Source: Lachnospiraceae bacterium | GTDB taxonomy: Bacteria; Bacillota; Clostridia; Lachnospirales; Lachnospiraceae | DNA length: 64,000 nucleotides | Assembly (NCBI GenBank): GCA_017405805.1 | Contig: JAFQZU010000008.1 | Span: forward strand, 1 to 64,000 | Direction: 5' to 3' | Shown here: positions 1 through 64,000 of the stretch, piece by piece | How positions within the stretch are numbered: the stretch's first letter is position 1 | How the letters are laid out: each line of letters opens with the position of its first letter | Translations under genes and position numbers: made by a program | Notes under the pieces: model-generated | Databases searched by the model: none | What the model saw: only the letters and a program-made list of their open reading frames with translations | Told to the model about the DNA's origin: nothing

Positions 1-1358
1 GTCTCGACATTCGCAGTCCAGGGAAACTGATCCACGCACACGCCTCTTACCGGCCGGTAGCCCGCCTTCACGAAGGACGGCAGGTCTCTCGCCAGACTCG
101 TGGGCTTACAGGAGATATAGAGGATATACTCTACGCCGTACGAAAGGATCTTGGGAAGGGCCTTCGGATGCACCCCGTCCCGGGGCGGATCCAGGATGAT
201 CAGGTCGGGCTTTTCCTCGATCTCGTCCAGCACCTTCAGCACGTCCCCGCAGAGGAATTCACAGTTGCCGATCCCGTTGCGCGCAGCGTTTTCCACCGCT
301 GCTTCCACCGCTTCGGGCACGATCTCGACGCCGATCACCTTGCCCGATACCGGCGCCATCAGCTGCGTGATGGTCCCCGTGCCGCAGTACAGGTCGTAGA
401 CGACCCCGTCTTTCACCTGTGCCCCGGAGAGAAATTCCCGCGCCGTCTCATAGAGCACGGCCGCGCCGTGGCTGTTGGTCTGGAAGAAGGAGAAAGGCGT
501 CACCTTGAACTTGAGCCCCAGGAGTTCCTCCATGAAATAGGGCCTGCCGTACAGGACCTCCGTTCCGTCGTCGCGGATCACGTCTGCCACCGAGTCGTTT
601 ACCGTATGCAGGATTCCCGCAAAAGAGCCCTCCAGCGAAAGTGCGAGAAGCGCCTCGGCAAAGGGATACAGATCATGCTCCTCCTGCGAGGTCGTGACCA
701 GATCGACCAGGATCTCCCCCGTGCCGACCGCCTTGCGCACCAGAAGGTGCCGCAGATAGCCCTCGTGGGTCCTTCTGTGAAAATAGGACATGCCGCACTC
801 TGCGCAGTACGCCTTGGCCGCGCGCAGGATCTTCCTGTAATCCGCGTCCACGATCACGCATTCGTCAGCGTCGACGATGTCGTAAAAGCTTCCCCTGCGG
901 TGCATGCCCAGGGCCAGCGGGCCGTCCTTGTAGGAATCGCCGAAGGAAAACTCCATCTTATTCCGGTATCCCAGCTGCACGGGGCTTTTGCGGATCCCCT
1001 CGAACCAGGGAATGGGATCGGATTCTTCCGAAGTACTGCCGGCCGCATCGCCGAGCAGTTTTCTCACCTGCGCCTCCTTGAGGCTGCACTGGCCGTCATA
1101 GGAGAGATTGAGGTAGGTACATCCTCCGCAGACGCCGAATTTGGGACAAAGCGGCGCCGTTTCGCCCGGTGCGGGCGCCAGGATCTGCGTACACTGCCCC
1201 TCCATGCGTCCCTTTCGTTTTTTGAGGATGCGGGCCTCTACCTGCTGGCCGGGAAGGGTGTTTTTGACGATGCACTCTCCCTCCTCCAGACGCAGGATCC
1301 CCTTGTTGGGAAAGCGCACCTCTTCTATCGTCCCCCGGATCAGATCACCTTTTTTCAT
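1..1358 (-). CDS. rlmD: 23S rRNA (uracil-5-)-methyltransferase, RlmD/TrmA family (3' end cut by window)
   Basis: SAM-dependent RNA m5U methyltransferase. The first 50 or so residues form a TRAM-like RNA-binding segment. A Cys cluster (CPKFGVCGGC, about residues 72-81) matches the iron-sulfur site of RlmD-type enzymes. Near the C-terminus the motif SCKPTSLARDLP carries the expected catalytic Cys, and VCVDQFPWTANVET resembles the family's terminal VDxFPxTxHVE block. The reading frame is open to base 1, so only the last few residues and the stop are missing. ATG at 1358. It could equally be a RlmCD-type enzyme of Gram-positives, so target-base specificity is not settled. It is separated from the next upstream gene by a terminator. 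Confidence 0.88.
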   Translation of the reverse strand, partial: MKKGDLIRGTIEEVRFPNKGILRLEEGECIVKNTLPGQQVEARILKKRKGRMEGQCTQILAPAPGETAPLCPKFGVCGGCTYLNLSYDGQCSLKEAQVRKLLGDAAGSTSEESDPIPWFEGIRKSPVQLGYRNKMEFSFGDSYKDGPLALGMHRRGSFYDIVDADECVIVDADYRKILRAAKAYCAECGMSYFHRRTHEGYLRHLLVRKAVGTGEILVDLVTTSQEEHDLYPFAEALLALSLEGSFAGILHTVNDSVADVIRDDGTEVLYGRPYFMEELLGLKFKVTPFSFFQTNSHGAAVLYETAREFLSGAQVKDGVVYDLYCGTGTITQLMAPVSGKVIGVEIVPEAVEAAVENAARNGIGNCEFLCGDVLKVLDEIEEKPDLIILDPPRDGVHPKALPKILSYGVEYILYISCKPTSLARDLPSFVKAGYRPVRGVCVDQFPWTANVE

Positions 1359-1384
1359 AACGTATCCTTAACATATCCTTATCG

Positions 1385-1413
1385 AAAAAAACAGCCCGGT
1401 CTTAGCCGGGCTG
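1385..1413 (-). terminator. Rho-independent terminator
   Basis: An 8-bp GC-rich stem (CAGCCCGG/CCGGGCTG, 1392-1399 with 1406-1413) is followed on the minus strand by a run of T. It lies just after the small acidic membrane protein gene and before the methyltransferase start. Confidence 0.85.
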
Positions 1414-1454
1414 CCAGTCTTCACATCCTGCTCTCACAAAAGGAGCTGGTCGAA

Positions 1455-1727
1455 TTATGCCTGAATCGGAATCTCGGTGGTTTCTTCCGCCGGCTTCTGC
1501 TCTTCCTCTTCCTCGTCGTCGAAGTCATCGTCAAAATCATCGTCGAACTCGTCGTCATAGTCCTCAAAATAGTCCGGCGTAAGGAAACGGTAAACCGCAT
1601 ATGCGATGCAGGCTACGGCAACGATCCCACCGATCAGGGCGAGGAAAAAAATGAACCTGTTGGCTCTTTCCTCTTCTCTTTGCGCTCTTACAGCATCGAT
1701 CAGTTGATCAAATAACTCGTTGAACAT
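1455..1727 (-). CDS. Small single-pass membrane protein with acidic tail
   Basis: 90 residues, no recognised function. One hydrophobic helix (about residues 25-46, FIFFLALIGGIVAVACIAYAVY) follows a charged N-terminus. After it comes a strongly acidic tail rich in Asp and Glu (about residues 53-75) and a short Pro/Thr end. Topology by charge would put the basic RxxREEERANR side in the cytoplasm. Start chosen at ATG 1727 because AAGGAG lies about 10 bases upstream; an in-frame start at 1751 has no such site. Stands alone, with its own terminator. I infer a conserved clostridial hypothetical protein. Confidence 0.75.
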   Translation of the reverse strand: MFNELFDQLIDAVRAQREEERANRFIFFLALIGGIVAVACIAYAVYRFLTPDYFEDYDDEFDDDFDDDFDDEEEEEQKPAEETTEIPIQA

Positions 1728-1799
1728 ACTGGTAACTCCTTCCGTGTGCATGATCCGTCAATAGTACCGTGCCTCCATCTGTGTGGAGCACCTATCGAA

Positions 1800-1829
1800 T
1801 TTATAACATAACTATAACACCTTCGTCAC
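1800..1829 (-). promoter_or_regulatory. Possible promoter of the small acidic membrane protein
   Basis: On the minus strand GTGACG (1824-1829) and TATAAA (1800-1805) are spaced 18 bp. The leader that follows contains a short CTCCA/TGGAG hairpin. The -35 box is weak. Confidence 0.35.
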
Positions 1830-1848
1830 ATGTTTTCCACTGTTTTTG

Positions 1849-4266
1849 TCACACTTTGAGAAGCTTCGCGAAGGCGGCGAACATGACTTTCTGCCCGTAT
1901 TCGTCAAAACGCACCGTCACCTTGTAGTCCCTGGGGCCCTTCTCGATCCCCAGCACGGTCCCCTCGCCGAACTTGATGTGCCGTACCCGGTCTCCCACCC
2001 CGTAATCGGGCTCCGTGACCGCGGGCATGCCCTTTTTCAGGCCGGCCGTCCGCGCTGAAGGGCGGGAAGAAGCGCCGCCCATTCTGGAGATAAAGGGCTT
2101 TTTATCGTCCGCCGTGTGGGGCCGCACATAGACGGCCTTGGGGCGGGGCCTCGACGAAGCGGCGCCGGCCTTCTCGGCACCCCGTGCGGCGCCGGCCGCA
2201 CCCGCATACGCGCCCGGACCAGCTGCGGCAGTCCTCCGGGAAGCCGCGGCAGGCCTTCGGGAATCGAAGGGATCGGCCTCGTCCTCCCAGTCATCGTCCG
2301 CGTAAAAATCGTAGGATTTCTTGTAAGGAAGCGCGCCATCAAAAAGCTCTCCCGGCACCTCCGAAATAAACCGGCTCACCGGATTATAGCGGAACTCCCC
2401 GTTTACAAAGCGGGAACTGCTGGCAGTCAGCGTCAGCTCCTCCTGCGCCCTGGTGATGCCCACATAGGCGAGTCTGCGCTCCTCCTCCACGGCGTAGCGG
2501 TCGTCCGAATCGAGGGACATCCTGCTGGGGAAGACGCCGTCCTCCATGCCGGCCATATAGACGTAGGGAAACTCCAGTCCCTTGGCGCTGTGCAGGGTCA
2601 TGAGCAGGACTCTGTCGTCCGAATCCGGGACCGTATCGATATCCGCCACGAGCGCGACGTCCTCGAGAAAACCGGACAGCGTGGGCTCCTCCGCATGCTC
2701 CTGGTAGTCCGTCATTTTGACGAGGAGCTCTTTGATATTGGCGATGCGGTCCTCCGCGTCGTCCTCGTCGCTCCTTCGCAGTTCCTCTTCGTAATCGAGC
2801 ACCTCCAGCACGTGCCTGAGCAGCGCGTCTGGCAGATTAGCGGCACTGAAGGCACGGAATTCATGGATCATCTCCGTGAAGCTCTCCAGCTTTCCTTTCG
2901 CCTTCCCGATGGCGGGAATGGCGTCCGCCTGCTCCAGCGCCTCCATAAAGGAGAGATTCCCGGCGCCCGCATAGGCGTCCACTCTCGCGATGGTGGTCGC
3001 GCCGATGCCGCGGCGGGGCACGTTGATGATCCTTTTCACGGCGATGGAATCCTGCCCGTTATCGATGGTCTTGAGATAGCTCAGGATGTCCCGGATCTCC
3101 CTGCGGTCGTAGAAGTTGGTGCCGCCCACCACGTTGTAGGGGATGGAGGCGCGCACGAACTGCTCCTCCAGAAGGCGCGACTGGGCGTTGGTCCGGTACA
3201 GGACCGCGAAATCCCTGTTGTGCAGCGAGCGGTCCTCCTGTCTGCGGCGCACGATGTCGCTCACGATGTAGTACGCCTCCTCCTGGGGACTCTCGAACTG
3301 CCGAAAGCGCAGGGCTGCGCCCTTTCCCTTGTCGGTGCGCAGGGCCTTGTCCTTGCGCTGGGTGTTGTTGCGGATCACGGCGTTGGCCGCGTCCAGAATG
3401 GTCTGGGTGGACCGGTAGTTCTGCTCGAGCTTTACCACCATGGCGTCCGGGAACCGCTGCTCGAACTGCAGGATATTGCGGATATCCGCCCCGCGGAACT
3501 TGTAGATGGACTGGTCGTCGTCACCCACAACGCACAGGTTCCTTCTGTCGCCGGCGAGCATTTTCACGAGCTCAAACTGCACGATATTGGTGTCCTGGTA
3601 CTCATCCACCATGATATAGCGGAAACGGTTCTGATAGTTCCTGAGCACCTCCGGGTGATCGCGGAACAGCTGCACGGCAAGGAGCAGCAGGTCGTCAAAA
3701 TCCAGTGCATTGTTGCGCCGCAGCTCCTTCTGATACTCGTCGTAGCAGTCCGCGATCTGCTCCATGATATATTCGCTCCCCGTGTCCTCCCTGCGGAAGC
3801 GCTGGGGGCCTTTCATGGCATTTTTGGCGGAGGAGATCACGGAGAGCACGGTTCTCTCGCGCAGGATCTTAGGGTCCACCCTGCACTTTTTCATGACGTC
3901 CTTCATCAGGCGTTTCTGGTCATCGGTGTCATAGATACTGAACGACCTGTCGTAGCCGAGCAGGTCGATGTGCCTTCGCAGGATCCTTACGCAGAGGGAG
4001 TGAAATGTGGAGATCCACACACTCTCCGCACCGAAGCCGATCAGCTCGTCCACCCGGTGCCGCATCTCTCCTGCCGCTTTATTGGTAAATGTGATGGCGA
4101 GAATGTTCCAGGGGTCCACGCCGCATTCCTGCATCAGGTAGGCGACCCTGTGGGTGATCACTCTGGTCTTGCCGCTGCCGGCCCCGGCCAGGATCAGGAC
4201 AGGGCCCTCCGTCTGCGTGACCGCCCTTCTCTGCTCTGTGTTTAATCTGCTGTAAATATCCTCCAT
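1849..4266 (-). CDS. pcrA: ATP-dependent DNA helicase PcrA (UvrD/Rep family)
   Basis: Superfamily 1A 3'-5' helicase for repair and for clearing protein or RNA polymerase from DNA. Motifs in order: GAGSGKT (Walker A), ITFTNKAAGEM (Ia), DEYQDTN (II), VGDDDQSIYKFRGA (III), QNYRST (IV), TLHSAKGLEF (V) and VGITRAQEEL (VI). The C-terminus carries a low-complexity linker and a KFGEGTVLGIEKG segment like the Tudor-like domain that contacts RNA polymerase in PcrA. About 805 residues, slightly longer than usual. Start taken at ATG 4266 (MEDIYSRLN), with GGAAGGA upstream, not at 4350. It lies 16 bases after the DUF1836 gene and is the last gene of the asp23 operon. Confidence 0.95.
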   Translation of the reverse strand: MEDIYSRLNTEQRRAVTQTEGPVLILAGAGSGKTRVITHRVAYLMQECGVDPWNILAITFTNKAAGEMRHRVDELIGFGAESVWISTFHSLCVRILRRHIDLLGYDRSFSIYDTDDQKRLMKDVMKKCRVDPKILRERTVLSVISSAKNAMKGPQRFRREDTGSEYIMEQIADCYDEYQKELRRNNALDFDDLLLLAVQLFRDHPEVLRNYQNRFRYIMVDEYQDTNIVQFELVKMLAGDRRNLCVVGDDDQSIYKFRGADIRNILQFEQRFPDAMVVKLEQNYRSTQTILDAANAVIRNNTQRKDKALRTDKGKGAALRFRQFESPQEEAYYIVSDIVRRRQEDRSLHNRDFAVLYRTNAQSRLLEEQFVRASIPYNVVGGTNFYDRREIRDILSYLKTIDNGQDSIAVKRIINVPRRGIGATTIARVDAYAGAGNLSFMEALEQADAIPAIGKAKGKLESFTEMIHEFRAFSAANLPDALLRHVLEVLDYEEELRRSDEDDAEDRIANIKELLVKMTDYQEHAEEPTLSGFLEDVALVADIDTVPDSDDRVLLMTLHSAKGLEFPYVYMAGMEDGVFPSRMSLDSDDRYAVEEERRLAYVGITRAQEELTLTASSSRFVNGEFRYNPVSRFISEVPGELFDGALPYKKSYDFYADDDWEDEADPFDSRRPAAASRRTAAAGPGAYAGAAGAARGAEKAGAASSRPRPKAVYVRPHTADDKKPFISRMGGASSRPSARTAGLKKGMPAVTEPDYGVGDRVRHIKFGEGTVLGIEKGPRDYKVTVRFDEYGQKVMFAAFAKLLKV

Positions 4267-4282
4267 CCAGTGGTTCCTTCCG

Positions 4283-4936
4283 TCATGTCGTTTTGTCGGA
4301 ATCCAGGAGCTTTTCGATGTAGAGCTTCCGGATATAGATATCGGCGGCAAGCTGACAGATCAGGTCGAAGCGCCGCAGCAGTTCTCTCTCCCTGCCCGTG
4401 AGCCCCTCGTCGTCAAAAGAATGCTCCGTATCCCGGATCAGCGCCTCCATCTCCGCGGAAAAGTCCGCCGTATGCGCTCCCACGTCCTCAAATACCTTGG
4501 TGTAGATCTCCGGGATCGTGATCCTGGCGCCCTGCCGGCGCTCCTCCTGCGGCTGGTTTTTTTCACCGCCTTTGCCCGGAGGGGTCTGGGCATAGCGAAC
4601 CGCCACCGGCGCTATGATCTTCCGAATATCGTCGATGGACAGTGAACTCTTCAGATAATAGATGAAGATCAGGAGCAGCATGTGGTCTACGCCGTACTTC
4701 TTCTTTACGGGCGGAATGAGCACCTTGTTCTTCACGTAATTATTGATCATGGCCTTGGTCAGGATCTTGTCCTCCCCCGGATTGCGGGAGGTGTGTGCCA
4801 GGTTTTCCTGCATGAAGGTCAGGACCTGGTCCATATACAATTCGATCTTGGGAATGTCCTCCGCCTCGATGCTGGTAAAACGATCCATCACATCCCGCAG
4901 GACCTTCTCCATATTTCCCTTTTCGTTCGAAGCCAT
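4283..4936 (-). CDS. DUF1836 domain protein
   Basis: 217 residues. The segment LTKAMINNYVKNKVLIPPVKKKYGVDHMLLLIFIYYLK (about residues 59-96) is the DUF1836 signature, a Firmicutes family with a MerR-like look: a short HTH-like region followed by the conserved Pro-Pro/Lys loop. The central 'SSLSIDDIRKII' helix and the acidic C-terminal helices have no assigned role. It sits between recN (16-base gap) and pcrA (16-base gap), so it is almost certainly co-transcribed with them. Function unknown; a DNA-binding role is inference only. Confidence 0.8.
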   Translation of the reverse strand: MASNEKGNMEKVLRDVMDRFTSIEAEDIPKIELYMDQVLTFMQENLAHTSRNPGEDKILTKAMINNYVKNKVLIPPVKKKYGVDHMLLLIFIYYLKSSLSIDDIRKIIAPVAVRYAQTPPGKGGEKNQPQEERRQGARITIPEIYTKVFEDVGAHTADFSAEMEALIRDTEHSFDDEGLTGRERELLRRFDLICQLAADIYIRKLYIEKLLDSDKTT

Positions 4937-4952
4937 AAAAAGCCCTCTGCCG

Positions 4953-6662
4953 TCAGGCGTGCGCAGCCCCTTCCCTCTTGGCGGCGGCCGCCATTTCCTT
5001 CATCTCCCGGGCGTTGCGCAGCGTCGCCTCCGTGATGGTCTCCCCGCCGAGAAGCCTTGCAAGCTCAGCGTCGCTCTCCTCGTCAGAAAGCGCGCGGATA
5101 TTGGTGACGGTGCGGTCTCCCGCCGTGTGCTTGGCGATCAGATAGTGGCTGTCCTGCATGGCCGCGATCTGCGGCAGATGCGTGATGCATAAAATCTGGT
5201 GATCTTTCGCCAGCGTCCCCAGCTTCTGCGCCACTTTCCAGGCGGTCTGGCCGCTGATCCCCGTATCGATCTCGTCAAAAATAAAGGTGTGGATATCATC
5301 CTTCCCCGCAAAGACCGTCTTGATCCCCAGCATGATCCTGGACAGCTCTCCGCCGCTGGCGATCTGCTCGAGGCGGCGCGGCGCCTCTCCGGGATTCATG
5401 GAGATGAAGAAGGCCGCCTGGTCCCATCCGTTCTCCGTGACGGAACGCTCCTCCGCAGTGAGCTCCACGCGAAAATCCGCCTGCAGGAAATTGAGCTCCG
5501 GAAGCACCTTCCTGAGCCTCTCCGCGAACTCCTCCGCAGCCTCCCTCCGCACGGCCGACAGGTCCGTGCACAGGGCGTGCAATGCTTCCCAGGCTTCCTT
5601 CACCCGGATCTCCAGCTGCGCACGCTGGTTTTCGTAGTCCTCCAAAAACGCGAGCCGCTGCCGTCTCTCTTCACAGGACTGCCGGACGTCCTCCAGCGAC
5701 GGCCCGTATTTGTCCTTGATCCGGTTGATGACATTGAGGCGCTCCCGGATCATCTCCAGCTCGCCGGGGTCATAGCTTAAGTCCATCAGATAGGACTTGA
5801 GAGAGCGGTTGAAATCCGAGAGGAGCTCCTCCACCTCAGTGAGCTGCTGTGTGAGGGACGCCATTCCCTCATCCAGCTCCGCGCAGGGCGTCATCTCCCT
5901 GACGGCGCGACCGATGCAGTCCGCCGCCGCATTGTCACCGTATCCGTCTCCGCCCGTGAGCGAAAAAGCAGTCTCGGCGGCTCCCCTGATCCTGTCGAAA
6001 GAGGACATTTTCCGAAAAGTCTCCTCGAGCCATTCGTCTTCCCCTTCCTTGATCGCCGCCTCCTCGATCTCCTTGACTTCGTAGGAAAGAAGATCCGCCT
6101 CCCGGCGTCTTGCGGCCGTATCGAGGTCCCCCTCTGTCCATTCCTTCTGCAGCGATCTCCAAAGGCGGTAAGCCGCGCGGACCTTCTCCTTGCGCGCCGC
6201 GGCCTGTTCCCCGGCAAAATCGTCGATGGTATCGAGCTGCGCTTCCCTTCTGAGAAGGCGCTGGTTCTCCCGCTGCCCGTAGATATCCAGCATGCACTGC
6301 GCGATCTCGCGGAGCTGCCTGAGCGTCACGGTCTCCCCGCACACGGAGCAGATGCTGCGCCCGGGAAGGATCTTGCGCTTGATCAGGACGGTCTCGTCCT
6401 CCGGTGCAGGCAGTTCCATGCTCTCCAGGATCTCCCTCTGCCGGTCATTGTCCAGTGAGAAGATCATCTCGATGAGGGCGTAGGGCGCGCCCGTCCGGAT
6501 CAGCGCCTTATCTGCCTTGGAGCCCAGCGCCAGATTGACGGAGCCTATGATGATCGATTTACCCGCGCCCGTCTCGCCGGTCAATATGTTGAGGCCGTCG
6601 GAGAAGCTTACCTCCTCTTCCTCGATCAGGGCCAGATTTTTAACATGGAGATGTAGTAACAT
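4953..6662 (-). CDS. recN: DNA repair protein RecN
   Basis: SMC-like ATPase that acts early in double-strand break repair. N-terminal Walker A GETGAGKS (about residues 29-36) is separated by a long coiled-coil region (about 150-370) from the C-terminal ABC signature SGGELSR (about 437) and Walker B FIFDEIDTGISG. 569 residues is the usual length. ATG at 6662 with AGGA upstream. It follows argR, the order found in many Firmicutes, and is followed closely by DUF1836 and pcrA. Confidence 0.96.
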   Translation of the reverse strand: MLLHLHVKNLALIEEEEVSFSDGLNILTGETGAGKSIIIGSVNLALGSKADKALIRTGAPYALIEMIFSLDNDRQREILESMELPAPEDETVLIKRKILPGRSICSVCGETVTLRQLREIAQCMLDIYGQRENQRLLRREAQLDTIDDFAGEQAAARKEKVRAAYRLWRSLQKEWTEGDLDTAARRREADLLSYEVKEIEEAAIKEGEDEWLEETFRKMSSFDRIRGAAETAFSLTGGDGYGDNAAADCIGRAVREMTPCAELDEGMASLTQQLTEVEELLSDFNRSLKSYLMDLSYDPGELEMIRERLNVINRIKDKYGPSLEDVRQSCEERRQRLAFLEDYENQRAQLEIRVKEAWEALHALCTDLSAVRREAAEEFAERLRKVLPELNFLQADFRVELTAEERSVTENGWDQAAFFISMNPGEAPRRLEQIASGGELSRIMLGIKTVFAGKDDIHTFIFDEIDTGISGQTAWKVAQKLGTLAKDHQILCITHLPQIAAMQDSHYLIAKHTAGDRTVTNIRALSDEESDAELARLLGGETITEATLRNAREMKEMAAAAKREGAAHA

Positions 6663-6713
6663 GTATTCTCTTTTCCTGTTCTTTGTGCCGGTAACATCCG
6701 CGGCCCGCCCGCG

Positions 6714-7166
6714 TCACTCCACGCCGAGCATATGGCGGACCTTTCCCATGACGATCGTCGCCTCCTGGACCGTCCGCACGGCTGCCATAACGGTGTCGTC
6801 CCCCGCGATGCAGCCGACGATCTCTGGCATCTGCAGGGCGTCCAGCGCGGCCGCCGCCGCCATAGCCATGCCCGATACCGTTTTGAGCACCAGAAGATTC
6901 TGTGCCTGGTCTATGCTGATATAGCTGTCTCTGAGAACCCGGATATATTTCCCGGAAGCGTCCTGCGAGCGGATCATGGCATATTTCTGGCCGCCCGACG
7001 GCGTCTGCACCTTGGTGAGTCCCAGCGCCCGGATATCCCTGGATACGGTGGCCTGCGTGACGTCGTACCCGCTCTTTTTGAGCTCGGCCGCCAGTTCCTC
7101 CTGTGTGACGATCTCATTTTTCTCGATCAGTTCCAGTATTTTTTCGTGTCTGTTTCTTTTCATCAT
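6714..7166 (-). CDS. argR: Arginine repressor ArgR/AhrC
   Basis: Hexameric repressor/activator of arginine metabolism. The N-terminal winged helix contains IVTQEELAAELKKSGYDVTQATVSRDIRALGL. The C-terminal arginine-binding oligomerisation domain contains VGCIAGDDTVM, where the GDD motif contacts arginine. About 150 residues, the normal size. Start uncertain: ATG ATG at 7166/7163 was preferred over TTG at 7175; none has a strong ribosome binding site. It lies 24 bases after nadK in the long operon. No arginine genes are nearby, as usual for this locus. Confidence 0.93.
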   Translation of the reverse strand: MMKRNRHEKILELIEKNEIVTQEELAAELKKSGYDVTQATVSRDIRALGLTKVQTPSGGQKYAMIRSQDASGKYIRVLRDSYISIDQAQNLLVLKTVSGMAMAAAAALDALQMPEIVGCIAGDDTVMAAVRTVQEATIVMGKVRHMLGVE

Positions 7167-7190
7167 TAAACCCAACTGCTGTTTAGTGTG

Positions 7191-8045
7191 TCAAGAAGAC
7201 ATCTTCCGATGCAGTGTCGTCAGAAAGCTTCTTTTTGTCAGTTTCACGAGGCGCGTGATCTTTTCCGACCGCTTTACCGCGATCCTGTCGCCCGCCTGCA
7301 GGCTTCCCTTCGTCTCTCCGTCAAAAACCGCGACGGCCCGCACCTGCTCGCCCCGGTGTGTCTCAAGAAGTTCCAGCGTGATCACATCCTCCGCGGAAAG
7401 AACTATGCTCCTGCTGTTGAGGGTATGTGAACAGATCGGCGTCGCCACCAGCATCTGCGCCTTGGGCTCCACGATGGGGCCCCCCGCGGACAGATTGTAG
7501 GCGGTCGATCCCGTCGGCGTCGAGATGATGGCGCCGTCGCATACCTGCTTGTTCAGGATCACGTCATCCACGTACAGATTGATGTGCAGCACATGCGGCT
7601 CCGGTCCCCTGGCGATGAAGGCTTCGTTGAGCGCGTAGTAGATGTCGCTGTTTTCAAGATCCTTCCCGCCCTTTCGGGTATAGCGTCCCTCCAGCATCAT
7701 CCTCGTCTCGATGGTGTAATCGCCGGAGAGGAGCTTGGTCAGCTTTTCCCTCCAGTTGGTCTTCTCCACCTCCGCGAGGTAGCCCAGGGTGCCGAGATTG
7801 ATCCCCAGAAGCGGCACGCTGCTGCCCAGAATCGTGTGGGCGGCACGAAGCACCGTTCCGTCCCCGCCGATCACGATCACGCAGTCCCTGTCGGGATCCA
7901 GCTGCCACTGCATGTGCTCGACGTCTTCCCCGGTCTTCACGCTGATGCACTCCACGCCGGCCCGCGTCAGAAAGCTGCTCACGTCATCCGTAAACGCATA
8001 GAGATGATCTTTGACGGGATTCGTAATCGTAAAGATCCGATCCAA
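7191..8045 (-). CDS. nadK: NAD kinase
   Basis: Phosphorylates NAD to NADP. GGDGTVLRAA (Gly-Gly-Asp catalytic motif), the NLGTLGYLAEVE region and the STPTGSTAYNLSAGGP substrate loop are all present. The open frame extends to 8114, but the likely start is TTG at 8045: AAGGAGGAAGAA sits directly upstream, homology begins there (DRIFTITNPVKD), and the upstream extension would overlap tlyA. That gives 284 residues, typical. 10-base gap after tlyA. Confidence 0.95.
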   Translation of the reverse strand: MDRIFTITNPVKDHLYAFTDDVSSFLTRAGVECISVKTGEDVEHMQWQLDPDRDCVIVIGGDGTVLRAAHTILGSSVPLLGINLGTLGYLAEVEKTNWREKLTKLLSGDYTIETRMMLEGRYTRKGGKDLENSDIYYALNEAFIARGPEPHVLHINLYVDDVILNKQVCDGAIISTPTGSTAYNLSAGGPIVEPKAQMLVATPICSHTLNSRSIVLSAEDVITLELLETHRGEQVRAVAVFDGETKGSLQAGDRIAVKRSEKITRLVKLTKRSFLTTLHRKMSS

Positions 8046-8055
8046 TTCTTCCTCC

Positions 8056-8913
8056 TTACCGCCTGAGCGACGGATCCAGCTCCTCATGGGAGCGGCGCAC
8101 CAGCTCCCCGACAACCTCTTCGCCGCAGATCTCTTCCGGGATCGCAGGGCATTCTTCCTTGATCAGATAGAGCAGGTACTCGATGTTGCCCTCCGGGCCT
8201 CTCACCGGTGAAAAATCAAGGCCTTGGGGACGAAAGCCGTTTTCCGCCGCCATCCCGATCACTTCCGTGATCACTTCCATGTGGACGGCGGGATCGCGGA
8301 CGACGCCTTTTTTGCCGACCTTTTCTCTTCCCGCTTCAAACTGCGGCTTGATCAGGCAGACCATCTCCCCGCCGGCCGGCAGGATCTGCGCGGCGGGCGG
8401 AAGGATCCGCGACAGGGAGATAAAGGACACGTCCACGGTGGCAAAATCCGGCATGGCGTCCTGCCGGAGATCCTCCGGCTTCACATAGCGGAAATTTGTT
8501 TTTTCCATACAGACTACGCGGCTGTCTTCCCGCAGCTTCCAGTCCAGCTGCCCGTATCCGACGTCGATTGCATACACGAGGCGGGCGCCGTTCTGCAGCA
8601 TGCAGTCGGTAAAACCGCCGGTGGACGCGCCGATATCCATGCAGATCCTTCCCTCCAGCTTCACCGGGAAGACCTGCATGGCTTTCTCAAGCTTGAGTCC
8701 GCCCCGGCTCACGTAGCGAAGCGTCTGCCCTCTGACCTCGATCTGCGTCTCCTCGGGATGAAAGGCCGTTCCCGCCTTGTCCTCCTTCTGGCCGTTCACA
8801 TATACGATCCCGGCCATGATCAGGGCTTTGGCCTTTTCCCTCGAGGGCGCCAGCCCCCGCTCCGTCATAAGGACGTCCAGTCTCGTTTTCTTCTGTTTCA
8901 TACCGCCTGCCAT
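8056..8913 (-). CDS. tlyA: TlyA family rRNA 2'-O-methyltransferase
   Basis: An N-terminal S4 RNA-binding domain (RLDVLMTERGLAPSREKAKALIMAGIVYVNG) is followed by an FtsJ-like Rossmann methyltransferase domain with the SAM motif MDIGASTGGFTDCML. In the TlyA family this modifies ribosomal RNA; some members are annotated as hemolysin A. 285 residues. ATG at 8913 is used; ATG at 8901 (MKQKKTRLD) is an alternative. It follows ispA by one base and precedes nadK, the common Clostridia/Bacilli order. Confidence 0.93.
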   Translation of the reverse strand: MAGGMKQKKTRLDVLMTERGLAPSREKAKALIMAGIVYVNGQKEDKAGTAFHPEETQIEVRGQTLRYVSRGGLKLEKAMQVFPVKLEGRICMDIGASTGGFTDCMLQNGARLVYAIDVGYGQLDWKLREDSRVVCMEKTNFRYVKPEDLRQDAMPDFATVDVSFISLSRILPPAAQILPAGGEMVCLIKPQFEAGREKVGKKGVVRDPAVHMEVITEVIGMAAENGFRPQGLDFSPVRGPEGNIEYLLYLIKEECPAIPEEICGEEVVGELVRRSHEELDPSLRR

Positions 8914-8914
8914 T

Positions 8915-9835
8915 TCAGTGCGTGCGCAGCGTGAGACGCTCGATCAGTTCACGGAGGAAGGCGCTTCGTTCCGTGAGCGTGTCATACCACTCCAGGGCTT
9001 CGTTTGTCAGACGCACATGCTCTTCCCTGGCCTGGTCCAGACCGTACATACTGACATAGGTGACCTTTCCGTCCTTCTCGTCGCTCCCGGTCTTCTTACC
9101 CATCATTTCGCTGTCGCCGGTGACGTCCAGGATATCGTCCTGGATCTGGAAGGCAACGCCGATATTCCGGGCGATCTTTCCCAGGGTAAAGACGTCCTCC
9201 GTCGGCGCGCCGGCCACGATGGCGCCCAGCTGGAAGGCGCTCTCGATCATGCTGGCGGTCTTATGCCTGTGAATGTAGAGCAGCCACTCCTCGTCCACCG
9301 AACCCGGATCCTTCTCCGCGTCCAGATCCGCGCACTGTCCGCCGACCATTCCGAAGATCCCCGCATTTCTGGCCAGGACGCGCATCGCTTCGATCACGTT
9401 GCCGCTCTCCAGACGGTTCTGGGCGTGCCCGAAGGCCGTCAGCGCCGTCTCATAGGCCAGGTTTAGGAGCCCGTCTCCCGCGAGGATCGCCATGCCCTCG
9501 CCAAAAACGATGTGCGTGGTCTTGCGCCCTCTCCTGTAATCGTCGTCGTCCATGGCGGGAAGATCGTCGTGGATCAGGGAATAGGTATGGATCATCTCCA
9601 GCGCCGCCATAAAGGGTTCCGCCAGCTCCGCCCTGCCGCCGTACATGCTGCAGGTCTCCGACAGGATCAGCGGACGGAGCCTTTTGCCGCCGGCCATCAG
9701 CGCATAGCGCATGGCGTCCATCACCGTCTCCGCATGTCTGTCCTCGCTGCTGAGCTGTGCGCTCACAGGCAGAAAGCTCTCTACCACCTCGTCACAATAT
9801 GCTGTCTTTCTCTTTAAGCTCTCTTCAAAACTCAT
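8915..9835 (-). CDS. ispA: Polyprenyl synthetase (geranyl/farnesyl diphosphate synthase)
   Basis: Condenses IPP with DMAPP/GPP to give FPP, the precursor for undecaprenyl lipid made by UppS (also in this window). First Asp-rich motif DDLPAMDDDDYRRG and second QIQDDILD (DDxxD) are intact; GGKRLRP binds the pyrophosphate. Start taken at ATG 9835, which has GGAGG 12 bases upstream inside xseB; the longer frame begins with GTG at 9844, too close to that site. Overlaps the end of xseB by 11 bases. Confidence 0.94.
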   Translation of the reverse strand: MSFEESLKRKTAYCDEVVESFLPVSAQLSSEDRHAETVMDAMRYALMAGGKRLRPLILSETCSMYGGRAELAEPFMAALEMIHTYSLIHDDLPAMDDDDYRRGRKTTHIVFGEGMAILAGDGLLNLAYETALTAFGHAQNRLESGNVIEAMRVLARNAGIFGMVGGQCADLDAEKDPGSVDEEWLLYIHRHKTASMIESAFQLGAIVAGAPTEDVFTLGKIARNIGVAFQIQDDILDVTGDSEMMGKKTGSDEKDGKVTYVSMYGLDQAREEHVRLTNEALEWYDTLTERSAFLRELIERLTLRTH

Positions 9836-10079
9836 GCAGTTCACCGTCCTCCATCAGCTGCTGGACCTTTTTCTCCACGCGGTCTATGGACTGTGCGCAG
9901 TGGCGCACCAGGGCGATCCCGCGTTCGTACAGGGCCAGCGATTCCTCCAGTGTGATCTCCTCGCTGTCCATGCGGGTGAGGATCTCCTTAAGCTGCGCGA
10001 AGCTCTCCTCCACGGAGAGTCCGGCGCCGTTATTCTCCTCCTGCTCTGTCAGCCCGAGATTCCTTTCGTTTTCTCCCAT
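9825..10079 (-). CDS. xseB: Exodeoxyribonuclease VII small subunit
   Basis: 84 residues with the signature ESFAQLKEILTRMDSEEITLEESLALYERGIALVRHC, a small helical hairpin that assembles around XseA. The N-terminal 20 residues are extra to the core. Its start overlaps the xseA stop by 31 bases, so translation of the two subunits is probably coupled. Confidence 0.94.
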   Translation of the reverse strand: MGENERNLGLTEQEENNGAGLSVEESFAQLKEILTRMDSEEITLEESLALYERGIALVRHCAQSIDRVEKKVQQLMEDGELHEF

Positions 10080-11347
10080 GTCAACCCTTCTCTGTCTATG
10101 TATTCCACACGGCTTCCGATCTCGCCGTCCCGCATGCGGATCCGCAGGTGCTGTCCCGGCGCTGTCTGCGCCGCCGAAGTGACTGTCCGGCCCTCTTCAT
10201 CCCTGACAAAGCCGTATCCGCCGGAAAGTCTCTGCAGGGGCGACCGGAAGGAAAGTTCGGCCGCCGCCAGTTCCAGCCTGTGTTTTGCCGTTTTCAGCCG
10301 GCTCTCCATACGCAGATCCAGCTGCTCCCGCAGGTCTGTCTCCTGCCGCCGCAGGCGGATCCTGTTATCCATCAGCAGCTGCATGCGCTCCGACAGCCGG
10401 TCCAGTTCCAGGCGCTGGTCCCGGATCCTTGCGCGGGGCGAGCGGATCCTGAGCTCCCTCGCAAAGGCCTCGCACTGTCTGCGCCGCAGGGCGACGCCGT
10501 GCAGCAGCTGTTCCCGCATGCGTGTCTCAAAGACGGACAGCTCCTGCATAAAGCGCTGATAGTCAAAGACCGCGAGTTCCGCTGCCGCCGAGGGCGTCGG
10601 CGCCCGCAGGTCCGCCACATAGTCGGTTATGACCGTATCGGTCTCATGCCCCACTGCCGAGATAATGGGGACGCTGCAGTTAAAGACCGCCTCCGCCACG
10701 CGCTCCTCGTTGAAGGCCCACAGATCCTCGATGGATCCGCCTCCGCGGCCGATGATCATCACGTCCACCCCCAGCTCCTCCAGGGCATGGATCCCGTTTA
10801 TGATGCTGTCCTGCGCGTACTCGCCCTGCACGACGGCAGGGTAGAGGATGATCTGCACATAGGGGTTGCGCCGGTGCGCGATATTGATGATATCCCGGAC
10901 GGCGGCCCCGGTCGGCGCCGTCACGACGCCCAGCGTGCGGATATAAGAGGGGATGGGCTGTTTGTAGGATTCGTCAAACATGCCGGCCTCTTCCAGGCGC
11001 TTTTTGAGCTGCTCGTACCGCTCGTGCAGAATGCCCGCGCCCTCCGCGACGATCTGATCCGCATAGAGCTGGTAGCGGCCGTCCCTCTCAAAGACATCCA
11101 CGGACCCGGTCACGATGACCTGGTCTCCGTCCTTCATACGAAAAGAAAGGCCTCTGCGACGGCCTGCGAACATGACGCAGGACAACGTGCCCGAGGCATC
11201 TTTGAGCGTAAAATAGATATGGCCGGACGAGTGGTACTTGCAGCCGCTCACCTCTCCGCGCACCATAAGGGAGTGGAGAAGGTAGTCCTCCGTGAACATC
11301 CGGCGGATATAGCGGTTGATCTGCGATACCGAATAGACGCTCTTCAT
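10049..11347 (-). CDS. xseA: Exodeoxyribonuclease VII large subunit
   Basis: Degrades single-stranded DNA to acid-insoluble oligonucleotides together with XseB. An N-terminal OB-fold (VRGEVSGCKYHSSGHIYFTLKD) precedes the catalytic domain with TAPTGAAVRDI, GRGGGSIEDLWAFNEE and SAVGHETDTVITDYVADLRAPTPSAAAE. A coiled region follows. 432 residues, normal. The start overlaps the nusB stop as ATGA. Confidence 0.96.
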   Translation of the reverse strand: MKSVYSVSQINRYIRRMFTEDYLLHSLMVRGEVSGCKYHSSGHIYFTLKDASGTLSCVMFAGRRRGLSFRMKDGDQVIVTGSVDVFERDGRYQLYADQIVAEGAGILHERYEQLKKRLEEAGMFDESYKQPIPSYIRTLGVVTAPTGAAVRDIINIAHRRNPYVQIILYPAVVQGEYAQDSIINGIHALEELGVDVMIIGRGGGSIEDLWAFNEERVAEAVFNCSVPIISAVGHETDTVITDYVADLRAPTPSAAAELAVFDYQRFMQELSVFETRMREQLLHGVALRRRQCEAFARELRIRSPRARIRDQRLELDRLSERMQLLMDNRIRLRRQETDLREQLDLRMESRLKTAKHRLELAAAELSFRSPLQRLSGGYGFVRDEEGRTVTSAAQTAPGQHLRIRMRDGEIGSRVEYIDREGLTWEKTKGISG

Positions 11348-11760
11348 TCCTTTTCCAAATTCCTCGACAGGCCTCCGAGAACGCCGTTGACAAAGGGTCC
11401 CGCGTCGTCCTGCCCGTATTTCTTGGCCAGCTCGACCGCCTCGTTGATGGCGACGCCCGTGGGGATCTCCTCGTCATACATGATCTCATATGCCGCAAGG
11501 CGAAGGATCGCCAGTTCTACTTTGCCGACCCTGGACAGACTCCATCCCTTCAGCTGGCCGGAGAGCTTCTCATCGATCTCCGGAAGCTTTTCCATGATCC
11601 CGGAACACTTTCCGATGATATAATCCCGGTCGTAATCCGTCACGGTCAGGTCGCCGCTGTCGAGATAGAGGACTGCCTGTTCGGGCATCTGTTCCCTGGT
11701 GTTGAACTCCGCACGGAACAGGATCTTGAAGATCTGTTCCCTGATACTTCTTTTATTCAT
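11344..11760 (-). CDS. nusB: Transcription antitermination factor NusB
   Basis: 138-residue all-helical protein that binds boxA RNA with S10 (NusE) during rRNA antitermination. It begins RSIREQIFKILFRAEF and ends with the typical LRLAAYEIMYDEEIPTGVAINEAVELAKKYG...FVNGVLGG. Follows the Asp23 gene with almost no gap, as in many Firmicutes. Confidence 0.95.
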   Translation of the reverse strand: MNKRSIREQIFKILFRAEFNTREQMPEQAVLYLDSGDLTVTDYDRDYIIGKCSGIMEKLPEIDEKLSGQLKGWSLSRVGKVELAILRLAAYEIMYDEEIPTGVAINEAVELAKKYGQDDAGPFVNGVLGGLSRNLEKE

Positions 11761-11763
11761 AGA

Positions 11764-12141
11764 TCACTGATCCTGCATGGCGATCCCCGCGATGCGGATG
11801 TTCACATCCCGGACCTCAAGCCCTGTCATCGTCTCGATCGCCGTCTTGACTCTGCTCTGCACGTTGCTGCTGGTGGAAGGAATATTGAAGCCGTAGACCA
11901 TGACGATGGACATGTCCACATTTACGACGCCTTCACGGACTTCCACCTTCACGTCTTTGCCAAGCCGCTTCATACCGCCGGCGTTGAGCTCTTTTCTGTC
12001 CGCACCGCCCGCCATGGTCGCGACGCCGTCCACGTCCATCGCGGCAAAAGCGGCGATCATCGCCACTACGTCGTCAGCGATCCGGATGACGCCGATCTCG
12101 GCAGCGCTCTTCTTGTCGTGTACTTTCTTGTCCTGTGACAT
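11764..12141 (-). CDS. Asp23/Gls24 family envelope stress protein
   Basis: 125 residues. The Asp23 domain shows GVIRIADDVVAMIAAFAAMDVDGVATM at the N-terminus and VVNVDMSIVMVYGFNIPSTSSNVQSRVKTAIETMTGLEV in the second half. Members coat the cytoplasmic face of the membrane in Staphylococcus; the role in Clostridia is unclear. This is the first gene after a strong promoter placed inside the prfC-asp23 gap, so it heads a run of about eleven genes down to pcrA. Confidence 0.92.
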   Translation of the reverse strand: MSQDKKVHDKKSAAEIGVIRIADDVVAMIAAFAAMDVDGVATMAGGADRKELNAGGMKRLGKDVKVEVREGVVNVDMSIVMVYGFNIPSTSSNVQSRVKTAIETMTGLEVRDVNIRIAGIAMQDQ

Positions 12142-12208
12142 CTGTTCCTCTCATTCCGGAGCGCTGGAGTCTGATTCCGGCCGGCACTGCGTTACCGTGT
12201 CCGGAACC

Positions 12209-12235
12209 GGGTTTGTGACGCTCCGGCACAAACCC
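12209..12235 (-). promoter_or_regulatory. Hairpin in the leader of the asp23 operon
   Basis: A perfect 9-bp inverted repeat GGGTTTGTG/CACAAACCC (12209-12217 and 12227-12235, 9-base loop) lies between the predicted start site and the Asp23 start codon. There is no T run, so it is more likely an RNA-stability or regulatory structure than a terminator. Confidence 0.45.
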
Positions 12236-12250
12236 CAAGATACAGACTTT

Positions 12251-12279
12251 ATTGTATCAGATTAGCACATATTTGCCAA
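12251..12279 (-). promoter_or_regulatory. Sigma-A type promoter for the asp23-nusB-xseAB operon
   Basis: TTGGCA (12274-12279) and TACAAT (12251-12256) with an exact 17-bp spacer on the minus strand. The -35 box abuts the prfC stop codon. Confidence 0.75.
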
Positions 12280-13872
12280 TTATCCGCGGGAAAATTCGGC
12301 CAGCTCCAGCCCTTCGTTGCGCTCGAGCACCATCTGCACCGACCAGGGGTTGATGAACAGAAGGAGCGGATTGCCCTTGAGATCCTCGATCCGCTTCATA
12401 TCCGTGGTGCCGGTGATGCGGCGCACCTCGGTCTCGCACTTGGTGATCCATCGGATGTGCTCGTAGGGAAGCGTCTCCAGAAGGATCTCGACGTTGTACT
12501 CGCTCTTCAGGCGGAACTTGAGCACGTCGAACTGCAGCATGCCGACCACGCCGCAGATGATCTCCTCCATGCCGGTCCCCATCTCACGGAAGATCTGGAT
12601 AGCGCCCTCCTGGGCGATCTGGGTGATCCCCTTTACGAACTGGTCGCGCTTCATGGTATCCACCTGCCGGACTCTCGCGAAGTGCTCCGGCGCGAAGGTG
12701 GGAATGCCCTCGTAGCGGAAGTTCTTTTTGGGCGTGCAGAAGGTGTCGCCAATGGAATACAGGCCCGGGTCGAAGATGCCGATGATGTCTCCCGCATAGG
12801 CCTCCGAGAGGATCTTGCGGTCGCTTGCCATCAGCTGCTGCGGCTGGGACAGGCGCTGCACTCTTCCGCTCTGGACGTGCTTGACGTCCATGCCGATGTC
12901 GTAGCGGCCCGAGCAGATGCGGATGAAGGCGATCCTGTCCCGGTGCGCCTTGTTCATGTTCGCCTGGATCTTGAAGACAAAGGCGGAGAACTCGTCCTCA
13001 ACGGGATCCACCGGCCCCTGGTCCGTCTCCCTGGCAGCCGGCGCGGGCGCCATGTCCAAAAAGTGCTGCAAAAAGATCTCCACGCCAAAATTATTCAGTG
13101 CCGACCCGAAAAACACCGGCGTAAGCATTCCCGCCCGCACGGCTTCCAGATCGAACTCCGCGCTTGCGCCGTCCAGAAGATCGATCTCGTCGTGAAGCTG
13201 TTCGCTGGCGCCCTCGCCTATCGCTTTCAGGACCGCATCCTCGTCGGACATGGGGATCCTGGTCTCGGTTCCTTCCTTGGTGCCTTTTTGCGTGTCCGCG
13301 TAGGTGACGATCTCGCTGTTTTCTCTGTCAAATACACCCTTGAAGGCCTTTCCGGAGCCGATGGGCCAGTTCATCGGGCAGGTGTCGATCCCCAGATTCT
13401 TCTCGATGTCATCGAGCAGCTCGAAGGTGTCCAGCGCGTCGCGGTCCATCTTGTTGATGAAGGTGAAAATCGGGATGTGACGCATGGTGCAGACCTTGAA
13501 AAGCTTTTTGGTCTGGGGCTCCACGCCCTTTGCGCCGTCGATGACCATCACGGCGGAGTCGGCCGCCATAAGCGTCCGGTAAGTGTCCTCCGAGAAGTCC
13601 TGGTGGCCCGGCGTATCGAGGATGTTGATGCAGCATCCGCTATATTCAAACTGCAGGACAGAGCTGGTGACGGAGATACCTCTCTGCTTCTCGATCTCCA
13701 TCCAGTCCGAGACGGCGTGCCTGGCCGTGGCCTTGCCCTTGACGCTGCCCGCAAGGTTGATGGCGCCGCCGTAAAGGAGGAATTTTTCTGTCAGTGTCGT
13801 TTTGCCGGCATCGGGATGGGAAATGATCGCAAAGGTTCGCCGGCGGGCGATCTCCTGAGATAAACTAGACAT
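12280..13872 (-). CDS. prfC: Peptide chain release factor 3
   Basis: GTPase that recycles RF1/RF2 from the ribosome. G1 SHPDAGKTTLTE, the G2/switch I region GISVTSS, G3 DTPGHQDF and G4 NKMD are all present, as are the RF3-specific second and third domains. 530 residues, the standard length. It is not part of the asp23 transcript, since that promoter starts at its stop codon. Convincingly RF3 and not EF-G, because of the length and the 'EIARRRTFAIISHPDAGKTTLTEK' start. Confidence 0.97.
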   Translation of the reverse strand: MSSLSQEIARRRTFAIISHPDAGKTTLTEKFLLYGGAINLAGSVKGKATARHAVSDWMEIEKQRGISVTSSVLQFEYSGCCINILDTPGHQDFSEDTYRTLMAADSAVMVIDGAKGVEPQTKKLFKVCTMRHIPIFTFINKMDRDALDTFELLDDIEKNLGIDTCPMNWPIGSGKAFKGVFDRENSEIVTYADTQKGTKEGTETRIPMSDEDAVLKAIGEGASEQLHDEIDLLDGASAEFDLEAVRAGMLTPVFFGSALNNFGVEIFLQHFLDMAPAPAARETDQGPVDPVEDEFSAFVFKIQANMNKAHRDRIAFIRICSGRYDIGMDVKHVQSGRVQRLSQPQQLMASDRKILSEAYAGDIIGIFDPGLYSIGDTFCTPKKNFRYEGIPTFAPEHFARVRQVDTMKRDQFVKGITQIAQEGAIQIFREMGTGMEEIICGVVGMLQFDVLKFRLKSEYNVEILLETLPYEHIRWITKCETEVRRITGTTDMKRIEDLKGNPLLLFINPWSVQMVLERNEGLELAEFSRG

Positions 13873-13897
13873 ATAGACCTCATATTAGACCATGCAA

Positions 13898-13925
13898 GCC
13901 AGGGCGTCATAAAAGACACCCTGGC
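13898..13925 (-). terminator. Hairpin between pnp and prfC, possible terminator
   Basis: An 11-bp stem with one G-T pair (13898-13908 with 13915-13925, 6-base loop). On the minus strand only a short TT follows, so termination would be weak. It sits in the 103-base gap after pnp. Confidence 0.5.
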
Positions 13926-13975
13926 CCGCAGTTTTTATATTTCTCTGTTCATTCCGCTTTCCGGAATGCGCCGCA

Positions 13976-16081
13976 TTACTTGCGTCCCTTCTTCTGCTTC
14001 GCAGCGTCCTTGATGGAGAAGGAAAGTCTGCCCATGCGGTCTTTTCCAAGGCACACGACCGTGACCTTGTCGCCCAGCGTCAGCACGTCCTCGACATGCT
14101 CGATGCGGCGGTTTGCGATCTTGGAAATGTGGACCATGCCTTCCTTGCCGGGTGCGAACTCGACAAAAGCACCGAACTCCTTGATGCTCACGACGACGCC
14201 GTCCAGGATCTGGCCTTCCTCGAAGTCCGTGGTGATGATCTGGATCATGCGCTTAGCGTCCTCCATGCCCTTGGCGTCATTGCCGCAGATGGATACGCTG
14301 CCGTCGTCCTCGATGTCGATCTGCACGCCGGTGCGCTTGATGATCTCGTTGATGGTCTTGCCTCTCTGGCCGACCACGTCACCGATCTTCTCGGGATCGA
14401 TCTGCAGGAAGTCGATCTTGGGAGCGTACTGGTTGACGCTCTTTCTGGGCTCGGCGATCGCCTCGCTCATGACGCCGTTCATGATGAACTCTCTCGCCTC
14501 TTTGCACTGTGCGATGGCGCCTTCCACGATCGCCCTGGTCAGGCCGTGGATCTTGATATCCATCTGGATGGCGGTGATGCCGTCATGCGTGCCGGTCACC
14601 TTGAAGTCCATATCGCCGAAGAAGTCCTCAAGGCCCTGGATATCGGTCAGCAGTACGAAATCGTCGTCCGTATCGCCGGTCACAAGACCGCAGCTGATAC
14701 CTGCCACCTGCTTCTTGAGCGGAACGCCTGCAGCCATCAGAGCCATGCAGGATGCGCAGGTGGAAGCCATGGAGGTGGAGCCGTTGGATTCAAAAGTCTC
14801 CGATACGGCACGGATCGCATAAGGGAACTCCTCGATGGAGGGAAGCACGGGCTTGAGCGCGCGCTCTGCCAAGGCGCCGTGGCCGATCTCACGTCTGCCG
14901 GGACCTCTGGAGACCCTGGTCTCGCCTACGGAGTAGGACGGGAAATTGTAGTGATGTACATAGCGCTTCTCGGTGACGTTGGGATCAAGTCCCTCGACTC
15001 TCTGGGCCTCGGAAAGAGGAGCCAGCGTGACGACGTCACAGATCTGTGTCTGGCCGCGGGTGAACATGGCACTGCCGTGCACGCGCGGAATGATATCGAC
15101 CTCTGCCGCCAGAGGGCGGATCTGGTTCAGGGCGCGGCCGTCGGGACGCTTGTGATCCTTGAGGATCATCTTGCGGACGGTCTTCTTCTGATACTGGTAA
15201 ACAGCCTCGTCAAGGATGGAGAGCCACTCTTCCTTATCGGCAAAAGCCTCCTTCAGCTTCTCCGTCACCTTGGCGACGTTGCCCTCGCGGGTCTGCTTGT
15301 CATCCGTGAAAACAGCCTCTTCCATCTCTTCCTGCGGAACGACTTCCTTGATGGCCGCAAAAAGCTCTTCCGGAATCGCGCAGCTCACGTACTCCCTCTT
15401 GGGCTTGCCGCACTCCGCAGCGATCTGGTTAGTCCACTCGATGACCTTCTTGTTGATGGCATCCGCCTCATAGATGTAACGGATCATATCCGCCTCGGGA
15501 ACCTCGTTGGCGCCCGCCTCGATCATGATGACCTTCTCCGCGGTGGAGGCGACGGTCAGGCGAAGGTCGCCGTTGTCCCACTGCTCCTGGCTGGGGTTCA
15601 CGATCATCTCTCCGTCCACAAGACCGATCTGGGTCGCTGCCGCAGGACCGTAAAACGGGATATCGGAAATGGTAGTGGCCAAAGAAGCGCCGATCATGGC
15701 GACCAGCTCGGGTCTGCACTGGGGATCCACGCTCATGACCATGCATTCCAGGGTCACGTCATTGCGCATATCCTTGGGGAAAAGGGGACGCATGGGTCTG
15801 TCGATCACGCGGCTGGTCAGCACAGCGTTCTCGCTGGGTCTGCCCTCTCTCTTATTGAAACCGCCGGGGATCTTGCCCACAGCATAGAACTTCTCGCTGT
15901 ACTCGACGCTCAGCGGGAAGAAATCAATGCCGTCCCTGGGAGATGCGGAAGCTGTCGCCGTGCACAGAAGGGTCGTGTCGCCGTAGTGCATGAAAGCGCA
16001 CCCGCCTGCCTGTTTGCCGACTCTGCCGATGTCTACGCTGAGTGTCCGTCCTCCTACTTCCAAAGAATAGGTTTTGTACAT
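13976..16081 (-). CDS. pnp: Polyribonucleotide nucleotidyltransferase (PNPase)
   Basis: Phosphorolytic 3'-5' exoribonuclease. Two RNase PH-like domains flank a helical domain; then KH (VGQRGKTINEIIKRTGVQIDIEDDGSVSI) and S1 (GQILDGVVVSIKEFGAFVEFAPGKEGMVHIS) domains. 701 residues from ATG 16081, which has AAGGAG 10 bases upstream; the frame is open to 16177 but the extension overlaps a hairpin and is low-complexity. It follows rpsO as in most bacteria. Confidence 0.97.
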   Translation of the reverse strand: MYKTYSLEVGGRTLSVDIGRVGKQAGGCAFMHYGDTTLLCTATASASPRDGIDFFPLSVEYSEKFYAVGKIPGGFNKREGRPSENAVLTSRVIDRPMRPLFPKDMRNDVTLECMVMSVDPQCRPELVAMIGASLATTISDIPFYGPAAATQIGLVDGEMIVNPSQEQWDNGDLRLTVASTAEKVIMIEAGANEVPEADMIRYIYEADAINKKVIEWTNQIAAECGKPKREYVSCAIPEELFAAIKEVVPQEEMEEAVFTDDKQTREGNVAKVTEKLKEAFADKEEWLSILDEAVYQYQKKTVRKMILKDHKRPDGRALNQIRPLAAEVDIIPRVHGSAMFTRGQTQICDVVTLAPLSEAQRVEGLDPNVTEKRYVHHYNFPSYSVGETRVSRGPGRREIGHGALAERALKPVLPSIEEFPYAIRAVSETFESNGSTSMASTCASCMALMAAGVPLKKQVAGISCGLVTGDTDDDFVLLTDIQGLEDFFGDMDFKVTGTHDGITAIQMDIKIHGLTRAIVEGAIAQCKEAREFIMNGVMSEAIAEPRKSVNQYAPKIDFLQIDPEKIGDVVGQRGKTINEIIKRTGVQIDIEDDGSVSICGNDAKGMEDAKRMIQIITTDFEEGQILDGVVVSIKEFGAFVEFAPGKEGMVHISKIANRRIEHVEDVLTLGDKVTVVCLGKDRMGRLSFSIKDAAKQKKGRK

Positions 16082-16147
16082 TTTGTCTTCTTCTCCTTTT
16101 TGCTTCTCTTCTTCTTCGTCTTCTTTACTTCTTTTATCATACATTAA

Positions 16148-16186
16148 GAGACGGCAGCTGCCCGTGATCCCGGTCACTGCCGTCTC
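16148..16186 (-). promoter_or_regulatory. Hairpin in the rpsO-pnp intergenic region
   Basis: A perfect 10-bp stem GAGACGGCAG/CTGCCGTCTC (16148-16157 and 16177-16186) separates rpsO from pnp, without a following T run. In E. coli a stem at this place is cut by RNase III and mediates PNPase autoregulation; the same function here is inference from position. Confidence 0.6.
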
Positions 16187-16202
16187 CCTATGTTTTTAGT
16201 GA

Positions 16203-16469
16203 TTATTTCCTGATTCCAAGTCTCTTGATCAGGCTTCTGTACTCCTCGATATCCTTCTCCTTGAGATAGTCAAGAAGGCCTCTGCGCTTACCGACCATCT
16301 TCTGAAGGCCTCTGCCGGAGTGGTGATCCTTGGGGTTCTTCTTGATGTGCTCAGTGAGTTCCTTGATCCTTGCGGTCAGGATGGCGATCTGAACTTCCGG
16401 TGAGCCGGTGTCGCCCTCAAATCTTGCATACTCGTTGATGACTGCTGTCTTTTTCTCTTTGCTGATCAT
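16203..16469 (-). CDS. rpsO: 30S ribosomal protein S15
   Basis: 88 residues, the exact family length, with the S15 signature [17 protein letters not shown] and the conserved [22 protein letters not shown] that binds the 16S rRNA three-way junction. Start is ATG 16469 with AAGGAG 7 bases upstream, not the TTG at 16487. It has its own promoter about 90 bases upstream and a GC-rich leader. Confidence 0.98.
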
Positions 16470-16559
16470 TGCTTTCTCCTTACTCAAATGATCCGCCGGA
16501 CACCGGGCCCCCGCTGGAGCGGCGTAAAGCTAAGTGCCGGTAACTGCGTAACATGTAGC

Positions 16560-16588
16560 ATCATACCACAGTTGCGGCGGGTTGTAAA
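16560..16588 (-). promoter_or_regulatory. Promoter for rpsO-pnp with structured leader
   Basis: TTTACA (16583-16588) and TATGAT (16560-16565), 17-bp spacer, with a TG one base upstream of the -10. The roughly 85-base leader contains CCGCT/AGCGG and other GC-rich pairs. An S15 autoregulatory leader is possible but not shown. Confidence 0.7.
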
Positions 16589-16636
16589 GAAGCAAAAGAT
16601 TGGAGGTTTTAACAGTCCGTTTCCAACAACAGCAAA

Positions 16637-16891
16637 CTAATCATCACCCATAGGACAGCTGTCTAAGCAATCAGGATACATAATATCATAATTACCGCAA
16701 GTTACACACCCTTCAGGTTCTGAAGAATCCTTCGTCCACTTATCTCCCATATGGTCGATTGCATTCGCTACTTTTGACATATCACTACTACTAAGAGATT
16801 CATACTTAGTTTGAAATTCGTCATCATCCATAGTCCATATTCTTTCTATTAACTCCCTTACAAGACCCGGATTATTCTTTCTTCTTCCCAT
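16637..16891 (-). CDS. Small Cys-containing hypothetical protein
   Basis: 84 residues, not recognised. Basic N-terminus (GRRKNNPGLVRELIERIW), an acidic helical middle, and a C-terminus with four Cys in CVTCGNYDIMYPDCLDSC, which could bind a metal. ATG 16891 is chosen because AAGGAGG lies 9 bases upstream; the TTG at 16897 falls inside that spacing. It is the second gene after the Mor-like regulator, 24 bases downstream, so the two are probably co-expressed. It is clearly more AT-rich than its neighbours, which suggests acquisition. Confidence 0.7.
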   Translation of the reverse strand: MGRRKNNPGLVRELIERIWTMDDDEFQTKYESLSSSDMSKVANAIDHMGDKWTKDSSEPEGCVTCGNYDIMYPDCLDSCPMGDD

Positions 16892-16915
16892 ATACAATGC
16901 CCTCCTTTCACTGTT

Positions 16916-17290
16916 TTAAATAAGATCATTATTTTTCTTATCTCGAACTTCATGGATAATCTGTCTAACTCTTCTTTCAGAAAGTCCAAATTTTCTCGCC
17001 ATCTCTGCCGGTTTCAAAATTCCCTCGTTTTCCTCAACGTATCTCCTCACATACTCCTTGGAATAGAGCTGCCTCGGGAAGGAAATGGTCAATCCCGAAT
17101 AACGGTTCCAGATCTTCAGGGCCGCCGCATTTCCAAGAAGATCCGCCATCTCCCTGTAGATCTCGTTATACTGCGTGAAATCATTTCCCATCTCCGCCCC
17201 ATCTCCTTCCGACCTCAATTCTACTGGAAGCCGAAAGAAATTATCATTTGACGGCTTCTGTGTCTTTTTCACAGGAAATTTGCCATGCAT
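16916..17290 (-). CDS. Mor-like helix-turn-helix protein
   Basis: 124 residues. Residues 40-60 (EIYREMADLLGNAAALKIWNRYSGLTISFP) and the C-terminal KPAEMARKFGLSERRVRQIIHEV follow the layout of the Mor transcription activator family of phage Mu: an alpha/beta dimerisation part with a 'LG..AALKIW...GG..I..P' line and a C-terminal HTH. This is my alignment by eye, not a search. Start ATG 17290 has AAGGAGG 6 bases upstream; the frame is open to 17440 but that stretch runs into the repeat array. An internal ATG gives a 91-residue form. The repeat array lies directly upstream, where an operator would be expected. Confidence 0.72.
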   Translation of the reverse strand: MHGKFPVKKTQKPSNDNFFRLPVELRSEGDGAEMGNDFTQYNEIYREMADLLGNAAALKIWNRYSGLTISFPRQLYSKEYVRRYVEENEGILKPAEMARKFGLSERRVRQIIHEVRDKKNNDLI

Positions 17291-17381
17291 ATTGCCTCCT
17301 TTCACGGCAAGCTGTTTTCTGCTCCGTAAAAGGAGGTGTAAAAAATGCGGAAATCTTCCTTTGGCCTTTTCTTTTTCATGT

Positions 17382-17909
17382 GTGGTCATAGGGTGTCTTG
17401 TGGCGGGCACCTTGACCATGAAGCCTATTGCTGTGACCACGGCAAGTCTTCTTATCTTTATGTGGTCACAAGGCGTCTCTTTGTGGGCACTTTGACCATG
17501 TAACCTATTCCTATGACCACAACTAACTCAATTATCTTTGCGTGGTCACATAACGTCTTTTCGTGGGCACCTTGACCACGTAACCTGCTTCTGTGACCAC
17601 AAGTTTTCACGTGGTCATAAAACGTCTCTTCGCGGGCACCTTGACCACAAAGCCTATTCCTATGACCACAACTAACTCAATTGTCTTTGCGTGGTCACAT
17701 AACGCCTTTTCGTGGGCACCTTGACCACAAAGTCAGCTGCTATGACCACGGCAAATCTTCTTATCTTCACGTGGTCACAAATCGTCTCTCCGCGGGCACC
17801 TTGACCACAAAGTCAGCTTCTGTGACCACAACTAGATATCAAGACTTCACGTGGTCACAAATCGTCTCTCCGCGGGCACCTTGACCACGAAATCCTCTTC
17901 CGTGACCAC
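17382..17909. repeat. Seven-unit tandem array of GTGGTCA/TGACCAC elements
   Basis: Units begin at GTGGTCA 17382, 17462, 17542, 17611, 17691, 17771 and 17851: spacings 80, 80, 69, 80, 80, 80. Each unit is a core of about 58 bp (GTGGTCA, a GCGGGCACC box, TTGACCAC, then a final TGACCAC) plus a 10-22 bp linker. Linkers fall into recurring types (ggcaa..tcttcttatctt and aactaactcaatt.tcttt), not unique spacers. Neighbouring heptamers are inverted, so many can pair as 7-9 bp stems (GTGGTCACA with TGTGACCAC). With the tail repeats I count 22 exact heptamers. No gene is visible in it. Confidence 0.93.
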
Positions 17910-17913
17910 GACA

Positions 17914-17985
17914 ATGACCACAGCAATCGCCACAACTATGACCACAGCAATCGCCACAACTATGACCACAGCAATCGCCACAACT
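17914..17985. repeat. Three perfect copies of a 24-bp repeat
   Basis: The unit ATGACCACAGCAATCGCCAC plus AACT is repeated three times without change (starts 17914, 17938, 17962) and then degenerates at 17986. Each copy keeps the TGACCAC heptamer of the larger array, so it looks like a short-period expansion of the same motif. Confidence 0.93.
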
Positions 17986-18017
17986 CCGACCACACCAAAG
18001 ACCCCCAATAAAAACAA

Positions 18018-18044
18018 CAAAAAAAGCGGGCATCCCTGCCCGCT
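18018..18044 (-). terminator. Rho-independent terminator of the rimP-ribF operon
   Basis: AGCGGGCA/TGCCCGCT stem (18025-18032, 18037-18044), 4-base loop, followed on the minus strand by seven T. It lies 36 bases after the ribF stop and separates that operon from the repeat array and Mor-like gene. Confidence 0.9.
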
Positions 18045-18080
18045 CAAAAACAAAATCACATATTCTTAATAATCAATCCC

Positions 18081-19052
18081 TCACGCCCTCTTCATCGAAA
18101 GCATGATATCCTCCGTGATCAGCCGCAGCGCCGCCCAGAAGTCATATTTTCTTCCGGCTTCAATGTCTGCCTGCATGGTGGCCTTCAGCTCTTCCACAGA
18201 GCCGAACCGTCTCTCCTTTCTTCGGAAGGAGCACAGGTAGACCTGCGCGTTCTCGCCATATATATCGCCGCTGAAGTCGTAGAGGAAGGTCTCTACGGTC
18301 ACGACGTTTTTGTCGTTGACAGTGGGCTTGACGCCGATATTGGTCATGCCCTTGTGGAACTTTCCGTCCACCTCCACGAGGGAATAGTATACGCCGTAGG
18401 GGGGAAGGAGTTTGCTGGGATCCGGTACGATATTGATGGTGGGAATGCCGATCCTTCTGCCCAGCGCCTTGCCGTGTACGATACTGCCGTACACGCTGAA
18501 AGGAATGCCCAGACATCTCGCCGCCTCTTCCATCTTGCCCTCCGCGATGTGCTTGCGGATCAGCGTGGAACTGATCGGGACGCCGTCCTTCTCCAGCTTG
18601 CGGATGCAGTTGGTCTCGAAGCCGTACTCTTTTCCCATGGCCTGGAGAAGGGCAAAATCGCCTTTCCCCCTGTCGCCGTAGGAGAGGTCGGGACCGGCCG
18701 CTATATAGCGGACCTGCAGCATGTTCACAAGATAATTACTGATGAAATCCTCCGGCGGCGTCGCGGCCGTCGTCCTGTTGAAGGGAAATTCGACGAGGAT
18801 ATCCACGCCGAGCTGCTCGAACCGGCGCTGCTTTTCCTGCTCTGTCAGGAGTCTTCCGTCCTTCATGCCCCCGAAGAAGATCTCCGGCGGGGGATCGAAG
18901 GTAAACACTACGCTTTTGAGCCCCTTGTCCTTGTGGCGGACGATGTCGTTGATCAGAAGCTGGTGGCCCCTGTGAAGTCCGTCAAATTTTCCTATGGAGA
19001 GGGCTGTCGGCCCCCCGCTTTTAAATTGTGTTGTTCCGCTGATTATCTGCAT
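18081..19052 (-). CDS. ribF: Bifunctional riboflavin kinase/FAD synthetase
   Basis: Makes FMN and FAD from riboflavin. N-terminal nucleotidyltransferase domain with GKFDGLHRGHQ (HxGH-type) and FDPPPEIFF, and C-terminal flavokinase domain with HGKALGRRIGIPTINI and GVYYSLVEVDGKFHKGMTNIGVKPT. 323 residues, normal. Last gene of the operon, just after truB (5-base gap) and followed by a strong terminator. Confidence 0.96.
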   Translation of the reverse strand: MQIISGTTQFKSGGPTALSIGKFDGLHRGHQLLINDIVRHKDKGLKSVVFTFDPPPEIFFGGMKDGRLLTEQEKQRRFEQLGVDILVEFPFNRTTAATPPEDFISNYLVNMLQVRYIAAGPDLSYGDRGKGDFALLQAMGKEYGFETNCIRKLEKDGVPISSTLIRKHIAEGKMEEAARCLGIPFSVYGSIVHGKALGRRIGIPTINIVPDPSKLLPPYGVYYSLVEVDGKFHKGMTNIGVKPTVNDKNVVTVETFLYDFSGDIYGENAQVYLCSFRRKERRFGSVEELKATMQADIEAGRKYDFWAALRLITEDIMLSMKRA

Positions 19053-19057
19053 ATCCG

Positions 19058-20005
19058 TTATTCCGCATGAAACATTTTATAATTTCTGAAGACCGCGTTC
19101 TTACGGTCATATCGGTACAGCGCTTCGAACCGCCCGCCGCTTCCGTACATTCTTGCGAGCTGTCCGCCCCGCATTCTGTCGGGCACGCACTGAGCGCCGT
19201 CATCCACCGGTTCTGTCATGGATGACGCGACCGGATTGCCGTTTAAGAGGAGCTTCATCCCCTCTTCCTTTACCCGGAAGCCCGGATACTCCGCAAAAAA
19301 ACCGTCCACCGGCATGATCATCCGCTCCAGCAGCGCCAGCTCCGTCTTCATCATCCTCTCCGCGTCATCCAGAAGGACCGCCTGGTCCAGGGTGAAGATC
19401 CCGACGCGGGTCCTGACCAGATGCTCCATGGCGGCTCCGGTTCCGAGCGCCTCTCCCATATCGTGGCAGAGCGTGCGGATATAGGTGCCTTTCCCGCACC
19501 GCACGCGCATGGTGACCAGCGGAAGCTGCACGCTCTCGATCGAAAGCTCATAGATTGTTACGGGGCGCGCCGCCCGCTCCACTGTGCCGCCCTTTCTGGC
19601 GATTTCGTAGAGTCTTTTGCCGCCCACCTTCACCGCGGAGTACATGGGCGGGATCTGCATGATCTCCCCGGTAAACTTCTCCGCTGCCTGAAGAAGGCGC
19701 TTTTCGTCCACGAGGCGGAGCACCTCTTCCTCCGGGATACTCTGCAGGACCGTTCCGCTCATGTCCTGGGTGTCCGTCGTGACGCCCAGACGCATGACGG
19801 CCCGGTACTCCTTGTCCCGGTCGGCAATGAGGTCGCACAGCTTGGTCGCCGTACCCAAACATACAGGAAGCACTCCCTCCGCATCCGGATCAAGTGTTCC
19901 TGTATGACCGATTTTTTTCATATGAAGTATACCGCGGAGCCTGGCGACCACGTCGCTGGATGTATACCCTGCCTCCTTGCGGATCGTCAGCATTCCATGA
20001 TACAT
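19058..20005 (-). CDS. truB: tRNA pseudouridine(55) synthase TruB
   Basis: Converts U55 in the T loop of tRNAs. Catalytic Asp lies in the family motif GHTGTLDPDAEGVLPVCLG; the YSAVKVGGKRLYEIARKG and RCGKGTYIRTLCHDMGE motifs are intact. ATG at 20005 (MYHGMLTIRKEAG) matches the conserved start of the family; the longer frame to 20044 would add 13 unrelated residues overlapping the nrnA gap. About 315 residues including the C-terminal PUA-like part. Confidence 0.95.
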   Translation of the reverse strand: MYHGMLTIRKEAGYTSSDVVARLRGILHMKKIGHTGTLDPDAEGVLPVCLGTATKLCDLIADRDKEYRAVMRLGVTTDTQDMSGTVLQSIPEEEVLRLVDEKRLLQAAEKFTGEIMQIPPMYSAVKVGGKRLYEIARKGGTVERAARPVTIYELSIESVQLPLVTMRVRCGKGTYIRTLCHDMGEALGTGAAMEHLVRTRVGIFTLDQAVLLDDAERMMKTELALLERMIMPVDGFFAEYPGFRVKEEGMKLLLNGNPVASSMTEPVDDGAQCVPDRMRGGQLARMYGSGGRFEALYRYDRKNAVFRNYKMFHAE

Positions 20006-20050
20006 ATATTCACTCTCATTTATAGTCTGCCGGCACACAGGCACCCGCCG

Positions 20051-21001
20051 TCATGCGTGCAGCTGCTGCCGGACTTCCTTCTCAATTTTCTGAAGGGCAG
20101 GTTCGATGGCCCCGTAAACGGTGCAGCCCGCCGCCCTTGTATGACCGCCTCCGTCAAAAAGGCAGGCAATGGAGACTACGTCGACGATTTTGACGCTCCG
20201 CATGCTGACCCGCCATACGCCGGGCTCCGTCTCGTGCGCAAAAACAGAGCAGTCCACGCCCTCCGTAAGCAGAAGCTCCGAACTGATGCTGTCGAGGGAA
20301 TCCCTGTCTGCGCCGTACTTTTCCTGCAGAGCCCGGTCCATGACGCACAGGATATACCGTCCGCCGAGCAATAGTTCCGCCCTTTCAAAGGCCGCGCCGC
20401 GCATTCTCATCTGCAAGGGCGTCATCAGAAAGAAGACTTCCCGCACGACCTTTGAAAAGTCAAAGCCGAAGCTCATGAGCATGCCTGCGGTGCGCATTGT
20501 TTTTTCGGAAGTGGAAGGATACTGGAACACGCCTGTATCCGTCACGATCCCGACATAGAGAGCCTGAGCGATCTCCGCGTCCATGTCTTCCTTGCCGATC
20601 AGCTCCGCGATGAGTTCGCAGGTGCTGCCCGCATAGCCGTCCACGTAATTATGCGCCGCGCATCCACTGTTGCTGACGTGATGATCGATGTTTACCGTGA
20701 CGCGCGCCCTGTCAAAGAGAGGCTCTGAGAAACCGAGTCTCCCGTTTACGGCGTCCAGCACGATAAAAGCGTCATATACGGCGTCCTGCGGCACTTCGTG
20801 CAGAACACTCTCCGTCCCGGGGACATTGCGTTCCACCTCCGGAGGCAGTTTTTCCAAAAACACATCCACCCTGGCCTCGGGCATGACCTTGCGAAGATAC
20901 AGGGCCATTCCCATGCAGGCGCCCGCGCAGTCTCCGTCGGGATTGACATGTCCGCCCACCGCGATGCTGCGGCAGTCCCTAAGCACTTCCGTGAGTACCA
21001 T
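20051..21001 (-). CDS. nrnA: DHH-family bifunctional oligoribonuclease/pAp phosphatase NrnA
   Basis: Degrades nano-RNAs and dephosphorylates pAp. DHH domain motifs GGHVNPDGDCAG, VLDAVNGRLG (DxD), NIDHHVSNSG and the DHHA1 motif GGGHTRAAGCTV are all present. 316 residues. It sits between rbfA (5-base gap) and truB, the standard clostridial order. AGGAG inside the rbfA end provides the ribosome binding site. Confidence 0.94.
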   Translation of the reverse strand: MVLTEVLRDCRSIAVGGHVNPDGDCAGACMGMALYLRKVMPEARVDVFLEKLPPEVERNVPGTESVLHEVPQDAVYDAFIVLDAVNGRLGFSEPLFDRARVTVNIDHHVSNSGCAAHNYVDGYAGSTCELIAELIGKEDMDAEIAQALYVGIVTDTGVFQYPSTSEKTMRTAGMLMSFGFDFSKVVREVFFLMTPLQMRMRGAAFERAELLLGGRYILCVMDRALQEKYGADRDSLDSISSELLLTEGVDCSVFAHETEPGVWRVSMRSVKIVDVVSIACLFDGGGHTRAAGCTVYGAIEPALQKIEKEVRQQLHA

Positions 21002-21006
21002 ATCGT

Positions 21007-21396
21007 CTATTCGTTCTCCTGAATCTGTTCTCCCCGCAGTCTTTTGTCCTCGTCCAGGACCTCGTCGATCCTGTGGGACATAGCGACGCCGTAGGCGATG
21101 GAATCATCCATGATAAAGGTCAGCTCCGGCGTGTAGCGAAGGTTCACCCTCCTCGCCAGTTCGCCGCGGATGAAGCCGGCTGCCCTGCGAAGGCCCTCGG
21201 TGGTCTTCATCTCCGCGTCCTTGTCGCCGTATACGCTAACCCACACCTTGCAGGTCTTGAGGTCGGGCGCGACCTCCACCTGCGCAACGCTGGTGAGGGG
21301 GCTGACCCGGGGGTCTTTGACCTCCCGGATGATCTGTGCCAGCGCCCGCTGCACTTCATCGTTGATCCTGCGGTTTTTCACACTGTTTTTTCTCAT
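21007..21396 (-). CDS. rbfA: Ribosome-binding factor A
   Basis: KH-like protein needed for late 30S maturation and 16S 5' processing. 129 residues with RINDEVQRALAQIIREVKDPRVSPLTSVAQVEVAPDLKTCKVWVSVYG and the C-terminal LRYTPELTFIMDDSIAYGVAMSHRIDEVL. Its start overlaps the infB stop by 4 bases. Confidence 0.96.
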   Translation of the reverse strand: MRKNSVKNRRINDEVQRALAQIIREVKDPRVSPLTSVAQVEVAPDLKTCKVWVSVYGDKDAEMKTTEGLRRAAGFIRGELARRVNLRYTPELTFIMDDSIAYGVAMSHRIDEVLDEDKRLRGEQIQENE

Positions 21397-24300
21397 GTTC
21401 TGGGTACCTCAACCAGATCGTAGGCTTCCACGATGTCGCCCACCTGCATCTTGTCAAAGCCCTCGAACACCAGACCGCATTCGAAGCCGGCCTTGACTTC
21501 CTTGACGTCGTCCTTATACCGCTTGAGGGACGCAAGGTTTCCTTCGAAGATCTGCTCGCCGTCTCTGGTGATCCGGCACTTGCAGTCGCGCCGCACCACG
21601 CCGTCCGTGACATAGGAACCGGCGATGTTGCCGATGCTGGATGCCTTGAACAGCTGGCGCACTTCCACGTGGCCGATGACGCGCTCCTCGTAGACGGGAG
21701 CCAGCATGCCCTTGAGGGCGGCTTCCACTGCGTCGATGGCCTGGTAGATGACCTTGTAGAGGCGGATATCCACGCCTTCGTGTTCCGCCATGGATTTGGC
21801 CATGGCCTCCGGGCGCACGCCAAAACCGATGATGACCGCATTCGAAGCCGATGCCAGCGTGACATCCGACTCGGTGATCGCGCCGACCGCTGCGTGAATG
21901 ACCTTCACTACGACTTCTTCGTTGGAGAGCTTGAGCAGACTCTGCTTGAGCGCCTCGACGCTGCCCTGTACGTCCGCCTTGATGATCAGGTTGAATTCCT
22001 TGAGGTTTCCTTCCTTCATCTGGTTGAACAGGTCGTCCAGGTTCATGCGCATCCTGGTCTCCTCGATCAGTTCTTCCTTATGCTGTGTCTTATATGTCTC
22101 TGCGTAAGCCTTTGCGTCGTCGTTGGTCTCATGTGCCACCAACACCTCGCCGGCACTGGGAACATCGGACAGACCCAGGATCTCGACGGGCTGCGAAGGC
22201 TTCGCCTCCTTCACGCGTCTTCCCTTGTCGTCGATCATGGCGCGTACTTTGCCGGCGCTGGCGCCCGCGGAGATGAAATCTCCGATGCGGAGCGTGCCCT
22301 TCTGCACCAGTACGTTGGCCACGGGGCCGCGGCCCTTGTCCAGCTTGGCCTCCAGGACCAGGCCTCTGGCCTTTCTGTTGGGGTTGGCCTTGAGGTCGAG
22401 GATGTCCGCCGTCAGCAGGATCGTCTCGAGAAGGTCCTCGATGCCTTCGCCTGTTTTGGCGGAGACGGGTACAAACTCGGTGGATCCGCCCCAATCCGTG
22501 GGGATCAGCTCGTACTCGGTCATCTCCTGCTTGACGCGGTCGATATTGGCGCCGGGCTTGTCGATCTTGTTCACCGCGACGATGATCTCGACGCCGGCTG
22601 CCTTGGCGTGGTTGATGGCCTCGACGGTCTGCGGCATGACGCCGTCGTCCGCCGCAATGACCAGCACCGCGATATCGGTGGAGTTGGCGCCGCGCATACG
22701 CATGGCGGTAAACGCCTCATGTCCGGGCGTATCCAGGAAGGTGATGGTCCGGCCGTCTAGTGTGATCGTATACGCGCCGATGGCCTGGGTGATTCCGCCC
22801 GCTTCCTTGTCCGTGACATTCGTCTTCCGGATGGCGTCGAGGAGGGAAGTTTTGCCGTGGTCGACGTGACCCATGACACAGATGACGGGCGGCCTGGTCT
22901 CCAGGCTCTCCTCCGCGTCGTCCTCTTCCTTCAGCAGTTCCTCGATGACGTCGACCTTTTCTTCCTTCTCGCAAAGGATATCGTAATCCAGTGCGATTTT
23001 CTCTGCCTCGTCGTATTCCACTTCACTGTTGGGGGTCATGACCTGCCCCGCCAGGAAGAGTTTTTTGATGATATCCGAAGCGTTCATATGCATCGCTTCG
23101 GCCAGCTCGCGGATCGTCAGCTTATCGGGAATCGTGATCGTCTTGATCTGCTCCTCAGCGGGAACGACTTCCTTCTTCTCGGGACGGATGAAGCGTCCGG
23201 CCCTGTTCTTCCTTCTGCTCTCGTCCTCTGTATAGATGGCGTCCTTTCTGGAACGTCTGTCGCGATCCTGCGTGCCCTTGCGGTTCTTGTCATCGCGATG
23301 CTTATCTCCGCCAAAAGCTTCCGCACCGGGTCTTCCCCCCGCGCCTCTTCTGGATCCGCCGCGATCGGCGCCCGCAAACTGGCCGGGTCTTCCCTGACCC
23401 GCTCCGGTACCCTGGCCGGTACGGAATCCGCCCTGTGCGCCGCGGAAGCCCTGCCCGGGCCTTGCGCTGCGGCCGTCTCTGTCTCTGCCGGCGAAGCCGC
23501 CCTGACGGGCCGCTCCCTGTCCGGGCGCTCTGCCTGCGCCCGTACGCGCGCCCTGGTCATTCTGACGATAAGGCCTTGCACCGCCCTGCTCTCCGAAACG
23601 TCCTGCGGGACGGCCCTGCGTGCGTCCGGCACCCGTTCTGTCACCGAACCTGTCAGCGCCTCTTGTGCCTGCTGCCGCGCCGGCCGCTCTGTCTCTGCCG
23701 CGGCCGTCAGCGGGACGATCGCTCACGCGGCGCTCGCCGGGCTGCTGCTGCCTTGCAGGACGTCTGTCAGCCTGCTCGGCCGGTCTGGCCTGAGGAGCCG
23801 CCTGTGCCGCAGGTGCGGTCCTCTCTGCATTATCAGCGCGCACGGTCTCCTGCGCCGGCGCCGCTGCTTCCTTCACGGGCGTCTCTGCCGGTGCGGGCGC
23901 CTTCTGCGCTGCGGGTGCAGCCGCTGCAGGTGCCTCCTGTGCCGGCGCCGCATTCGCCGGAACTGCAGGCGAAGCGACAGGCTTCTCCGCGTGCGCAGCT
24001 GTCTCAGGTACCTGCGCTGCAGGTGTCGCTGCGGAAGGAGCCGTCACAGCCGCAGCGCTCTCTGCCGCGATCTGCTCTGCTTCGGGCTTTTTGGGAGCCG
24101 TTCTGACAGGCTGGACCGGCTTGTGGAAATCCACCTCCATCTGGGTGGGCTTAACGGTAGGCCGGATGATCCTGTGCTGTGTGCGGGAGGTCTCGATTCC
24201 GCCTCTTGCAGCGCCGCCGCGTCCGTCTCTGCGGCCGCCCTGGTTCCCCTGCTGGCCCTGTCCCTGTCTGTTATTCCTGCGGGCACCGCCGCCCTGACCC

Positions 24301-24515
24301 TGATAGGATCTGCCCTGGCCGCCGCCAGAATAAGAACCGCCGCCCGAACTCGAATAGGCAGCCGTCTTCTGGCCCTGCCTGTTCGCGCCGCTGTTGCCGG
24401 TCACGATGATGATCTTCTTCTTTTTGACCGGGCCTTTCCCCTCTGCCGGCCTGGGCTGTCTGTTTTCCTCACCTGTTTTTCTGTTTTCGTTTGCACCGGT
24501 ATTCTCTGTCGCCAT
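21393..24515 (-). CDS. infB: Translation initiation factor IF-2
   Basis: GTPase that places fMet-tRNA on the 30S subunit. Core: IF2 N-terminal helix ([28 protein letters not shown]), G1 GHVDHGKTS (about residue 547), G3 [13 protein letters not shown]4 NKID, then the beta-barrel and C-terminal tRNA-binding domains. Total 1040 residues, of which about 450 before the IF2 N domain are disordered: Gly/Gln-rich (about 50-110), Ala/Pro-rich (about 145-245) and Arg/Gly-rich (about 250-430). Follows ylxQ with no gap. Confidence 0.97.
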
Positions 24516-24833
24516 TTACTCCTCTTTCTTCCCGCTGCCGAGCAGCTTCCTGATCTGATCCGCAAGCCCCTGGTCCGTCACGGCGCAGCAAGTCCGTTCC
24601 TGCTTCCCGATGGCGTGCCCCAATTCCTCTTTTGTTCCGCAAAAGCCATACGGTATATGATAAAAATCGCATTTATTCTGAAGGTCACGCGCGGTGCCGC
24701 TCACCGCATCCTCCGCAAATACGACTATAAATGCCCTTCTCCCCTTGACCGCTTTTTCCGTCAGGAAAGTGCCGCTCTCGACCTTTCCCGCCTTCTGTGC
24801 GATCCCCAGAAGGGACAACGCTTTACCCGGCAT
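24516..24833 (-). CDS. ylxQ: YlxQ, ribosomal L7Ae-like protein
   Basis: L7Ae/L30e/S12e fold RNA-binding protein of unknown target. 105 residues from ATG 24833 (MPGKALSLLGIAQKAGKVESG), with AGGGAG upstream inside rnpM; the frame open to 24872 is rejected. The conserved LGIAQKAGKVESGTFLTEKAVK and AEDAVSG motifs fit. It overlaps the rnpM end by 11 bases and abuts infB. Confidence 0.92.
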   Translation of the reverse strand: MPGKALSLLGIAQKAGKVESGTFLTEKAVKGRRAFIVVFAEDAVSGTARDLQNKCDFYHIPYGFCGTKEELGHAIGKQERTCCAVTDQGLADQIRKLLGSGKKEE

Positions 24834-25101
24834 CGTCTTCTCCCTTACGCAGTTCCTCTCTGAGCTGCTCATAGGCCGCCGGCTCCACAGCCGTCCTGAA
24901 CGCCCGGCTCAGGGCTTTTTTCTTCACTGCCTTCTCCAGACAGTCCGGATCGCTGCACAGATACGCGCCGCGTCCGTTGGCCCTCCCCGTTCTGTCCGCC
25001 AGGATCTTTCCGTCCTGAGACCGGACAATTCTGATCAGCTGCTTTTTCTCCCGGCTCTGTCCGCAGCCTATACAGCGCCTCATCGGAACTTTTAAAGCCA
25101 T
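24823..25101 (-). CDS. rnpM: YlxR family RNA-binding protein (RnpM)
   Basis: 92 residues. Core CIGCGQSREKKQLIRIVRSQDGKILAD followed by RANGRGAYLCSDPDCLEKAVKKKALSRAF is the YlxR (DUF448) signature. In B. subtilis YlxR was reported to bind RNase P RNA and is called RnpM; earlier work linked it to transcription. Directly follows nusA (2-base gap). Confidence 0.93.
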   Translation of the reverse strand: MALKVPMRRCIGCGQSREKKQLIRIVRSQDGKILADRTGRANGRGAYLCSDPDCLEKAVKKKALSRAFRTAVEPAAYEQLREELRKGEDDAG

Positions 25102-25103
25102 TT

Positions 25104-26324
25104 TCAGCCCTCGGTATCTACGATCTCCTCGTTCTCAGGCTCATCCTCTGCGGGGATGTCCTCTTCGGGGGATACTGCTTCGTCAGGCTCTTCCGCGTAC
25201 TCGCCGTCGAATTCACCTTCCTCGTAGTACTCCTCCTCGTCGTCGTAATCCATATAGTCCTCATAGCGGAAGCCCACGGCATCCTTGGCCTGGGTCTCGC
25301 TCTTGATATCGATCTTGTAGCCTGTCAGCTTTGCAGCCAGTCTCGCGTTCTGGCCGGAACGCCCGATGGCCAGCGACAGCTGGAAGTCAGGCACAACGAC
25401 CTTGGCCGTCTTCTCCTCCGGATCCGCAAAAACAGCGACGATCTTGGCGGGAGAAAGCGCGTTCTGAATGAGATTGCCGGGATTTTCGTCCCAGTTGATG
25501 ATATCGATCTTCTCCCCGCGCAGCTCATTGACGATGTTGTTGACGCGAATGCCGTTCAGGCCGACGCAGGCGCCCACGGCGTCCACGTTCGGGTCGTTGG
25601 AGCGGACCGCGATCTTGGTGCGGCTGCCCGCCTCACGGGCGATGCTCATGATCTCCACCGTGCCGTCGCGGATCTCTTCCACTTCCTGCTCGAACAGGCA
25701 GCGCACCAGCTCAGGGTGCGTGCGGCTGACCAGGATCCTGGGGCCGCGGTTGGTCGTCTTTACATCGATAATATATACTTTAATTCTGTCAGTAGGCTTG
25801 AGATGCTCGCCGGGGACCTGTTCCTTCTCGCTCAGAAGGCCGTCCGCCCTGCCCAGATTGACGCTGATGTTGCCGCCGATATTGCGCTGCACGATGCCGG
25901 TCACGATATTCTTCTGTCTGCCGATGTAGTAATCGTAAACGACGCTGCGCTCCTCTTCCCGGATCTTCTGCAGGATGACGTTCTTGGCAATCTGCGTCGC
26001 GATCCTCCCGAAGGACTGGCTGTTGATATCCACGCGCACCGTGCTGCCCACCTGCGTGTCGGGATCGATCCCGAGAGCTTCCTGCAGGGTGATCTGCATG
26101 AGAGGATCCTCGACATCCTCCTCCCCGGCCACGACCGTCTTTTCCGCGTAGCAGGAGTACTCGAAGGTATCCCGGTCCACACCCACATGGATGTTGTCCA
26201 CTCTGCCGAAGTTGCTCTTGCAGGCTGTCATCAGCGCGTTCTCGATCGCCTCAAAAAGAGTCTCGCTGCTGATGTTCTTTTCCTTTTCCAGCACCTCGAT
26301 GGCTTCTTTAAGTTCTGTGTTCAT
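25104..26324 (-). CDS. nusA: Transcription termination/antitermination protein NusA
   Basis: Binds RNA polymerase and nascent RNA to control pausing, termination and antitermination. N-terminal RNAP-binding domain (ELKEAIEVLEKEKNISSETLFEAIENAL), S1 domain (NIVTGIVQRNIGGNISVNLGRADGLL), then KH domains (GLNGIRVNNIVNELRGEKIDIINW; LAIGRSGQNARLAAKLTGYKIDI). The C-terminal 60 residues are strongly acidic and replace the AR domains of proteobacteria. 406 residues from ATG 26324, with AAAGGA upstream; the extension to 26549 has no homology. Confidence 0.96.
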   Translation of the reverse strand: MNTELKEAIEVLEKEKNISSETLFEAIENALMTACKSNFGRVDNIHVGVDRDTFEYSCYAEKTVVAGEEDVEDPLMQITLQEALGIDPDTQVGSTVRVDINSQSFGRIATQIAKNVILQKIREEERSVVYDYYIGRQKNIVTGIVQRNIGGNISVNLGRADGLLSEKEQVPGEHLKPTDRIKVYIIDVKTTNRGPRILVSRTHPELVRCLFEQEVEEIRDGTVEIMSIAREAGSRTKIAVRSNDPNVDAVGACVGLNGIRVNNIVNELRGEKIDIINWDENPGNLIQNALSPAKIVAVFADPEEKTAKVVVPDFQLSLAIGRSGQNARLAAKLTGYKIDIKSETQAKDAVGFRYEDYMDYDDEEEYYEEGEFDGEYAEEPDEAVSPEEDIPAEDEPENEEIVDTEG

Positions 26325-26352
26325 CCCATTTTCCTTTCGTCTGACGCAGTCC

Positions 26353-26931
26353 TCACCACTCCACATACTGGCGGATGACCGCAATATCTTTTCTGGCAAT
26401 TGCCAGCACCCCCGCTTCAACGCTCCCGGGCTCCTCTGCAGCCGCCGCTTTGGCTGATTTCTTCGAGCCGGCCTTCTTCGCCTTCGGATGCGCGTCAGGT
26501 TCCTCCCCGGGATCATACTGGATCCTGAGCGTCTCCGCGTCAAAATCAACCAGCGTCCCGACCATTTCCTTCACCGCTGTTCCCGCAAGGGGCCGGTAAA
26601 GTCTGATCTCCACCTTATCTCCCAGGCTGTGCTGCAGATGCCTGTCCTTGGTCAGCGTCCTTCCAAGGCCCGGACTGGATACGATCAGCGTGTAGGCATC
26701 CTGTATGTAGTCCTCCTCGTCGAGAAGATCCGAAAGCTTCCTGCTCACATTCTCGCAGTCGAGGATGTTCACGCCGCCTTCCTTGTCGATATAGACATTG
26801 AGGAAAAATTCCTTTCCCTCCTTATCATAGGAGACATCGTAGATCTCCACGCCGTACTCCGCCGCGACAGGCGCCGCGATCTCTTCCGTACGCGCTTCGA
26901 TCTTCTGTCTGCCCGTCAGTTTTCCAGCCAT
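26353..26931 (-). CDS. rimP: Ribosome maturation factor RimP
   Basis: Needed for 30S assembly. N-terminal domain (EEIAAPVAAEYGVEIYDVSYDKEGKEFFLNVYIDKEGGVNILDCENVSRKLSDLLD) followed by the SH3-like C-terminal domain (YTLIVSSPGLGRTLTKDRHLQHSLGDKVEIRLY). The 192 residues include an extra Lys/Ala-rich insert (KAKKAGSKKSAKAAAAEE, about residues 150-167). First gene of the nusA-infB operon, with a promoter about 80 bases upstream and an intervening terminator-like hairpin. Confidence 0.95.
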   Translation of the reverse strand: MAGKLTGRQKIEARTEEIAAPVAAEYGVEIYDVSYDKEGKEFFLNVYIDKEGGVNILDCENVSRKLSDLLDEEDYIQDAYTLIVSSPGLGRTLTKDRHLQHSLGDKVEIRLYRPLAGTAVKEMVGTLVDFDAETLRIQYDPGEEPDAHPKAKKAGSKKSAKAAAAEEPGSVEAGVLAIARKDIAVIRQYVEW

Positions 26932-26954
26932 ATCCGCTTCACTCCTCAGGCATC

Positions 26955-26978
26955 AAAAAAGTGGACTCGCAAGCCCAC
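26955..26978 (-). terminator. Terminator-like hairpin in the rimP leader (attenuator candidate)
   Basis: 7-bp stem GTGGGCT/AGTCCAC with a G-T pair (26961-26967 with 26972-26978, 4-base loop), followed by TTTTTTG on the minus strand. It ends about 20 bases before the rimP start codon and follows a good promoter, so it would stop transcripts of the operon unless read through. Confidence 0.7.
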
Positions 26979-27009
26979 TCACCATTAACATTACCATATT
27001 TACAGTAGA

Positions 27010-27038
27010 AAGATATCACACTATTCCCGCGATTGCAA
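27010..27038 (-). promoter_or_regulatory. Promoter of the rimP-nusA-infB operon
   Basis: TTGCAA (27033-27038) and TATCTT (27010-27015) with a 17-bp spacer on the minus strand. This gives a leader of about 70 bases holding the terminator-like hairpin. Confidence 0.6.
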
Positions 27039-27192
27039 GTCCAAAATCCCAAAAAATCCCTTATTTATAGGAAAAAACAGCCCTTCACCTGCTTTTTGTG
27101 CCCCTCCCAGGCCAAAAACTTTTAAAATATTTTCAAAAACCGCTTGCGCACATCCGAAACTTATGATAGAGTATCACTTGCAACAGAGATAT

Positions 27193-27264
27193 GGCTCGTT
27201 GGTCAAGAGGTTAAGACGCCGCCCTCTCACGGCGGAATCATGGGTTCGATTCCCGTACGAGCTG
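27193..27264 (+). tRNA. tRNA-Glu (anticodon CUC)
   Basis: Cloverleaf: acceptor GGCTCGT/ACGAGCT (one G-T pair), D arm GGTCAAGAGGTTAAGAC, anticodon stem CCGCC/GGCGG with loop CTCTCAC (anticodon CTC), T arm with GGTTCGATTCC. Discriminator G, as usual for tRNA-Glu. CCA not encoded. A weak upstream promoter (TTGCGC at 27144, TAGAGT at 27167) is possible. Confidence 0.93.
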
Positions 27265-27267
27265 CTG

Positions 27268-27295
27268 GGCACAGACGAAGGTCTGTGCCTTTTTT
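27268..27295 (+). terminator. Rho-independent terminator of tRNA-Glu
   Basis: 9-bp stem GGCACAGAC/GTCTGTGCC, GAAG tetraloop, then six T on the plus strand, immediately after the tRNA. Confidence 0.93.
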
Positions 27296-27330
27296 CTTGC
27301 CTTTGAACAGCTATAGGATGGGTGGAGCAC

Positions 27331-27562
27331 GGGAGTCCGTGTGGGGGCGGCCTCCAGACCACTCGCTAAGTCTTCCTAAGGGCCTCTGGACCGAAAGGCG
27401 GGGCAAGTCGGTAACTCGTCCTCCGCTCTGATGATCGGAGGACTCAAACATCCCTCCACACAGGGACGCGGGAGCCGCGTCCCTGCGGCCCCGCCTTTCG
27501 GTCCAGACGCCCCAACTCAGACTAAAGCTCGTTCTAAGGAGTCCGCCCCCACACGGACTCCC
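27331..27562. repeat. Nested long fold-back element
   Basis: Two perfect 20-bp inverted repeats are nested: outer 27331-27350 with 27543-27562 (starting GGGAGTCCGTGTGGGGGCGG), inner 27385-27404 with 27488-27507 (TCTGGACCGAAAGGCGGGGC). Inside lie an 8-bp hairpin GTCCTCCG/CGGAGGAC (27418-27425, 27436-27443) and an 11-bp hairpin CAGGGACGCGG/CCGCGTCCCTG (27461-27485). The stretches between outer and inner arms are only loosely complementary. Could be a miniature mobile element or a structured RNA; neither strand has a convincing ORF. Confidence 0.85.
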
Positions 27563-27905
27563 TACTCTAACAATTCCATCACGAAACTACCGACGTGGTT
27601 CCCGCTTATTTCTTGCTTCGTCGGTTCATGGAAGCATCTGGTTTGCTTCACGCATGTGCCAAAGCAGGAATCAAGGGATCATTTCCAGGTCATTTCCATT
27701 TTCTCTACCGACAATCAGCAGAAAAAGTTTGTTGCGTAGGCATATTTCACTGTCCATGCCTCGGCTGTAGACAGTCGGCAGCATCTGAAAAGGTGATTTG
27801 ACCGATGCAGGAAGGCAAAAATCAGAGTTTCGTAGGCAGAACCGGTGGTCCCACATCCCATGGAGCCGTAGATATAGCATCCTTGGGCCTTCACTGCCTT
27901 CATGG
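27563..27905. other. Intergenic stretch without a recognisable gene
   Basis: About 340 bases between two fold-back elements. Short frames exist on the minus strand (for example one of 92 codons), but they have no ribosome binding site or family signature. It may be gene debris; nothing can be assigned. Confidence 0.6.
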
Positions 27906-28009
27906 CAGAAGCCGTATAATAAGTAACCGCCGGGCCTTTTCACGCCCATAGGGGCGTGAACGAGCGAGTATAGGCGAGCGTGCCCAAGGTACTTATTATA
28001 CGGCTTCTG
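27906..28009. repeat. Palindromic element with 20-bp perfect arms
   Basis: CAGAAGCCGTATAATAAGTA (27906-27925) is exactly repeated in inverse at 27990-28009. Inside is a 9-bp hairpin TTCACGCCC/GGGCGTGAA. A partial relative (GCGCGCCCAAGGGTACTATC) follows at about 28025. It sits just after the stop of the YARHG gene, so it may also end that transcript. Its GGTACTTATT edge resembles the edges of the elements at 40.7 and 42.4 kb. Confidence 0.85.
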
Positions 28010-28040
28010 TTCTGCAGCGCACTAAGCGCGCCCAAGGGTA

Positions 28041-28964
28041 CTATCGCAGCCCTCTTTCTTCCGCAACCTCGATCAACAGCTGCCTGTTCGCATTCTCATA
28101 CTCATTGAACGCATCGCTCCCCATCTTGTCGAAGTCCTCCGGCTCGATGGTCCCGTTGTACCAGCTCTTGCTCTCGAAATAGTCCCTGAACTCCGCCATG
28201 GCAAACTTTCTGCCCCGGCGCGCATAGATCTCGTTGATGGCGAGAATGAGGTCATGATCGCTCAGAGATTCCGCTTCGCTCCTGGACAGGTAGCGGGAAT
28301 TGCTGTCGGAGATGATGTAGTCGCCGTTTCCGAGGGAAGCTGCCGTTTTCTTACGCTCCTCCTCTTCCTTCTGCTTCTTTTCTTCCTCTTCCGCTTTCTT
28401 CCGGGCGGCCTCTTCCTCCTGTTTCTTCTTCTCTTCCTCTTCCGCCTGCTTTCGGGCGGCCTCTTCCTCTTCCTGTCTCTGCCTTTCTTCCTCTTCCGCC
28501 TGTTTTCGGGCAGCTTCCTCCTGCGCGGCGGCCTGCGCCTCCTGCGCGGAAGCGTCATTTCCGGGATCCTGCGCGGTGTCCTGCTGGTTCTGCTGGTCCT
28601 GCTGTGCAGTCACGACCTGCCCGCCCTCGGAGGAACTGTTGAAGAGAGATTTGCTGCGCAGGAAGATCACGACAAAGATCACGGCGCTGATCGCGACAAG
28701 GACGCCGAGAAGGATGGTGACGGCGCCGCCGCCCCCGTGATTCTCATAATCGTCGTCATCGTCCCCGGGGACATAGTCATAGCGGTGGGAATCGGGCACA
28801 TCGTCCTGGGTGACCCGGTAGTAGGCGTCCGTGTCCTTTCCCTGCTGTGCTCCGCTCTCGCCGTCGTCGGTCCTTGCGACACCAATGATGTGGGCCCCGC
28901 ACGAAGGGCAGTATTTTCCGCCCCGCATCAGCTCTGCGCCGCATTTGCTGCAATAATACTTCAT
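28041..28964 (-). CDS. Zinc-ribbon membrane protein with C-terminal YARHG domain
   Basis: 308 residues. Order: zinc ribbon YYCSKCGAELMRGGKYCPSCGAH (residues 3-25), acidic linker, one transmembrane helix (GGAVTILLGVLVAISAVIFVVIFL, about 81-104), Gln/Asp linker, a highly charged Glu/Lys/Arg coiled region (about 140-215), then the extracytoplasmic YARHG domain (INEIYARRGRKFAMAEFRDYFESKSWY). ATG 28964 is preceded by GGAGGGAGCT, so it is chosen over 28976. It lies 20 bases after polC and is probably the last gene of that operon. Role unknown; YARHG domains occur in surface-exposed proteins. Confidence 0.85.
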   Translation of the reverse strand: MKYYCSKCGAELMRGGKYCPSCGAHIIGVARTDDGESGAQQGKDTDAYYRVTQDDVPDSHRYDYVPGDDDDDYENHGGGGAVTILLGVLVAISAVIFVVIFLRSKSLFNSSSEGGQVVTAQQDQQNQQDTAQDPGNDASAQEAQAAAQEEAARKQAEEEERQRQEEEEAARKQAEEEEKKKQEEEAARKKAEEEEKKQKEEEERKKTAASLGNGDYIISDSNSRYLSRSEAESLSDHDLILAINEIYARRGRKFAMAEFRDYFESKSWYNGTIEPEDFDKMGSDAFNEYENANRQLLIEVAEERGLR

Positions 28965-28983
28965 AGCTCCCTCCAATCCGGGA

Positions 28984-31900
28984 TCACATCAGGTCGAAGA
29001 GACTGATCTGATTGCTCTCAGGCAGGTCTCCGAGGATCCCAAGGTCGTGCATTTTCTCCAGCACTGTTTTGGATACTTTGCTGCGGTTCCAGATGTCGTC
29101 CCTGGAGATGAACGGCCCCTTTGCGGCCGCCGCGGCAAGCGCATCCGCTGCCTTTTCGCCCATGCCGTCGATGCTGGTCAGCGGCGGCATGATCTTTCCG
29201 TCCACGATCCGGCAGAGCCTGGATCCGGCGCGGTAAATGTCGATGGGTTCAAATGTAAAGCCTCTGGCGTACATCTCGCGCACGACGAGACAGTCGTCCA
29301 GGGTCGCTTCCTCTTTGGGCGTAAGCGTGTCCCGCCTGCGCTGGTACTCGTCCATCACCGCCAGAAGATGCGCCTGCCCTCTGCACATGATCTCATAGGA
29401 GAAAGCCGATGCGCGGATACTGAAATAGGCGGCGTAATAGGCCAGCGGATAGTATACCTTGCAGTACGCGATGCGCAGGGCCATCATGACATAGGCGGCC
29501 GCGTGCGCGCGCGGAAACATATATTTGATCTTGCGGCAGGAATCGATGTACCAGTCCGGTACGCCGGCGGCGATCATGGCCTCTGTCATCTCCGGCTTAA
29601 GGCCTTTGCCCTTTCGCACGGATTCCATGGTCTTGAAGGACAGGGATTTGTCCATGCCAAGGCCGATCAGATAGGACATGATGTCGTCGCGGGTGCAGAT
29701 GCAGCCGGACAGGTCCGCCTTTCCCTCCTGGATCAGGGTCTGGGCGTTGCCGAGCCACACGTCGGTCCCGTGGGACAGGCCGGAGATGCGGACCAGCTCC
29801 GACATGGTCGTGGGCCTTGTGTCGTCCAGCATGCCGATGACGAACTTGGTGCCGAATTCCGGGATCCCGAGAGACCCCACGTCGATCCCGCCGTTCTGCT
29901 CGGGCGTGATCCCAAGCGCCTCCGTCGACCGGAACAGGCTCATGACCTTGGGGTCGTCGAGCGGGATTTTGACGGGATCGAGGCCCGTCAGGTCCTGCAG
30001 CATGCGGATCATGGTGGGATCGTCGTGTCCCAGGATGTCCAGCTTGAGCAGGTTGTGGTCGATGGAGTGATAGTCAAAATGCGTCGTGATGATGTCGGTC
30101 GTCATATCGTTGGCCGGGTGCTGCACCGGGGTGAAGGTGTTGATATCCTCCCCCAGCGGCAGAACGACGATGCCGCCCGGATGCTGTCCCGTGCTGCGGC
30201 GGATCCCCGTGCAGCCGGCAAGAAGGCGCTCGATCTCGCAGTTGCGCTTGTCCTGCCCCCTCTTCTCAAAATATTTCTTTACGTAGCCGTAGGCGGTCTT
30301 GTCGGCCACCGTGGCGATGGTACCGGCCTTGAAGGTCTGCTCGTGGCCGAAGATGACCTTGGTGTAGGCGTGTGCCTTACTCTGATATTCTCCGGAGAAA
30401 TTCAGGTCGATATCCGGCTCCTTGTCCCCCTTGAAGCCCAGGAAGGTCTCGAAGGGGATGTCAAAGCCGTCCTTGCACAGCTCCGCGCCGCATCGCGGGC
30501 ACATCTTCCGGGGCATGTCGATGCCGCACCGGCCCGCATAGGAGCGCACCTCCTCCGAGTCAAAATCAGTATAGTGGCACTTCGTGCAGTAATAGTGCGG
30601 GGGCAGAGGATTGACCTCCGTGATCCCGGACATGGTCGCGACAAAAGATGACCCGACCGACCCTCTCGACCCCACGAGGTATCCGTCCTCCACGGACTTC
30701 CACACAAGCTTCTGGGCGATGATATACATGACGGAGTAGCCGTTGCTGATGATGGAATTCAGCTCTCTCTCCAGCCGCTCGCTGACGACCGGCGGCAGCG
30801 GATCCCCGTACATGGAGTGCGCTTTGCTGTAGCAGATCTCGCGCAGGTCGCTGTCGCTGTTGGGGATGACCGGCGGGCACTTGTCCGGCCGCACCGGTGA
30901 GATCGCGTCGATCATATCCGCGATCCTGCAGGGATTGTCGATGACGACCTCCTCCGCCTTGGCCGCGCCCAGATAGGAGAATTCCTGCAGCATCTCGTCT
31001 GTTGTCCGCAGGTACAGGGGCGCGGGATCTTCCGCGTCCATTCCCATGCCGTCCTGGATGATGGACCGGTAGATCTGGTCCTCCGGATCCATGAAATGGA
31101 CGTCGCCGGTGGCCACGACGGGCTTGCCGAGCGTTTCGCCCAGCTTCACGATCCGGCGGTTGAGATTCAGAAGGTCTTCCTCCGTGCGGATCTGCGGGTA
31201 GCGGTCCTGCATCCTGGGACTCTCCAGAAGGAATCGGTTGTTGTCCCTGGGCTGGATTTCCAGATAATCGTAAAAAGACGCAATGGAGGCGACGGCTTCG
31301 TCGGACCGGTCCTCCAGGATGGCCTCGAACAGTTCGCCGGCCACGCAGGCGCTGCCCACGATGATCCCTTCCCTGTGCCGCATGAGGGCGCTCTTGGGGA
31401 TCCTCGGCTTTTTATAGAACCACTTGAGGTGCGAATCGCTGACCAGCTTGTAGAGATTCACGCGGCCGGTGTTGTTTTTGGCGAGCAGGATGCAGTGATT
31501 GGTGCGAAGGCGCCTGATCGCGTCCGGATTGGCGTCGGCGGCCTCGTTTATTTTTCCGAAAGTATCGGCGCCGATCTTCGCGAGCAGGTCCAGTTCCTTT
31601 ATAAAGATCCCGGCGGTGCACTCCGCGTCGTCCACGGCCCTGTGATGGGAGCCGAGCGGCACGTTCAGGTGCTTGGCGACTGCGTCCAGCGTATACTTTG
31701 CGTGGCCGGGAAGAAGGAGTCTCGACATGCCGAGCGTATCCACCGTCGTAAAGGGCGCCTCCAGGCCGAGCCTCGCGGCGTTCGCGCGAACGAACCCTAT
31801 ATCGAAGGAGACATTGTGGCCGACGAGGACGCTTCCTTTGGCGAAATCCAGAAAACGCGGCAGCACTTTCTCGATGGGATCCGCTTCGATGACCATATCG

Positions 31901-33525
31901 TCATTGATCCCGGTCAGCTGCTGGATCCTGTAGGGAATGGGGACGCGCGGGTTCACGAAACAGGAAAAGCGATCCTTCACTTTTCCGTCCTCCACCATCA
32001 CGGCGCCAAACTCTATGATGCGGTTGTTCTCCGGCGAAAAACCGGTCGTCTCCAGGTCAAAGACCACGTAGCGGTGCGCGCCGAGCGCGTCCGTCTCCCT
32101 CTCTTCGGGGCCCAGCTCCACGCATTTTTTCAGGTCGTCCACCAGGTAGCACTCCACGCCGTAGATGATCTTGAAAAACTGCTGGGGATCCACGGGCGGG
32201 AGTCCCTCTTCCTTCCTGCGTTTGTTCTCGGCCGACAGGAGATCCTCCCGGACATGGTTTGCGTCGGGAAAAGCCTGCACGTTTCCGTGATCCGTGATGG
32301 CGATGGCGGGCATGCCCCAGGAATAGGCCCTCTTGACCAGGTCCTTGCACTCGGAGACGCCGTCCATATCGCTCATCTTGGTGTGGCAGTGAAGCTCCAC
32401 GCGCTTTCTGTCGCAGGTGTCCTTCCTCTTTTCGACAAAAGAAGGAATCCTCTGGATCCCGGTCAGAGACCCCACGACGACCTCTTTGTCAAAGGTGTCC
32501 ATGGCCGCCCTGCCCTTGATCTTCACCCAGCTTCCCTTGGACAGCTGCCCGAGCAGCTCATCCCTGTGGGAGGTGGGTACGAAGACCTTGCAGTAAATAG
32601 AATCGGTAAAGTCCGTCAGAGAGAACTTCACGATGGACCGCTCCCCGCGGATGTCCCTGGAATCGTTGGAGAGGACCTGTCCACGCAGGACCACTTCGCC
32701 GATATCGCCGATCACCTCGCTGATGGGTACGGCATCCTCCGGCACGCCCTTGCCGAAGATCACGTCGGGATCCGCGCTGCGGCTGAGGGTGAAATCTTTT
32801 TTCGCGCCGCGTCCGGTCTTTCCCTGCGCTGCTTTTCGCGCGCCAAAAGTCAGTTTTCTCGGCTCCTGCGCAGGCGCGTCCTGCGGCTTTGTCTGTGCAG
32901 CTTCCTCTCTCTGCGCCTGTTCCCGCGCCGCGCGGCCGGTGCCTTCTTCCCAGCAGAAATCGGCCTCCGCCCCCGTGAGCGGAAGCGGCTCCCGCGTGAA
33001 GTCCTCCTTCTCGCGCTCCGTGTTCTCCTTCAGCTCCACGCTGATGACGGCGCGCATGCCGCACCGGTCCCGGAAGACCCGGTTGAGCGCCTCCTCGAGA
33101 CGCTCCTGCCATCCGCGGCTCAGACACGTGTCGTCGATCTTCACGCACACGGTCTCCTCGTCCGGATAGGTGATCTCCGCGTCCTTGAAGTAGGTCCCCA
33201 TTACGTGGGAAAAGCTGCTGATCTCGCTGGCAAGCGAATCGTAGTACTCCTCCATCAGCTGCTTCGGGGTATAGAGCGCCGACAGCGTGTAGTGCTCCTC
33301 GATATATACTTCCGAGGGCGCAGCGCCGAAGACCTGCCTCTGGAGCTCTCTCTGCATCCCGTAAACGCGGTCCTTATGAATGAGGTGCCCCGAGTGCACC
33401 GAGATCTTGTAACGGGTGCGCTCCCGGTTTGTGGTCACGCGGTCGATCTCCGTCTCCTCGAACAGCGATCGAAGCTCTCCTCCCACCTTCAGCGTGGGAA
33501 ACACGTCAAAAAAAGGTTTCAGCAT
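28984..33525 (-). CDS. polC: DNA polymerase III alpha subunit, PolC type
   Basis: Replicative polymerase of low-GC Gram-positive lineages with built-in proofreading. Order: N-terminal domain, OB fold, PHP domain split around the exonuclease (VELHCHTKMSDMDGVSECKDL, about residue 375), DEDD exonuclease YVVFDLETTGFSPENN (about 483), PolC zinc site (CTKCHYT...CPRCGAEL, about 975-1010), palm aspartates in EPDIDLNFSGEYQ (about 1035), and helix-hairpin-helix region near the end. 1513 residues, slightly longer than usual because of a Lys/Glu/Arg-rich linker (about 185-260). Follows ispG with a 29-base gap. Confidence 0.98.
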   Translation of the reverse strand: MLKPFFDVFPTLKVGGELRSLFEETEIDRVTTNRERTRYKISVHSGHLIHKDRVYGMQRELQRQVFGAAPSEVYIEEHYTLSALYTPKQLMEEYYDSLASEISSFSHVMGTYFKDAEITYPDEETVCVKIDDTCLSRGWQERLEEALNRVFRDRCGMRAVISVELKENTEREKEDFTREPLPLTGAEADFCWEEGTGRAAREQAQREEAAQTKPQDAPAQEPRKLTFGARKAAQGKTGRGAKKDFTLSRSADPDVIFGKGVPEDAVPISEVIGDIGEVVLRGQVLSNDSRDIRGERSIVKFSLTDFTDSIYCKVFVPTSHRDELLGQLSKGSWVKIKGRAAMDTFDKEVVVGSLTGIQRIPSFVEKRKDTCDRKRVELHCHTKMSDMDGVSECKDLVKRAYSWGMPAIAITDHGNVQAFPDANHVREDLLSAENKRRKEEGLPPVDPQQFFKIIYGVECYLVDDLKKCVELGPEERETDALGAHRYVVFDLETTGFSPENNRIIEFGAVMVEDGKVKDRFSCFVNPRVPIPYRIQQLTGINDDMVIEADPIEKVLPRFLDFAKGSVLVGHNVSFDIGFVRANAARLGLEAPFTTVDTLGMSRLLLPGHAKYTLDAVAKHLNVPLGSHHRAVDDAECTAGIFIKELDLLAKIGADTFGKINEAADANPDAIRRLRTNHCILLAKNNTGRVNLYKLVSDSHLKWFYKKPRIPKSALMRHREGIIVGSACVAGELFEAILEDRSDEAVASIASFYDYLEIQPRDNNRFLLESPRMQDRYPQIRTEEDLLNLNRRIVKLGETLGKPVVATGDVHFMDPEDQIYRSIIQDGMGMDAEDPAPLYLRTTDEMLQEFSYLGAAKAEEVVIDNPCRIADMIDAISPVRPDKCPPVIPNSDSDLREICYSKAHSMYGDPLPPVVSERLERELNSIISNGYSVMYIIAQKLVWKSVEDGYLVGSRGSVGSSFVATMSGITEVNPLPPHYYCTKCHYTDFDSEEVRSYAGRCGIDMPRKMCPRCGAELCKDGFDIPFETFLGFKGDKEPDIDLNFSGEYQSKAHAYTKVIFGHEQTFKAGTIATVADKTAYGYVKKYFEKRGQDKRNCEIERLLAGCTGIRRSTGQHPGGIVVLPLGEDINTFTPVQHPANDMTTDIITTHFDYHSIDHNLLKLDILGHDDPTMIRMLQDLTGLDPVKIPLDDPKVMSLFRSTEALGITPEQNGGIDVGSLGIPEFGTKFVIGMLDDTRPTTMSELVRISGLSHGTDVWLGNAQTLIQEGKADLSGCICTRDDIMSYLIGLGMDKSLSFKTMESVRKGKGLKPEMTEAMIAAGVPDWYIDSCRKIKYMFPRAHAAAYVMMALRIAYCKVYYPLAYYAAYFSIRASAFSYEIMCRGQAHLLAVMDEYQRRRDTLTPKEEATLDDCLVVREMYARGFTFEPIDIYRAGSRLCRIVDGKIMPPLTSIDGMGEKAADALAAAAAKGPFISRDDIWNRSKVSKTVLEKMHDLGILGDLPESNQISLFDLM

Positions 33526-33554
33526 ACTCTGTCGTACCGTCCTAAGCCCTCACG

Positions 33555-34613
33555 TCAGGCATTCCACTTGTCCAGTTCCGCGCGCAGCGTCTCAAGGAGC
33601 GCCTCCTCGGGAACTTTTTTGATGATCTCACCCCTTCGGATGAGGAGACCTACACCGTCTCCACCCGCTATGCCCAGATCCGCCTCCCTTGCTTCTCCGG
33701 GTCCGTTCACGACGCAGCCCATGACCGCGACTTTTATGTCGAGCGGATAGGACTGCACCATCTTCTCCACCTGGTTGGCGAGCGTGATCAGGTCGATTTT
33801 GGTCCTGCCGCAGGTGGGACAGGACACCACGTCGATCCCGCCCTTCCGAAGGCCCAGGGTCTTCAGGATCTGCCTGGCGGAGCGGATCTCCTCGACGGGA
33901 TCCCCCGTGAGGGATACGCGGATGGTGTCGCCGATCCCCTGATAGAGGATGACGCCCAGGCCCACCGCGGATTTGATGTTTCCGCTGTACAGGGTCCCTG
34001 CCTCCGTGATCCCGACGTGCAGCGGGTAGTCCGTCTTCTGCGCCAGGATCTCATGGGCCCTTATGCACATCAGCACGTCAGAGGATTTGATGCTGATGAC
34101 CATGTTGTCATAGCCGCAGTCCTCGATGGTGCCGACCTTGTCCAGGGCGCTCTCGACCAGGCCCTCGGCCGTCACGCCGCCGTACTTTTCGATCAGGTCC
34201 TTCTCCAGCGAGCCGCTGTTGACGCCCACCCGGATGGGAATGCTCCGCTCCTTCGCGCAGCGCACCACCTCCGCAATCCTGTCGCGGGAGCCTATGTTGC
34301 CGGGGTTGATCCGGATCTTGTCGGCGCCGTTTTCCATGGCCAGTATGGCCATGCGGTAGTCAAAGTGGATGTCTGCCACGAGGGGGATATGGATCTGTTT
34401 GACGATCTCCCCGATCGAGGCCGCCGCCTCCTGTGTGGGGCAGGTGCAGCGCACGATCTCACAGCCCGCGCGCTCCAGGCGCAGGATCTGTTCCACGGTG
34501 GCCTTCGTGTCCTCCGTGGGCGTATTGGTCATGGACTGGATCAGGACGGGATTGCCCCCGCCGATGACGCGGTCCCCAATTTTGACGGTTTTCGTGTGAT
34601 CTCTGAAGGCCAT
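33555..34613 (-). CDS. ispG: 4-hydroxy-3-methylbut-2-enyl diphosphate synthase (IspG)
   Basis: MEP-pathway iron-sulfur enzyme converting MEcPP to HMBPP. TIM-barrel N-terminal half (ADIHFDYRMAILAMENGADKIRINPGNIG) and ferredoxin-like C-terminal half whose cluster ligands are the two Cys of CPTCGRTKIDL and the Cys of GCVVNGPGEA, plus a Glu. 352 residues. Lies between rseP and polC. With ispF and ispA in this window it shows that the organism uses the MEP route. Confidence 0.96.
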   Translation of the reverse strand: MAFRDHTKTVKIGDRVIGGGNPVLIQSMTNTPTEDTKATVEQILRLERAGCEIVRCTCPTQEAAASIGEIVKQIHIPLVADIHFDYRMAILAMENGADKIRINPGNIGSRDRIAEVVRCAKERSIPIRVGVNSGSLEKDLIEKYGGVTAEGLVESALDKVGTIEDCGYDNMVISIKSSDVLMCIRAHEILAQKTDYPLHVGITEAGTLYSGNIKSAVGLGVILYQGIGDTIRVSLTGDPVEEIRSARQILKTLGLRKGGIDVVSCPTCGRTKIDLITLANQVEKMVQSYPLDIKVAVMGCVVNGPGEAREADLGIAGGDGVGLLIRRGEIIKKVPEEALLETLRAELDKWNA

Positions 34614-34656
34614 GTATACCTCTTTCTTATGTCTTTCTTAAAGCCTCTGCCTTCTC

Positions 34657-35712
34657 TTACCGGAAGAATCTCGCAATATCGTTGAACAGCACCAGGACCA
34701 TCAGCATCATGAGCATGGCAAACCCGGCCAGATGAACCATACCCTCCTTCTCGGGAGGGACCCGCTTGCCGCTGATCAGCTCGATCAGAAGGAAGATCAG
34801 CCGTCCGCCGTCGAGGGCAGGCAGGGGAAGCAGGTTGATGATCCCCAGGTTGATGGTAAACAGGGTCGCCAGGTTCAGGAGGGACATGATGGTGACGAAG
34901 GCGCCGTAGGGCTTAGTCTGCTCATAGGTCTCGTCCACGACCTGTACGATCCCGACGGGCCCCGAGACGCTGTCGGGCGAAAAATGGCCGTTGAACAGGG
35001 TCCCCAGGGATTTCAGCGTGTAGCGCACCCAGTATTCCACCTCGTATCCGCTGTATAAAAACAGCTCTGGAACGCTGCACTTGTGCGTCTGTGCGCTGCG
35101 CTGGACCCCGATCAGATACCTGCCCGTCTCCTCGTCGTAGCGCGGCTCCAGATGCACTTCCTTCTTCTCCCCGTCCCGCTCGTAGACGATGTCCAGCGGC
35201 GCCCCGTAGGTCAGGGTCGTGACAAGGCTGATCTCCCTGTAGAGATGGATCCGCTCCCCGTTCAGACTCACGATCCGGTCGCCCGCCATCAGGCCAGCCT
35301 CCTGGGCGGCCGAATTCTCCATGACCTTGTCGATCACGGGAAGATCCGTGCCGGTGAAAGCCACCAGGATCAGGGAGATCACAAATCCCAGAATAAAATT
35401 GAAGGCGGGTCCGCCCAGCACCGTGGCGATCCGCCCGCCCACCGGCGCTTTCTGGAACGCGCCCTCAGGCAATGATTCGATATCCGCGTCCGCATCCTCC
35501 ATGCCCTCGAAAATGCAGGCGCCGCCGATGGGGAGCATTTTGACGCAAAAATCAGTCTCCCCCCACTTTTTGGAAAAGAGCGTCGGGCCCATGCCCAGAT
35601 CGAACTCCTTCACTTTGATCCCGCTCCTGCGGGCCATGGCAAAATGTCCCAGTTCATGGACTGTGACGATGACGCCGATCATGATCAGAAAAAGCAGAAT
35701 ACTTACGATCAT
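34657..35712 (-). CDS. rseP: Site-2 protease RseP/RasP (membrane zinc metalloprotease)
   Basis: Intramembrane protease that cuts anti-sigma factors and remnant signal peptides. HELGHF zinc site in the first transmembrane helix (residues 18-23), a PDZ domain (NSAAQEAGLMAGDRIVSLNG), and the third zinc-ligand motif NLLPLPALDGGR near the C-terminus, with about four membrane helices. 351 residues from ATG 35712 (AAGAAGG upstream). The open frame up to 35811 is not real because it runs into cdsA. The usual dxr gene between cdsA and rseP is absent. Confidence 0.94.
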   Translation of the reverse strand: MIVSILLFLIMIGVIVTVHELGHFAMARRSGIKVKEFDLGMGPTLFSKKWGETDFCVKMLPIGGACIFEGMEDADADIESLPEGAFQKAPVGGRIATVLGGPAFNFILGFVISLILVAFTGTDLPVIDKVMENSAAQEAGLMAGDRIVSLNGERIHLYREISLVTTLTYGAPLDIVYERDGEKKEVHLEPRYDEETGRYLIGVQRSAQTHKCSVPELFLYSGYEVEYWVRYTLKSLGTLFNGHFSPDSVSGPVGIVQVVDETYEQTKPYGAFVTIMSLLNLATLFTINLGIINLLPLPALDGGRLIFLLIELISGKRVPPEKEGMVHLAGFAMLMMLMVLVLFNDIARFFR

Positions 35713-35740
35713 AGCCTTCTTTCCAAAGATGCGGACGCGC

Positions 35741-36604
35741 TCACGTGGCGAGTCCCAAAAGCAGCACTCCGAGCAGATACACCACGGGTGCCGTAAAAAT
35801 AATGCTGTCAAAGCGATCCATAATCCCGCCGTGTCCCGGGATCAGGTTGCCGTAATCCTTGATATTGTTCTCGCGCTTGATGGCCGAAGCCGCCAGGTCT
35901 CCGATGATCCCGAGCAGCGCGCCGCAGGCGCCCAGCACCGTGAATTCCAGGCGCAGGTCCACATGCCGTTCAAGCCTCCCCACGATCAGAGCCAGCAAAA
36001 ACGCGGTCGCCGCCGCTCCCAGGATCCCGCCGACCGCTCCTTCCACGGTCTTCTTGGGACTGAGCACCGGCGCCATCTTGTGTTTTCCGAAGAGCATGCC
36101 GGCTGCCAGCGCGCAGGTATCGCAGATGGAGGAGCACACGAAGATCAGGGCATACACGTACAGCCCGAAGGGCAGGAGCCTCGCTCTGTACACGAAGGAC
36201 AAAAGGAAAGGTACGTAAAGAAAGCCGAACAGCGAATACATGAGCTGCCTGGCGTGATAGCGCGGGTAAGTGAGCACGTAGAGGGCAATGGTCGTCAGAA
36301 AGGTCGTGACGACCATGACCACCGTAAAGAAGTCGCCGCTGTGCATCAGGATCTCCGGCTCATGGGCGTGCCTGTGCGCGAGGACCATCAGTCCCGCGTA
36401 ATACACGACGATCATAATGCCGACGAGCCCCGTGATCGCGTTTACGGTCTCATCCTTTTCCAGGACGCCGCAGGCCCGCATGAGCTCATAGAAACCGATC
36501 AGGGACGTGATCAGCATCGCCGCGGCCAGTACATAGCCGCCCGCAAGTCCTGCCCCCACGATCAGCGCGGCCAGTACAACGCCGCTTATGATCCTTTCCT
36601 TCAT
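35741..36604 (-). CDS. cdsA: Phosphatidate cytidylyltransferase
   Basis: Makes CDP-diacylglycerol from phosphatidate and CTP. Polytopic protein, about eight hydrophobic helices. The CDS signature lies at SPKKTVEGAVGGILGA with ..KDYGNLIPGHGGIMDRFDSIIFTAPVVYLL at the C-terminus, which carries the conserved Asp residues. 287 residues. ATG 36604 has GGAGGTTGTACTTGC upstream. Follows uppS in the standard order. Confidence 0.95.
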   Translation of the reverse strand: MKERIISGVVLAALIVGAGLAGGYVLAAAMLITSLIGFYELMRACGVLEKDETVNAITGLVGIMIVVYYAGLMVLAHRHAHEPEILMHSGDFFTVVMVVTTFLTTIALYVLTYPRYHARQLMYSLFGFLYVPFLLSFVYRARLLPFGLYVYALIFVCSSICDTCALAAGMLFGKHKMAPVLSPKKTVEGAVGGILGAAATAFLLALIVGRLERHVDLRLEFTVLGACGALLGIIGDLAASAIKRENNIKDYGNLIPGHGGIMDRFDSIIFTAPVVYLLGVLLLGLAT

Positions 36605-36656
36605 GCAAGTACAACCTCCTAAGTCTCAGCCTTCCGGGCACACAAAGAGCGGGCGG

Positions 36657-37361
36657 TCATTCGCTGAGCCCGCCGTAACGCCGCTCCCTTTTGCCATAGG
36701 CCTCGATCGCCTTCTCGAGCTCGGCCCTGTCAAAATCCGGCCACGCTTTATCAGTAAAATACAGTTCTGCGTATGCGATCTGCCACAGCAGGAAATTCGA
36801 GATCCTCTCCTCCCCGCAGGTCCGGATCAGGAGGTCCGGATCCGGGATCCCCCCTGTATCCAGGGCATTTGACAGCGCCGCCTCGTCGATGGCGTCCGCG
36901 TCAGTCCTGCCGTCCTTCACGTCAGCCGCCAGCTTTCTCACGGCGCGGACGATCTCATCCCTGGCGCCGTAGTTGATGGCGATCTGGAAGGTGATCCCGG
37001 TGTTGCCCGCCGTCTCCTTTTCCAGGTTTGCGATGGCAGCCTGCAGATCGGGGGCGAGCTTTGTTTTGTCGCCCAGGACGCGGACCCTGACATTGTTTTT
37101 GGCACATTTCGCAAGACTCGTCTTCATGTAGGTCCGCAGCAGATTCATCAGTGCCTTGACTTCCGCTGCCGGCCTCGACCAGTTTTCCGTGGAAAAAGCG
37201 TACACTGTCAGATAGCGGATGCCGAGGTCGTCGGCATCCTCCAGTATCTGCTCCACCACCTGGGCGCCGCGGGTGTGCCCCATGGTCCTGGGGAGTCCCC
37301 GCTTTTTGGCCCAGCGGCCGTTGCCGTCCATGATGATCGCTACGTGCTGCGGAACCATCAT
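36657..37361 (-). CDS. uppS: Undecaprenyl diphosphate synthase
   Basis: cis-Prenyltransferase that extends FPP to the C55 carrier lipid for peptidoglycan and other glycans. Family motif IIMDGNGRWAKKRGLPRTMGHTRGA with the catalytic Asp, YAFSTENWSRP, and the C-terminal PDLLIRTCGEERISNFLLWQIAYAELYFTDKAWPDF. 234 residues. Its start overlaps the frr stop by 4 bases. Confidence 0.96.
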   Translation of the reverse strand: MMVPQHVAIIMDGNGRWAKKRGLPRTMGHTRGAQVVEQILEDADDLGIRYLTVYAFSTENWSRPAAEVKALMNLLRTYMKTSLAKCAKNNVRVRVLGDKTKLAPDLQAAIANLEKETAGNTGITFQIAINYGARDEIVRAVRKLAADVKDGRTDADAIDEAALSNALDTGGIPDPDLLIRTCGEERISNFLLWQIAYAELYFTDKAWPDFDRAELEKAIEAYGKRERRYGGLSE

Positions 37362-37915
37362 ACCGTCATGATCTCCTTTGTCTTCACGTCGATTTCCTTG
37401 TCGACCTGCTTGACATATTTGTCAGTGAGCTTCTGCAGCTCGTCCTGCAGCTCGGCCACCACGTCCTCGGAGAGGTCCTCTCCCTTTTTGAGCTTCTTGA
37501 AGGCGTCGTTTCCGTCCCTGCGGATATTGCGCAGCGCGGTCTTGGATTCCTCGCCCATCTTCTTGACGTCCTTGGAGAGCTGTTTTCTTCTCTCACCGGT
37601 CAGCTCCGGGAAGACAAGACGGATGGTCTGTCCGTCCGTGGTGGGATTGATACCGATATCGGATGCAGAGATCGCCCTGCTGATCTCCTTGATCATCTTC
37701 TTCTCCCAGGGAGAGATCTGGATGATGCGCGCTTCGGGGACCGACACGTTGGCCACCTGCTGGATGGGCGTGGGCGTCCCGTAGTAATCCACGCGGATCT
37801 TGTCCAGCACATGGGGATTGGCGCGGCCTGCGCGAACTGCCTGAAGATCTGTGATCAGGTACTGAATGGTCTTCTCCATCTTTGCCTCATAGGGCTTAAC
37901 TCTCTCGCTGCTCAT
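37358..37915 (-). CDS. frr: Ribosome recycling factor
   Basis: Splits post-termination ribosomes together with EF-G. 185 residues, the exact family size, with the conserved LQAVRAGRANPHVLDKIRVDYYGTPTPIQQVANVSVPEARIIQISPWEK and RKQLSKDVKKMGEESKTALRNIRRDGND. 41-base gap after pyrH. Confidence 0.97.
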   Translation of the reverse strand: MSSERVKPYEAKMEKTIQYLITDLQAVRAGRANPHVLDKIRVDYYGTPTPIQQVANVSVPEARIIQISPWEKKMIKEISRAISASDIGINPTTDGQTIRLVFPELTGERRKQLSKDVKKMGEESKTALRNIRRDGNDAFKKLKKGEDLSEDVVAELQDELQKLTDKYVKQVDKEIDVKTKEIMTV

Positions 37916-37956
37916 TGTTTAACCTCCCCTTGTTTATAGTTAATGAATTATGAACG

Positions 37957-38655
37957 TCATTGTGCCGTGATGGTCGTCCCGTTGAAAGTGCCGGACGCCG
38001 CCTTCACGATGCTGTCTTCCTCCTGCAGGGCAAAGACGCGCAGCGTCATGCCGTTGTCCTTCGCCATGATGGAGGCCGTCAGGTCCAGCGCCTGGAGCCT
38101 TTGGTCGATGACCTCGTCGATGGTCAGAACGTCGTATCTCTTTGCGTCCGGATTGACGGCGGGATCGCTGTCGTAAACGCCGTCGATATTCTTGGCCATC
38201 AGGACCACCTCCGCCTCTACCTCAGCGGCCCGCAGCATGATGCCCGTATCCGTCGTAAAGAAGGGATGTCCCGTGCCGCCGGCAAAAAATACGACCCTCC
38301 CCTTCTTCATGGCCCTGACGGCCGTGTCCTTTGAGAAGAGTTTCGTAAAAGAGCCGCACACAAACGGCGTCAGCACTTCTGTCTTCATGCCCTCGGTGCG
38401 GAAGATCTCCGACACATAGATGCAGTTCATGACTGTGGCCAGCATGCCGATCTGATCCGCCTTGACCCGGTCGATCTCATTTCCCGTGCGGCCTCTCCAG
38501 AAGTTGCCGCCGCCCGTCACGATTCCTATTTCGTGTCCTTTCTTAAGAAGTTTTTTAACCTGGCGCGCCACGCCTCTCACGGTCTCCTCGTCAAAACCTC
38601 TCTCCTTGGGTCCCGCCAGTGCCTCGCCGCTCAGTTTCAGGATAATTCTGCTCAA
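37957..38655 (-). CDS. pyrH: UMP kinase
   Basis: Amino acid kinase family; phosphorylates UMP to UDP. Motifs RIILKLSGEALAG at the N-terminus, GGGNFWRGR, and the YDSDPAVNPDAKRYDVLT nucleotide region. Start assigned to TTG 38655, which has GGAGG 8 bases upstream; the GTG at 38664 would touch the GGAGG. About 232 residues. First gene of the pyrH-to-YARHG run, with its own promoter. Confidence 0.95.
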   Translation of the reverse strand: MSRIILKLSGEALAGPKERGFDEETVRGVARQVKKLLKKGHEIGIVTGGGNFWRGRTGNEIDRVKADQIGMLATVMNCIYVSEIFRTEGMKTEVLTPFVCGSFTKLFSKDTAVRAMKKGRVVFFAGGTGHPFFTTDTGIMLRAAEVEAEVVLMAKNIDGVYDSDPAVNPDAKRYDVLTIDEVIDQRLQALDLTASIMAKDNGMTLRVFALQEEDSIVKAASGTFNGTTITAQ

Positions 38656-38691
38656 ATATGCCACCTCCGTTGTCAGAACATAGTTTATATC

Positions 38692-38720
38692 ATTTTAACC
38701 CGTTCCACTTATATTTACAA
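38692..38720 (-). promoter_or_regulatory. Promoter for pyrH
   Basis: TTGTAA (38715-38720) and TAAAAT (38692-38697) with an exact 17-bp spacer on the minus strand. It faces the typA promoter within the 159-base divergent gap. Confidence 0.75.
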
Positions 38721-38744
38721 GATTTGCCAAAACTGACAGAAATC

Positions 38745-38773
38745 TTGTCACCGGTCCCTTCGAGTGCTATAAT
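38745..38773 (+). promoter_or_regulatory. Promoter for typA
   Basis: TTGTCA (38745-38750) and consensus TATAAT (38768-38773), 17-bp spacer, with TGC directly before the -10 (extended -10). Start codon 42 bases downstream. Confidence 0.85.
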
Positions 38774-38814
38774 AACCAAGTTTGCATATATTTAAGGAAA
38801 TAACAGGAGCTGAA

Positions 38815-40656
38815 ATGATCACAAAGAGAGAAGACATTCGCAATGTAGCCATCATCGCACACGTCGACCACGGCAAAACCACCCTGGTGGACGGCCTTCT
38901 TAGACAGAGCGGCGTTTTCCGCGCCAACCAGGAGGTCCAGGAGCGCGTGATGGATTCGGGTGACATCGAGCGTGAGCGCGGCATCACCATTCTCAGCAAG
39001 AACACGGCCGTCAACTACGGCGGCGTCAAGATCAACATCGTGGATACGCCCGGACACGCGGATTTTGGCGGAGAAGTGGAGCGCGTCCTCAAGATGGTCA
39101 ACGGCGTCATCCTTGTCGTCGACGCCTTCGAGGGCCCCATGCCCCAGACCCGCTTCGTCCTGAGCAAAGCCATGGCGCTCGATCTCCCCGTCATCGTCTG
39201 CATCAACAAGATCGACCGTCCCGGCGCCCGTCCCACGGAAGTCATAGACGAGGTGCTCGAGCTTTTGATGGACCTGGGCGCCAGCGACGAGCAGATCGAC
39301 TGCCCCTTCGTTTTTGCCTCCGCCCGCGACGGGATCTCCATGATGGACCCCGACGAGGAGGGCACGAGCCTCAAGCCCCTTTTTGAGACCATCATCAACT
39401 ATATCCCCGCTCCCGAGGGCGATCCGGACGCGGGTACCCAGATGCTGATCAGCACCATCGACTACAACGAGTACGTGGGCCGCATCGGCGTGGGCAAGGT
39501 CGACAACGGCAGTATCCGCGTCGGCCAGGACTGCGTCATCGTAAACCACCACGACCCCGATACCATGCGCAAGGTCCGCATCAGCAAGCTCTATGAATTC
39601 GAGGGCTTAAAGCGCGTGGAAGTAGAGGAGGCGAAGATTGGCTCCATCGTAGCCGTCTCCGGTATCTCCGATCTCCATATCGGCGACACCATCTGCTCCC
39701 CCGAGGCGCCCGAGGCCATCCCCTTCCAGAAGATCTCCGAGCCCACGATCTCCATGACCTTCAACGTTAACGACTCCCCTCTCGCGGGCCAGGACGGCAA
39801 ATACGTCACGAGCCGCCACATCCGCGACAGGCTTTACAGGGAGCTCAATACCGACGTCTCCCTGCGCGTGGAGGACACGGACACGACCGAAAGCTTCAAG
39901 GTCTCCGGCCGCGGCGAACTCCATCTCTCCGTCCTCATCGAGACCATGCGCCGCGAGGGCTACGAATTTGCCGTCAGCAAAGCCGAGGTCATCTACAAAT
40001 ACGACGAAAAAGGCAAGCGCCTCGAGCCCATGGAGGAATGCGTGATCGACGTCCCCGACGAATTCGCCGGCAACGTCATCCAGAAGCTCGGCGAGCGCAA
40101 GGGCGAACTGGTCGGCATGGAGAGCCGCGAAGGAGGCTTCTCCCGCCTCACCTTCAGCATTCCCTCCCGCGGCCTGATCGGCTACCGCGGCGATTTCCTT
40201 ACGGACACCAAGGGCAACGGCGTCATGAACACGATCTTTGCCGGCTATGCGCCTTACAAGGGTGACATCGCCTACCGCAAGCAGGGTTCCCTGATCGCCT
40301 TCGAGGCAGGCACCGCCGTCGCTTACGGCCTCTTCGGCGCCCAGGACCGCGGCCAGCTCTTCATCGGCCCCGGCGAGGAAGTCTACGCGGGCATGATCGT
40401 CGGCCAGAGCGGCAAGGCGGTGGACATCGACGTCAACGTCTGCAAGACCAAGCACCTCACCAACACCCGCTCCTCCAGCGCGGACGAGGCGCTTCGCCTG
40501 ACCCCGCCCAAGATCATGAGCCTGGAGCAGGCCATCGAATACGTCGACACCGACGAACTGCTCGAGGTGACGCCCAACCACCTGCGCCTGCGCAAGAAGA
40601 TCCTCGATCCGAGGCTGCGCAAGAGGGCGGCGATCAGTGCGGCTGCGAAGAAGTAA
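38815..40656 (+). CDS. typA: Ribosome-associated GTPase TypA/BipA
   Basis: Translational GTPase related to EF-G and LepA, acting in ribosome assembly under stress. G1 AHVDHGKT, switch [13 protein letters not shown]3 [14 protein letters not shown] and G4 NKID are intact, followed by the EF-G domain II and V parts and the BipA-specific C-terminal domain ([32 protein letters not shown]). 613 residues from ATG 38815 with CAGGAG 6 bases upstream. A single plus-strand gene followed by palindromic repeats that probably terminate it. Confidence 0.97.
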
Positions 40657-40671
40657 ACTCTATATATCTAA

Positions 40672-40781
40672 GAAAACAAGTACCCCCGGGACAAGTTCGG
40701 AACGCGAGGGGGGAAGAAAATAAGTACCCCCGGGACAAGTTCGGCACGCGCGAAAAAAGTCCCGGGGGTACTTATTTTCTT
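40672..40781. repeat. Palindromic element 1 (half copy plus full copy)
   Basis: A left-half copy (from 40672: AAGTACCCCCGGGACAAGTT) is followed by a full palindrome with 23-bp arms, 40714-40736 and 40759-40781 (core AAGTACCCCCGGGAC/GTCCCGGGGGTACTT), and a 22-base loop containing GGCACGCGCG. The right arm ends in a T-rich tract, so it can act as a terminator for typA. Confidence 0.92.
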
Positions 40782-40863
40782 TTATGTGGACGCAAGCTGT
40801 TGAGGCTTCTTGCGGGCATACGACCTTCCTTCGCGGACACCTGTATGTCCAACCACACTCAAC

Positions 40864-40890
40864 TTGACATCTCACGCATTCTGATAATAA
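40864..40890 (+). promoter_or_regulatory. Possible promoter for the AGCS symporter gene
   Basis: Perfect TTGACA (40864-40869) with TAATAA (40885-40890) at 15 bp, preceded by TG one base upstream of the -10. A TATAAT at 40899 is an alternative -10 without a -35. The rest of the 40782-40965 gap shows nothing else clear. Confidence 0.5.
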
Positions 40891-40965
40891 AATCGTAATA
40901 TAATTCATTTTTCGACATTTTCCGGTTGCATATCTTCTACCACGCCTGTCATAAAGGGGGCCGCT

Positions 40966-42357
40966 ATGACTCTATCCGAAATGCTGACCAACATCGACGA
41001 CGTTCTGTATACCTGGCTGCTGATCTATCTGCTGGCGGGAAGCGGCATCTACTTCTCCATCCGCACGCGCTTTGTCCAGATCCGGCGCTTCCGCGACGCG
41101 CTCCGCTGCATGCTCGAGAAAAAGAGCAGCGACAAGGGCGTATCCTCCTTCCAGGCGCTGATGATCGCCACGGCGTCGCGCGTGGGCACCGGCAACATGG
41201 CCGGCGTCGCCACCGCCATCATCGCGGGCGGCCCGGGTGCTGCCTTCTGGATGTGGCTCATGGCCGTGCTCGGCTCCGCCTCCGCCTTCGTGGAAAGTAC
41301 ACTGGCACAGATTTACAAGAAAAAGGAGGGCGATTCCTTCAAGGGCGGCCCCGCCTACTACATCGAGCGGGCGCTGCACGCCAGGTGGCTGGGCGTTATT
41401 TTTGCGATCTCGCTGATCGCCACCTTTGCCTTCGGCTTCAACGGGCTGCAGGCCTATAACATCGTCTCCGCCTTCGCCATCTACGTGGAGCACATCGACA
41501 CCAGCATCGTGCCGACCATCATCGGCATCATTCTGGGACTGGCTTCGCTCTTCATCTTTTTTGCCGGAGACGTGATCGGCAAAATCTCCTCCGTCCTGGT
41601 CCCCATCATGGCAGGCCTCTACATCGTGATCGGCCTGTTTGTGATCATCACCAACATCACGAGGATGCCGGGGATCCTGATGATCATCCTTAAGGATGCC
41701 TTGAACTTCCGCGCCATTTTTGGCGGCTTCACCGGCTCCTGTATGGTGCTCGGCATCAAGCGGGGCCTCTTCTCCAACGAGGCAGGCATGGGCTCCGCCC
41801 CCAACGCGAGCGCGTCGGCCGAGGTCTCCCACCCCGCCAAGCAGGGCCTGGCCCAGATCATCTCGGTCTATATCGACACGCTCCTGATCTGCTCCACGAC
41901 CGTTTTCCTGATCCTTCTGACCGGCGACTGGGGCGGCTCGGGCCTGTCCGGCATCCCGCTCCTGCAGGTCTGCGTGGCGGAAGTGATCGGTCCCGTCGGC
42001 ATTCACTTCGTGACGCTGATCGTGTGCCTGTTCGCCTTCACTTCCATCATCGGCAACTATTTCTACGCGGAGGCCAACATCCTCTTCATCACCCGCGACA
42101 AGCGCGTCATGACCATCTTCCGGATCGCGGCGGCGCTCATGGTCTTCATCGGCGCCGGCAACAGCATGGATGTGGCCTGGAGCCTTGCGGACATCACCAT
42201 GGGCCTGGAAGCCGTCGTCAACATCATCGCGATCCTTCTGCTCGGCAGGATCGCCTTCAGGGCACTGGATGATTACGAGAAGCAGAAGGCGGCAGGGCTG
42301 GATCCGGTCTTCCATGAAGCCAATATTGGGTTGACGGATACGGATGTTTGGAAGTAA
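40966..42357 (+). CDS. Sodium:alanine symporter family protein (AGCS)
   Basis: Na+-coupled amino-acid importer (alanine/glycine type) in the membrane. Ten or so hydrophobic helices; family motifs SSFQALMIATASRVGTGNMAGVATAI, GGPGAAFWMW and GGPAYYIERAL, and the later KRGLFSNEAGMGSAPNASA. 463 residues. ATG 40966 with AAAGGGGG upstream. Stands alone on the plus strand between two copies of the same palindrome. Substrate assignment (Ala, Gly or Gln) cannot be read from the sequence. Confidence 0.93.
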   Translation: MTLSEMLTNIDDVLYTWLLIYLLAGSGIYFSIRTRFVQIRRFRDALRCMLEKKSSDKGVSSFQALMIATASRVGTGNMAGVATAIIAGGPGAAFWMWLMAVLGSASAFVESTLAQIYKKKEGDSFKGGPAYYIERALHARWLGVIFAISLIATFAFGFNGLQAYNIVSAFAIYVEHIDTSIVPTIIGIILGLASLFIFFAGDVIGKISSVLVPIMAGLYIVIGLFVIITNITRMPGILMIILKDALNFRAIFGGFTGSCMVLGIKRGLFSNEAGMGSAPNASASAEVSHPAKQGLAQIISVYIDTLLICSTTVFLILLTGDWGGSGLSGIPLLQVCVAEVIGPVGIHFVTLIVCLFAFTSIIGNYFYAEANILFITRDKRVMTIFRIAAALMVFIGAGNSMDVAWSLADITMGLEAVVNIIAILLLGRIAFRALDDYEKQKAAGLDPVFHEANIGLTDTDVWK

Positions 42358-42375
42358 TTCTTTGGATAGGATAGA

Positions 42376-42437
42376 GAAAATAAGTACCCCCGGGACAAGT
42401 TCGGCACGCGCGAAAAAGTCCCGGGGGTACTTATTTT
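42376..42437. repeat. Palindromic element 2
   Basis: Arms 42376-42396 and 42418-42437 with the same AAGTACCCCCGGGAC core and the same loop as element 1. It lies between the convergent AGCS and mgtE stops and probably serves both as terminator; the right flank gives TTATTTTTCT on the plus strand. Confidence 0.92.
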
Positions 42438-42446
42438 TCTATAAGC

Positions 42447-43811
42447 TCATGTTGCCAGATGCAACACATTCGTCGCAATCGCAAAATACACCGACAGCGA
42501 AATCGCATCCACGATCGTCGTGATCAGCGGACTTGCCATGACCGCCGGGTCAAATCCGATGCGGTTTGCCAGAAGCGGCAGCGTGCAGCCGATCGTCTTG
42601 GCGCAGAGCACGACAAGAAGAAGGGTGACGCACACGATCAGGGCGATGCGGATCTCCAGCCTGTCCAGAAGGATCAGCTTGACGAAGTTTGCCACGGAGA
42701 GCGTCGCGCCGCACATGGCCGCCACGCGGATCTCCTTCCAGATGGTCTTGAAGATGTCTTCAAATTCGATCTCTCCCAGCGAGATACCGCGGATGACCGA
42801 AACGCTGGCCTGGGAGCCTGCGTTTCCGCCCGTATCCATCAGCATGGGAATGTAAGCCGTCAGGATGACGTAGGAAGACAGGGCGTCCGTGTACCTCGTG
42901 ATGATGGCGCCCGTAAAGGTGGCGGAGATCATCAGGAGAAGGAGCCAGGGCATCCTGTTTTTGTAGGTATCCAGTATGCCCACGCGAAAATACGGCTTGT
43001 CGCCCGAAGGGATGATAGCTGCCATCTTTTCGATATCCTCCGTGGTCTCTTCCTGGATGATATCGACCACGTCGTCGATGGTGATGATCCCGACCATGCG
43101 GTTCTCGTTGTCCACGACCGGCATGGTGGTGAAGTCGTATTTCTGGAACATGCGGGCCGCTTCCTCCTGGTCGGTCAGCGTCCCGATGCTGATGATGTTT
43201 TCGTTCATGACCTCGCCAATCACGGCGTCGGGTTCCATGATGACCAGATAGCGGAGTGCCACCGTGCCCTTCAGGATGCGCTGTGCGTCCAGAACGTAGC
43301 AGGTGTTGACCGTCTCGGAGTCGAGGCCGATCTTGCGGATGCGGTCGATGGCGTCTGCCACCGTCATGCTCTCCTTGAGGTCCACATACTCGACCGTCAT
43401 GATGCTGCCGGCCGAGTCCTCCGGGTAGCGCAGCAGGTGGTTGATGTCCTTGCGGGTCTCCGGGCTGGCGTTTTTGAGGATCCTTTTGACGATATTGGCG
43501 GGCATCTCCTCGAGCAGGTCCGTCGCATCGTCCGCCATCAGGTTGTCGATGATGGAAGAAGCTTCCTTATCGGAAAGGGACTGGATGATATACTGCTGAT
43601 CCTCCAGCTCCAGGTCCGCAAAAACATCCGCCGCCATACTCTTGGGCAGGATCCGGAAGATCTTCAGGGACTCCTCATTCTCCATGTCGTCCATGATGGC
43701 CGCAATATCCGCGGGGTTCATGTCCTCCGCCAGTTGTCGGAGCTTTGTGTACTGTTTTCCTTCAAGAAGCTCTATCAGCATTCTTTCGTAATCAAGTTCC
43801 CTCTCCTCCAT
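42447..43811 (-). CDS. mgtE: Magnesium transporter MgtE
   Basis: Mg2+ channel/transporter gated by cytoplasmic Mg2+. N-terminal helical superfamily domain (about residues 1-125: MNPADIAAIMDDMENEESLKIFRILPKSMAADVFADLELEDQQYII), two CBS domains (about 130-255), the plug helix, and five C-terminal membrane helices containing TDALSSYVILTAYIPMLMDTGGNAGSQASVSVIRG with the conserved Gly/Asn ion site. 454 residues. ATG 43811 with AAGGAGG upstream. No M-box riboswitch fits in the short leader. Confidence 0.95.
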   Translation of the reverse strand: MEERELDYERMLIELLEGKQYTKLRQLAEDMNPADIAAIMDDMENEESLKIFRILPKSMAADVFADLELEDQQYIIQSLSDKEASSIIDNLMADDATDLLEEMPANIVKRILKNASPETRKDINHLLRYPEDSAGSIMTVEYVDLKESMTVADAIDRIRKIGLDSETVNTCYVLDAQRILKGTVALRYLVIMEPDAVIGEVMNENIISIGTLTDQEEAARMFQKYDFTTMPVVDNENRMVGIITIDDVVDIIQEETTEDIEKMAAIIPSGDKPYFRVGILDTYKNRMPWLLLLMISATFTGAIITRYTDALSSYVILTAYIPMLMDTGGNAGSQASVSVIRGISLGEIEFEDIFKTIWKEIRVAAMCGATLSVANFVKLILLDRLEIRIALIVCVTLLLVVLCAKTIGCTLPLLANRIGFDPAVMASPLITTIVDAISLSVYFAIATNVLHLAT

Positions 43812-43860
43812 AAGCGGACCTCCTTTCCCGACATGAAAAACTGAAAAAACGTATTGTTAT

Positions 43861-43889
43861 AAGTTATACTTATTGCTCCGATTTGTCAA
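43861..43889 (-). promoter_or_regulatory. Possible promoter for mgtE
   Basis: Perfect TTGACA (43884-43889) overlapping the end of the upstream gene, with TAACTT (43861-43866) at 17 bp on the minus strand. Confidence 0.5.
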
Positions 43890-44521
43890 ATCACGGGGAC
43901 CGGGAAAAAGCCCTGGTCTTTCTGCCCGATCAGCGCCTGTCCGCCCGTCAGCGCCGTGATCTCCTGCGCCAGCGCCTGCGCGTTTTCCTGCGGCACGGTG
44001 ATCTCCATGCTGACCTTGTCCGTGTAGGTCTGCCCCGCCGGCTCCAGGTCCTTTTGCCGCAGAAAATACAGGAGCCTGTCCAGCTGGCTGTATTCCACGG
44101 TCACCTCATACACGGTGCACAGGCACATCCTGACCAGCTCCGCGTCTGCGAGGGCCTCCTTGGCCGCCTGGGTATAGGCGCGCACCAGTCCGCCCGTCCC
44201 GAGCAGCGTCCCGCCAAAATACCGCGTCACAATGACCGCGATATTGGTGCACCCCGCCCCGTCCAGGACCTTGAGCATGGGCACGCCGGCCGTCCCCTGG
44301 GGCTCTCCGTCGTCGGAGGCCTTTCTGGAGGATCCGTCGTCTCCCAGGATCCAGGCGCTGCAGTGATGCCTCGCGTCGTAGTATTTCCTGCGGGCCGCCT
44401 GCAGAAGCGCCGCCGCCTCCTCTTCGCTCTCCACGTGGTGAACCTCCCCGATAAAGCGGGAACGCTTTTCGATGTACTCTCCCGCGCCGGATCCCCTGAT
44501 CGTCAGATAGCTCTGTACCAT
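43886..44521 (-). CDS. YigZ/IMPACT family protein (UPF0029)
   Basis: 211 residues. N-terminal IMPACT domain shows EKRSRFIGEVHHVESEEEAAALLQAARRKYYDARHHCSAWILG, DDGEPQGTAGVPML and the invariant VIVTRYFGGTLLGTGGLVRAY; the C-terminal DUF1949-like ferredoxin fold follows. Family function is unsettled; a link to translation regulation is proposed from eukaryotic IMPACT. ATG 44521 with GGGAGGAG upstream. Confidence 0.92.
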   Translation of the reverse strand: MVQSYLTIRGSGAGEYIEKRSRFIGEVHHVESEEEAAALLQAARRKYYDARHHCSAWILGDDGSSRKASDDGEPQGTAGVPMLKVLDGAGCTNIAVIVTRYFGGTLLGTGGLVRAYTQAAKEALADAELVRMCLCTVYEVTVEYSQLDRLLYFLRQKDLEPAGQTYTDKVSMEITVPQENAQALAQEITALTGGQALIGQKDQGFFPVPVI

Positions 44522-44555
44522 ACCCTTGTACTCCTCCCGTCAGCCTTCTTTTTAC

Positions 44556-44585
44556 AGTATAAATCAAAGCCGTCTTTTCCCGCAA
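44556..44585 (-). promoter_or_regulatory. Possible promoter for the YigZ-family gene
   Basis: TTGCGG (44580-44585) and TATACT (44556-44561) spaced 18 bp on the minus strand, about 30 bases before the start codon. Confidence 0.5.
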
Positions 44586-44691
44586 TGTTTTACTGTTTTA
44601 AGGCACTTGTGACAATTTGGCAGGCGCTTATTACCGCCATATTAAGCCCCTGTTAACAAAGAATGAAGTCCTTTATTCCGCTGTTTTCTTT

Positions 44692-44700
44692 TGCTATAAT
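44692..44700 (+). promoter_or_regulatory. Extended -10 promoter for the PBP gene
   Basis: TGC followed by consensus TATAAT (44695-44700). The -35 region (TTTATT) is poor, typical of extended -10 promoters. Start codon is 42 bases downstream. Confidence 0.65.
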
Positions 44701-44742
44701 ACGGAAATAACGGGCACAGCCAATTATGAAAGGAAGCATTAT

Positions 44743-47268
44743 ATGAATTTCGGTAGAAGCGGAATCAAAGCCCGCAGGGAATACCTGCGTTCCCGCAGCA
44801 GAAAGCGCGCCGCCAAGCTCATCCTCGGCGCGGGGCAGCTGATCCTGATCGTGATCATGGGCGTCTGCCTTGCTGTCGGGAGTCTTTGCGTCGGCGCCTT
44901 CCGCGGCGTTCTGGAGAGCGCGCCCGACATGGGCGAGATCGACGTCAGTCCCAAGGGCTACTCCTCTTTTGTCTACGACATCACGGGGACACAGATTGCA
45001 AAACTGGTCTCCACGGACTCCAACCGTCTTCCTGTCTCCTCCGATATGATCACCCCCGACCTGGCACATGCTTTTGTCGCGATCGAGGACGAGCGTTTCT
45101 ATGAGCATCACGGGATCGACGTACCCGGCATAGTCCGTGCAGCCGTACTGGGCATCACGAGCGGCAGGTTCTCGGAGGGCGCAAGTACCATCACGCAGCA
45201 GCTGATCAAGAACAACGTCTTCACGGGTTGGACGAGCGAGACCTCTACGGAGAGGATCAAGAGAAAGCTCCAGGAGCAGTACCTGGCCCTGGACCTGGAA
45301 AAGAGAATGAGCAAGGACGAGATCCTGCTCAATTACCTCAATACCATCAACCTCGGACATAACACGCTGGGCGTGGAAGCGGCTTCCAAGCGCTATTTTG
45401 ACAAGTCCTGCAACGAGCTGACCATCTCCGAGTGCGCCGTTCTGGCGGCCATTCCCCAGAATCCGTCGCAGTACGACCCCATCGTCTTCCCCGAATCCAA
45501 CGCGGAGCGCCGCGACCTCGTGCTGCAGTACATGCAGAACCAGGGCTACATCACCCAGGCCGACTATGAGGAGGCCAAAGCAGACGATGTATATACGCGC
45601 ATCCGGGATATCAACGTGGAGAAATCCCAGGAGGAGAACCAGATCAACTCCTATTTCGTGGACGCCCTCACCGACCAGATCCTGGCGGATCTGCAGGAGG
45701 AGGCCGGCATGACCGAGGACGAGGCCTATGCGGAGCTCTACAGCGGCGGCCTTGAGATCATCGCCACCCAGGACCCTGAAATCCAGGCCATCTGTGACGA
45801 GGAGTGCGCCGAGGATTCGGGCAACTATCCCGATTACGTGCGCTATATCCTGCATTACAGCGAGCCTTTCGTCAGGGAGGACGGAAGCACCATTACCTAC
45901 AACAGTTACGACCTGTCCAACTGGCTGGCGGAACAGGGCTGGGATTCCGACCTCATGTACAGCGACATCGACGAAGCCTACTCCGATGTGGCCGATTTCC
46001 GCGAAGCCAACGGCATTACGGGAGAGATGAAGGAAAGCGCCGTATATCTGGCGCCGCAGCCCGAGATCTCGCTGACCGTCTCGGACCAGACCACGGGCCA
46101 TGTGCTGGCCATCGTGGGCGGACGCGGTGAGAAGAGCGCCAACCGCACGCTGAACCGCGCCACCGACTCCATGCGCCAGCCCGGATCCACCTTCAAGATC
46201 CCCACCACATACGCTCCCGCCCTGGACACCGGCGATTTCACGCTGGCATCCTCCCAGGTGGACGAGGAGTATGAGTATTCCAGCGGAATCCCCGTGAAAA
46301 ACTGGTACCGCGGCTACCGCGGACTCTCCACGCTCCGTCAGGGTATCGTACAGTCCATGAACATCGTCGCCGTCAAAACACTCACTGACATCACGCCCCG
46401 CCTGGGCTATGAATACGCCCAGCAGTTCGGGATCAACACACTGGTGGACGGCGAGGAGATCGACGGCAAAGTCTTCACGGACGTCAACCAGACCCTCGCG
46501 CTCGGCGGCATCACCTACGGCGTCAAGAACATCGAGCTCAACGCCTGCTACGCGACGATCGCCAACGGCGGCGAGTACATCGAGCCCAAGCTCTACACCA
46601 CTGTCAAGGATCACGACGGCAACATCATCCTCGACTCCAGCCAGAACGCGGAGCACCGCAGAGTCATCAAAGAGACTACTGCATGGCTTCTCACCTCCGC
46701 CATGGAGGATGTCGTAACGGAAGGAACCGGCCGCTCCGTCAACTTCGGTACCACCGCCATCGCCGGCAAGACCGGTACCACTTCCGATGAGAACGACGTC
46801 TGGTTCTCGGGCTACACGCCCCGCTACACCGCCACGACCTGGGCCGGCTACGACAACAACATGGACCTCACTTCCACCCAGGAGCAGGCCCTCGCCAGAG
46901 ATATCTGGCGCGCTGTCATGGAGCGTCTCCCCGGCAACGACGAGGAGGAAGAGTTTGAGATGCCCGAGGGGATCGAGACCGCTACGGTCTGCAAAGTCTC
47001 CGGCCAGAGACCTTTTGGCGGCGTCTGCCCGGCCGTCACCGAGTATTTCACCGAGGACACCGTGCCCGAGTCCAACGAGTGGTGCCAAGTCCATTACGAG
47101 GAATATGAGGAGATGAAGCGCGAGGAAGAGGAAGAGCGCGAGAGACAGGAAGAGGAAGAACGCAAGAAGAAAGAGGCCGAAGAGGCAGCCAAGGCTGCAA
47201 CGGCGGCCAAGTCCGACAATCCGGCGGCAGCCCCGGCAGATGCTGTGCCCGCGGGAGCGGCGGAGTAA
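44743..47268 (+). CDS. Class A penicillin-binding protein (PBP1A-type)
   Basis: Bifunctional peptidoglycan glycosyltransferase and transpeptidase. Short basic cytoplasmic N-terminus, one membrane anchor (about residues 26-49), GT51 domain with catalytic Glu in AIEDERFYEHHG (about 115) and EGASTITQQLIKNN, then the transpeptidase domain: STFK (Ser about 481), SMN, and KTGTT (about 675). The C-terminal 60 residues are a charged Glu/Arg/Lys coiled stretch ending in Ala/Pro. 841 residues from ATG 44743 with AAAGGA upstream. Monocistronic, with promoter and terminator. Confidence 0.96.
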   Translation: MNFGRSGIKARREYLRSRSRKRAAKLILGAGQLILIVIMGVCLAVGSLCVGAFRGVLESAPDMGEIDVSPKGYSSFVYDITGTQIAKLVSTDSNRLPVSSDMITPDLAHAFVAIEDERFYEHHGIDVPGIVRAAVLGITSGRFSEGASTITQQLIKNNVFTGWTSETSTERIKRKLQEQYLALDLEKRMSKDEILLNYLNTINLGHNTLGVEAASKRYFDKSCNELTISECAVLAAIPQNPSQYDPIVFPESNAERRDLVLQYMQNQGYITQADYEEAKADDVYTRIRDINVEKSQEENQINSYFVDALTDQILADLQEEAGMTEDEAYAELYSGGLEIIATQDPEIQAICDEECAEDSGNYPDYVRYILHYSEPFVREDGSTITYNSYDLSNWLAEQGWDSDLMYSDIDEAYSDVADFREANGITGEMKESAVYLAPQPEISLTVSDQTTGHVLAIVGGRGEKSANRTLNRATDSMRQPGSTFKIPTTYAPALDTGDFTLASSQVDEEYEYSSGIPVKNWYRGYRGLSTLRQGIVQSMNIVAVKTLTDITPRLGYEYAQQFGINTLVDGEEIDGKVFTDVNQTLALGGITYGVKNIELNACYATIANGGEYIEPKLYTTVKDHDGNIILDSSQNAEHRRVIKETTAWLLTSAMEDVVTEGTGRSVNFGTTAIAGKTGTTSDENDVWFSGYTPRYTATTWAGYDNNMDLTSTQEQALARDIWRAVMERLPGNDEEEEFEMPEGIETATVCKVSGQRPFGGVCPAVTEYFTEDTVPESNEWCQVHYEEYEEMKREEEEERERQEEEERKKKEAEEAAKAATAAKSDNPAAAPADAVPAGAAE

Positions 47269-47300
47269 ATGATATAGCAAGAGGCATCTTCATCTAACAA

Positions 47301-47330
47301 AAAAGGATCCGCAGAACTGCGGATCCTTTT
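47301..47330. terminator. Bidirectional terminator
   Basis: Perfect 14-bp stem AAAAGGATCCGCAG/CTGCGGATCCTTTT with a 2-base loop, T runs on both strands. It lies between the convergent ends of the PBP gene and the YfhO gene. Confidence 0.93.
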
Positions 47331-47348
47331 CTTATTCAGGACAGAAAT

Positions 47349-49628
47349 TCAACCCCTCTTCTTCCTCCCCACAACCCACGCGCCGATCAGAACAAGAAGC
47401 GATACCGCCGAAAGCAACGCCCCTGCCCGCAGCCCGGGCGTGTGATACACAAACCGGATCTCGTGCGCCCCGGCCGGAACCGCAAGTGCAGTTAAGCCGC
47501 CTGTGTTGATGGTCTGCGCAGGCGCATCATCGATCGTCACCTTCCATCCCGGTTCATTGGGAACCGAGAAAAAGACAACGGTATCCTTCTCATAGTCGCA
47601 GGCACAGGCGAAGCCATGACTGTTTCTTTCAAAATCCTGTACGCCGTTTTCTATATTTTGCTCTATCACAGCGGAGAGGTCCTCAGCCAGATCCTGTTCC
47701 ATACCGTCAGGCTCTTTTCTCTCCAGATACGGGCTTACCAGTGCTTCCTCCTCGTCATTGATCACGATCGCATGAAGGAGCGCGATCCCTCTGTCTTTGA
47801 GTGCGATCCTGAACAGGTCGCTTTTGAGGATATAGTGATCGACTGAATACCCGATCGGACAGGCAGGCTGCTCCGTGACATACCAGTCTGTTCCGTTGAC
47901 CTGTGCCCGCAGATGGACCGGCGCCGCCTCCGGCTGCCCCTCTTTTAAGACGAACTTTGCGCCAAAAAGCGCCGCGAGCCCGGGCGTCTCATCCTTCCGG
48001 ATCGAAAAAATACTCGAATAATGCTCAAATATCTCGTTAAATTCGAAGCGGCAGTTGCTGCATGTGGAAGTAAACGCTCCCACGCCGCCGATATCTCCTG
48101 TCAGGGTGAGCAGATTGGCGTTGTCTTCCAGTTCATACCTGTACTGATCGTCGATCACATCCAGCTGCTGCGCCAGCGCATACTTCCCCATAATGCTCTC
48201 CGTCGACTCCGAATGGATCCGGTAGATATAGATGACGAAGGCCGTCATCAGGCAGGCACAAGCGGAAAGGCCCGCGACAAGGACCGCTCCCCGATGCTTC
48301 TTTACGGCTGTAATAACGATATACAAAAAGACAAGGCCCGCTCCCGCCGCAGCCACAAGGAACAGGAAGCGCCTGGGGTGCCATATCAGCTGCCCGTAGG
48401 TGCCTTTTTTATCCGACAGGCGGACGAAGAGATAGTAAGCGGCCAGAAGGCCGGCATTGCACAGGATCCCTGTTCTTACGGGGTACGATTCCGGGTTTTT
48501 CAGAACATACACGGATGCCAGTACGCCGATCAGGACAAACATGTACCACCATCTCTGATAGTTGCGCGTAAAGAGCGAAAAGCCCGAGGAAAGGTACGGG
48601 CTGAAGGAAATGACTGTCAGCAGGACCAGAAAAGCACTGAGACGGTTTCTCTTCTTCAGGATATAGGCAATGCATAGCGAGATGCCGCAAAGGGGGAGCC
48701 AGCAGGCCGTGGAATTCCACTCCGCGTTGTAAATGGCCGACTGATTGCTCATCGCTTCTCCCGGAAGCAGGATCCCTTTCACGAAGTACAAAAAGTCCTC
48801 CATGATCGGAAATATATCCGTTCTCCAGGTCAGACGGGAATCCGTTCTCGGATTTCCGAGAATGTAAATTATGCTGGGCACAAAAAGAACGCCTGCCATC
48901 CCCACGCCAAGGCATCCGCAGAGAAGGCATTTCAGTGTATCGGAGAGGAAGCTTTTCTTGTCGGAAAAGTGGCGGAACAGAAAGTAGAGGACACAGAATA
49001 TGACCTGCCCGATGAAAAAGTAATAGTTCACGAGGCAGTTAATGAATACGGCGCCCGTAAAGATCCGCTTGTCATCGTCCCGGATGAGTTTTTCCAGGCC
49101 CAGCAGAAGAAGCGGGAACAGTGCGACCACATCGTGAAAATGGTAGAATTCGATCGCCGCCGCGGAGAAGCCGGAGAAAGCGTACATTACGGCGCCGAAG
49201 ACTTCCTGCCACTCTCCCTTGCCCGTGCAGTATTTCAGATACAGGTACGCCGTTCCCCCTGCCACGGCGTATTTAAGCATATAGACCCAGCCGATCAGAT
49301 ACGGGAGCATGGTCCGGGGAAACAGAAACGTGATCCAGGAAAAAGGGCTCCCCAGCACATAGAAGCTGAAGCCGTTGACAAAGGAGGCGCCGATGTCCAG
49401 ATTCCAGCACCACTCTCCCGGGTCGGCCTGTTTGAGAAAGCCGTTTACCTGGTTCGGAAAGGTCAGCTGCTGTGTATTGAAGTCATCTCGCAGCGTAAAA
49501 GCGCCCTTCCCGGCCGCTATAAAATAAATAAATGAAAAGAAAGCGATTACAAAGCAGAGCAGGATGCATCTCCAAAAATTCCTGTCAATCAGCTTCTCGT
49601 TCCTGGCTATATGATTTCTTCTTTTCAT
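47349..49628 (-). CDS. YfhO-family polytopic membrane protein
   Basis: About 759 residues. N-terminal half has around ten hydrophobic helices of GT-C type (ILLCFVIAFFSFIYFIAAG; FRDDFNTQQLTFPNQ with acidic residues in the first loop). The C-terminal part is an extracytoplasmic beta-rich domain ending GWKVTIDDAPAQTINTGGLTALAVPAGAHEIRFVYHTPGLRAGALLS, the YfhO signature, followed by a last membrane helix. In B. subtilis and Listeria relatives transfer sugars to teichoic acids at the outer face. ATG 49628 is chosen, as the extension to 49721 lies in the glycosyltransferase gene. Third gene of the SGNH-GT-YfhO cassette. Confidence 0.85.
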   Translation of the reverse strand: MKRRNHIARNEKLIDRNFWRCILLCFVIAFFSFIYFIAAGKGAFTLRDDFNTQQLTFPNQVNGFLKQADPGEWCWNLDIGASFVNGFSFYVLGSPFSWITFLFPRTMLPYLIGWVYMLKYAVAGGTAYLYLKYCTGKGEWQEVFGAVMYAFSGFSAAAIEFYHFHDVVALFPLLLLGLEKLIRDDDKRIFTGAVFINCLVNYYFFIGQVIFCVLYFLFRHFSDKKSFLSDTLKCLLCGCLGVGMAGVLFVPSIIYILGNPRTDSRLTWRTDIFPIMEDFLYFVKGILLPGEAMSNQSAIYNAEWNSTACWLPLCGISLCIAYILKKRNRLSAFLVLLTVISFSPYLSSGFSLFTRNYQRWWYMFVLIGVLASVYVLKNPESYPVRTGILCNAGLLAAYYLFVRLSDKKGTYGQLIWHPRRFLFLVAAAGAGLVFLYIVITAVKKHRGAVLVAGLSACACLMTAFVIYIYRIHSESTESIMGKYALAQQLDVIDDQYRYELEDNANLLTLTGDIGGVGAFTSTCSNCRFEFNEIFEHYSSIFSIRKDETPGLAALFGAKFVLKEGQPEAAPVHLRAQVNGTDWYVTEQPACPIGYSVDHYILKSDLFRIALKDRGIALLHAIVINDEEEALVSPYLERKEPDGMEQDLAEDLSAVIEQNIENGVQDFERNSHGFACACDYEKDTVVFFSVPNEPGWKVTIDDAPAQTINTGGLTALAVPAGAHEIRFVYHTPGLRAGALLSAVSLLVLIGAWVVGRKKRG

Positions 49629-50688
49629 TTTCACAGTGGTCTCTGCAGTATATACTGCCTGTTCTTTCGCTGATGATATATCTGGGACGATGCTTGACTT
49701 CCAGATATGTTTTGCCGACATATTCTCCGATGACGCCCAGACCGATCAGCTGCATGCCTCCCAAAAAGCACATGATGCAGATCATGCTTGCCCAGCCGTT
49801 CACCGTATTTCCCAGAAAATAGCAGACAACGGACCAAATGACACCGATGATGCTGAAAAAAGCCACCGCAAAGCCCAGTGTGGTGATGAGCCGGATCGGT
49901 CGGATCGACAGGCTCGTTATCCCGTCAAAAGCCAGCGCCAGCATTTTCCCCAGAGGATAGTGGCTGTCCCCGGCCAGTCTCTCGTTTCGCTCATAGTAGA
50001 CGGAACTGCTCTTGAACCCTACCATCGGAAACAGGCCTCTCAGAAAGAGGTTAACTTCCTGATAGTTCGAGAATTCGTCCAGCACACGTTTTGACACCAG
50101 CCTGTAATCCGCATGGTTGAAAACGACCTCCGCCCCCATGCAGTGAAGGAGCTTATAAAACCCTTCTGCGGTCGCTCTCTTGAACCACGTGTCTGTTTTG
50201 CGGCTGGAGCGGACGCCGTATACGATCTCGCTTCCCTTCCTGTACTCTTCGACCATCCTGTCCATGGCGCTGATATCGTCCTGCCCGTCGCAGTCGATCG
50301 AGATCGTAATGTCGCAGTACTCTCTCGCTTCCATCAGACCGGCGAGGACCGCGTTCTGATGCCCCCTGTTCCGGCTCTGGGAGATGCCGATAAAATGCGC
50401 ATCCCGGCGGGAAAGCGCCTGGATGATCTCCCAGGTGCTGTCAGAAGAGCCGTCATTCACAAAGAGGATCCTGCTCCTGTCGTCCACATGGCCTGCCCGG
50501 ATCATGCTGTTTAACTGATCCAGAAACATTTCGCAGGTGATGGGCAGGACTTTCTCTTCGTTGTAGCAGGGAATGATCATCCAGAGAACCGGGACAGCCC
50601 TGCTTCTCTCAGCGCTGTTTTCTTTCTTCTCTTCGACGTTCACGCTCTTCCCGCAATGCTCTGTCTCGTTCCTCTTCAATGTTTCCAA
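49585..50688 (-). CDS. Polyprenyl-phosphate glycosyltransferase (GT2, GtrB/CsbB-like)
   Basis: Transfers a sugar from a nucleotide to undecaprenyl phosphate at the cytoplasmic face. GT2 domain: IIPCYNEEKVLP, VNDGSSDSTWEII, SRNRGHQNAVLAGL, ISIDCDGQDD (DxD region) and NHADYRLVSKRVLDEF; two C-terminal membrane helices (about residues 262-325) and the GtrB-type ending GVIGEYVGKTYLEVKHRPRYII. Start TTG 50688 (AAAGGGA upstream) overlaps the SGNH gene by 80 bases; a GTG at 50643 is also possible. It would supply the lipid-linked sugar used by the YfhO protein. Confidence 0.88.
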   Translation of the reverse strand: METLKRNETEHCGKSVNVEEKKENSAERSRAVPVLWMIIPCYNEEKVLPITCEMFLDQLNSMIRAGHVDDRSRILFVNDGSSDSTWEIIQALSRRDAHFIGISQSRNRGHQNAVLAGLMEAREYCDITISIDCDGQDDISAMDRMVEEYRKGSEIVYGVRSSRKTDTWFKRATAEGFYKLLHCMGAEVVFNHADYRLVSKRVLDEFSNYQEVNLFLRGLFPMVGFKSSSVYYERNERLAGDSHYPLGKMLALAFDGITSLSIRPIRLITTLGFAVAFFSIIGVIWSVVCYFLGNTVNGWASMICIMCFLGGMQLIGLGVIGEYVGKTYLEVKHRPRYIISERTGSIYCRDHCENEKKKSYSQEREAD

Positions 50689-51658
50689 AATATGTCCCTT
50701 TCATTTCCGCGACCAGTTTGTCGAAAGCTTTCGCCTGAACGTCCCAGTCCGCGTAATCGGGATCACCTCTGTGATCCTCTGCCAGGTTTTCAGATTTTAT
50801 GTACTCTGCCAGGTACCTGGTAACCTTTCTGGCCCCGAACAGATTCATGTGGTCGCCGCCGTCCGTCGTATCCGTGGACCAGTCGATGCCGAGTTCCGGA
50901 ATATCCTCGTTGAGATTGAAATAGGCGAGGCCGTTCTCCTCTGCGCAATCCGACAGCAGCTTGCAGCGGTCATGATTATAGTTTGCCGCAGAGGGCGCAC
51001 TGTAAAGAATGAGGGTGATATCATGTTTATCACAGTACTCTTTGAGCATGTCAAAATGCTCTCTGATGATCGGCTTGATCTCCATCAGCATGGTCCAGTG
51101 AAACTTCTGGTCCATGTAATAGCCGTCTTCATAAGGCGTGCACGTCTCGTTGATCAGATACCCCTTGTAATACCGCCTGACACCTTCCAGTTCAAACGGC
51201 TGTTTCCAGAGATTATGATAACGCAGACCCGAGAAATGGTAATAGATTTCCTGTGCGACAATTGTCTGTAATTCCTCCATCATGTTGTACCGGAAAAAAA
51301 GGCCTGTCTCTAAAAGCAGGACCTTGGGATTCTGGTATCTGTCAAAAAGCTTTGCGTGATAATACGCCTCCCCCATCCGGAGGCCGTCGGAGCCGAAATT
51401 GTAGGAAGTGAATCCGTACTCCTTCCAGAGATCCATGGGAGAAAAGCCCATCACGGACAGGCTGTCTCCCATACAGACAATATCGATCGTATTTTCCTTT
51501 TCTAAAGTGATGGCTCCGATCCTGCCCGTTCTGTCCTGCAGCCGGTTCAGGGGAAACCAGTAGGCCGGTGAGAAAGGGATCTCCAAAAGCCGGATCAGGA
51601 TTGCCAGTATTATTAAAAAGATTGCTATTTTTCCGAATACACGCGCTTTTTGTTTCAA
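50609..51658 (-). CDS. Membrane-anchored SGNH/GDSL-like hydrolase
   Basis: 349 residues. N-terminal membrane anchor (about residues 9-27), then an SGNH-type fold with the nucleophile motif VCMGDSLSVMGFSP (Ser about 68) and a C-terminal DHMNLFGARKVTRYL with the Asp-x-x-... His-like pair. This layout is seen in DltD/AlgX-type proteins that add or remove acyl groups on envelope polymers. The last 25 residues are very charged (Glu/Arg). Start TTG 51658; the ribosome binding site is weak. First gene of the cassette, with a strong promoter. Confidence 0.8.
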   Translation of the reverse strand: MKQKARVFGKIAIFLIILAILIRLLEIPFSPAYWFPLNRLQDRTGRIGAITLEKENTIDIVCMGDSLSVMGFSPMDLWKEYGFTSYNFGSDGLRMGEAYYHAKLFDRYQNPKVLLLETGLFFRYNMMEELQTIVAQEIYYHFSGLRYHNLWKQPFELEGVRRYYKGYLINETCTPYEDGYYMDQKFHWTMLMEIKPIIREHFDMLKEYCDKHDITLILYSAPSAANYNHDRCKLLSDCAEENGLAYFNLNEDIPELGIDWSTDTTDGGDHMNLFGARKVTRYLAEYIKSENLAEDHRGDPDYADWDVQAKAFDKLVAEMKGTYFGNIEEERDRALREERERRREERKQR

Positions 51659-51710
51659 CTATCCGTTACCTGCATGATGAGATCATCTACTTTAAGTCAT
51701 TATCTTCATA

Positions 51711-51739
51711 AGTATAACGCGGAACCGCATTTATGACAA
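51711..51739 (-). promoter_or_regulatory. Promoter of the SGNH-GT-YfhO cassette
   Basis: TTGTCA (51734-51739) and TATACT (51711-51716) with an exact 17-bp spacer on the minus strand, about 50 bases before the TTG start. Confidence 0.8.
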
Positions 51740-51749
51740 TTCCTTTGTA

Positions 51750-53123
51750 CTATACCAGCTCTGCCAGGTGATCCGCCACAAATACCCCGCTTGCCGACGC
51801 ATGCGAAAGCGAATGCGTGACGCCGCTCCCGTCGCCGATCACAAACAGACCGGGGTGATTCGTCTCCAGATGATTGTCCAGCTTCACTTCCATGTTGTAG
51901 AACTTGACCTCCACGCCGTACAGCAGCGTATCGTTATTGGCCGTGCCGGGGGCGATCTTGTCGAGGGCGTAGATCATCTCGATGATCCCGTCCAGGATCC
52001 GCTTGGGAAGGACCAGGCTCAGGTCGCCGGGCGTCGCCTGGAGCGTCGGACGGACCGTCCCCTCCTCAATGCGCTGCCGGTTGCTCCTTCTTCCGCGCTC
52101 GAGATCCCCGAAGCGCTGCACGATGACGCCGCCGCCCAGCATGTTGGACAGGCGCGCGATGCTCTCGCCGTAGCCGTTGCTGTCCTTGAAGGGGTCGGAG
52201 AAGTGCTTGGAGACGAGCAGGGCAAAATTGGTGTTCTCCGTTTTTTTGTCGGCCCCTTCGAAGCTATGGCCGTTGACGGTCACGATGCCGTTGGTGTTCT
52301 CCGTGACGACGATGCCGTTGGGGTTCATGCAGAAGGTCCTGACGTTATCCTCGAACTTCTCCGTCCGGTAGACGATCTTGCTCTCATAGAGCTCGTCCGT
52401 CAGATGGGAGAAGACTACCGCGGGAAGCTCCACTCTGACGCCCAGATCAACGCGGTTGGACTTGGTGGGGATGTCCAGCTCTCTGCAGACCTGCTCCATC
52501 CACTTGCTGCCGCTGCGGCCGACGGAGACGATGCAGTAGGGCGCTTCGGCCGTCATCTCGTCACAGACCGCCCTGTAGCCGCCGTTCCCCAGTGTCTCGA
52601 TGTGCTCCACGGGCGTTTTGAAGAAGAAATCGATGTGATCCTTCATCTCCTCGTAAAGGTTCTTCAGGACGATGTAATTGATATCGGTCCCCAGATGACG
52701 GACCGAGGCGTCCAGGAGCTGCAGCTTATTCTGGATGCAGATCTTTTTAAAGGCCGTTCCCGCCGTGCTGTAGAGCTTCGTGCCCTCTCCGCCGTGGGAC
52801 ATATTGATCGAATCCACGTATTCCATCAGCTCGACGGCCTTTTTTTTGCCGATGTACTCATAGAGCGTCCCGCCAAAATCATTGGTGATATTATACTTTC
52901 CGTCGCTGAAAGCCCCTGCCCCGCCAAAACCGGACATGATCGAGCAGCTCTCGCACCCGATGCAGTATTTGATCTTCTCCCCGTCGATGGGGCAGCGCCT
53001 GTTCTCGAGTTCCTTTCCCCCTTCAAAGACTGCGATCTTAAGCTCCGGCCGCTTCTTCATGAGCTGGTAGGCGGAAAAAATCCCGCCGGGACCCGCACCG
53101 ATAATGATCACGTCATACTTCAT
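51750..53123 (-). CDS. FAD-dependent dehydrogenase (uncharacterised)
   Basis: 457 residues. N-terminal dinucleotide-binding motif YDVIIIGAGPGGIFSAYQLMKKRPELKIAVFEGG. Then RRCPIDGEKIKYCIGCESCSIMSGFGGAGAFSDGKYN, a four-Cys stretch plus a Gly-rich turn, and a C-terminal flavin motif GLFVIGDGSGVTHSLSHASASGVFVADHL. This arrangement matches the uncharacterised FAD-dependent dehydrogenases of Clostridia; substrate unknown. ATG 53123 has GAAGGGAAAGAAG upstream; the frame extends to 53186 without merit. It stands just upstream of the SGNH cassette, but that cassette has its own promoter. Confidence 0.88.
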   Translation of the reverse strand: MKYDVIIIGAGPGGIFSAYQLMKKRPELKIAVFEGGKELENRRCPIDGEKIKYCIGCESCSIMSGFGGAGAFSDGKYNITNDFGGTLYEYIGKKKAVELMEYVDSINMSHGGEGTKLYSTAGTAFKKICIQNKLQLLDASVRHLGTDINYIVLKNLYEEMKDHIDFFFKTPVEHIETLGNGGYRAVCDEMTAEAPYCIVSVGRSGSKWMEQVCRELDIPTKSNRVDLGVRVELPAVVFSHLTDELYESKIVYRTEKFEDNVRTFCMNPNGIVVTENTNGIVTVNGHSFEGADKKTENTNFALLVSKHFSDPFKDSNGYGESIARLSNMLGGGVIVQRFGDLERGRRSNRQRIEEGTVRPTLQATPGDLSLVLPKRILDGIIEMIYALDKIAPGTANNDTLLYGVEVKFYNMEVKLDNHLETNHPGLFVIGDGSGVTHSLSHASASGVFVADHLAELV

Positions 53124-53175
53124 ATCTTCTTTCCCTTCCTGCAATGATCTGTTTAGAAAAAAATCAGAAATGCGA

Positions 53176-53204
53176 TTGACAAGCATATCCCTCTATGCTA
53201 ATAT
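53176..53204 (+). promoter_or_regulatory. Promoter of tRNA-Thr
   Basis: Perfect TTGACA (53176-53181), 17-bp spacer, TAATAT (53199-53204) with TGC directly before the -10. The tRNA begins 22 bases after the -10. Confidence 0.88.
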
Positions 53205-53225
53205 TACATCGTTGCGTTTGAGTTT

Positions 53226-53298
53226 GCTGGCATAGCACAGTCGGTAGTGCGTCGCATTGGTAGTGCGGAGGTCACGAGTTCGATTCTCGTTGCCAGCT
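53226..53298 (+). tRNA. tRNA-Thr (anticodon GGU)
   Basis: Acceptor GCTGGCA/TGCCAGC, D arm GCACAGTCGGTAGTGC, anticodon stem TCGCA/TGCGG with loop TTGGTAG (anticodon GGT), T arm with AGTTCGATTCT. CCA not encoded. The top pair of the anticodon stem is T-G. Confidence 0.92.
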
Positions 53299-53309
53299 CT
53301 CATAAATCG

Positions 53310-53342
53310 GGAGACATGTGTGAACATGTCTCCTGTTTTTTT
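53310..53342 (+). terminator. Rho-independent terminator of tRNA-Thr
   Basis: 10-bp stem GGAGACATGT/ACATGTCTCC, 4-base loop, then a T-rich run on the plus strand. Confidence 0.92.
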
Positions 53343-53346
53343 GTTC

Positions 53347-53580
53347 TTATCCCTTTATATTTCTGAGGATTTCAACGGTCTCCAGGTCCTCCTTCGAGAC
53401 CCGGAAATTGCAGATGGACGTCCTGCCGTCCGGCTTTGTCACCTTCATCTCGATGACCGTTCCCTCCTGCATGGACCGGTTGAAATTGTCCCGGATGAAA
53501 CTCTCCACTCTCGGGTGCTGCTCCCGGAAGATCCGCAGCCTGTCACCCAGCTTCATGATTTCCATCGGATTAAGCGCCAT
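53347..53580 (-). CDS. Small conserved hypothetical protein
   Basis: 77 residues, function unknown. Sequence MALNPMEIMKLGDRLRIFREQHP is followed by a beta-like segment (GTVIEMKVTKPDGRTSICNFRVSKEDLETVEIL). I recall similar short proteins beginning MALNPMEIMK in Lachnospiraceae, but no role is known. ATG 53580 has GGAGGG upstream. Follows sigH (29-base gap) and is the last gene of that minus-strand run. Confidence 0.8.
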   Translation of the reverse strand: MALNPMEIMKLGDRLRIFREQHPRVESFIRDNFNRSMQEGTVIEMKVTKPDGRTSICNFRVSKEDLETVEILRNIKG

Positions 53581-53609
53581 TCTTAAAACCCTCCTGCCGC
53601 AAATATCTG

Positions 53610-54230
53610 TTACTTCTTAAAATCGCGGAGCTTGTTCCGGATCCTCTGCAGGGCGTTGTCCGCCGACTTTTCGTCCCGGTTCAGCACATGTGCGATCTCC
53701 GTGTATCCCATGCCGGTCAGGTACAGGTCCAGGACCTGCCTCTCGAATCTGCTCAGTTCCTTTTCTATGTGTTCCTCGAGCGCCTGCTCTCTCTCCTTCT
53801 CCAGAAACAGCTCCTCCGGATTGAAGGAGGAGGACGCCTGGATCAGATCCTGCATGGTCTCCGACGCCTCTTCCTCTTCCGTACCGCCCGCCGTCCGGTT
53901 CAGCGAGATGGCGCTGTTGAGGGGCAGGTGTTTCTTGCGCCCTGAGGCCTCTACGGCGTTGTAGAGCTGCCTCGTGACGCACAGACGGGCAAAGGTGCGA
54001 AAGCTCGCGTCGCGCCCGCTGTCGTAATCCCTGACCGCTTTAAACAGGCCCAGCATGCCCTCCTGGATGAGATCGTCCGCATCGCCGCCCAGTATATACA
54101 TCGTGCGCGCTTTTCCAAGGACCAGTTCCTTATACTTCTGCATGAGAAGTTCGATGGCCCCCATGTCGCCGTCCCGATAGAGGCTGATCAGCTCTTCGTC
54201 CGTGAGATCCTGATAACTCCTCTCGTTCAT
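53610..54230 (-). CDS. sigH: RNA polymerase sigma factor SigH (sigma-30/Spo0H-like)
   Basis: 206 residues. Region 2: YKELVLGKARTMYILGGDADDLIQEGMLGLFKAVRDYDSGRDASFRTFARLCVTRQLYNAVE. Region 4: LSRFERQVLDLYLTGMGYTEIAHVLNRDEKSADNALQRIRNKL, where the NRDEKSADNALQRIR helix is the SigH recognition motif. Position after cysS-mrnC-rlmB matches B. subtilis sigH, but yacP is missing between them. Controls early stationary-phase and sporulation genes in relatives. Confidence 0.95.
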   Translation of the reverse strand: MNERSYQDLTDEELISLYRDGDMGAIELLMQKYKELVLGKARTMYILGGDADDLIQEGMLGLFKAVRDYDSGRDASFRTFARLCVTRQLYNAVEASGRKKHLPLNSAISLNRTAGGTEEEEASETMQDLIQASSSFNPEELFLEKEREQALEEHIEKELSRFERQVLDLYLTGMGYTEIAHVLNRDEKSADNALQRIRNKLRDFKK

Positions 54231-54964
54231 GCAAGGTCCCTCTGTCTTACGATCTCATACATGAGTACGCCGGCTGCCACGGACGCGTTCAGGGAGTTGA
54301 TCTCCCCCTTCAGCGGGATCGAGGCGACCATGTCGCACTTGGACTTCACGAGGCGGCCCACCCCGTTTCCTTCGCTTCCCACCACAAGGCCGATCGGCCC
54401 CCGGAGTGAGAGCTTCGTCATGGGCTCGCCGTCCATATCCGCGCACACGAACCAGAGCCCCTCTTTTTTGAGCTGCTCGATCGTGCGGGACAGATTCGTG
54501 ACTTTTGCCACGGGCGTGTAGTTGATGGCGCCCGCAGAGGCTTTCGCCACGGTGGCCGTAAGCCCCGCTGCCCTGTCGCCCGGAATGATCACGCCGTGCG
54601 CGCCGGCTGCGTTGGCCGTCCGGATGATGGCGCCGAGGTTGTGCGGGTCCTCGATCCCGTCCAGGATCACGACAAAAGGCGGTTCTCCCGTTTCGCGCGC
54701 CTTCGCAAGGATCTCCTCCACCTCTGCGTACCGGTACTCCGCCGTCTCCGCGATCACGCCCTGGTGCCTGCCGGTCTCGGACATCTGGTCCAGTCTCTGC
54801 CTGGAGACATACCGGATCGGGGTCCCGTGCTTTGCGGCCTCCCGCCGCACGGTCTGCAGGGCGCCTTCCTTGGCGCCGTCCAGCATATAGATCCTGTCGA
54901 TGGTCTTTCCCGAGCGAAAGGCCTCGATCACGGCGTTTCTTCCTTCAATTCTGTTCTCTGCCAA
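54227..54964 (-). CDS. rlmB: 23S rRNA 2'-O-methyltransferase, RlmB-type SPOUT family
   Basis: N-terminal L30e-like substrate-binding domain (IEGRNAVIEAFRSGKTIDRIYM) and C-terminal SPOUT domain with motifs LDGIEDPHNLGAIIRTANAAG, GLVVGSEGNGV and SIPLKGEINSLNASVAAGVLMYE. 245 residues. Start is TTG 54964 with AAAGAGG 7 bases upstream. Overlaps sigH by ATGA. Confidence 0.94.
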   Translation of the reverse strand: MAENRIEGRNAVIEAFRSGKTIDRIYMLDGAKEGALQTVRREAAKHGTPIRYVSRQRLDQMSETGRHQGVIAETAEYRYAEVEEILAKARETGEPPFVVILDGIEDPHNLGAIIRTANAAGAHGVIIPGDRAAGLTATVAKASAGAINYTPVAKVTNLSRTIEQLKKEGLWFVCADMDGEPMTKLSLRGPIGLVVGSEGNGVGRLVKSKCDMVASIPLKGEINSLNASVAAGVLMYEIVRQRDLA

Positions 54965-54982
54965 AGTAAACCTCTTTATAGA

Positions 54983-55429
54983 TTATGTGACGGTGATGCC
55001 GCGCCGCTCCACGAGCTTCATGCCCTCCTGCAGAAGGTCCAGAAGACGGGGCATCTGATCCGTGAGATAGAGATAGCCGCACAGGGTCTCCAGGGCCGTC
55101 GCCTGCAGGTACTCGTCCGCGGAGGCGCTTTTGGCCTTATGGACCGGGTTCGCGTTGCGCCCCCGGCGGTACACCTTCTGCTCCTCCACCGTCATGGAAT
55201 CGTAGAGCGCCCTGCCCATCTGGGCCTGGTATCCCGCCCTCACGTAATAAGTGGTCTCATTGTGAAGCTTCTCCGCCTGCCGGTTTCCCGCCGAGACCAC
55301 GATGGTGCGCACGATCAGTGAGTACACCGCGTCCCCGAGAAAGGCCAGCGCCAGCGGGGAATATGTTCTGATATCCGCTTCCCCGATCCGGAAGCGCTCC
55401 AGGATCTCGCGCCTCAGACCTTCTTCCAT
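54983..55429 (-). CDS. mrnC: Mini-ribonuclease III
   Basis: Trims 23S rRNA ends. RNase III catalytic domain without a dsRNA-binding domain: YSPLALAFLGDAVYSLIVRTIVV (catalytic acidic Asp), with LHNETTYYVRAGYQAQM and GRNANPVHKAKSASADEYLQATALETLCGYLYL. 148 residues from ATG 55429, which has AAGGAG inside the cysS end; the open frame to 55693 is a shadow. Overlaps cysS by 16 bases. Confidence 0.94.
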   Translation of the reverse strand: MEEGLRREILERFRIGEADIRTYSPLALAFLGDAVYSLIVRTIVVSAGNRQAEKLHNETTYYVRAGYQAQMGRALYDSMTVEEQKVYRRGRNANPVHKAKSASADEYLQATALETLCGYLYLTDQMPRLLDLLQEGMKLVERRGITVT

Positions 55430-56829
55430 TTGACTCCTTCTCTGGTGTCCTCCAGAATGATCCCCTTCTCGCGGAGCGCGTCGCGGATGGCATCGGCCTT
55501 CGCGAAGTCTTTGGCCTTTTTGGCGGCTTTGCGCTCTGCGATCTGCGCCTCGACATAGGCGGCAAGATCGTCCTCCACGTCCTCTTTGCGCTCGATAAAA
55601 AGACCGCAGATATCCGCCAGTGTGAAGAGTTCTTTCCGCAGCGCCTCTACGAAGGCTTTGGAGGACTCCCCGTTCACGGACGTGTTGATCCACTTGACCA
55701 GCTCAAAGATCGCCGTGATGGCGTCAGCCGTATTGAAGTCATCGTCCATGGCCTCTTCGAACTGCACGCGGAAGCTGTCCGCCTTCTCCAGAAGGGCCTT
55801 CTCCTCTTCCTTAAGCTCTCCTTCGGTGTGGGAAGCCAGGAATTTCAGGTTCTCGCCGCAGTTGAGGATGCGCTCGTAAGCGCTCTTTGCGCTCTCCACG
55901 TTCTCACGGCTGAAATTCAGCGGGCTCCTGTAATGGACGGAGAGCATAAAGTAGCGCAGCACCTGCGGATCATACTGCTCCAGGATGTCGCGCACCGTGA
56001 AGAAGTTGCCGAGGGATTTGCTCATCTTGCGGTTGTCGATATTGAGGAAGGCGTTGTGCATCCAGTACTTGGCAAAGGGCACGCCGTTTGCCGCTTCGGA
56101 CTGCGCGATCTCATTTTCGTGATGGGGGAAGATCAGGTCCTCTCCGCCCGCGTGGATGTCGATCTGGTCGCCCAGATAGCGCTTGCTCATGACGGAGCAT
56201 TCGATATGCCAGCCGGGACGGCCGCAGCACCACGGGGATTCCCAGTAGGGCTCGCCCTCTTTTTTAGGCTTCCAGAGGACGAAATCCAGCGCGTCCTCCT
56301 TCTGATCCGCGCCGGTCACTGCCAGCATGCGCAGACCGCTCTGCATGTTGTCCAGATCCTTGTGGGAAAGCTTGCCGTAATCCCTGAACTTACGCGTCCT
56401 GTAGTAGACCGTGCCGTCCTGGGCCTTGTAGGCGTAATCCTTGCGGATCAGGTTGTCGATCATGTCGATCATGCCGCCGATCTCTTTGGTCGCCTGCGGG
56501 TGCGTCGTGGCCGGCCTTACGTTCAGGCTTGCCATATCCTTTTTGCACTCCTCGATGTAGCGGTCTGAGATCACGCGCGAATCGACGCCCTCCTCGTTGG
56601 CCTTGTTGATGATCTTGTCGTCCACATCCGTGAAGTTGGAGACATAGTTCACCTCGTATCCCTTGTATTCAAAATAGCGGCGCACCGTGTCGAAGACGAT
56701 CATGGGGCGCGCATTCCCGATGTGGATCAGGTTATAGACTGTAGGGCCGCAGACGTACATCTTTACCTTTCCGGGCTCAAGGGGCACAAACTCCTCTTTG
56801 GTCCGCGACATCGTATTGAATATTTTCAT
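55414..56829 (-). CDS. cysS: Cysteinyl-tRNA synthetase
   Basis: Class I synthetase. HIGH motif as HIGN (YNLIHIGNARP), KMSKS as RKMSKSLGNF, zinc ligands including CGPTVYN and GWHIECSVM, HAGGEDLIFPHHENEIAQSEA. 471 residues from ATG 56829 with GGAG upstream. It follows ispF (17-base gap). It belongs to the cysS-mrnC-rlmB-sigH block. Confidence 0.97.
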   Translation of the reverse strand: MKIFNTMSRTKEEFVPLEPGKVKMYVCGPTVYNLIHIGNARPMIVFDTVRRYFEYKGYEVNYVSNFTDVDDKIINKANEEGVDSRVISDRYIEECKKDMASLNVRPATTHPQATKEIGGMIDMIDNLIRKDYAYKAQDGTVYYRTRKFRDYGKLSHKDLDNMQSGLRMLAVTGADQKEDALDFVLWKPKKEGEPYWESPWCCGRPGWHIECSVMSKRYLGDQIDIHAGGEDLIFPHHENEIAQSEAANGVPFAKYWMHNAFLNIDNRKMSKSLGNFFTVRDILEQYDPQVLRYFMLSVHYRSPLNFSRENVESAKSAYERILNCGENLKFLASHTEGELKEEEKALLEKADSFRVQFEEAMDDDFNTADAITAIFELVKWINTSVNGESSKAFVEALRKELFTLADICGLFIERKEDVEDDLAAYVEAQIAERKAAKKAKDFAKADAIRDALREKGIILEDTREGVKWKKV

Positions 56830-56846
56830 GGCTTTCTCCTCTCCTT

Positions 56847-57383
56847 CTATCTCCTTCCCGGGCATCCTTGGCATCCGCCCGGCGGGAATGCTGCAGTCAT
56901 ATCCGCGTCCATGGGAGACGTGACCAGCGCCACTGCCTGGGCGGCGATCCCTTCTCCTTTTCCGGTGAAGCCCAGATGCTCCTCCGTGGTCGCTTTCACG
57001 CTGACCTGTGACACGTCGATCTCCAGGGCCTTCGCGATATTGGCGCGCATGGCCTCTATGTGCGGCCGCATTTTGGGCGCCTGCGCCACGATGGTAGCGT
57101 CGACATTTCCGATCACATAACAGTTCTCCTGCAGGATCTGCGCGACCCGGCGCATCAGCTGCATGGAATCCGCTCCTTTATAGCGCTCGTCCGTATCGGG
57201 AAAATGAAGCCCGATGTCGCCTAGCGCGGCCGCGCCGAGCAGCGCGTCCATGATGGCGTGAGAAAGGACATCCGCATCCGAGTGGCCGAGCAGCCCCTTC
57301 TCATAGGGGATGTCCACGCCTCCGATGATCAGGCGTCTTCCTTCCGTGAGCCTGTGCACGTCATAGCCTGTTCCGATTCTCAA
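56847..57383 (-). CDS. ispF: 2-C-methyl-D-erythritol 2,4-cyclodiphosphate synthase
   Basis: MEP pathway enzyme preceding Isp[12 protein letters not shown] supplies the first metal ligands, [35 protein letters not shown] the His/Asp pair; [23 protein letters not shown] is the C-terminal signature. Start is TTG 57383 (LRIGTG) with AAGGAGGAGAGAC upstream. 178 residues, about 20 more than usual, due to a C-terminal Pro/Cys/Gly tail ([12 protein letters not shown]). Confidence 0.95.
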
Positions 57384-57394
57384 GTCTCTCCTCC

Positions 57395-58312
57395 TTATCG
57401 AATCTCGTTGATATCGTAAGGCGTCGCCTGGTAGACATAGTAGTTGAGCCAGTTGGAGTAAAGAAGATAGCTGTGCGCCCTCCACTCCAGCGGCGGCTTC
57501 TCTTCCGGATTGTCGTCCGGGAAATAATACTTGGGAAGCGCCGTATCCAGGCCTTTTCTCGCGTCCCGCAGATACTCGTCGCGCAGGGTGTTCCGGTCGT
57601 ATTCCGCGTGGCCCATAATGTAGATCTGTCTTCCGTCCTCGGTCATGCAGAGGAGGACGCCCGCCTCGTCCGATTCGGCCAGGATCCGCAGCTCCCTGCA
57701 GGAGTGGATCGCCTTTGCGGGAACCTCTGTGTAGCGGCTGTGCGGGATCAGGAAGAAATCGTCAAAACCTCTCACCAGAGGCTCCTTCCTGTGGCGCACT
57801 TTATGGGAAAACAGTCCGAACAGCTTCTCATGCAGTTCCTTTTTGGGAAGTCCGAAATGGTAATAGAGTCCGGCCTGCGCGCCCCAGCAGATGTGAAAGG
57901 TGCTGGTCACGTTGGTCTTGCTCCAGGCAAAGACTTCACAGAGCTCCGGCCAGTAATCCACTTCTTCGTAGGGAAGCTTTTCCACGGGCGCGCCTGTGAT
58001 GATCAGTCCGTCAAAACGTCTGTCCTTCAGTTCATCAAAGGTATAGTAGAACTTGTGCAGATGAGACATCGGGGAATTCTTGGTCCTGTGCGTGCTCATG
58101 CGCATGAAGGTGATGTCGATCTGCAGGGGCGTGTTGGAGAGCATCCGAAGGAGCTGCAGCTCCGTTTCCTCCTTTTTGGGCATCAGATTCAGAATGCAGA
58201 GCTCCAGCGGTCTGATGTCCTGATGAATGGCTCGGTTCTCGTCCACCACGAAGAGGTTCTCCTTCTCCAGGATTCCTCTCACCGGCAGATCATTTTGTAT
58301 TTTGATGGGCAT
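57395..58312 (-). CDS. metA: Homoserine O-acyltransferase MetA, predicted acetyl-CoA type
   Basis: First committed step of methionine synthesis. MetA-fold glutamine-amidotransferase-like enzyme: nucleophile Cys142 in [10 protein letters not shown], His235 and Glu237 in MGHAEYDR. Residue 111 is Glu ([16 protein letters not shown]). In published work on MetA, Glu at this position goes with acetyl-CoA use and Gly with succinyl-CoA, so this is probably an acetyltransferase despite the usual annotation. 305 residues. ATG 58312 has GGAGGAAGG upstream. It is flanked by ligA and ispF. Confidence 0.95.
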
Positions 58313-58335
58313 GATCCTTCCTCCCTGTGAATGTA

Positions 58336-60345
58336 TTATTCGCTTTGCGGCTCTGTAAGCCCCGCAAGTGCCATGAACTCCTCCTCGGAGATCACCCTGA
58401 CGCCCAGTTCTCTCGCTTTTTTGTTCTTTCCGGAAGTGGACTGCACGTCGTTGTTGATCAGATAATCCGTCCTGGAGGATACGCTCCCTGCGGCCTTTCC
58501 GCCGCGCTTTATGATCTCCGCTTTCAGGGCGTCCCTGTTTGCGAAGTGATAGACTTTTCCGGTTATGACGAAGGTGAGGCCGGACAGGACCTGCCCGTCC
58601 TCCGACGTCTGCGGCTTAGTGAGCCGCAGCTCCTTTACCAGTTCCCGCAATTCGCCCGCCCTGTCTTCACTGTGCAGGTACTGCACGACATTTTCAGCAA
58701 GGACCGGGCCGATCCCCTCCGCAGACGCAATGGTCTGCGCGTCCATGCGGATGAGTTCCTCCAGGTCATAGCCGCACAGGCCGCAGAGCACCCTCGCGCC
58801 GGCCGCTCCGATCCCGGGAATGCCCACGGCATAGAGGACTCTGTCGAGCGTGGTGTCCTTGGCTTTTTCAACAGCCTGTATCAGGTTGTCGGCCGACTTT
58901 CCGCCCATGCCCTCCATCTGCGCGATCTCCTCCCTGTGCCTGTCCAGCCGGAAAATATCGGCAAAAGTGTGGATGAACCCCATGTCGATCATCTTCTCCA
59001 GCGTCTTTTCCGAGAGTCCGTCGACATTCATGGCGCCGCGGCTCACAAACAGCGCAAACGAGTGAAGGCGCTTTGCCGCGCAGTCCGGATTGGTACAGAC
59101 GAGCACCTCCGTGTCATTCTCCTGCCGGATCAGTGTCGGTCCTCCGCACACCGGACATACGGACGGGATCTCCAGTGACCCGGAGCCCGTCAGATTCTCC
59201 GCCACCTGCGGGATGATCATATTTGCCTTATATACAGTGATCCGGTCCCCGATCCCAAGCTTCAGGGCCTTCACAATGCTCACGTTATGGACCGAGGCGC
59301 GCTTTACCGTCGTACCTTCCAGCTCCACCGGGTCAAAGACCGCGATCGGATTGATCAGTCCGGTCCGGCTGGCGCTCCATTCCACTTCCCGGAGCGTCGT
59401 CTCCTGCAGCTCGTCCGCCCACTTGAAGGCGATCGCGTTGCGGGGGAATTTGGCCGTCATGCCCAGCGACTCGCCGTAGGCGATCTCGTCCAGAAGCAGT
59501 ACCAGCCCGTCCGTCGGGACATCGGAAAGCGGGACATTTTTTTCGAACTGATCGACCGTCTGTGAGACGTCCTCTGCGCTCACACGCCGGTACTCCACCG
59601 TCTCAAATCCCTGTTCCTTCAAAAACAGGAGCTCTTTCTCGTGAGAATCCTGAAAATCGATCCCCGGCGCCTGCACCAGGGAAAAGGCATAAAAGCGCAC
59701 ATTTCTGCGCGCTGTCACCTCGTTATTGAGCTGTCTTACGCTTCCGCTGCAGAGATTTCTGGGATTCTTGTAGAGGATCCCCGTTAGGTCCGTTCCCTCC
59801 GCCGCCTGCTTCTCCAGTTCCCGGTTGATCCGCTCGAAGTCGCTGTACCGGATCACCGCCTCGCCCCGCAGGATCAAGGTCCCTTCATAGGGGATCGTCA
59901 CCGGCAGATTTACGAATACGCGGGCGTTGTCGGTGATCACTTCCCCGATCTGCCCGTTGCCGCGGGTGACCGCTTTGACGAGCTTTTTCCCCTCGTAGGT
60001 GAGCACAACGGTAAGACCGTCCATCTTCCAGGACAGAAGGCCCTCGTGCTCTCCCAAAAAGGCCTGCAGCGCTTCTCTGGACTTGGTTTTGTCCAGGGAA
60101 AGCATCGGCCTTTCATGCCGCTCCTTCGGAAGCTCCTTGGCAAGCGTGTACTCCACGGAGGCTGTGGGGGAGCCGGCCAGCGTAATGCCGGTCGTCTTCT
60201 CCAGCTCCGCGAGCTCATCGTAAAGCCGGTCATACTCGAGATTGCTCATGATCTCGGTATTCCCGGCATAGTAAGCTTCCGATGCCCGGCGGAGCACTTC
60301 CGTCAGTTCTTTGATCCGCTCTTTTTGCTGCCCAGTCTGTGTCAA
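58336..60345 (-). CDS. ligA: NAD-dependent DNA ligase LigA (variant core)
   Basis: Seals nicks using NAD. Domains: Ia NAD-binding helices with YDRLYDEL, adenylation domain with nucleophile Lys107 in WKMDGLTVV, OB fold, four-Cys zinc finger (CPVCGGP...CTNPDCAAKR, about residues 394-415), helix-hairpin-helix repeats and a BRCT domain. 669 residues. The usual TRGDGxxGEDVT reads TRGNGQIGEVIT here and the HPxPMLSL region reads RPMLSLDKTKS, so it resembles the divergent second LigA type of Clostridia. Start TTG 60345 overlaps the previous gene's stop by TTGA. Another canonical ligA may exist elsewhere. Confidence 0.92.
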   Translation of the reverse strand: MTQTGQQKERIKELTEVLRRASEAYYAGNTEIMSNLEYDRLYDELAELEKTTGITLAGSPTASVEYTLAKELPKERHERPMLSLDKTKSREALQAFLGEHEGLLSWKMDGLTVVLTYEGKKLVKAVTRGNGQIGEVITDNARVFVNLPVTIPYEGTLILRGEAVIRYSDFERINRELEKQAAEGTDLTGILYKNPRNLCSGSVRQLNNEVTARRNVRFYAFSLVQAPGIDFQDSHEKELLFLKEQGFETVEYRRVSAEDVSQTVDQFEKNVPLSDVPTDGLVLLLDEIAYGESLGMTAKFPRNAIAFKWADELQETTLREVEWSASRTGLINPIAVFDPVELEGTTVKRASVHNVSIVKALKLGIGDRITVYKANMIIPQVAENLTGSGSLEIPSVCPVCGGPTLIRQENDTEVLVCTNPDCAAKRLHSFALFVSRGAMNVDGLSEKTLEKMIDMGFIHTFADIFRLDRHREEIAQMEGMGGKSADNLIQAVEKAKDTTLDRVLYAVGIPGIGAAGARVLCGLCGYDLEELIRMDAQTIASAEGIGPVLAENVVQYLHSEDRAGELRELVKELRLTKPQTSEDGQVLSGLTFVITGKVYHFANRDALKAEIIKRGGKAAGSVSSRTDYLINNDVQSTSGKNKKARELGVRVISEEEFMALAGLTEPQSE

Positions 60346-61079
60346 CGTCCATCCCCCAATCTGAGTCCTGCGCGCTCATAGAGCTCACTGAGCTCCTCAC
60401 CGGTCAGGATCCGCTGCTGCCCGGGCTTCATGGCGCCCAGGCGCACATTCAGTACGCGCACTCTCTTGAGACTCTTGACCTCGTTGCCGACCGCTTTGCA
60501 CATGCGACGGATCTGCCGGTTGAGTCCCTGTGTCAGGACGATCCGGAAGGTTCTGTCACCGAGTCTTTCCACCGTGCAGGGAAGCGTTTTCTTCTCCAGG
60601 TCCTTCAGCCAGATCCCCTTTCGCATAGCCTGCAGCTGTGCGTCCATGATCCGCGAGCGCGTCCGCACGATATATTCTTTTTCATGCCCGGCGCTGCCCC
60701 GCATCATTTTGTCGATCAGCTCGCCGTCATTGGTCATAAGAAGAAGGCCTTCCGAATCCCTGTCCAGCCTTCCGGCATAGGTAAGTCTTACGGGAAAGGA
60801 GAAGGCCTCGGAAAGCGTTCTCTGTGCGTGGGGGTCCCGCTCCGTGCAGGTAACGCCCACAGGTTTATAATAGGCCACGGTGATCCGGCGGTCCTTCTTC
60901 TGAAGGATCCTGTCGCCGACCCGCACGTCGTCCTCCGGCCCGACCTGCATTCCCGTCTGTGCCGGATATCCGTTTACGAAGACCTGCCCCGCCTCGATCA
61001 GGCGGTCCGCCTCTCTTCGCGAACAGTATCCGCACGCGGCAATGTAGCGGTTGAGCCGCTCTTTGTTCACATCATTCAT
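60342..61079 (-). CDS. RluB/RluF-like rRNA pseudouridine synthase
   Basis: RsuA family. N-terminal S4 domain (ERLNRYIAACGYCSRREADRLIEAGQVFVNG) then the synthase domain with catalytic Asp in YAGRLDRDSEGLLLMTNDGEL and the C-terminal LTQGLNRQIRRMCKAVG. 245 residues. The S4 start and length favour RluF (23S U2604) or RluB (U2605); which one cannot be settled. Upstream of ligA with a TTGA overlap. Confidence 0.92.
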   Translation of the reverse strand: MNDVNKERLNRYIAACGYCSRREADRLIEAGQVFVNGYPAQTGMQVGPEDDVRVGDRILQKKDRRITVAYYKPVGVTCTERDPHAQRTLSEAFSFPVRLTYAGRLDRDSEGLLLMTNDGELIDKMMRGSAGHEKEYIVRTRSRIMDAQLQAMRKGIWLKDLEKKTLPCTVERLGDRTFRIVLTQGLNRQIRRMCKAVGNEVKSLKRVRVLNVRLGAMKPGQQRILTGEELSELYERAGLRLGDGR

Positions 61080-61103
61080 GTTCCAAGTATCGCGCCCGGC
61101 ATC

Positions 61104-61703
61104 TCACAGACTGCCGAGTTCCTCAATTGCACCCCTGTCGATGATCGTCCGCAGATGCTCTTTGATCTGCCCTGCCCTGGCCCGGTCCGAAGTGACGAAG
61201 GTACCGAATTCTCCCGCCGTCAGGGACTGGGCGGTAAAGATCCTTCCCTCCGTTTTTTCCTGGGCAAGGAAGAGGTAGTATCCTCCCTGATCGTCCGCAC
61301 AGAGGGAACTCCCCGTTCCTCTGGAGACTCTCACCTCTTTGCAGAAGGAGATCACGTCGCGCATCGAGTCAAAACGAAATACGCAGCTTTTTTCCTCCTC
61401 CTGCGCCTTCAGGCCCTCCTGTACCGCCTCGCAGATATCCTTGATACTCTGCGCCTCCGCGGGATCATGAGAGAGCGTGAGGCTCACCGACTGGTCCGCA
61501 AGGATCTTCACATGCATAGACGTATATTCGCCCTGCAGATCAAAGTTCTGGGACCTGGCCGCCTCCACGATGACGCCTTTGATAAAGTCCATCGCTTCCT
61601 TCTTGCGGTCAAAAAGGTCGTGCAGCCCGAGGCCGCTTTCGCGAAGATCCTGCTGGGTAATGATGCAGTTAATGGTTGTATCATTTACTCTCTGTATCTT
61701 CAT
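61104..61703 (-). CDS. mecA: MecA-like adaptor protein
   Basis: 199 residues. Starts MKIQRVNDTTINCIITQQDLRESGLGLHDLFDRKKEAMDFIKGVIVEA, which matches the N-terminal substrate-binding domain of MecA (family pattern M.IERINE.TI...I...DL..RG). The second half (CVFRFDSMRDVISFCKEV... GGYYLFL) matches the ClpC-binding domain. MecA delivers proteins to ClpCP; the target here is unknown. The family assignment is by eye. Has its own promoter and a short hairpin leader. Confidence 0.85.
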   Translation of the reverse strand: MKIQRVNDTTINCIITQQDLRESGLGLHDLFDRKKEAMDFIKGVIVEAARSQNFDLQGEYTSMHVKILADQSVSLTLSHDPAEAQSIKDICEAVQEGLKAQEEEKSCVFRFDSMRDVISFCKEVRVSRGTGSSLCADDQGGYYLFLAQEKTEGRIFTAQSLTAGEFGTFVTSDRARAGQIKEHLRTIIDRGAIEELGSL

Positions 61704-61782
61704 ATTATAAGATTGCGATCCTCTCTGTAATGCGCCTTGCCGGTTCTCAAAGAAGCCGGCAGGCCCCCATGTTCTTATAACA

Positions 61783-61812
61783 GTTATCGCATATATAAAG
61801 ATCGTCTGTCAA
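61783..61812 (-). promoter_or_regulatory. Promoter for mecA
   Basis: Perfect TTGACA (61807-61812) and GATAAC (61783-61788) spaced 18 bp. The leader contains a TGCCGG/CCGGCA hairpin before the start codon. Confidence 0.6.
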
Positions 61813-61821
61813 GCCAAAGCG

Positions 61822-61872
61822 AAAAAAGGGGAGACAGCGTCCGGCATCACAATGCCTTCCGCCTGTCTCCCC
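61822..61872 (-). terminator. Rho-independent terminator of rpsB-tsf
   Basis: 10-bp stem GGGGAGACAG/CTGTCTCCCC (61828-61837, 61863-61872), with inner GGCAT/ATGCC pairing, followed on the minus strand by six T. About 45 bases after the tsf stop. Confidence 0.92.
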
Positions 61873-61919
61873 TCCGCAATCATCTGATCTGACAGCGCAA
61901 ATCGCTGCGTCCCGATCAA

Positions 61920-62864
61920 TTACTTCATCTGTGCCATGACTTCCTCAGCGAAGTTCTCATGCTTCTTCTCAAGGCCTTCACCGGTCTCGAAGCGGACGAA
62001 CTTAACGATCTTGATCTCACAGCCGTTTGCCTTGCCGACCTGTGCAAGATACTGGCCGACGGTCTGCTTGCCGTCTTCCGCTCTTACATAGATCTGGTCA
62101 TACAGGCAGATCTCCTTAAGCTGCTTGTTCAGTCTGCCGATGAGCATCTTCTCGATGATGTTCTGAGGCTTCCTCTTGTTCTCGGGGAGCTCTTCGTTCT
62201 CCTTCATTGCCTGTGCAAGAAGGATCTCTTTCTCGTGCTCTTTGTACTCCTCAGAGACATCCTCTGCGGAGATGTACTTGGGATTCATAGCCGCGATCTG
62301 CATAGCGACGTTCTTCAGGGCAGCCTTGACATCGTCGTTTACGACATCGGTCTGTGCCTCGACGATAACGCCGATCCTGCCTTCGCCGTGGAGATAGGAT
62401 ACGACGCAGCCGTGGGTCGCGACGACCTTCTCAAATCTGCGGATGCTCAGCTTCTCGCCGATAACAGCGATCATGTCGACCAGGGAATCGGAGACCTTCT
62501 TGGCGGTATCTTCTGCCCAGTCCTCGCCCATGAAGTCGTCGATGGTCTCAGCTGCGGAATTCAGCGCCTGGTTGGCGACCTTTGCGACGTAGTTGCGGAA
62601 CTTCTCGTTCTTGGCCACGAAGTCGGTCTCGGAGTTGACTTCGACCACCGCTGCGGCGTCGTCGCCTTCCTGTGCGATCAGACAGATACCCTCTGCCGCG
62701 ATCCTGTTTGCCTTCTTCTCAGCCTTGGCCTGGCCGTTCTTTCTGAGGAACTCGACAGCTGCGTCCATATCGCCGTTCGTGGCGGTAAGGGCCTTCTTGC
62801 AGTCCATCATGCCTGCGCCGGTCATTTCTCTCAACTGCTTAACCTGTGCTGCTGTAATTGCCAT
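61920..62864 (-). CDS. tsf: Translation elongation factor Ts
   Basis: GDP exchange factor for EF-Tu. UBA-like N-terminus (VKQLREMTGAGMMDCKKALTATNGDMDAAVEFLRKNG) and the dimerisation/core domain with EVNSETDFVAKNEKF and the VGQYLAQVGKANGCEIKIVKFVRFETGEG C-terminus. 314 residues. Follows rpsB (45-base gap). Confidence 0.97.
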   Translation of the reverse strand: MAITAAQVKQLREMTGAGMMDCKKALTATNGDMDAAVEFLRKNGQAKAEKKANRIAAEGICLIAQEGDDAAAVVEVNSETDFVAKNEKFRNYVAKVANQALNSAAETIDDFMGEDWAEDTAKKVSDSLVDMIAVIGEKLSIRRFEKVVATHGCVVSYLHGEGRIGVIVEAQTDVVNDDVKAALKNVAMQIAAMNPKYISAEDVSEEYKEHEKEILLAQAMKENEELPENKRKPQNIIEKMLIGRLNKQLKEICLYDQIYVRAEDGKQTVGQYLAQVGKANGCEIKIVKFVRFETGEGLEKKHENFAEEVMAQMK

Positions 62865-62909
62865 AATTTATCACCATTCCATTTCTTTGAAACTTGTTAT
62901 CGATTCAGA

Positions 62910-63680
62910 TTAAAGAGTGCCTTCCTCAGCCTGTACAGCCTCGCTGGCAGCGGATTCCTGTGCAAGCGCTTCCTGCTCGGAAGTGTCGACGTTCTCCTCG
63001 CCCTGGCGCGCCTCGATGACAGCGTCTGCCATCTTGCTGCAAAGGAGCTTGACTGCGCGGATCGCGTCGTCGTTGCCGGGAATGACATAATCAAGTTCTT
63101 CGGGATCGCTGTTGGTATCGCCGATACCGATCAGGGTGATGCCCAGAGCGTGAGCCTCTGCTACGCAGATTCTCTCCTTCTTGGGGTCGATGACGAAGAT
63201 CGCGTCCGGAATGTGCTCCATGGTCTTGATGCCGCCCAGGTTCTTCTCGAGCTTGTTCCACTCCTTGGTCAGCTTAGCGACTTCCTTCTTGGGAAGTACG
63301 TCAAAAGTGCCGTCCTCGGACATCTTCTCGATCTGTTTGAGACGGGCGATTCTGCTGCGGATGGTCTTGAAGTTGGTCAGCATGCCGCCGAGCCATCTCT
63401 CGTTGACATAGTACATGCCGCATCTCTCAGCCTCGTTCTTGACCGCGTCCTGCGCCTGCTTCTTGGTGCCGACGAAAAGGATGGTGCCTCCCTGGCTGGC
63501 GATCTCAAAAACTGCCTTGTAGGCCTCGTCCACTTTGATCACGGACTTCTGAAGGTCGATGATGTGGATGCCGTTGCGCTCCGTGAAGATGTAGGGAGCC
63601 ATCTTGGGGTTCCAGCGCCTTGTCTGATGTCCGAAGTGTACGCCTGCTTCGAGCAGCTGTTTCATTGTTACTACGCTCAT
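62910..63680 (-). CDS. rpsB: 30S ribosomal protein S2
   Basis: 256 residues: [58 protein letters not shown], and [56 protein letters not shown]. The last 30 residues are an acidic Ala/Glu-rich tail. First gene after a well-formed promoter and structured leader; codY lies upstream. Confidence 0.98.
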
Positions 63681-63707
63681 TTCTTTTCCTCCGTTTTGTT
63701 AAACTTC

Positions 63708-63788
63708 CGTGTTTCCTTATCGCTTCGGGAAGAACCCTGCCACCCCCTCGCAAAGGCGCGGGAGCACCGGCATCTGCACGGAAACACG
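63708..63788 (-). ncRNA. Structured 5' leader of rpsB-tsf (putative)
   Basis: In the roughly 125-base leader, CGTGTTTCC (63708-63716) is exactly complementary to GGAAACACG (63780-63788), closing a loop with GC-rich inner segments. Such long leaders on ribosomal protein operons often bind their own product; S2 autoregulation is inference. Confidence 0.5.
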
Positions 63789-63813
63789 TGCTTGATATAA
63801 CAGCAACGCGAAT

Positions 63814-63842
63814 ATTTTAACACGCATCAATGCGCCGTGCAA
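63814..63842 (-). promoter_or_regulatory. Promoter for rpsB-tsf
   Basis: TTGCAC (63837-63842) and TAAAAT (63814-63819) with a 17-bp spacer on the minus strand, starting 8 bases after the codY stop. Confidence 0.85.
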
Positions 63843-63850
63843 GAATTTTT

Positions 63851-64000
63851 TCAGACAGATTCCAGTTTGCCCTTCATCTGGTCCAGTTCTCCGTAGATCG
63901 CGTCGTTGAGCACTTTAATATAGGTCCCCTTCATACCGGAAGAGCGGGATTCGATGACGCCCGCCGATTCGAACTTGCGCAGGGCGTTTACCACGACGCT
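63851..64000 (-). CDS. codY: GTP-sensing transcriptional regulator CodY (3' end only)
   Basis: The last 49 codons, cut by the right window edge. They read [33 protein letters not shown]..., which is the conserved winged-helix recognition region and tail of CodY. CodY senses GTP and branched-chain amino acids. Its stop lies just before the rpsB promoter; codY upstream of rpsB-tsf fits the usual Firmicutes neighbourhood. Confidence 0.9.

Follow-up and report, generated by a model that had tools for sequence, protein, structure and literature searches.

What is a regularly spaced array of short inverted words doing between ribF and rpsO in a Lachnospiraceae genome? The array lies in the first 64,000 nt of one contig – this whole stretch is referred to here as the window – of a 2.05 Mb assembly (G000) in 40 contigs that is 84% complete. 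An initial annotation had described it as 22 copies of the heptamer GTGGTCA or its complement TGACCAC in seven units spaced 80-80-69-80-80-80 bp, followed by three 24-bp tail copies, and had proposed a dedicated protein-binding or structured locus. Both counts and spacing were reproduced: 22 of the 24 exact matches to GTGGTCA on both strands of the window fall within 17382-17969, the units start at 17382, 17462, 17542, 17611, 17691, 17771 and 17851, and TGACCAC stands in the tail at 17915, 17939 and 17963. None of 100 dinucleotide shuffles of the whole window reached 24 matches (mean 5.69, maximum 13), in agreement with the statement that the array is not random noise. TRF recovered the 80-bp period without word input at 17405-17909 (6.4 copies), and also the 24-bp tail repeat (3.9 copies). 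With unit starts, TRF and the word scan taken together, the seven-unit tandem array occupies 17382..17909 (plus strand), and a word-rich tail at its D end, consisting of 24-bp repeats with a 12-bp sub-period, occupies 17910..18003 (plus strand). TRF reports a separate 54-bp tandem repeat of 3.1 copies at 28356-28522 of the window.

Each unit comprises a 59-bp core and a linker, and the core carries four words – A (offset 0, forward), B (21, forward), C (31, reverse) and D (52, reverse) – that complete an imperfect palindrome; gaps between cores are 21 bp, and 10 bp after the third unit. The heptamers had been counted correctly in the initial annotation but the number of words had not, as there are four positions in every unit including offset 21, where word B reads GCGGGCA or GTGGGCA in all seven units and was therefore missed. 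Linkers recur within arrays, and the arrangement of near-identical repeats and unique spacers typical of a CRISPR array is not seen, so that this candidate was rejected, as it had been at the outset.

The location between ribF and rpsO is right, although the interval is shared with two other reading frames. The D end abuts a hairpin resembling an intrinsic terminator (18024..18045, minus strand), from a pattern scan that is statistically weak (2 found vs 3.2 expected in shuffles); it follows ribF, encoding FAD synthetase / riboflavin kinase (18081..19052, minus strand), the 3′ end of which faces the array. A sub-threshold L20_leader match over this terminator region (18012-18098, minus strand; 25.2 bits, gathering score 58.7, E 0.078) is likely to be due to chance. 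Beside the A end is a Mor-like HTH gene (16916..17290, minus strand; Pfam Mor, E 1.1e-7), the start of which was placed by choice at the ATG at 17290 in a frame readable further upstream. Between this gene and rpsO the ORF list has an 86-codon, cysteine-containing frame (16637-16897, minus strand) whose Pfam matches are weak and to Fer4 alone (E 0.024 and 0.13), with no tblastn match at the Mor and ribF loci of relatives. A 52-codon frame read directly from the sequence (17345..17503, plus strand) runs into units 1 and 2; its start adjoins that of the oppositely directed Mor-like gene, with little space left for a promoter, and AAAGGAGGTG (17329-17338), which is strongly Shine-Dalgarno-like, precedes its ATG by 6 nt. 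It is probably not a functional part of the locus.

The ribF–rpsO gap here is 1,593 nt, and holds the array, the Mor-like gene and the 86-codon frame, whereas in 20 of the 26 relatives in which both genes were seen the match ends of ribF and rpsO are separated by no more than 199 nt, and in the other six by 362-1,414 nt; this comparison drew on the loci of 29 among 57 relatives that gave a ribF match. DNA has thus been gained here or lost elsewhere; with ribF identities of no more than 60%, these relatives are too remote to provide a clean empty site. Upstream of ribF in one relative (G010; L099 2546-2745) there is a 26/52-bp tandem repeat with a period unrelated to that of the array.

The initial annotation had named dispersal of the core over many unrelated loci as grounds against a dedicated binding array. 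Such dispersal is what this genome shows, with nine to eleven arrays, counted by place, beside unrelated genes. A DNA search of G000 found the window itself and 13 further matches with 66-85% identity (14 in all), and a sequence-only model from a 38-row alignment of units or partial units yielded 107 matches at an E-value of 1 or less when 150 of the 851 first-look candidates were scored; as both strands of palindromic units are counted, these are not 107 units. The arrays are that of the window (C23), C26m (C26:30247-30997), C17m (C17:22216-22785), C18 (C18:1046-1428), and those that run into contig ends, namely C26s (C26:15-323), C17e (C17:95752 to the end), C10 (C10:1-284), C19 (C19:110497 to the end), C22 (C22:1-300), C33 (C33:1-376) and C4 (C4:1-58). 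Seven contig ends (of C4, C10, C17, C19, C22, C26 and C33) lie inside arrays, so that true unit numbers are underestimated, and the family probably breaks the assembly at some contig ends. C19 and C22, which have linkers 0.84 identical and the same orientation, are probably a single array cut by assembly, and C33 may belong with C4 or the C17 end; hence the range of nine to eleven. There may be further arrays in G000 beyond those listed. Two other candidates were rejected: a lone pattern match lacking units (C16:67132-67199), and weak model matches on C11 (E 0.14-0.20) in apparent coding sequence.

The arrays are extragenic by ORF listing, with words in alternating orientation and regular spacing, and they sit between convergent genes and also upstream of genes. 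Their neighbours include ribF; a HIGH-type nucleotidyltransferase and an ADP-ribosylglycohydrolase; adenosine deaminase and starch synthase; lexA; TatD and tRNA-Lys; an HTH_3 protein; ketol-acid reductoisomerase; and a choline-binding glucosaminidase. The D end faces the 3′ end of its neighbour in seven of ten readable cases – ribF, an rsfS-like gene, ketol-acid reductoisomerase, tRNA-Lys, ADP-ribosylglycohydrolase, a 552-codon ORF with no Pfam match and an ApbE-like gene – and a 5′ end in three (C10, C17m and C4); the rsfS-like, ApbE-like and C4 neighbours are what we take these genes to be by our own reading, outside any family search. Orientation at the A end is mixed, and placement relative to genes has no proven bias. 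Closely spaced runs of TGACCAC or TGCCCAC follow the D end in the window (17910-18003) and at C26:317-400, C22:260-390 and C18:1425-1455; these word-dense tails differ from array to array, and C26m has none. Beyond the D end of C26m there is a near-perfect long inverted repeat (C26:31020-31100; L025 about 7021-7101) that is perhaps a strong terminator.

Outside this genome the family has a very narrow detected distribution, with one other member genome. A strict exact pattern applied to GTDB contigs of at least 3 kb (84,980 genomes, a scan that may leave out records from the window's own genome) matched one contig, from the Lachnospiraceae MAG RGIG8364 of water buffalo rumen (G078). This genome has three arrays, with two units on C216, three on C184 and two on C234, in which the core is again 59 bp and the spacing is 81 bp. 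Two of the three contain variant words (TTGGTCA and others) and would be missed by the strict pattern, so that the negative results leave room for variant-word families elsewhere. The contig with the C216 array also carries 423-bp tandem repeats (2.7-3.6 copies) in a long ORF (L041 2344-3847). In partly overlapping sets of genomes, no array was found in 40 other relatives by DNA search, in 61 further members of the genus with the exact pattern, or in 249 further members of the family when the unit model was applied under stricter filters, 18 candidates per genome being scored among those listed. Phages and plasmids gave no match; viral contigs gave none with the strict pattern, and with a relaxed pattern four contigs matched at one place each, none of them an array by sequence. 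No third array-bearing genome was found among those searched, in searches some of which were strict or confined to the best candidates.

Words and linkers have diverged very unequally. Counts were made on 12 arrays with 51 units that share the 59-bp core by selection, and on 53 units with the third G078 array added; two interior C26m units with 60-bp cores were left out, as were degenerate end units (C17m 22233 and 22302, C17e 95761 and C22 236), partial units at contig ends, and C4. Between array consensus sequences, identity is 0.897 in words and 0.467 in linkers, with words higher in 66 of 66 pairs, and between genomes it is 0.877 and 0.381 (20 pairs), the word values being inflated in that units were partly found via words (by a fixed template and, for the G078a array, by an exact word pattern). 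Within arrays, the 336 word columns have undergone at least 25 changes and the 372 linker columns at least 123. The window array, the tiling of which was found without using words, and the BLAST matches are less biased; taken by itself, the window array shows no variation in 26 of its 28 word columns and in 10 of its 31 linker columns (p = 1.2e-6). The words are copies of one 7-bp word, GYGGTCA, with core letters GG.CA, and each of these core letters, in all four words, is present in 50-53 of the 53 units. Word A has T as its fifth letter in 52 of 53 units, and word B most commonly has G (33 of 53 units; 33 of 51 in the smaller set), so that the four sites are not equal. Words are no less variable than linkers in three of the 12 arrays (C10, C22 and G078b), and in C19 (p = 0.55) and C17e (p = 0.068) invariant columns are not significantly enriched in the words; C10 and C19 look like recent expansions. 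The initial annotation had held that heptamers differing freely between strains would argue against a dedicated binding array; between arrays the words do not differ freely, so the protein-binding part of the idea survives, while a dedicated local array is not supported.

The geometry of the words is similarly suggestive. At 10.5 bp per turn the offsets 0, 21, 31 and 52 correspond arithmetically to 0, 2.0, 2.95 and 4.95 turns, close enough to whole turns to place all four words, oriented >> <<, roughly on one helix face. Among 39 intervals between units there are 31 of 80 bp, three of 81, and one each of 79, 69, 91, 158 and 161, the last two being double steps. Large spacing changes are of exactly 11 bp (69 in the window, 69 and 69 in C17m, 91 and 91 in C17e) and are located between D and the next A, albeit in three arrays and few independent events; C26m has indels of 1-3 bp (spacings 79, 77 and 81), so that phase is not absolute. 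Taken together, phase and word conservation favour recognition of double-stranded DNA by a protein, as judged from sequence. The perfect central palindrome, TGGTCANNNTGACCA, occurs at six places in G000, all inside arrays, and at eight in G078, six of them in arrays and two inside coding sequence that is presumably plsY. Palindrome searches of both genomes revealed no solitary intergenic sites of the kind found in a normal regulon, and a palindrome confined to arrays or coding sequence makes a classical regulator with solitary operators unlikely. No binding protein for the word was found in the analysis of G000 and G078.

Could the words be read as RNA or as protein instead? As inverted repeats, neighbouring words might pair into transcript hairpins, forming a small-RNA array or a 3′-end stabiliser, and the initial annotation had pointed to stems between neighbouring heptamers. 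Single units do fold somewhat better than shuffles (z of -1.4 to -2.7 for five strands in G000, and -6.5 for one G078 unit with perfect words), and RNAalifold predicts an A-C helix together with an inner helix of three pairs, of which one is changed on both sides in 10 of 38 units, with a covariation term of just -0.31 kcal/mol. Clear covariation support is nevertheless lacking: in the A-D and B-C helices the paired fraction of cells is 86.4%, vs 86.2% in shuffles (reached by 190 of 500), with a covariation score of 0.076 vs 0.067 (reached by 38 of 500); the A-C helix pairs below the shuffled mean (482 of 500 shuffles reach its value), values for a B-to-linker helix are below the shuffled means, and one pair of the inner B-C stem is disrupted in 28 of 38 units and a second pair in 16 of 38. 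At the Rfam gathering score there is no match in 15500-20000, the two matches at E up to 5 both falling far below it. On balance it is the words and not the pairs that are kept, and a structured RNA is improbable. Coding repeats, relic or active, specifying a histidine-rich GH...GHxDH...DH peptide are hardly plausible at all, even though the four words share one frame within the core and the 52-codon frame at 17345, which has a strong ribosome-binding site, runs on into the array such that the words of the first unit read as GH/DH. Linker-touching codons in this frame include three stops in 663, all in one array (11.6 in shuffles; P about 0.05), within arrays word changes rise with codon position, as expected of coding sequence (1/96 first, 11/120 second and 13/120 third), and the 81-bp spacing of G078 would keep the frame. 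Yet two of the other frames contain hardly more stops (5 and 6 in 663), third codon positions in linkers show fewer changes (0.242 per array-column) than first (0.356) or second (0.392) positions, and no in-frame start codon is seen before the C216 array of G078. For G000 coding was rejected, as 80 is not a multiple of 3 and each unit therefore shifts the frame, 6-11 stops interrupt every frame of the window array, and four of ten word third positions are invariant (offsets 31, 34, 52 and 55, each 51/51).

The remaining alternatives accept the words as DNA and differ in what they are for. An array at which the adjacent Mor-like protein acts, as on an operator or an origin-like element, is appealing in that the gene adjoins the array and the Mor family binds DNA; however, G000 has a single Mor match and nine to eleven arrays, G078 has three arrays and no Mor match (its completeness was not given), and seven of 30 relatives in which DNA search detected no array have Mor matches at E <= 0.001, six of them over the family cut-off. 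A link to the Mor-like gene is accordingly not supported; its protein is unlikely to be the binder, and the operator or origin-like reading as a whole is highly improbable. A plasmid or phage iteron origin was rejected, there being nine to eleven arrays in G000 rather than one and none in phages or plasmids. Dispersal itself, together with inverted words of a kind that in general resemble transposase end sites, could instead point to a non-autonomous mobile element, MITE-like or a cluster of integration sites, spread by a transposase or recombinase that acts at the words, and the long ribF–rpsO interval noted above would suit an insertion. We consider this rather unlikely: PF01797 (Y1, RAYT-type) has no match in the 84%-complete G000, with the control positive in five of 14 genomes, array edges vary between arrays, as do linkers and unit number, and there is no match in phages or plasmids. 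Selfish or neutral repeats of the BOX/MIRU kind, with words alike through common origin and exchange and with neither host function nor dedicated binder, are a genuine possibility, though well short of probable. The arrays are dispersed and intergenic and were detected in just two genomes, some are close relatives by linker identity (C19/C22 0.84, C10/C17e 0.77, and C26m/C18 and C33/C10 0.71), and C19 and C10 are expansions with near-identical units. Against this, words differ about five-fold less than linkers, at 10% vs 53% between arrays and 12% vs 62% between genomes, both comparisons being subject to word-selection bias. Since words and linkers share one history within the same 59-bp stretch yet diverge unequally, constraint or directed homogenisation is needed.

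The explanation that we prefer, and to which we give about an even chance on the strength of sequence comparison, is that these are BOX/BIME-like dispersed intergenic tandem arrays, selected as double-stranded DNA and probably bound by one protein. This protein would recognise the word, occupy the four sites of the core cooperatively and coat the array. Arrays would grow and shrink by unequal exchange of whole units, with binding keeping words and phase in place meanwhile. A bound array could act at the level of the chromosome, in nucleoid organisation, topology or anchoring, or alternatively as a 3′-end or insulator element as suggested for BIMEs; either role is likelier than that of an operator for neighbouring genes, because the neighbours are unrelated, the arrays sit between convergent genes as well as ahead of genes, and the palindrome in G000 is restricted to arrays. 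A more specific proposal, which we regard as doubtful, is that the arrays are docking platforms of a new nucleoid-organising or anchoring system, in which tetramers on one face of the 0/21/31/52 core would coat phased arrays so as to connect distant loci or insulate transcription units; co-evolution of word and protein would then have taken place in a few related bacteria, with variants such as TTGGTCA in the second genome. The clean split into constrained words and free linkers makes the array a ready bait for a DNA-binding protein, and if the binder organises the chromosome, the arrays would represent a novel type of nucleoid element, in a group with at least one rumen Lachnospiraceae among its members.

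How do these arrays compare with known systems? MIRU and other intergenic VNTR loci of mycobacteria are intergenic tandem repeats at tens of loci, and by description the arrays resemble them in position and in unit size; we know of no internal inverted word set in MIRU/VNTR loci. Plasmid iterons and multi-site operator arrays are built from phased repeated protein-binding words, as the arrays of this family are predicted to be, although this family is dispersed on the chromosome rather than placed at one origin or promoter. Among the matches listed from open-licence PMC papers, as titles and starts of abstracts, there is no account of this family. The likeness to pneumococcal BOX elements (boxA-boxB(n)-boxC) is that of a dispersed Firmicute element with a variable number of tandem internal units, the large ones containing open frames in one account (PMC3049150). 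By that description the arrays are set apart by the 80-bp unit and four-word geometry, and no shared terminal module of the boxA/boxC type is seen, D-end tails being present in the window, C22, C26s and C18; the same account presents BOX as a predicted folded RNA (PMC3049150), whereas pairing is not clearly maintained in the word arrays. With REP and BIME sequences, for which binding of IHF, gyrase and DNA polymerase I is among the properties reported (PMC2817692), the arrays share an extragenic position and regularly spaced inverted words in alternating orientation. REP hairpins have at their foot a GTAG or, in some families, GTGG tetranucleotide, according to the same source (PMC2817692); the array words mostly begin with GTGG, which lies inside the inverted word rather than outside a stem, and some words begin with CTGG, TTGG or ATGG. 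Membership of REP/BIME was rejected, as no Y1/RAYT transposase was detected in the 84%-complete G000 and no hairpin is kept above shuffles; there are nine to eleven arrays compared with usually more than 100 copies for REP/BIME, and a strict 80-bp tandem period. We class the arrays as a new family within the dispersed intergenic tandem repeats, a class already recognised in bacteria.
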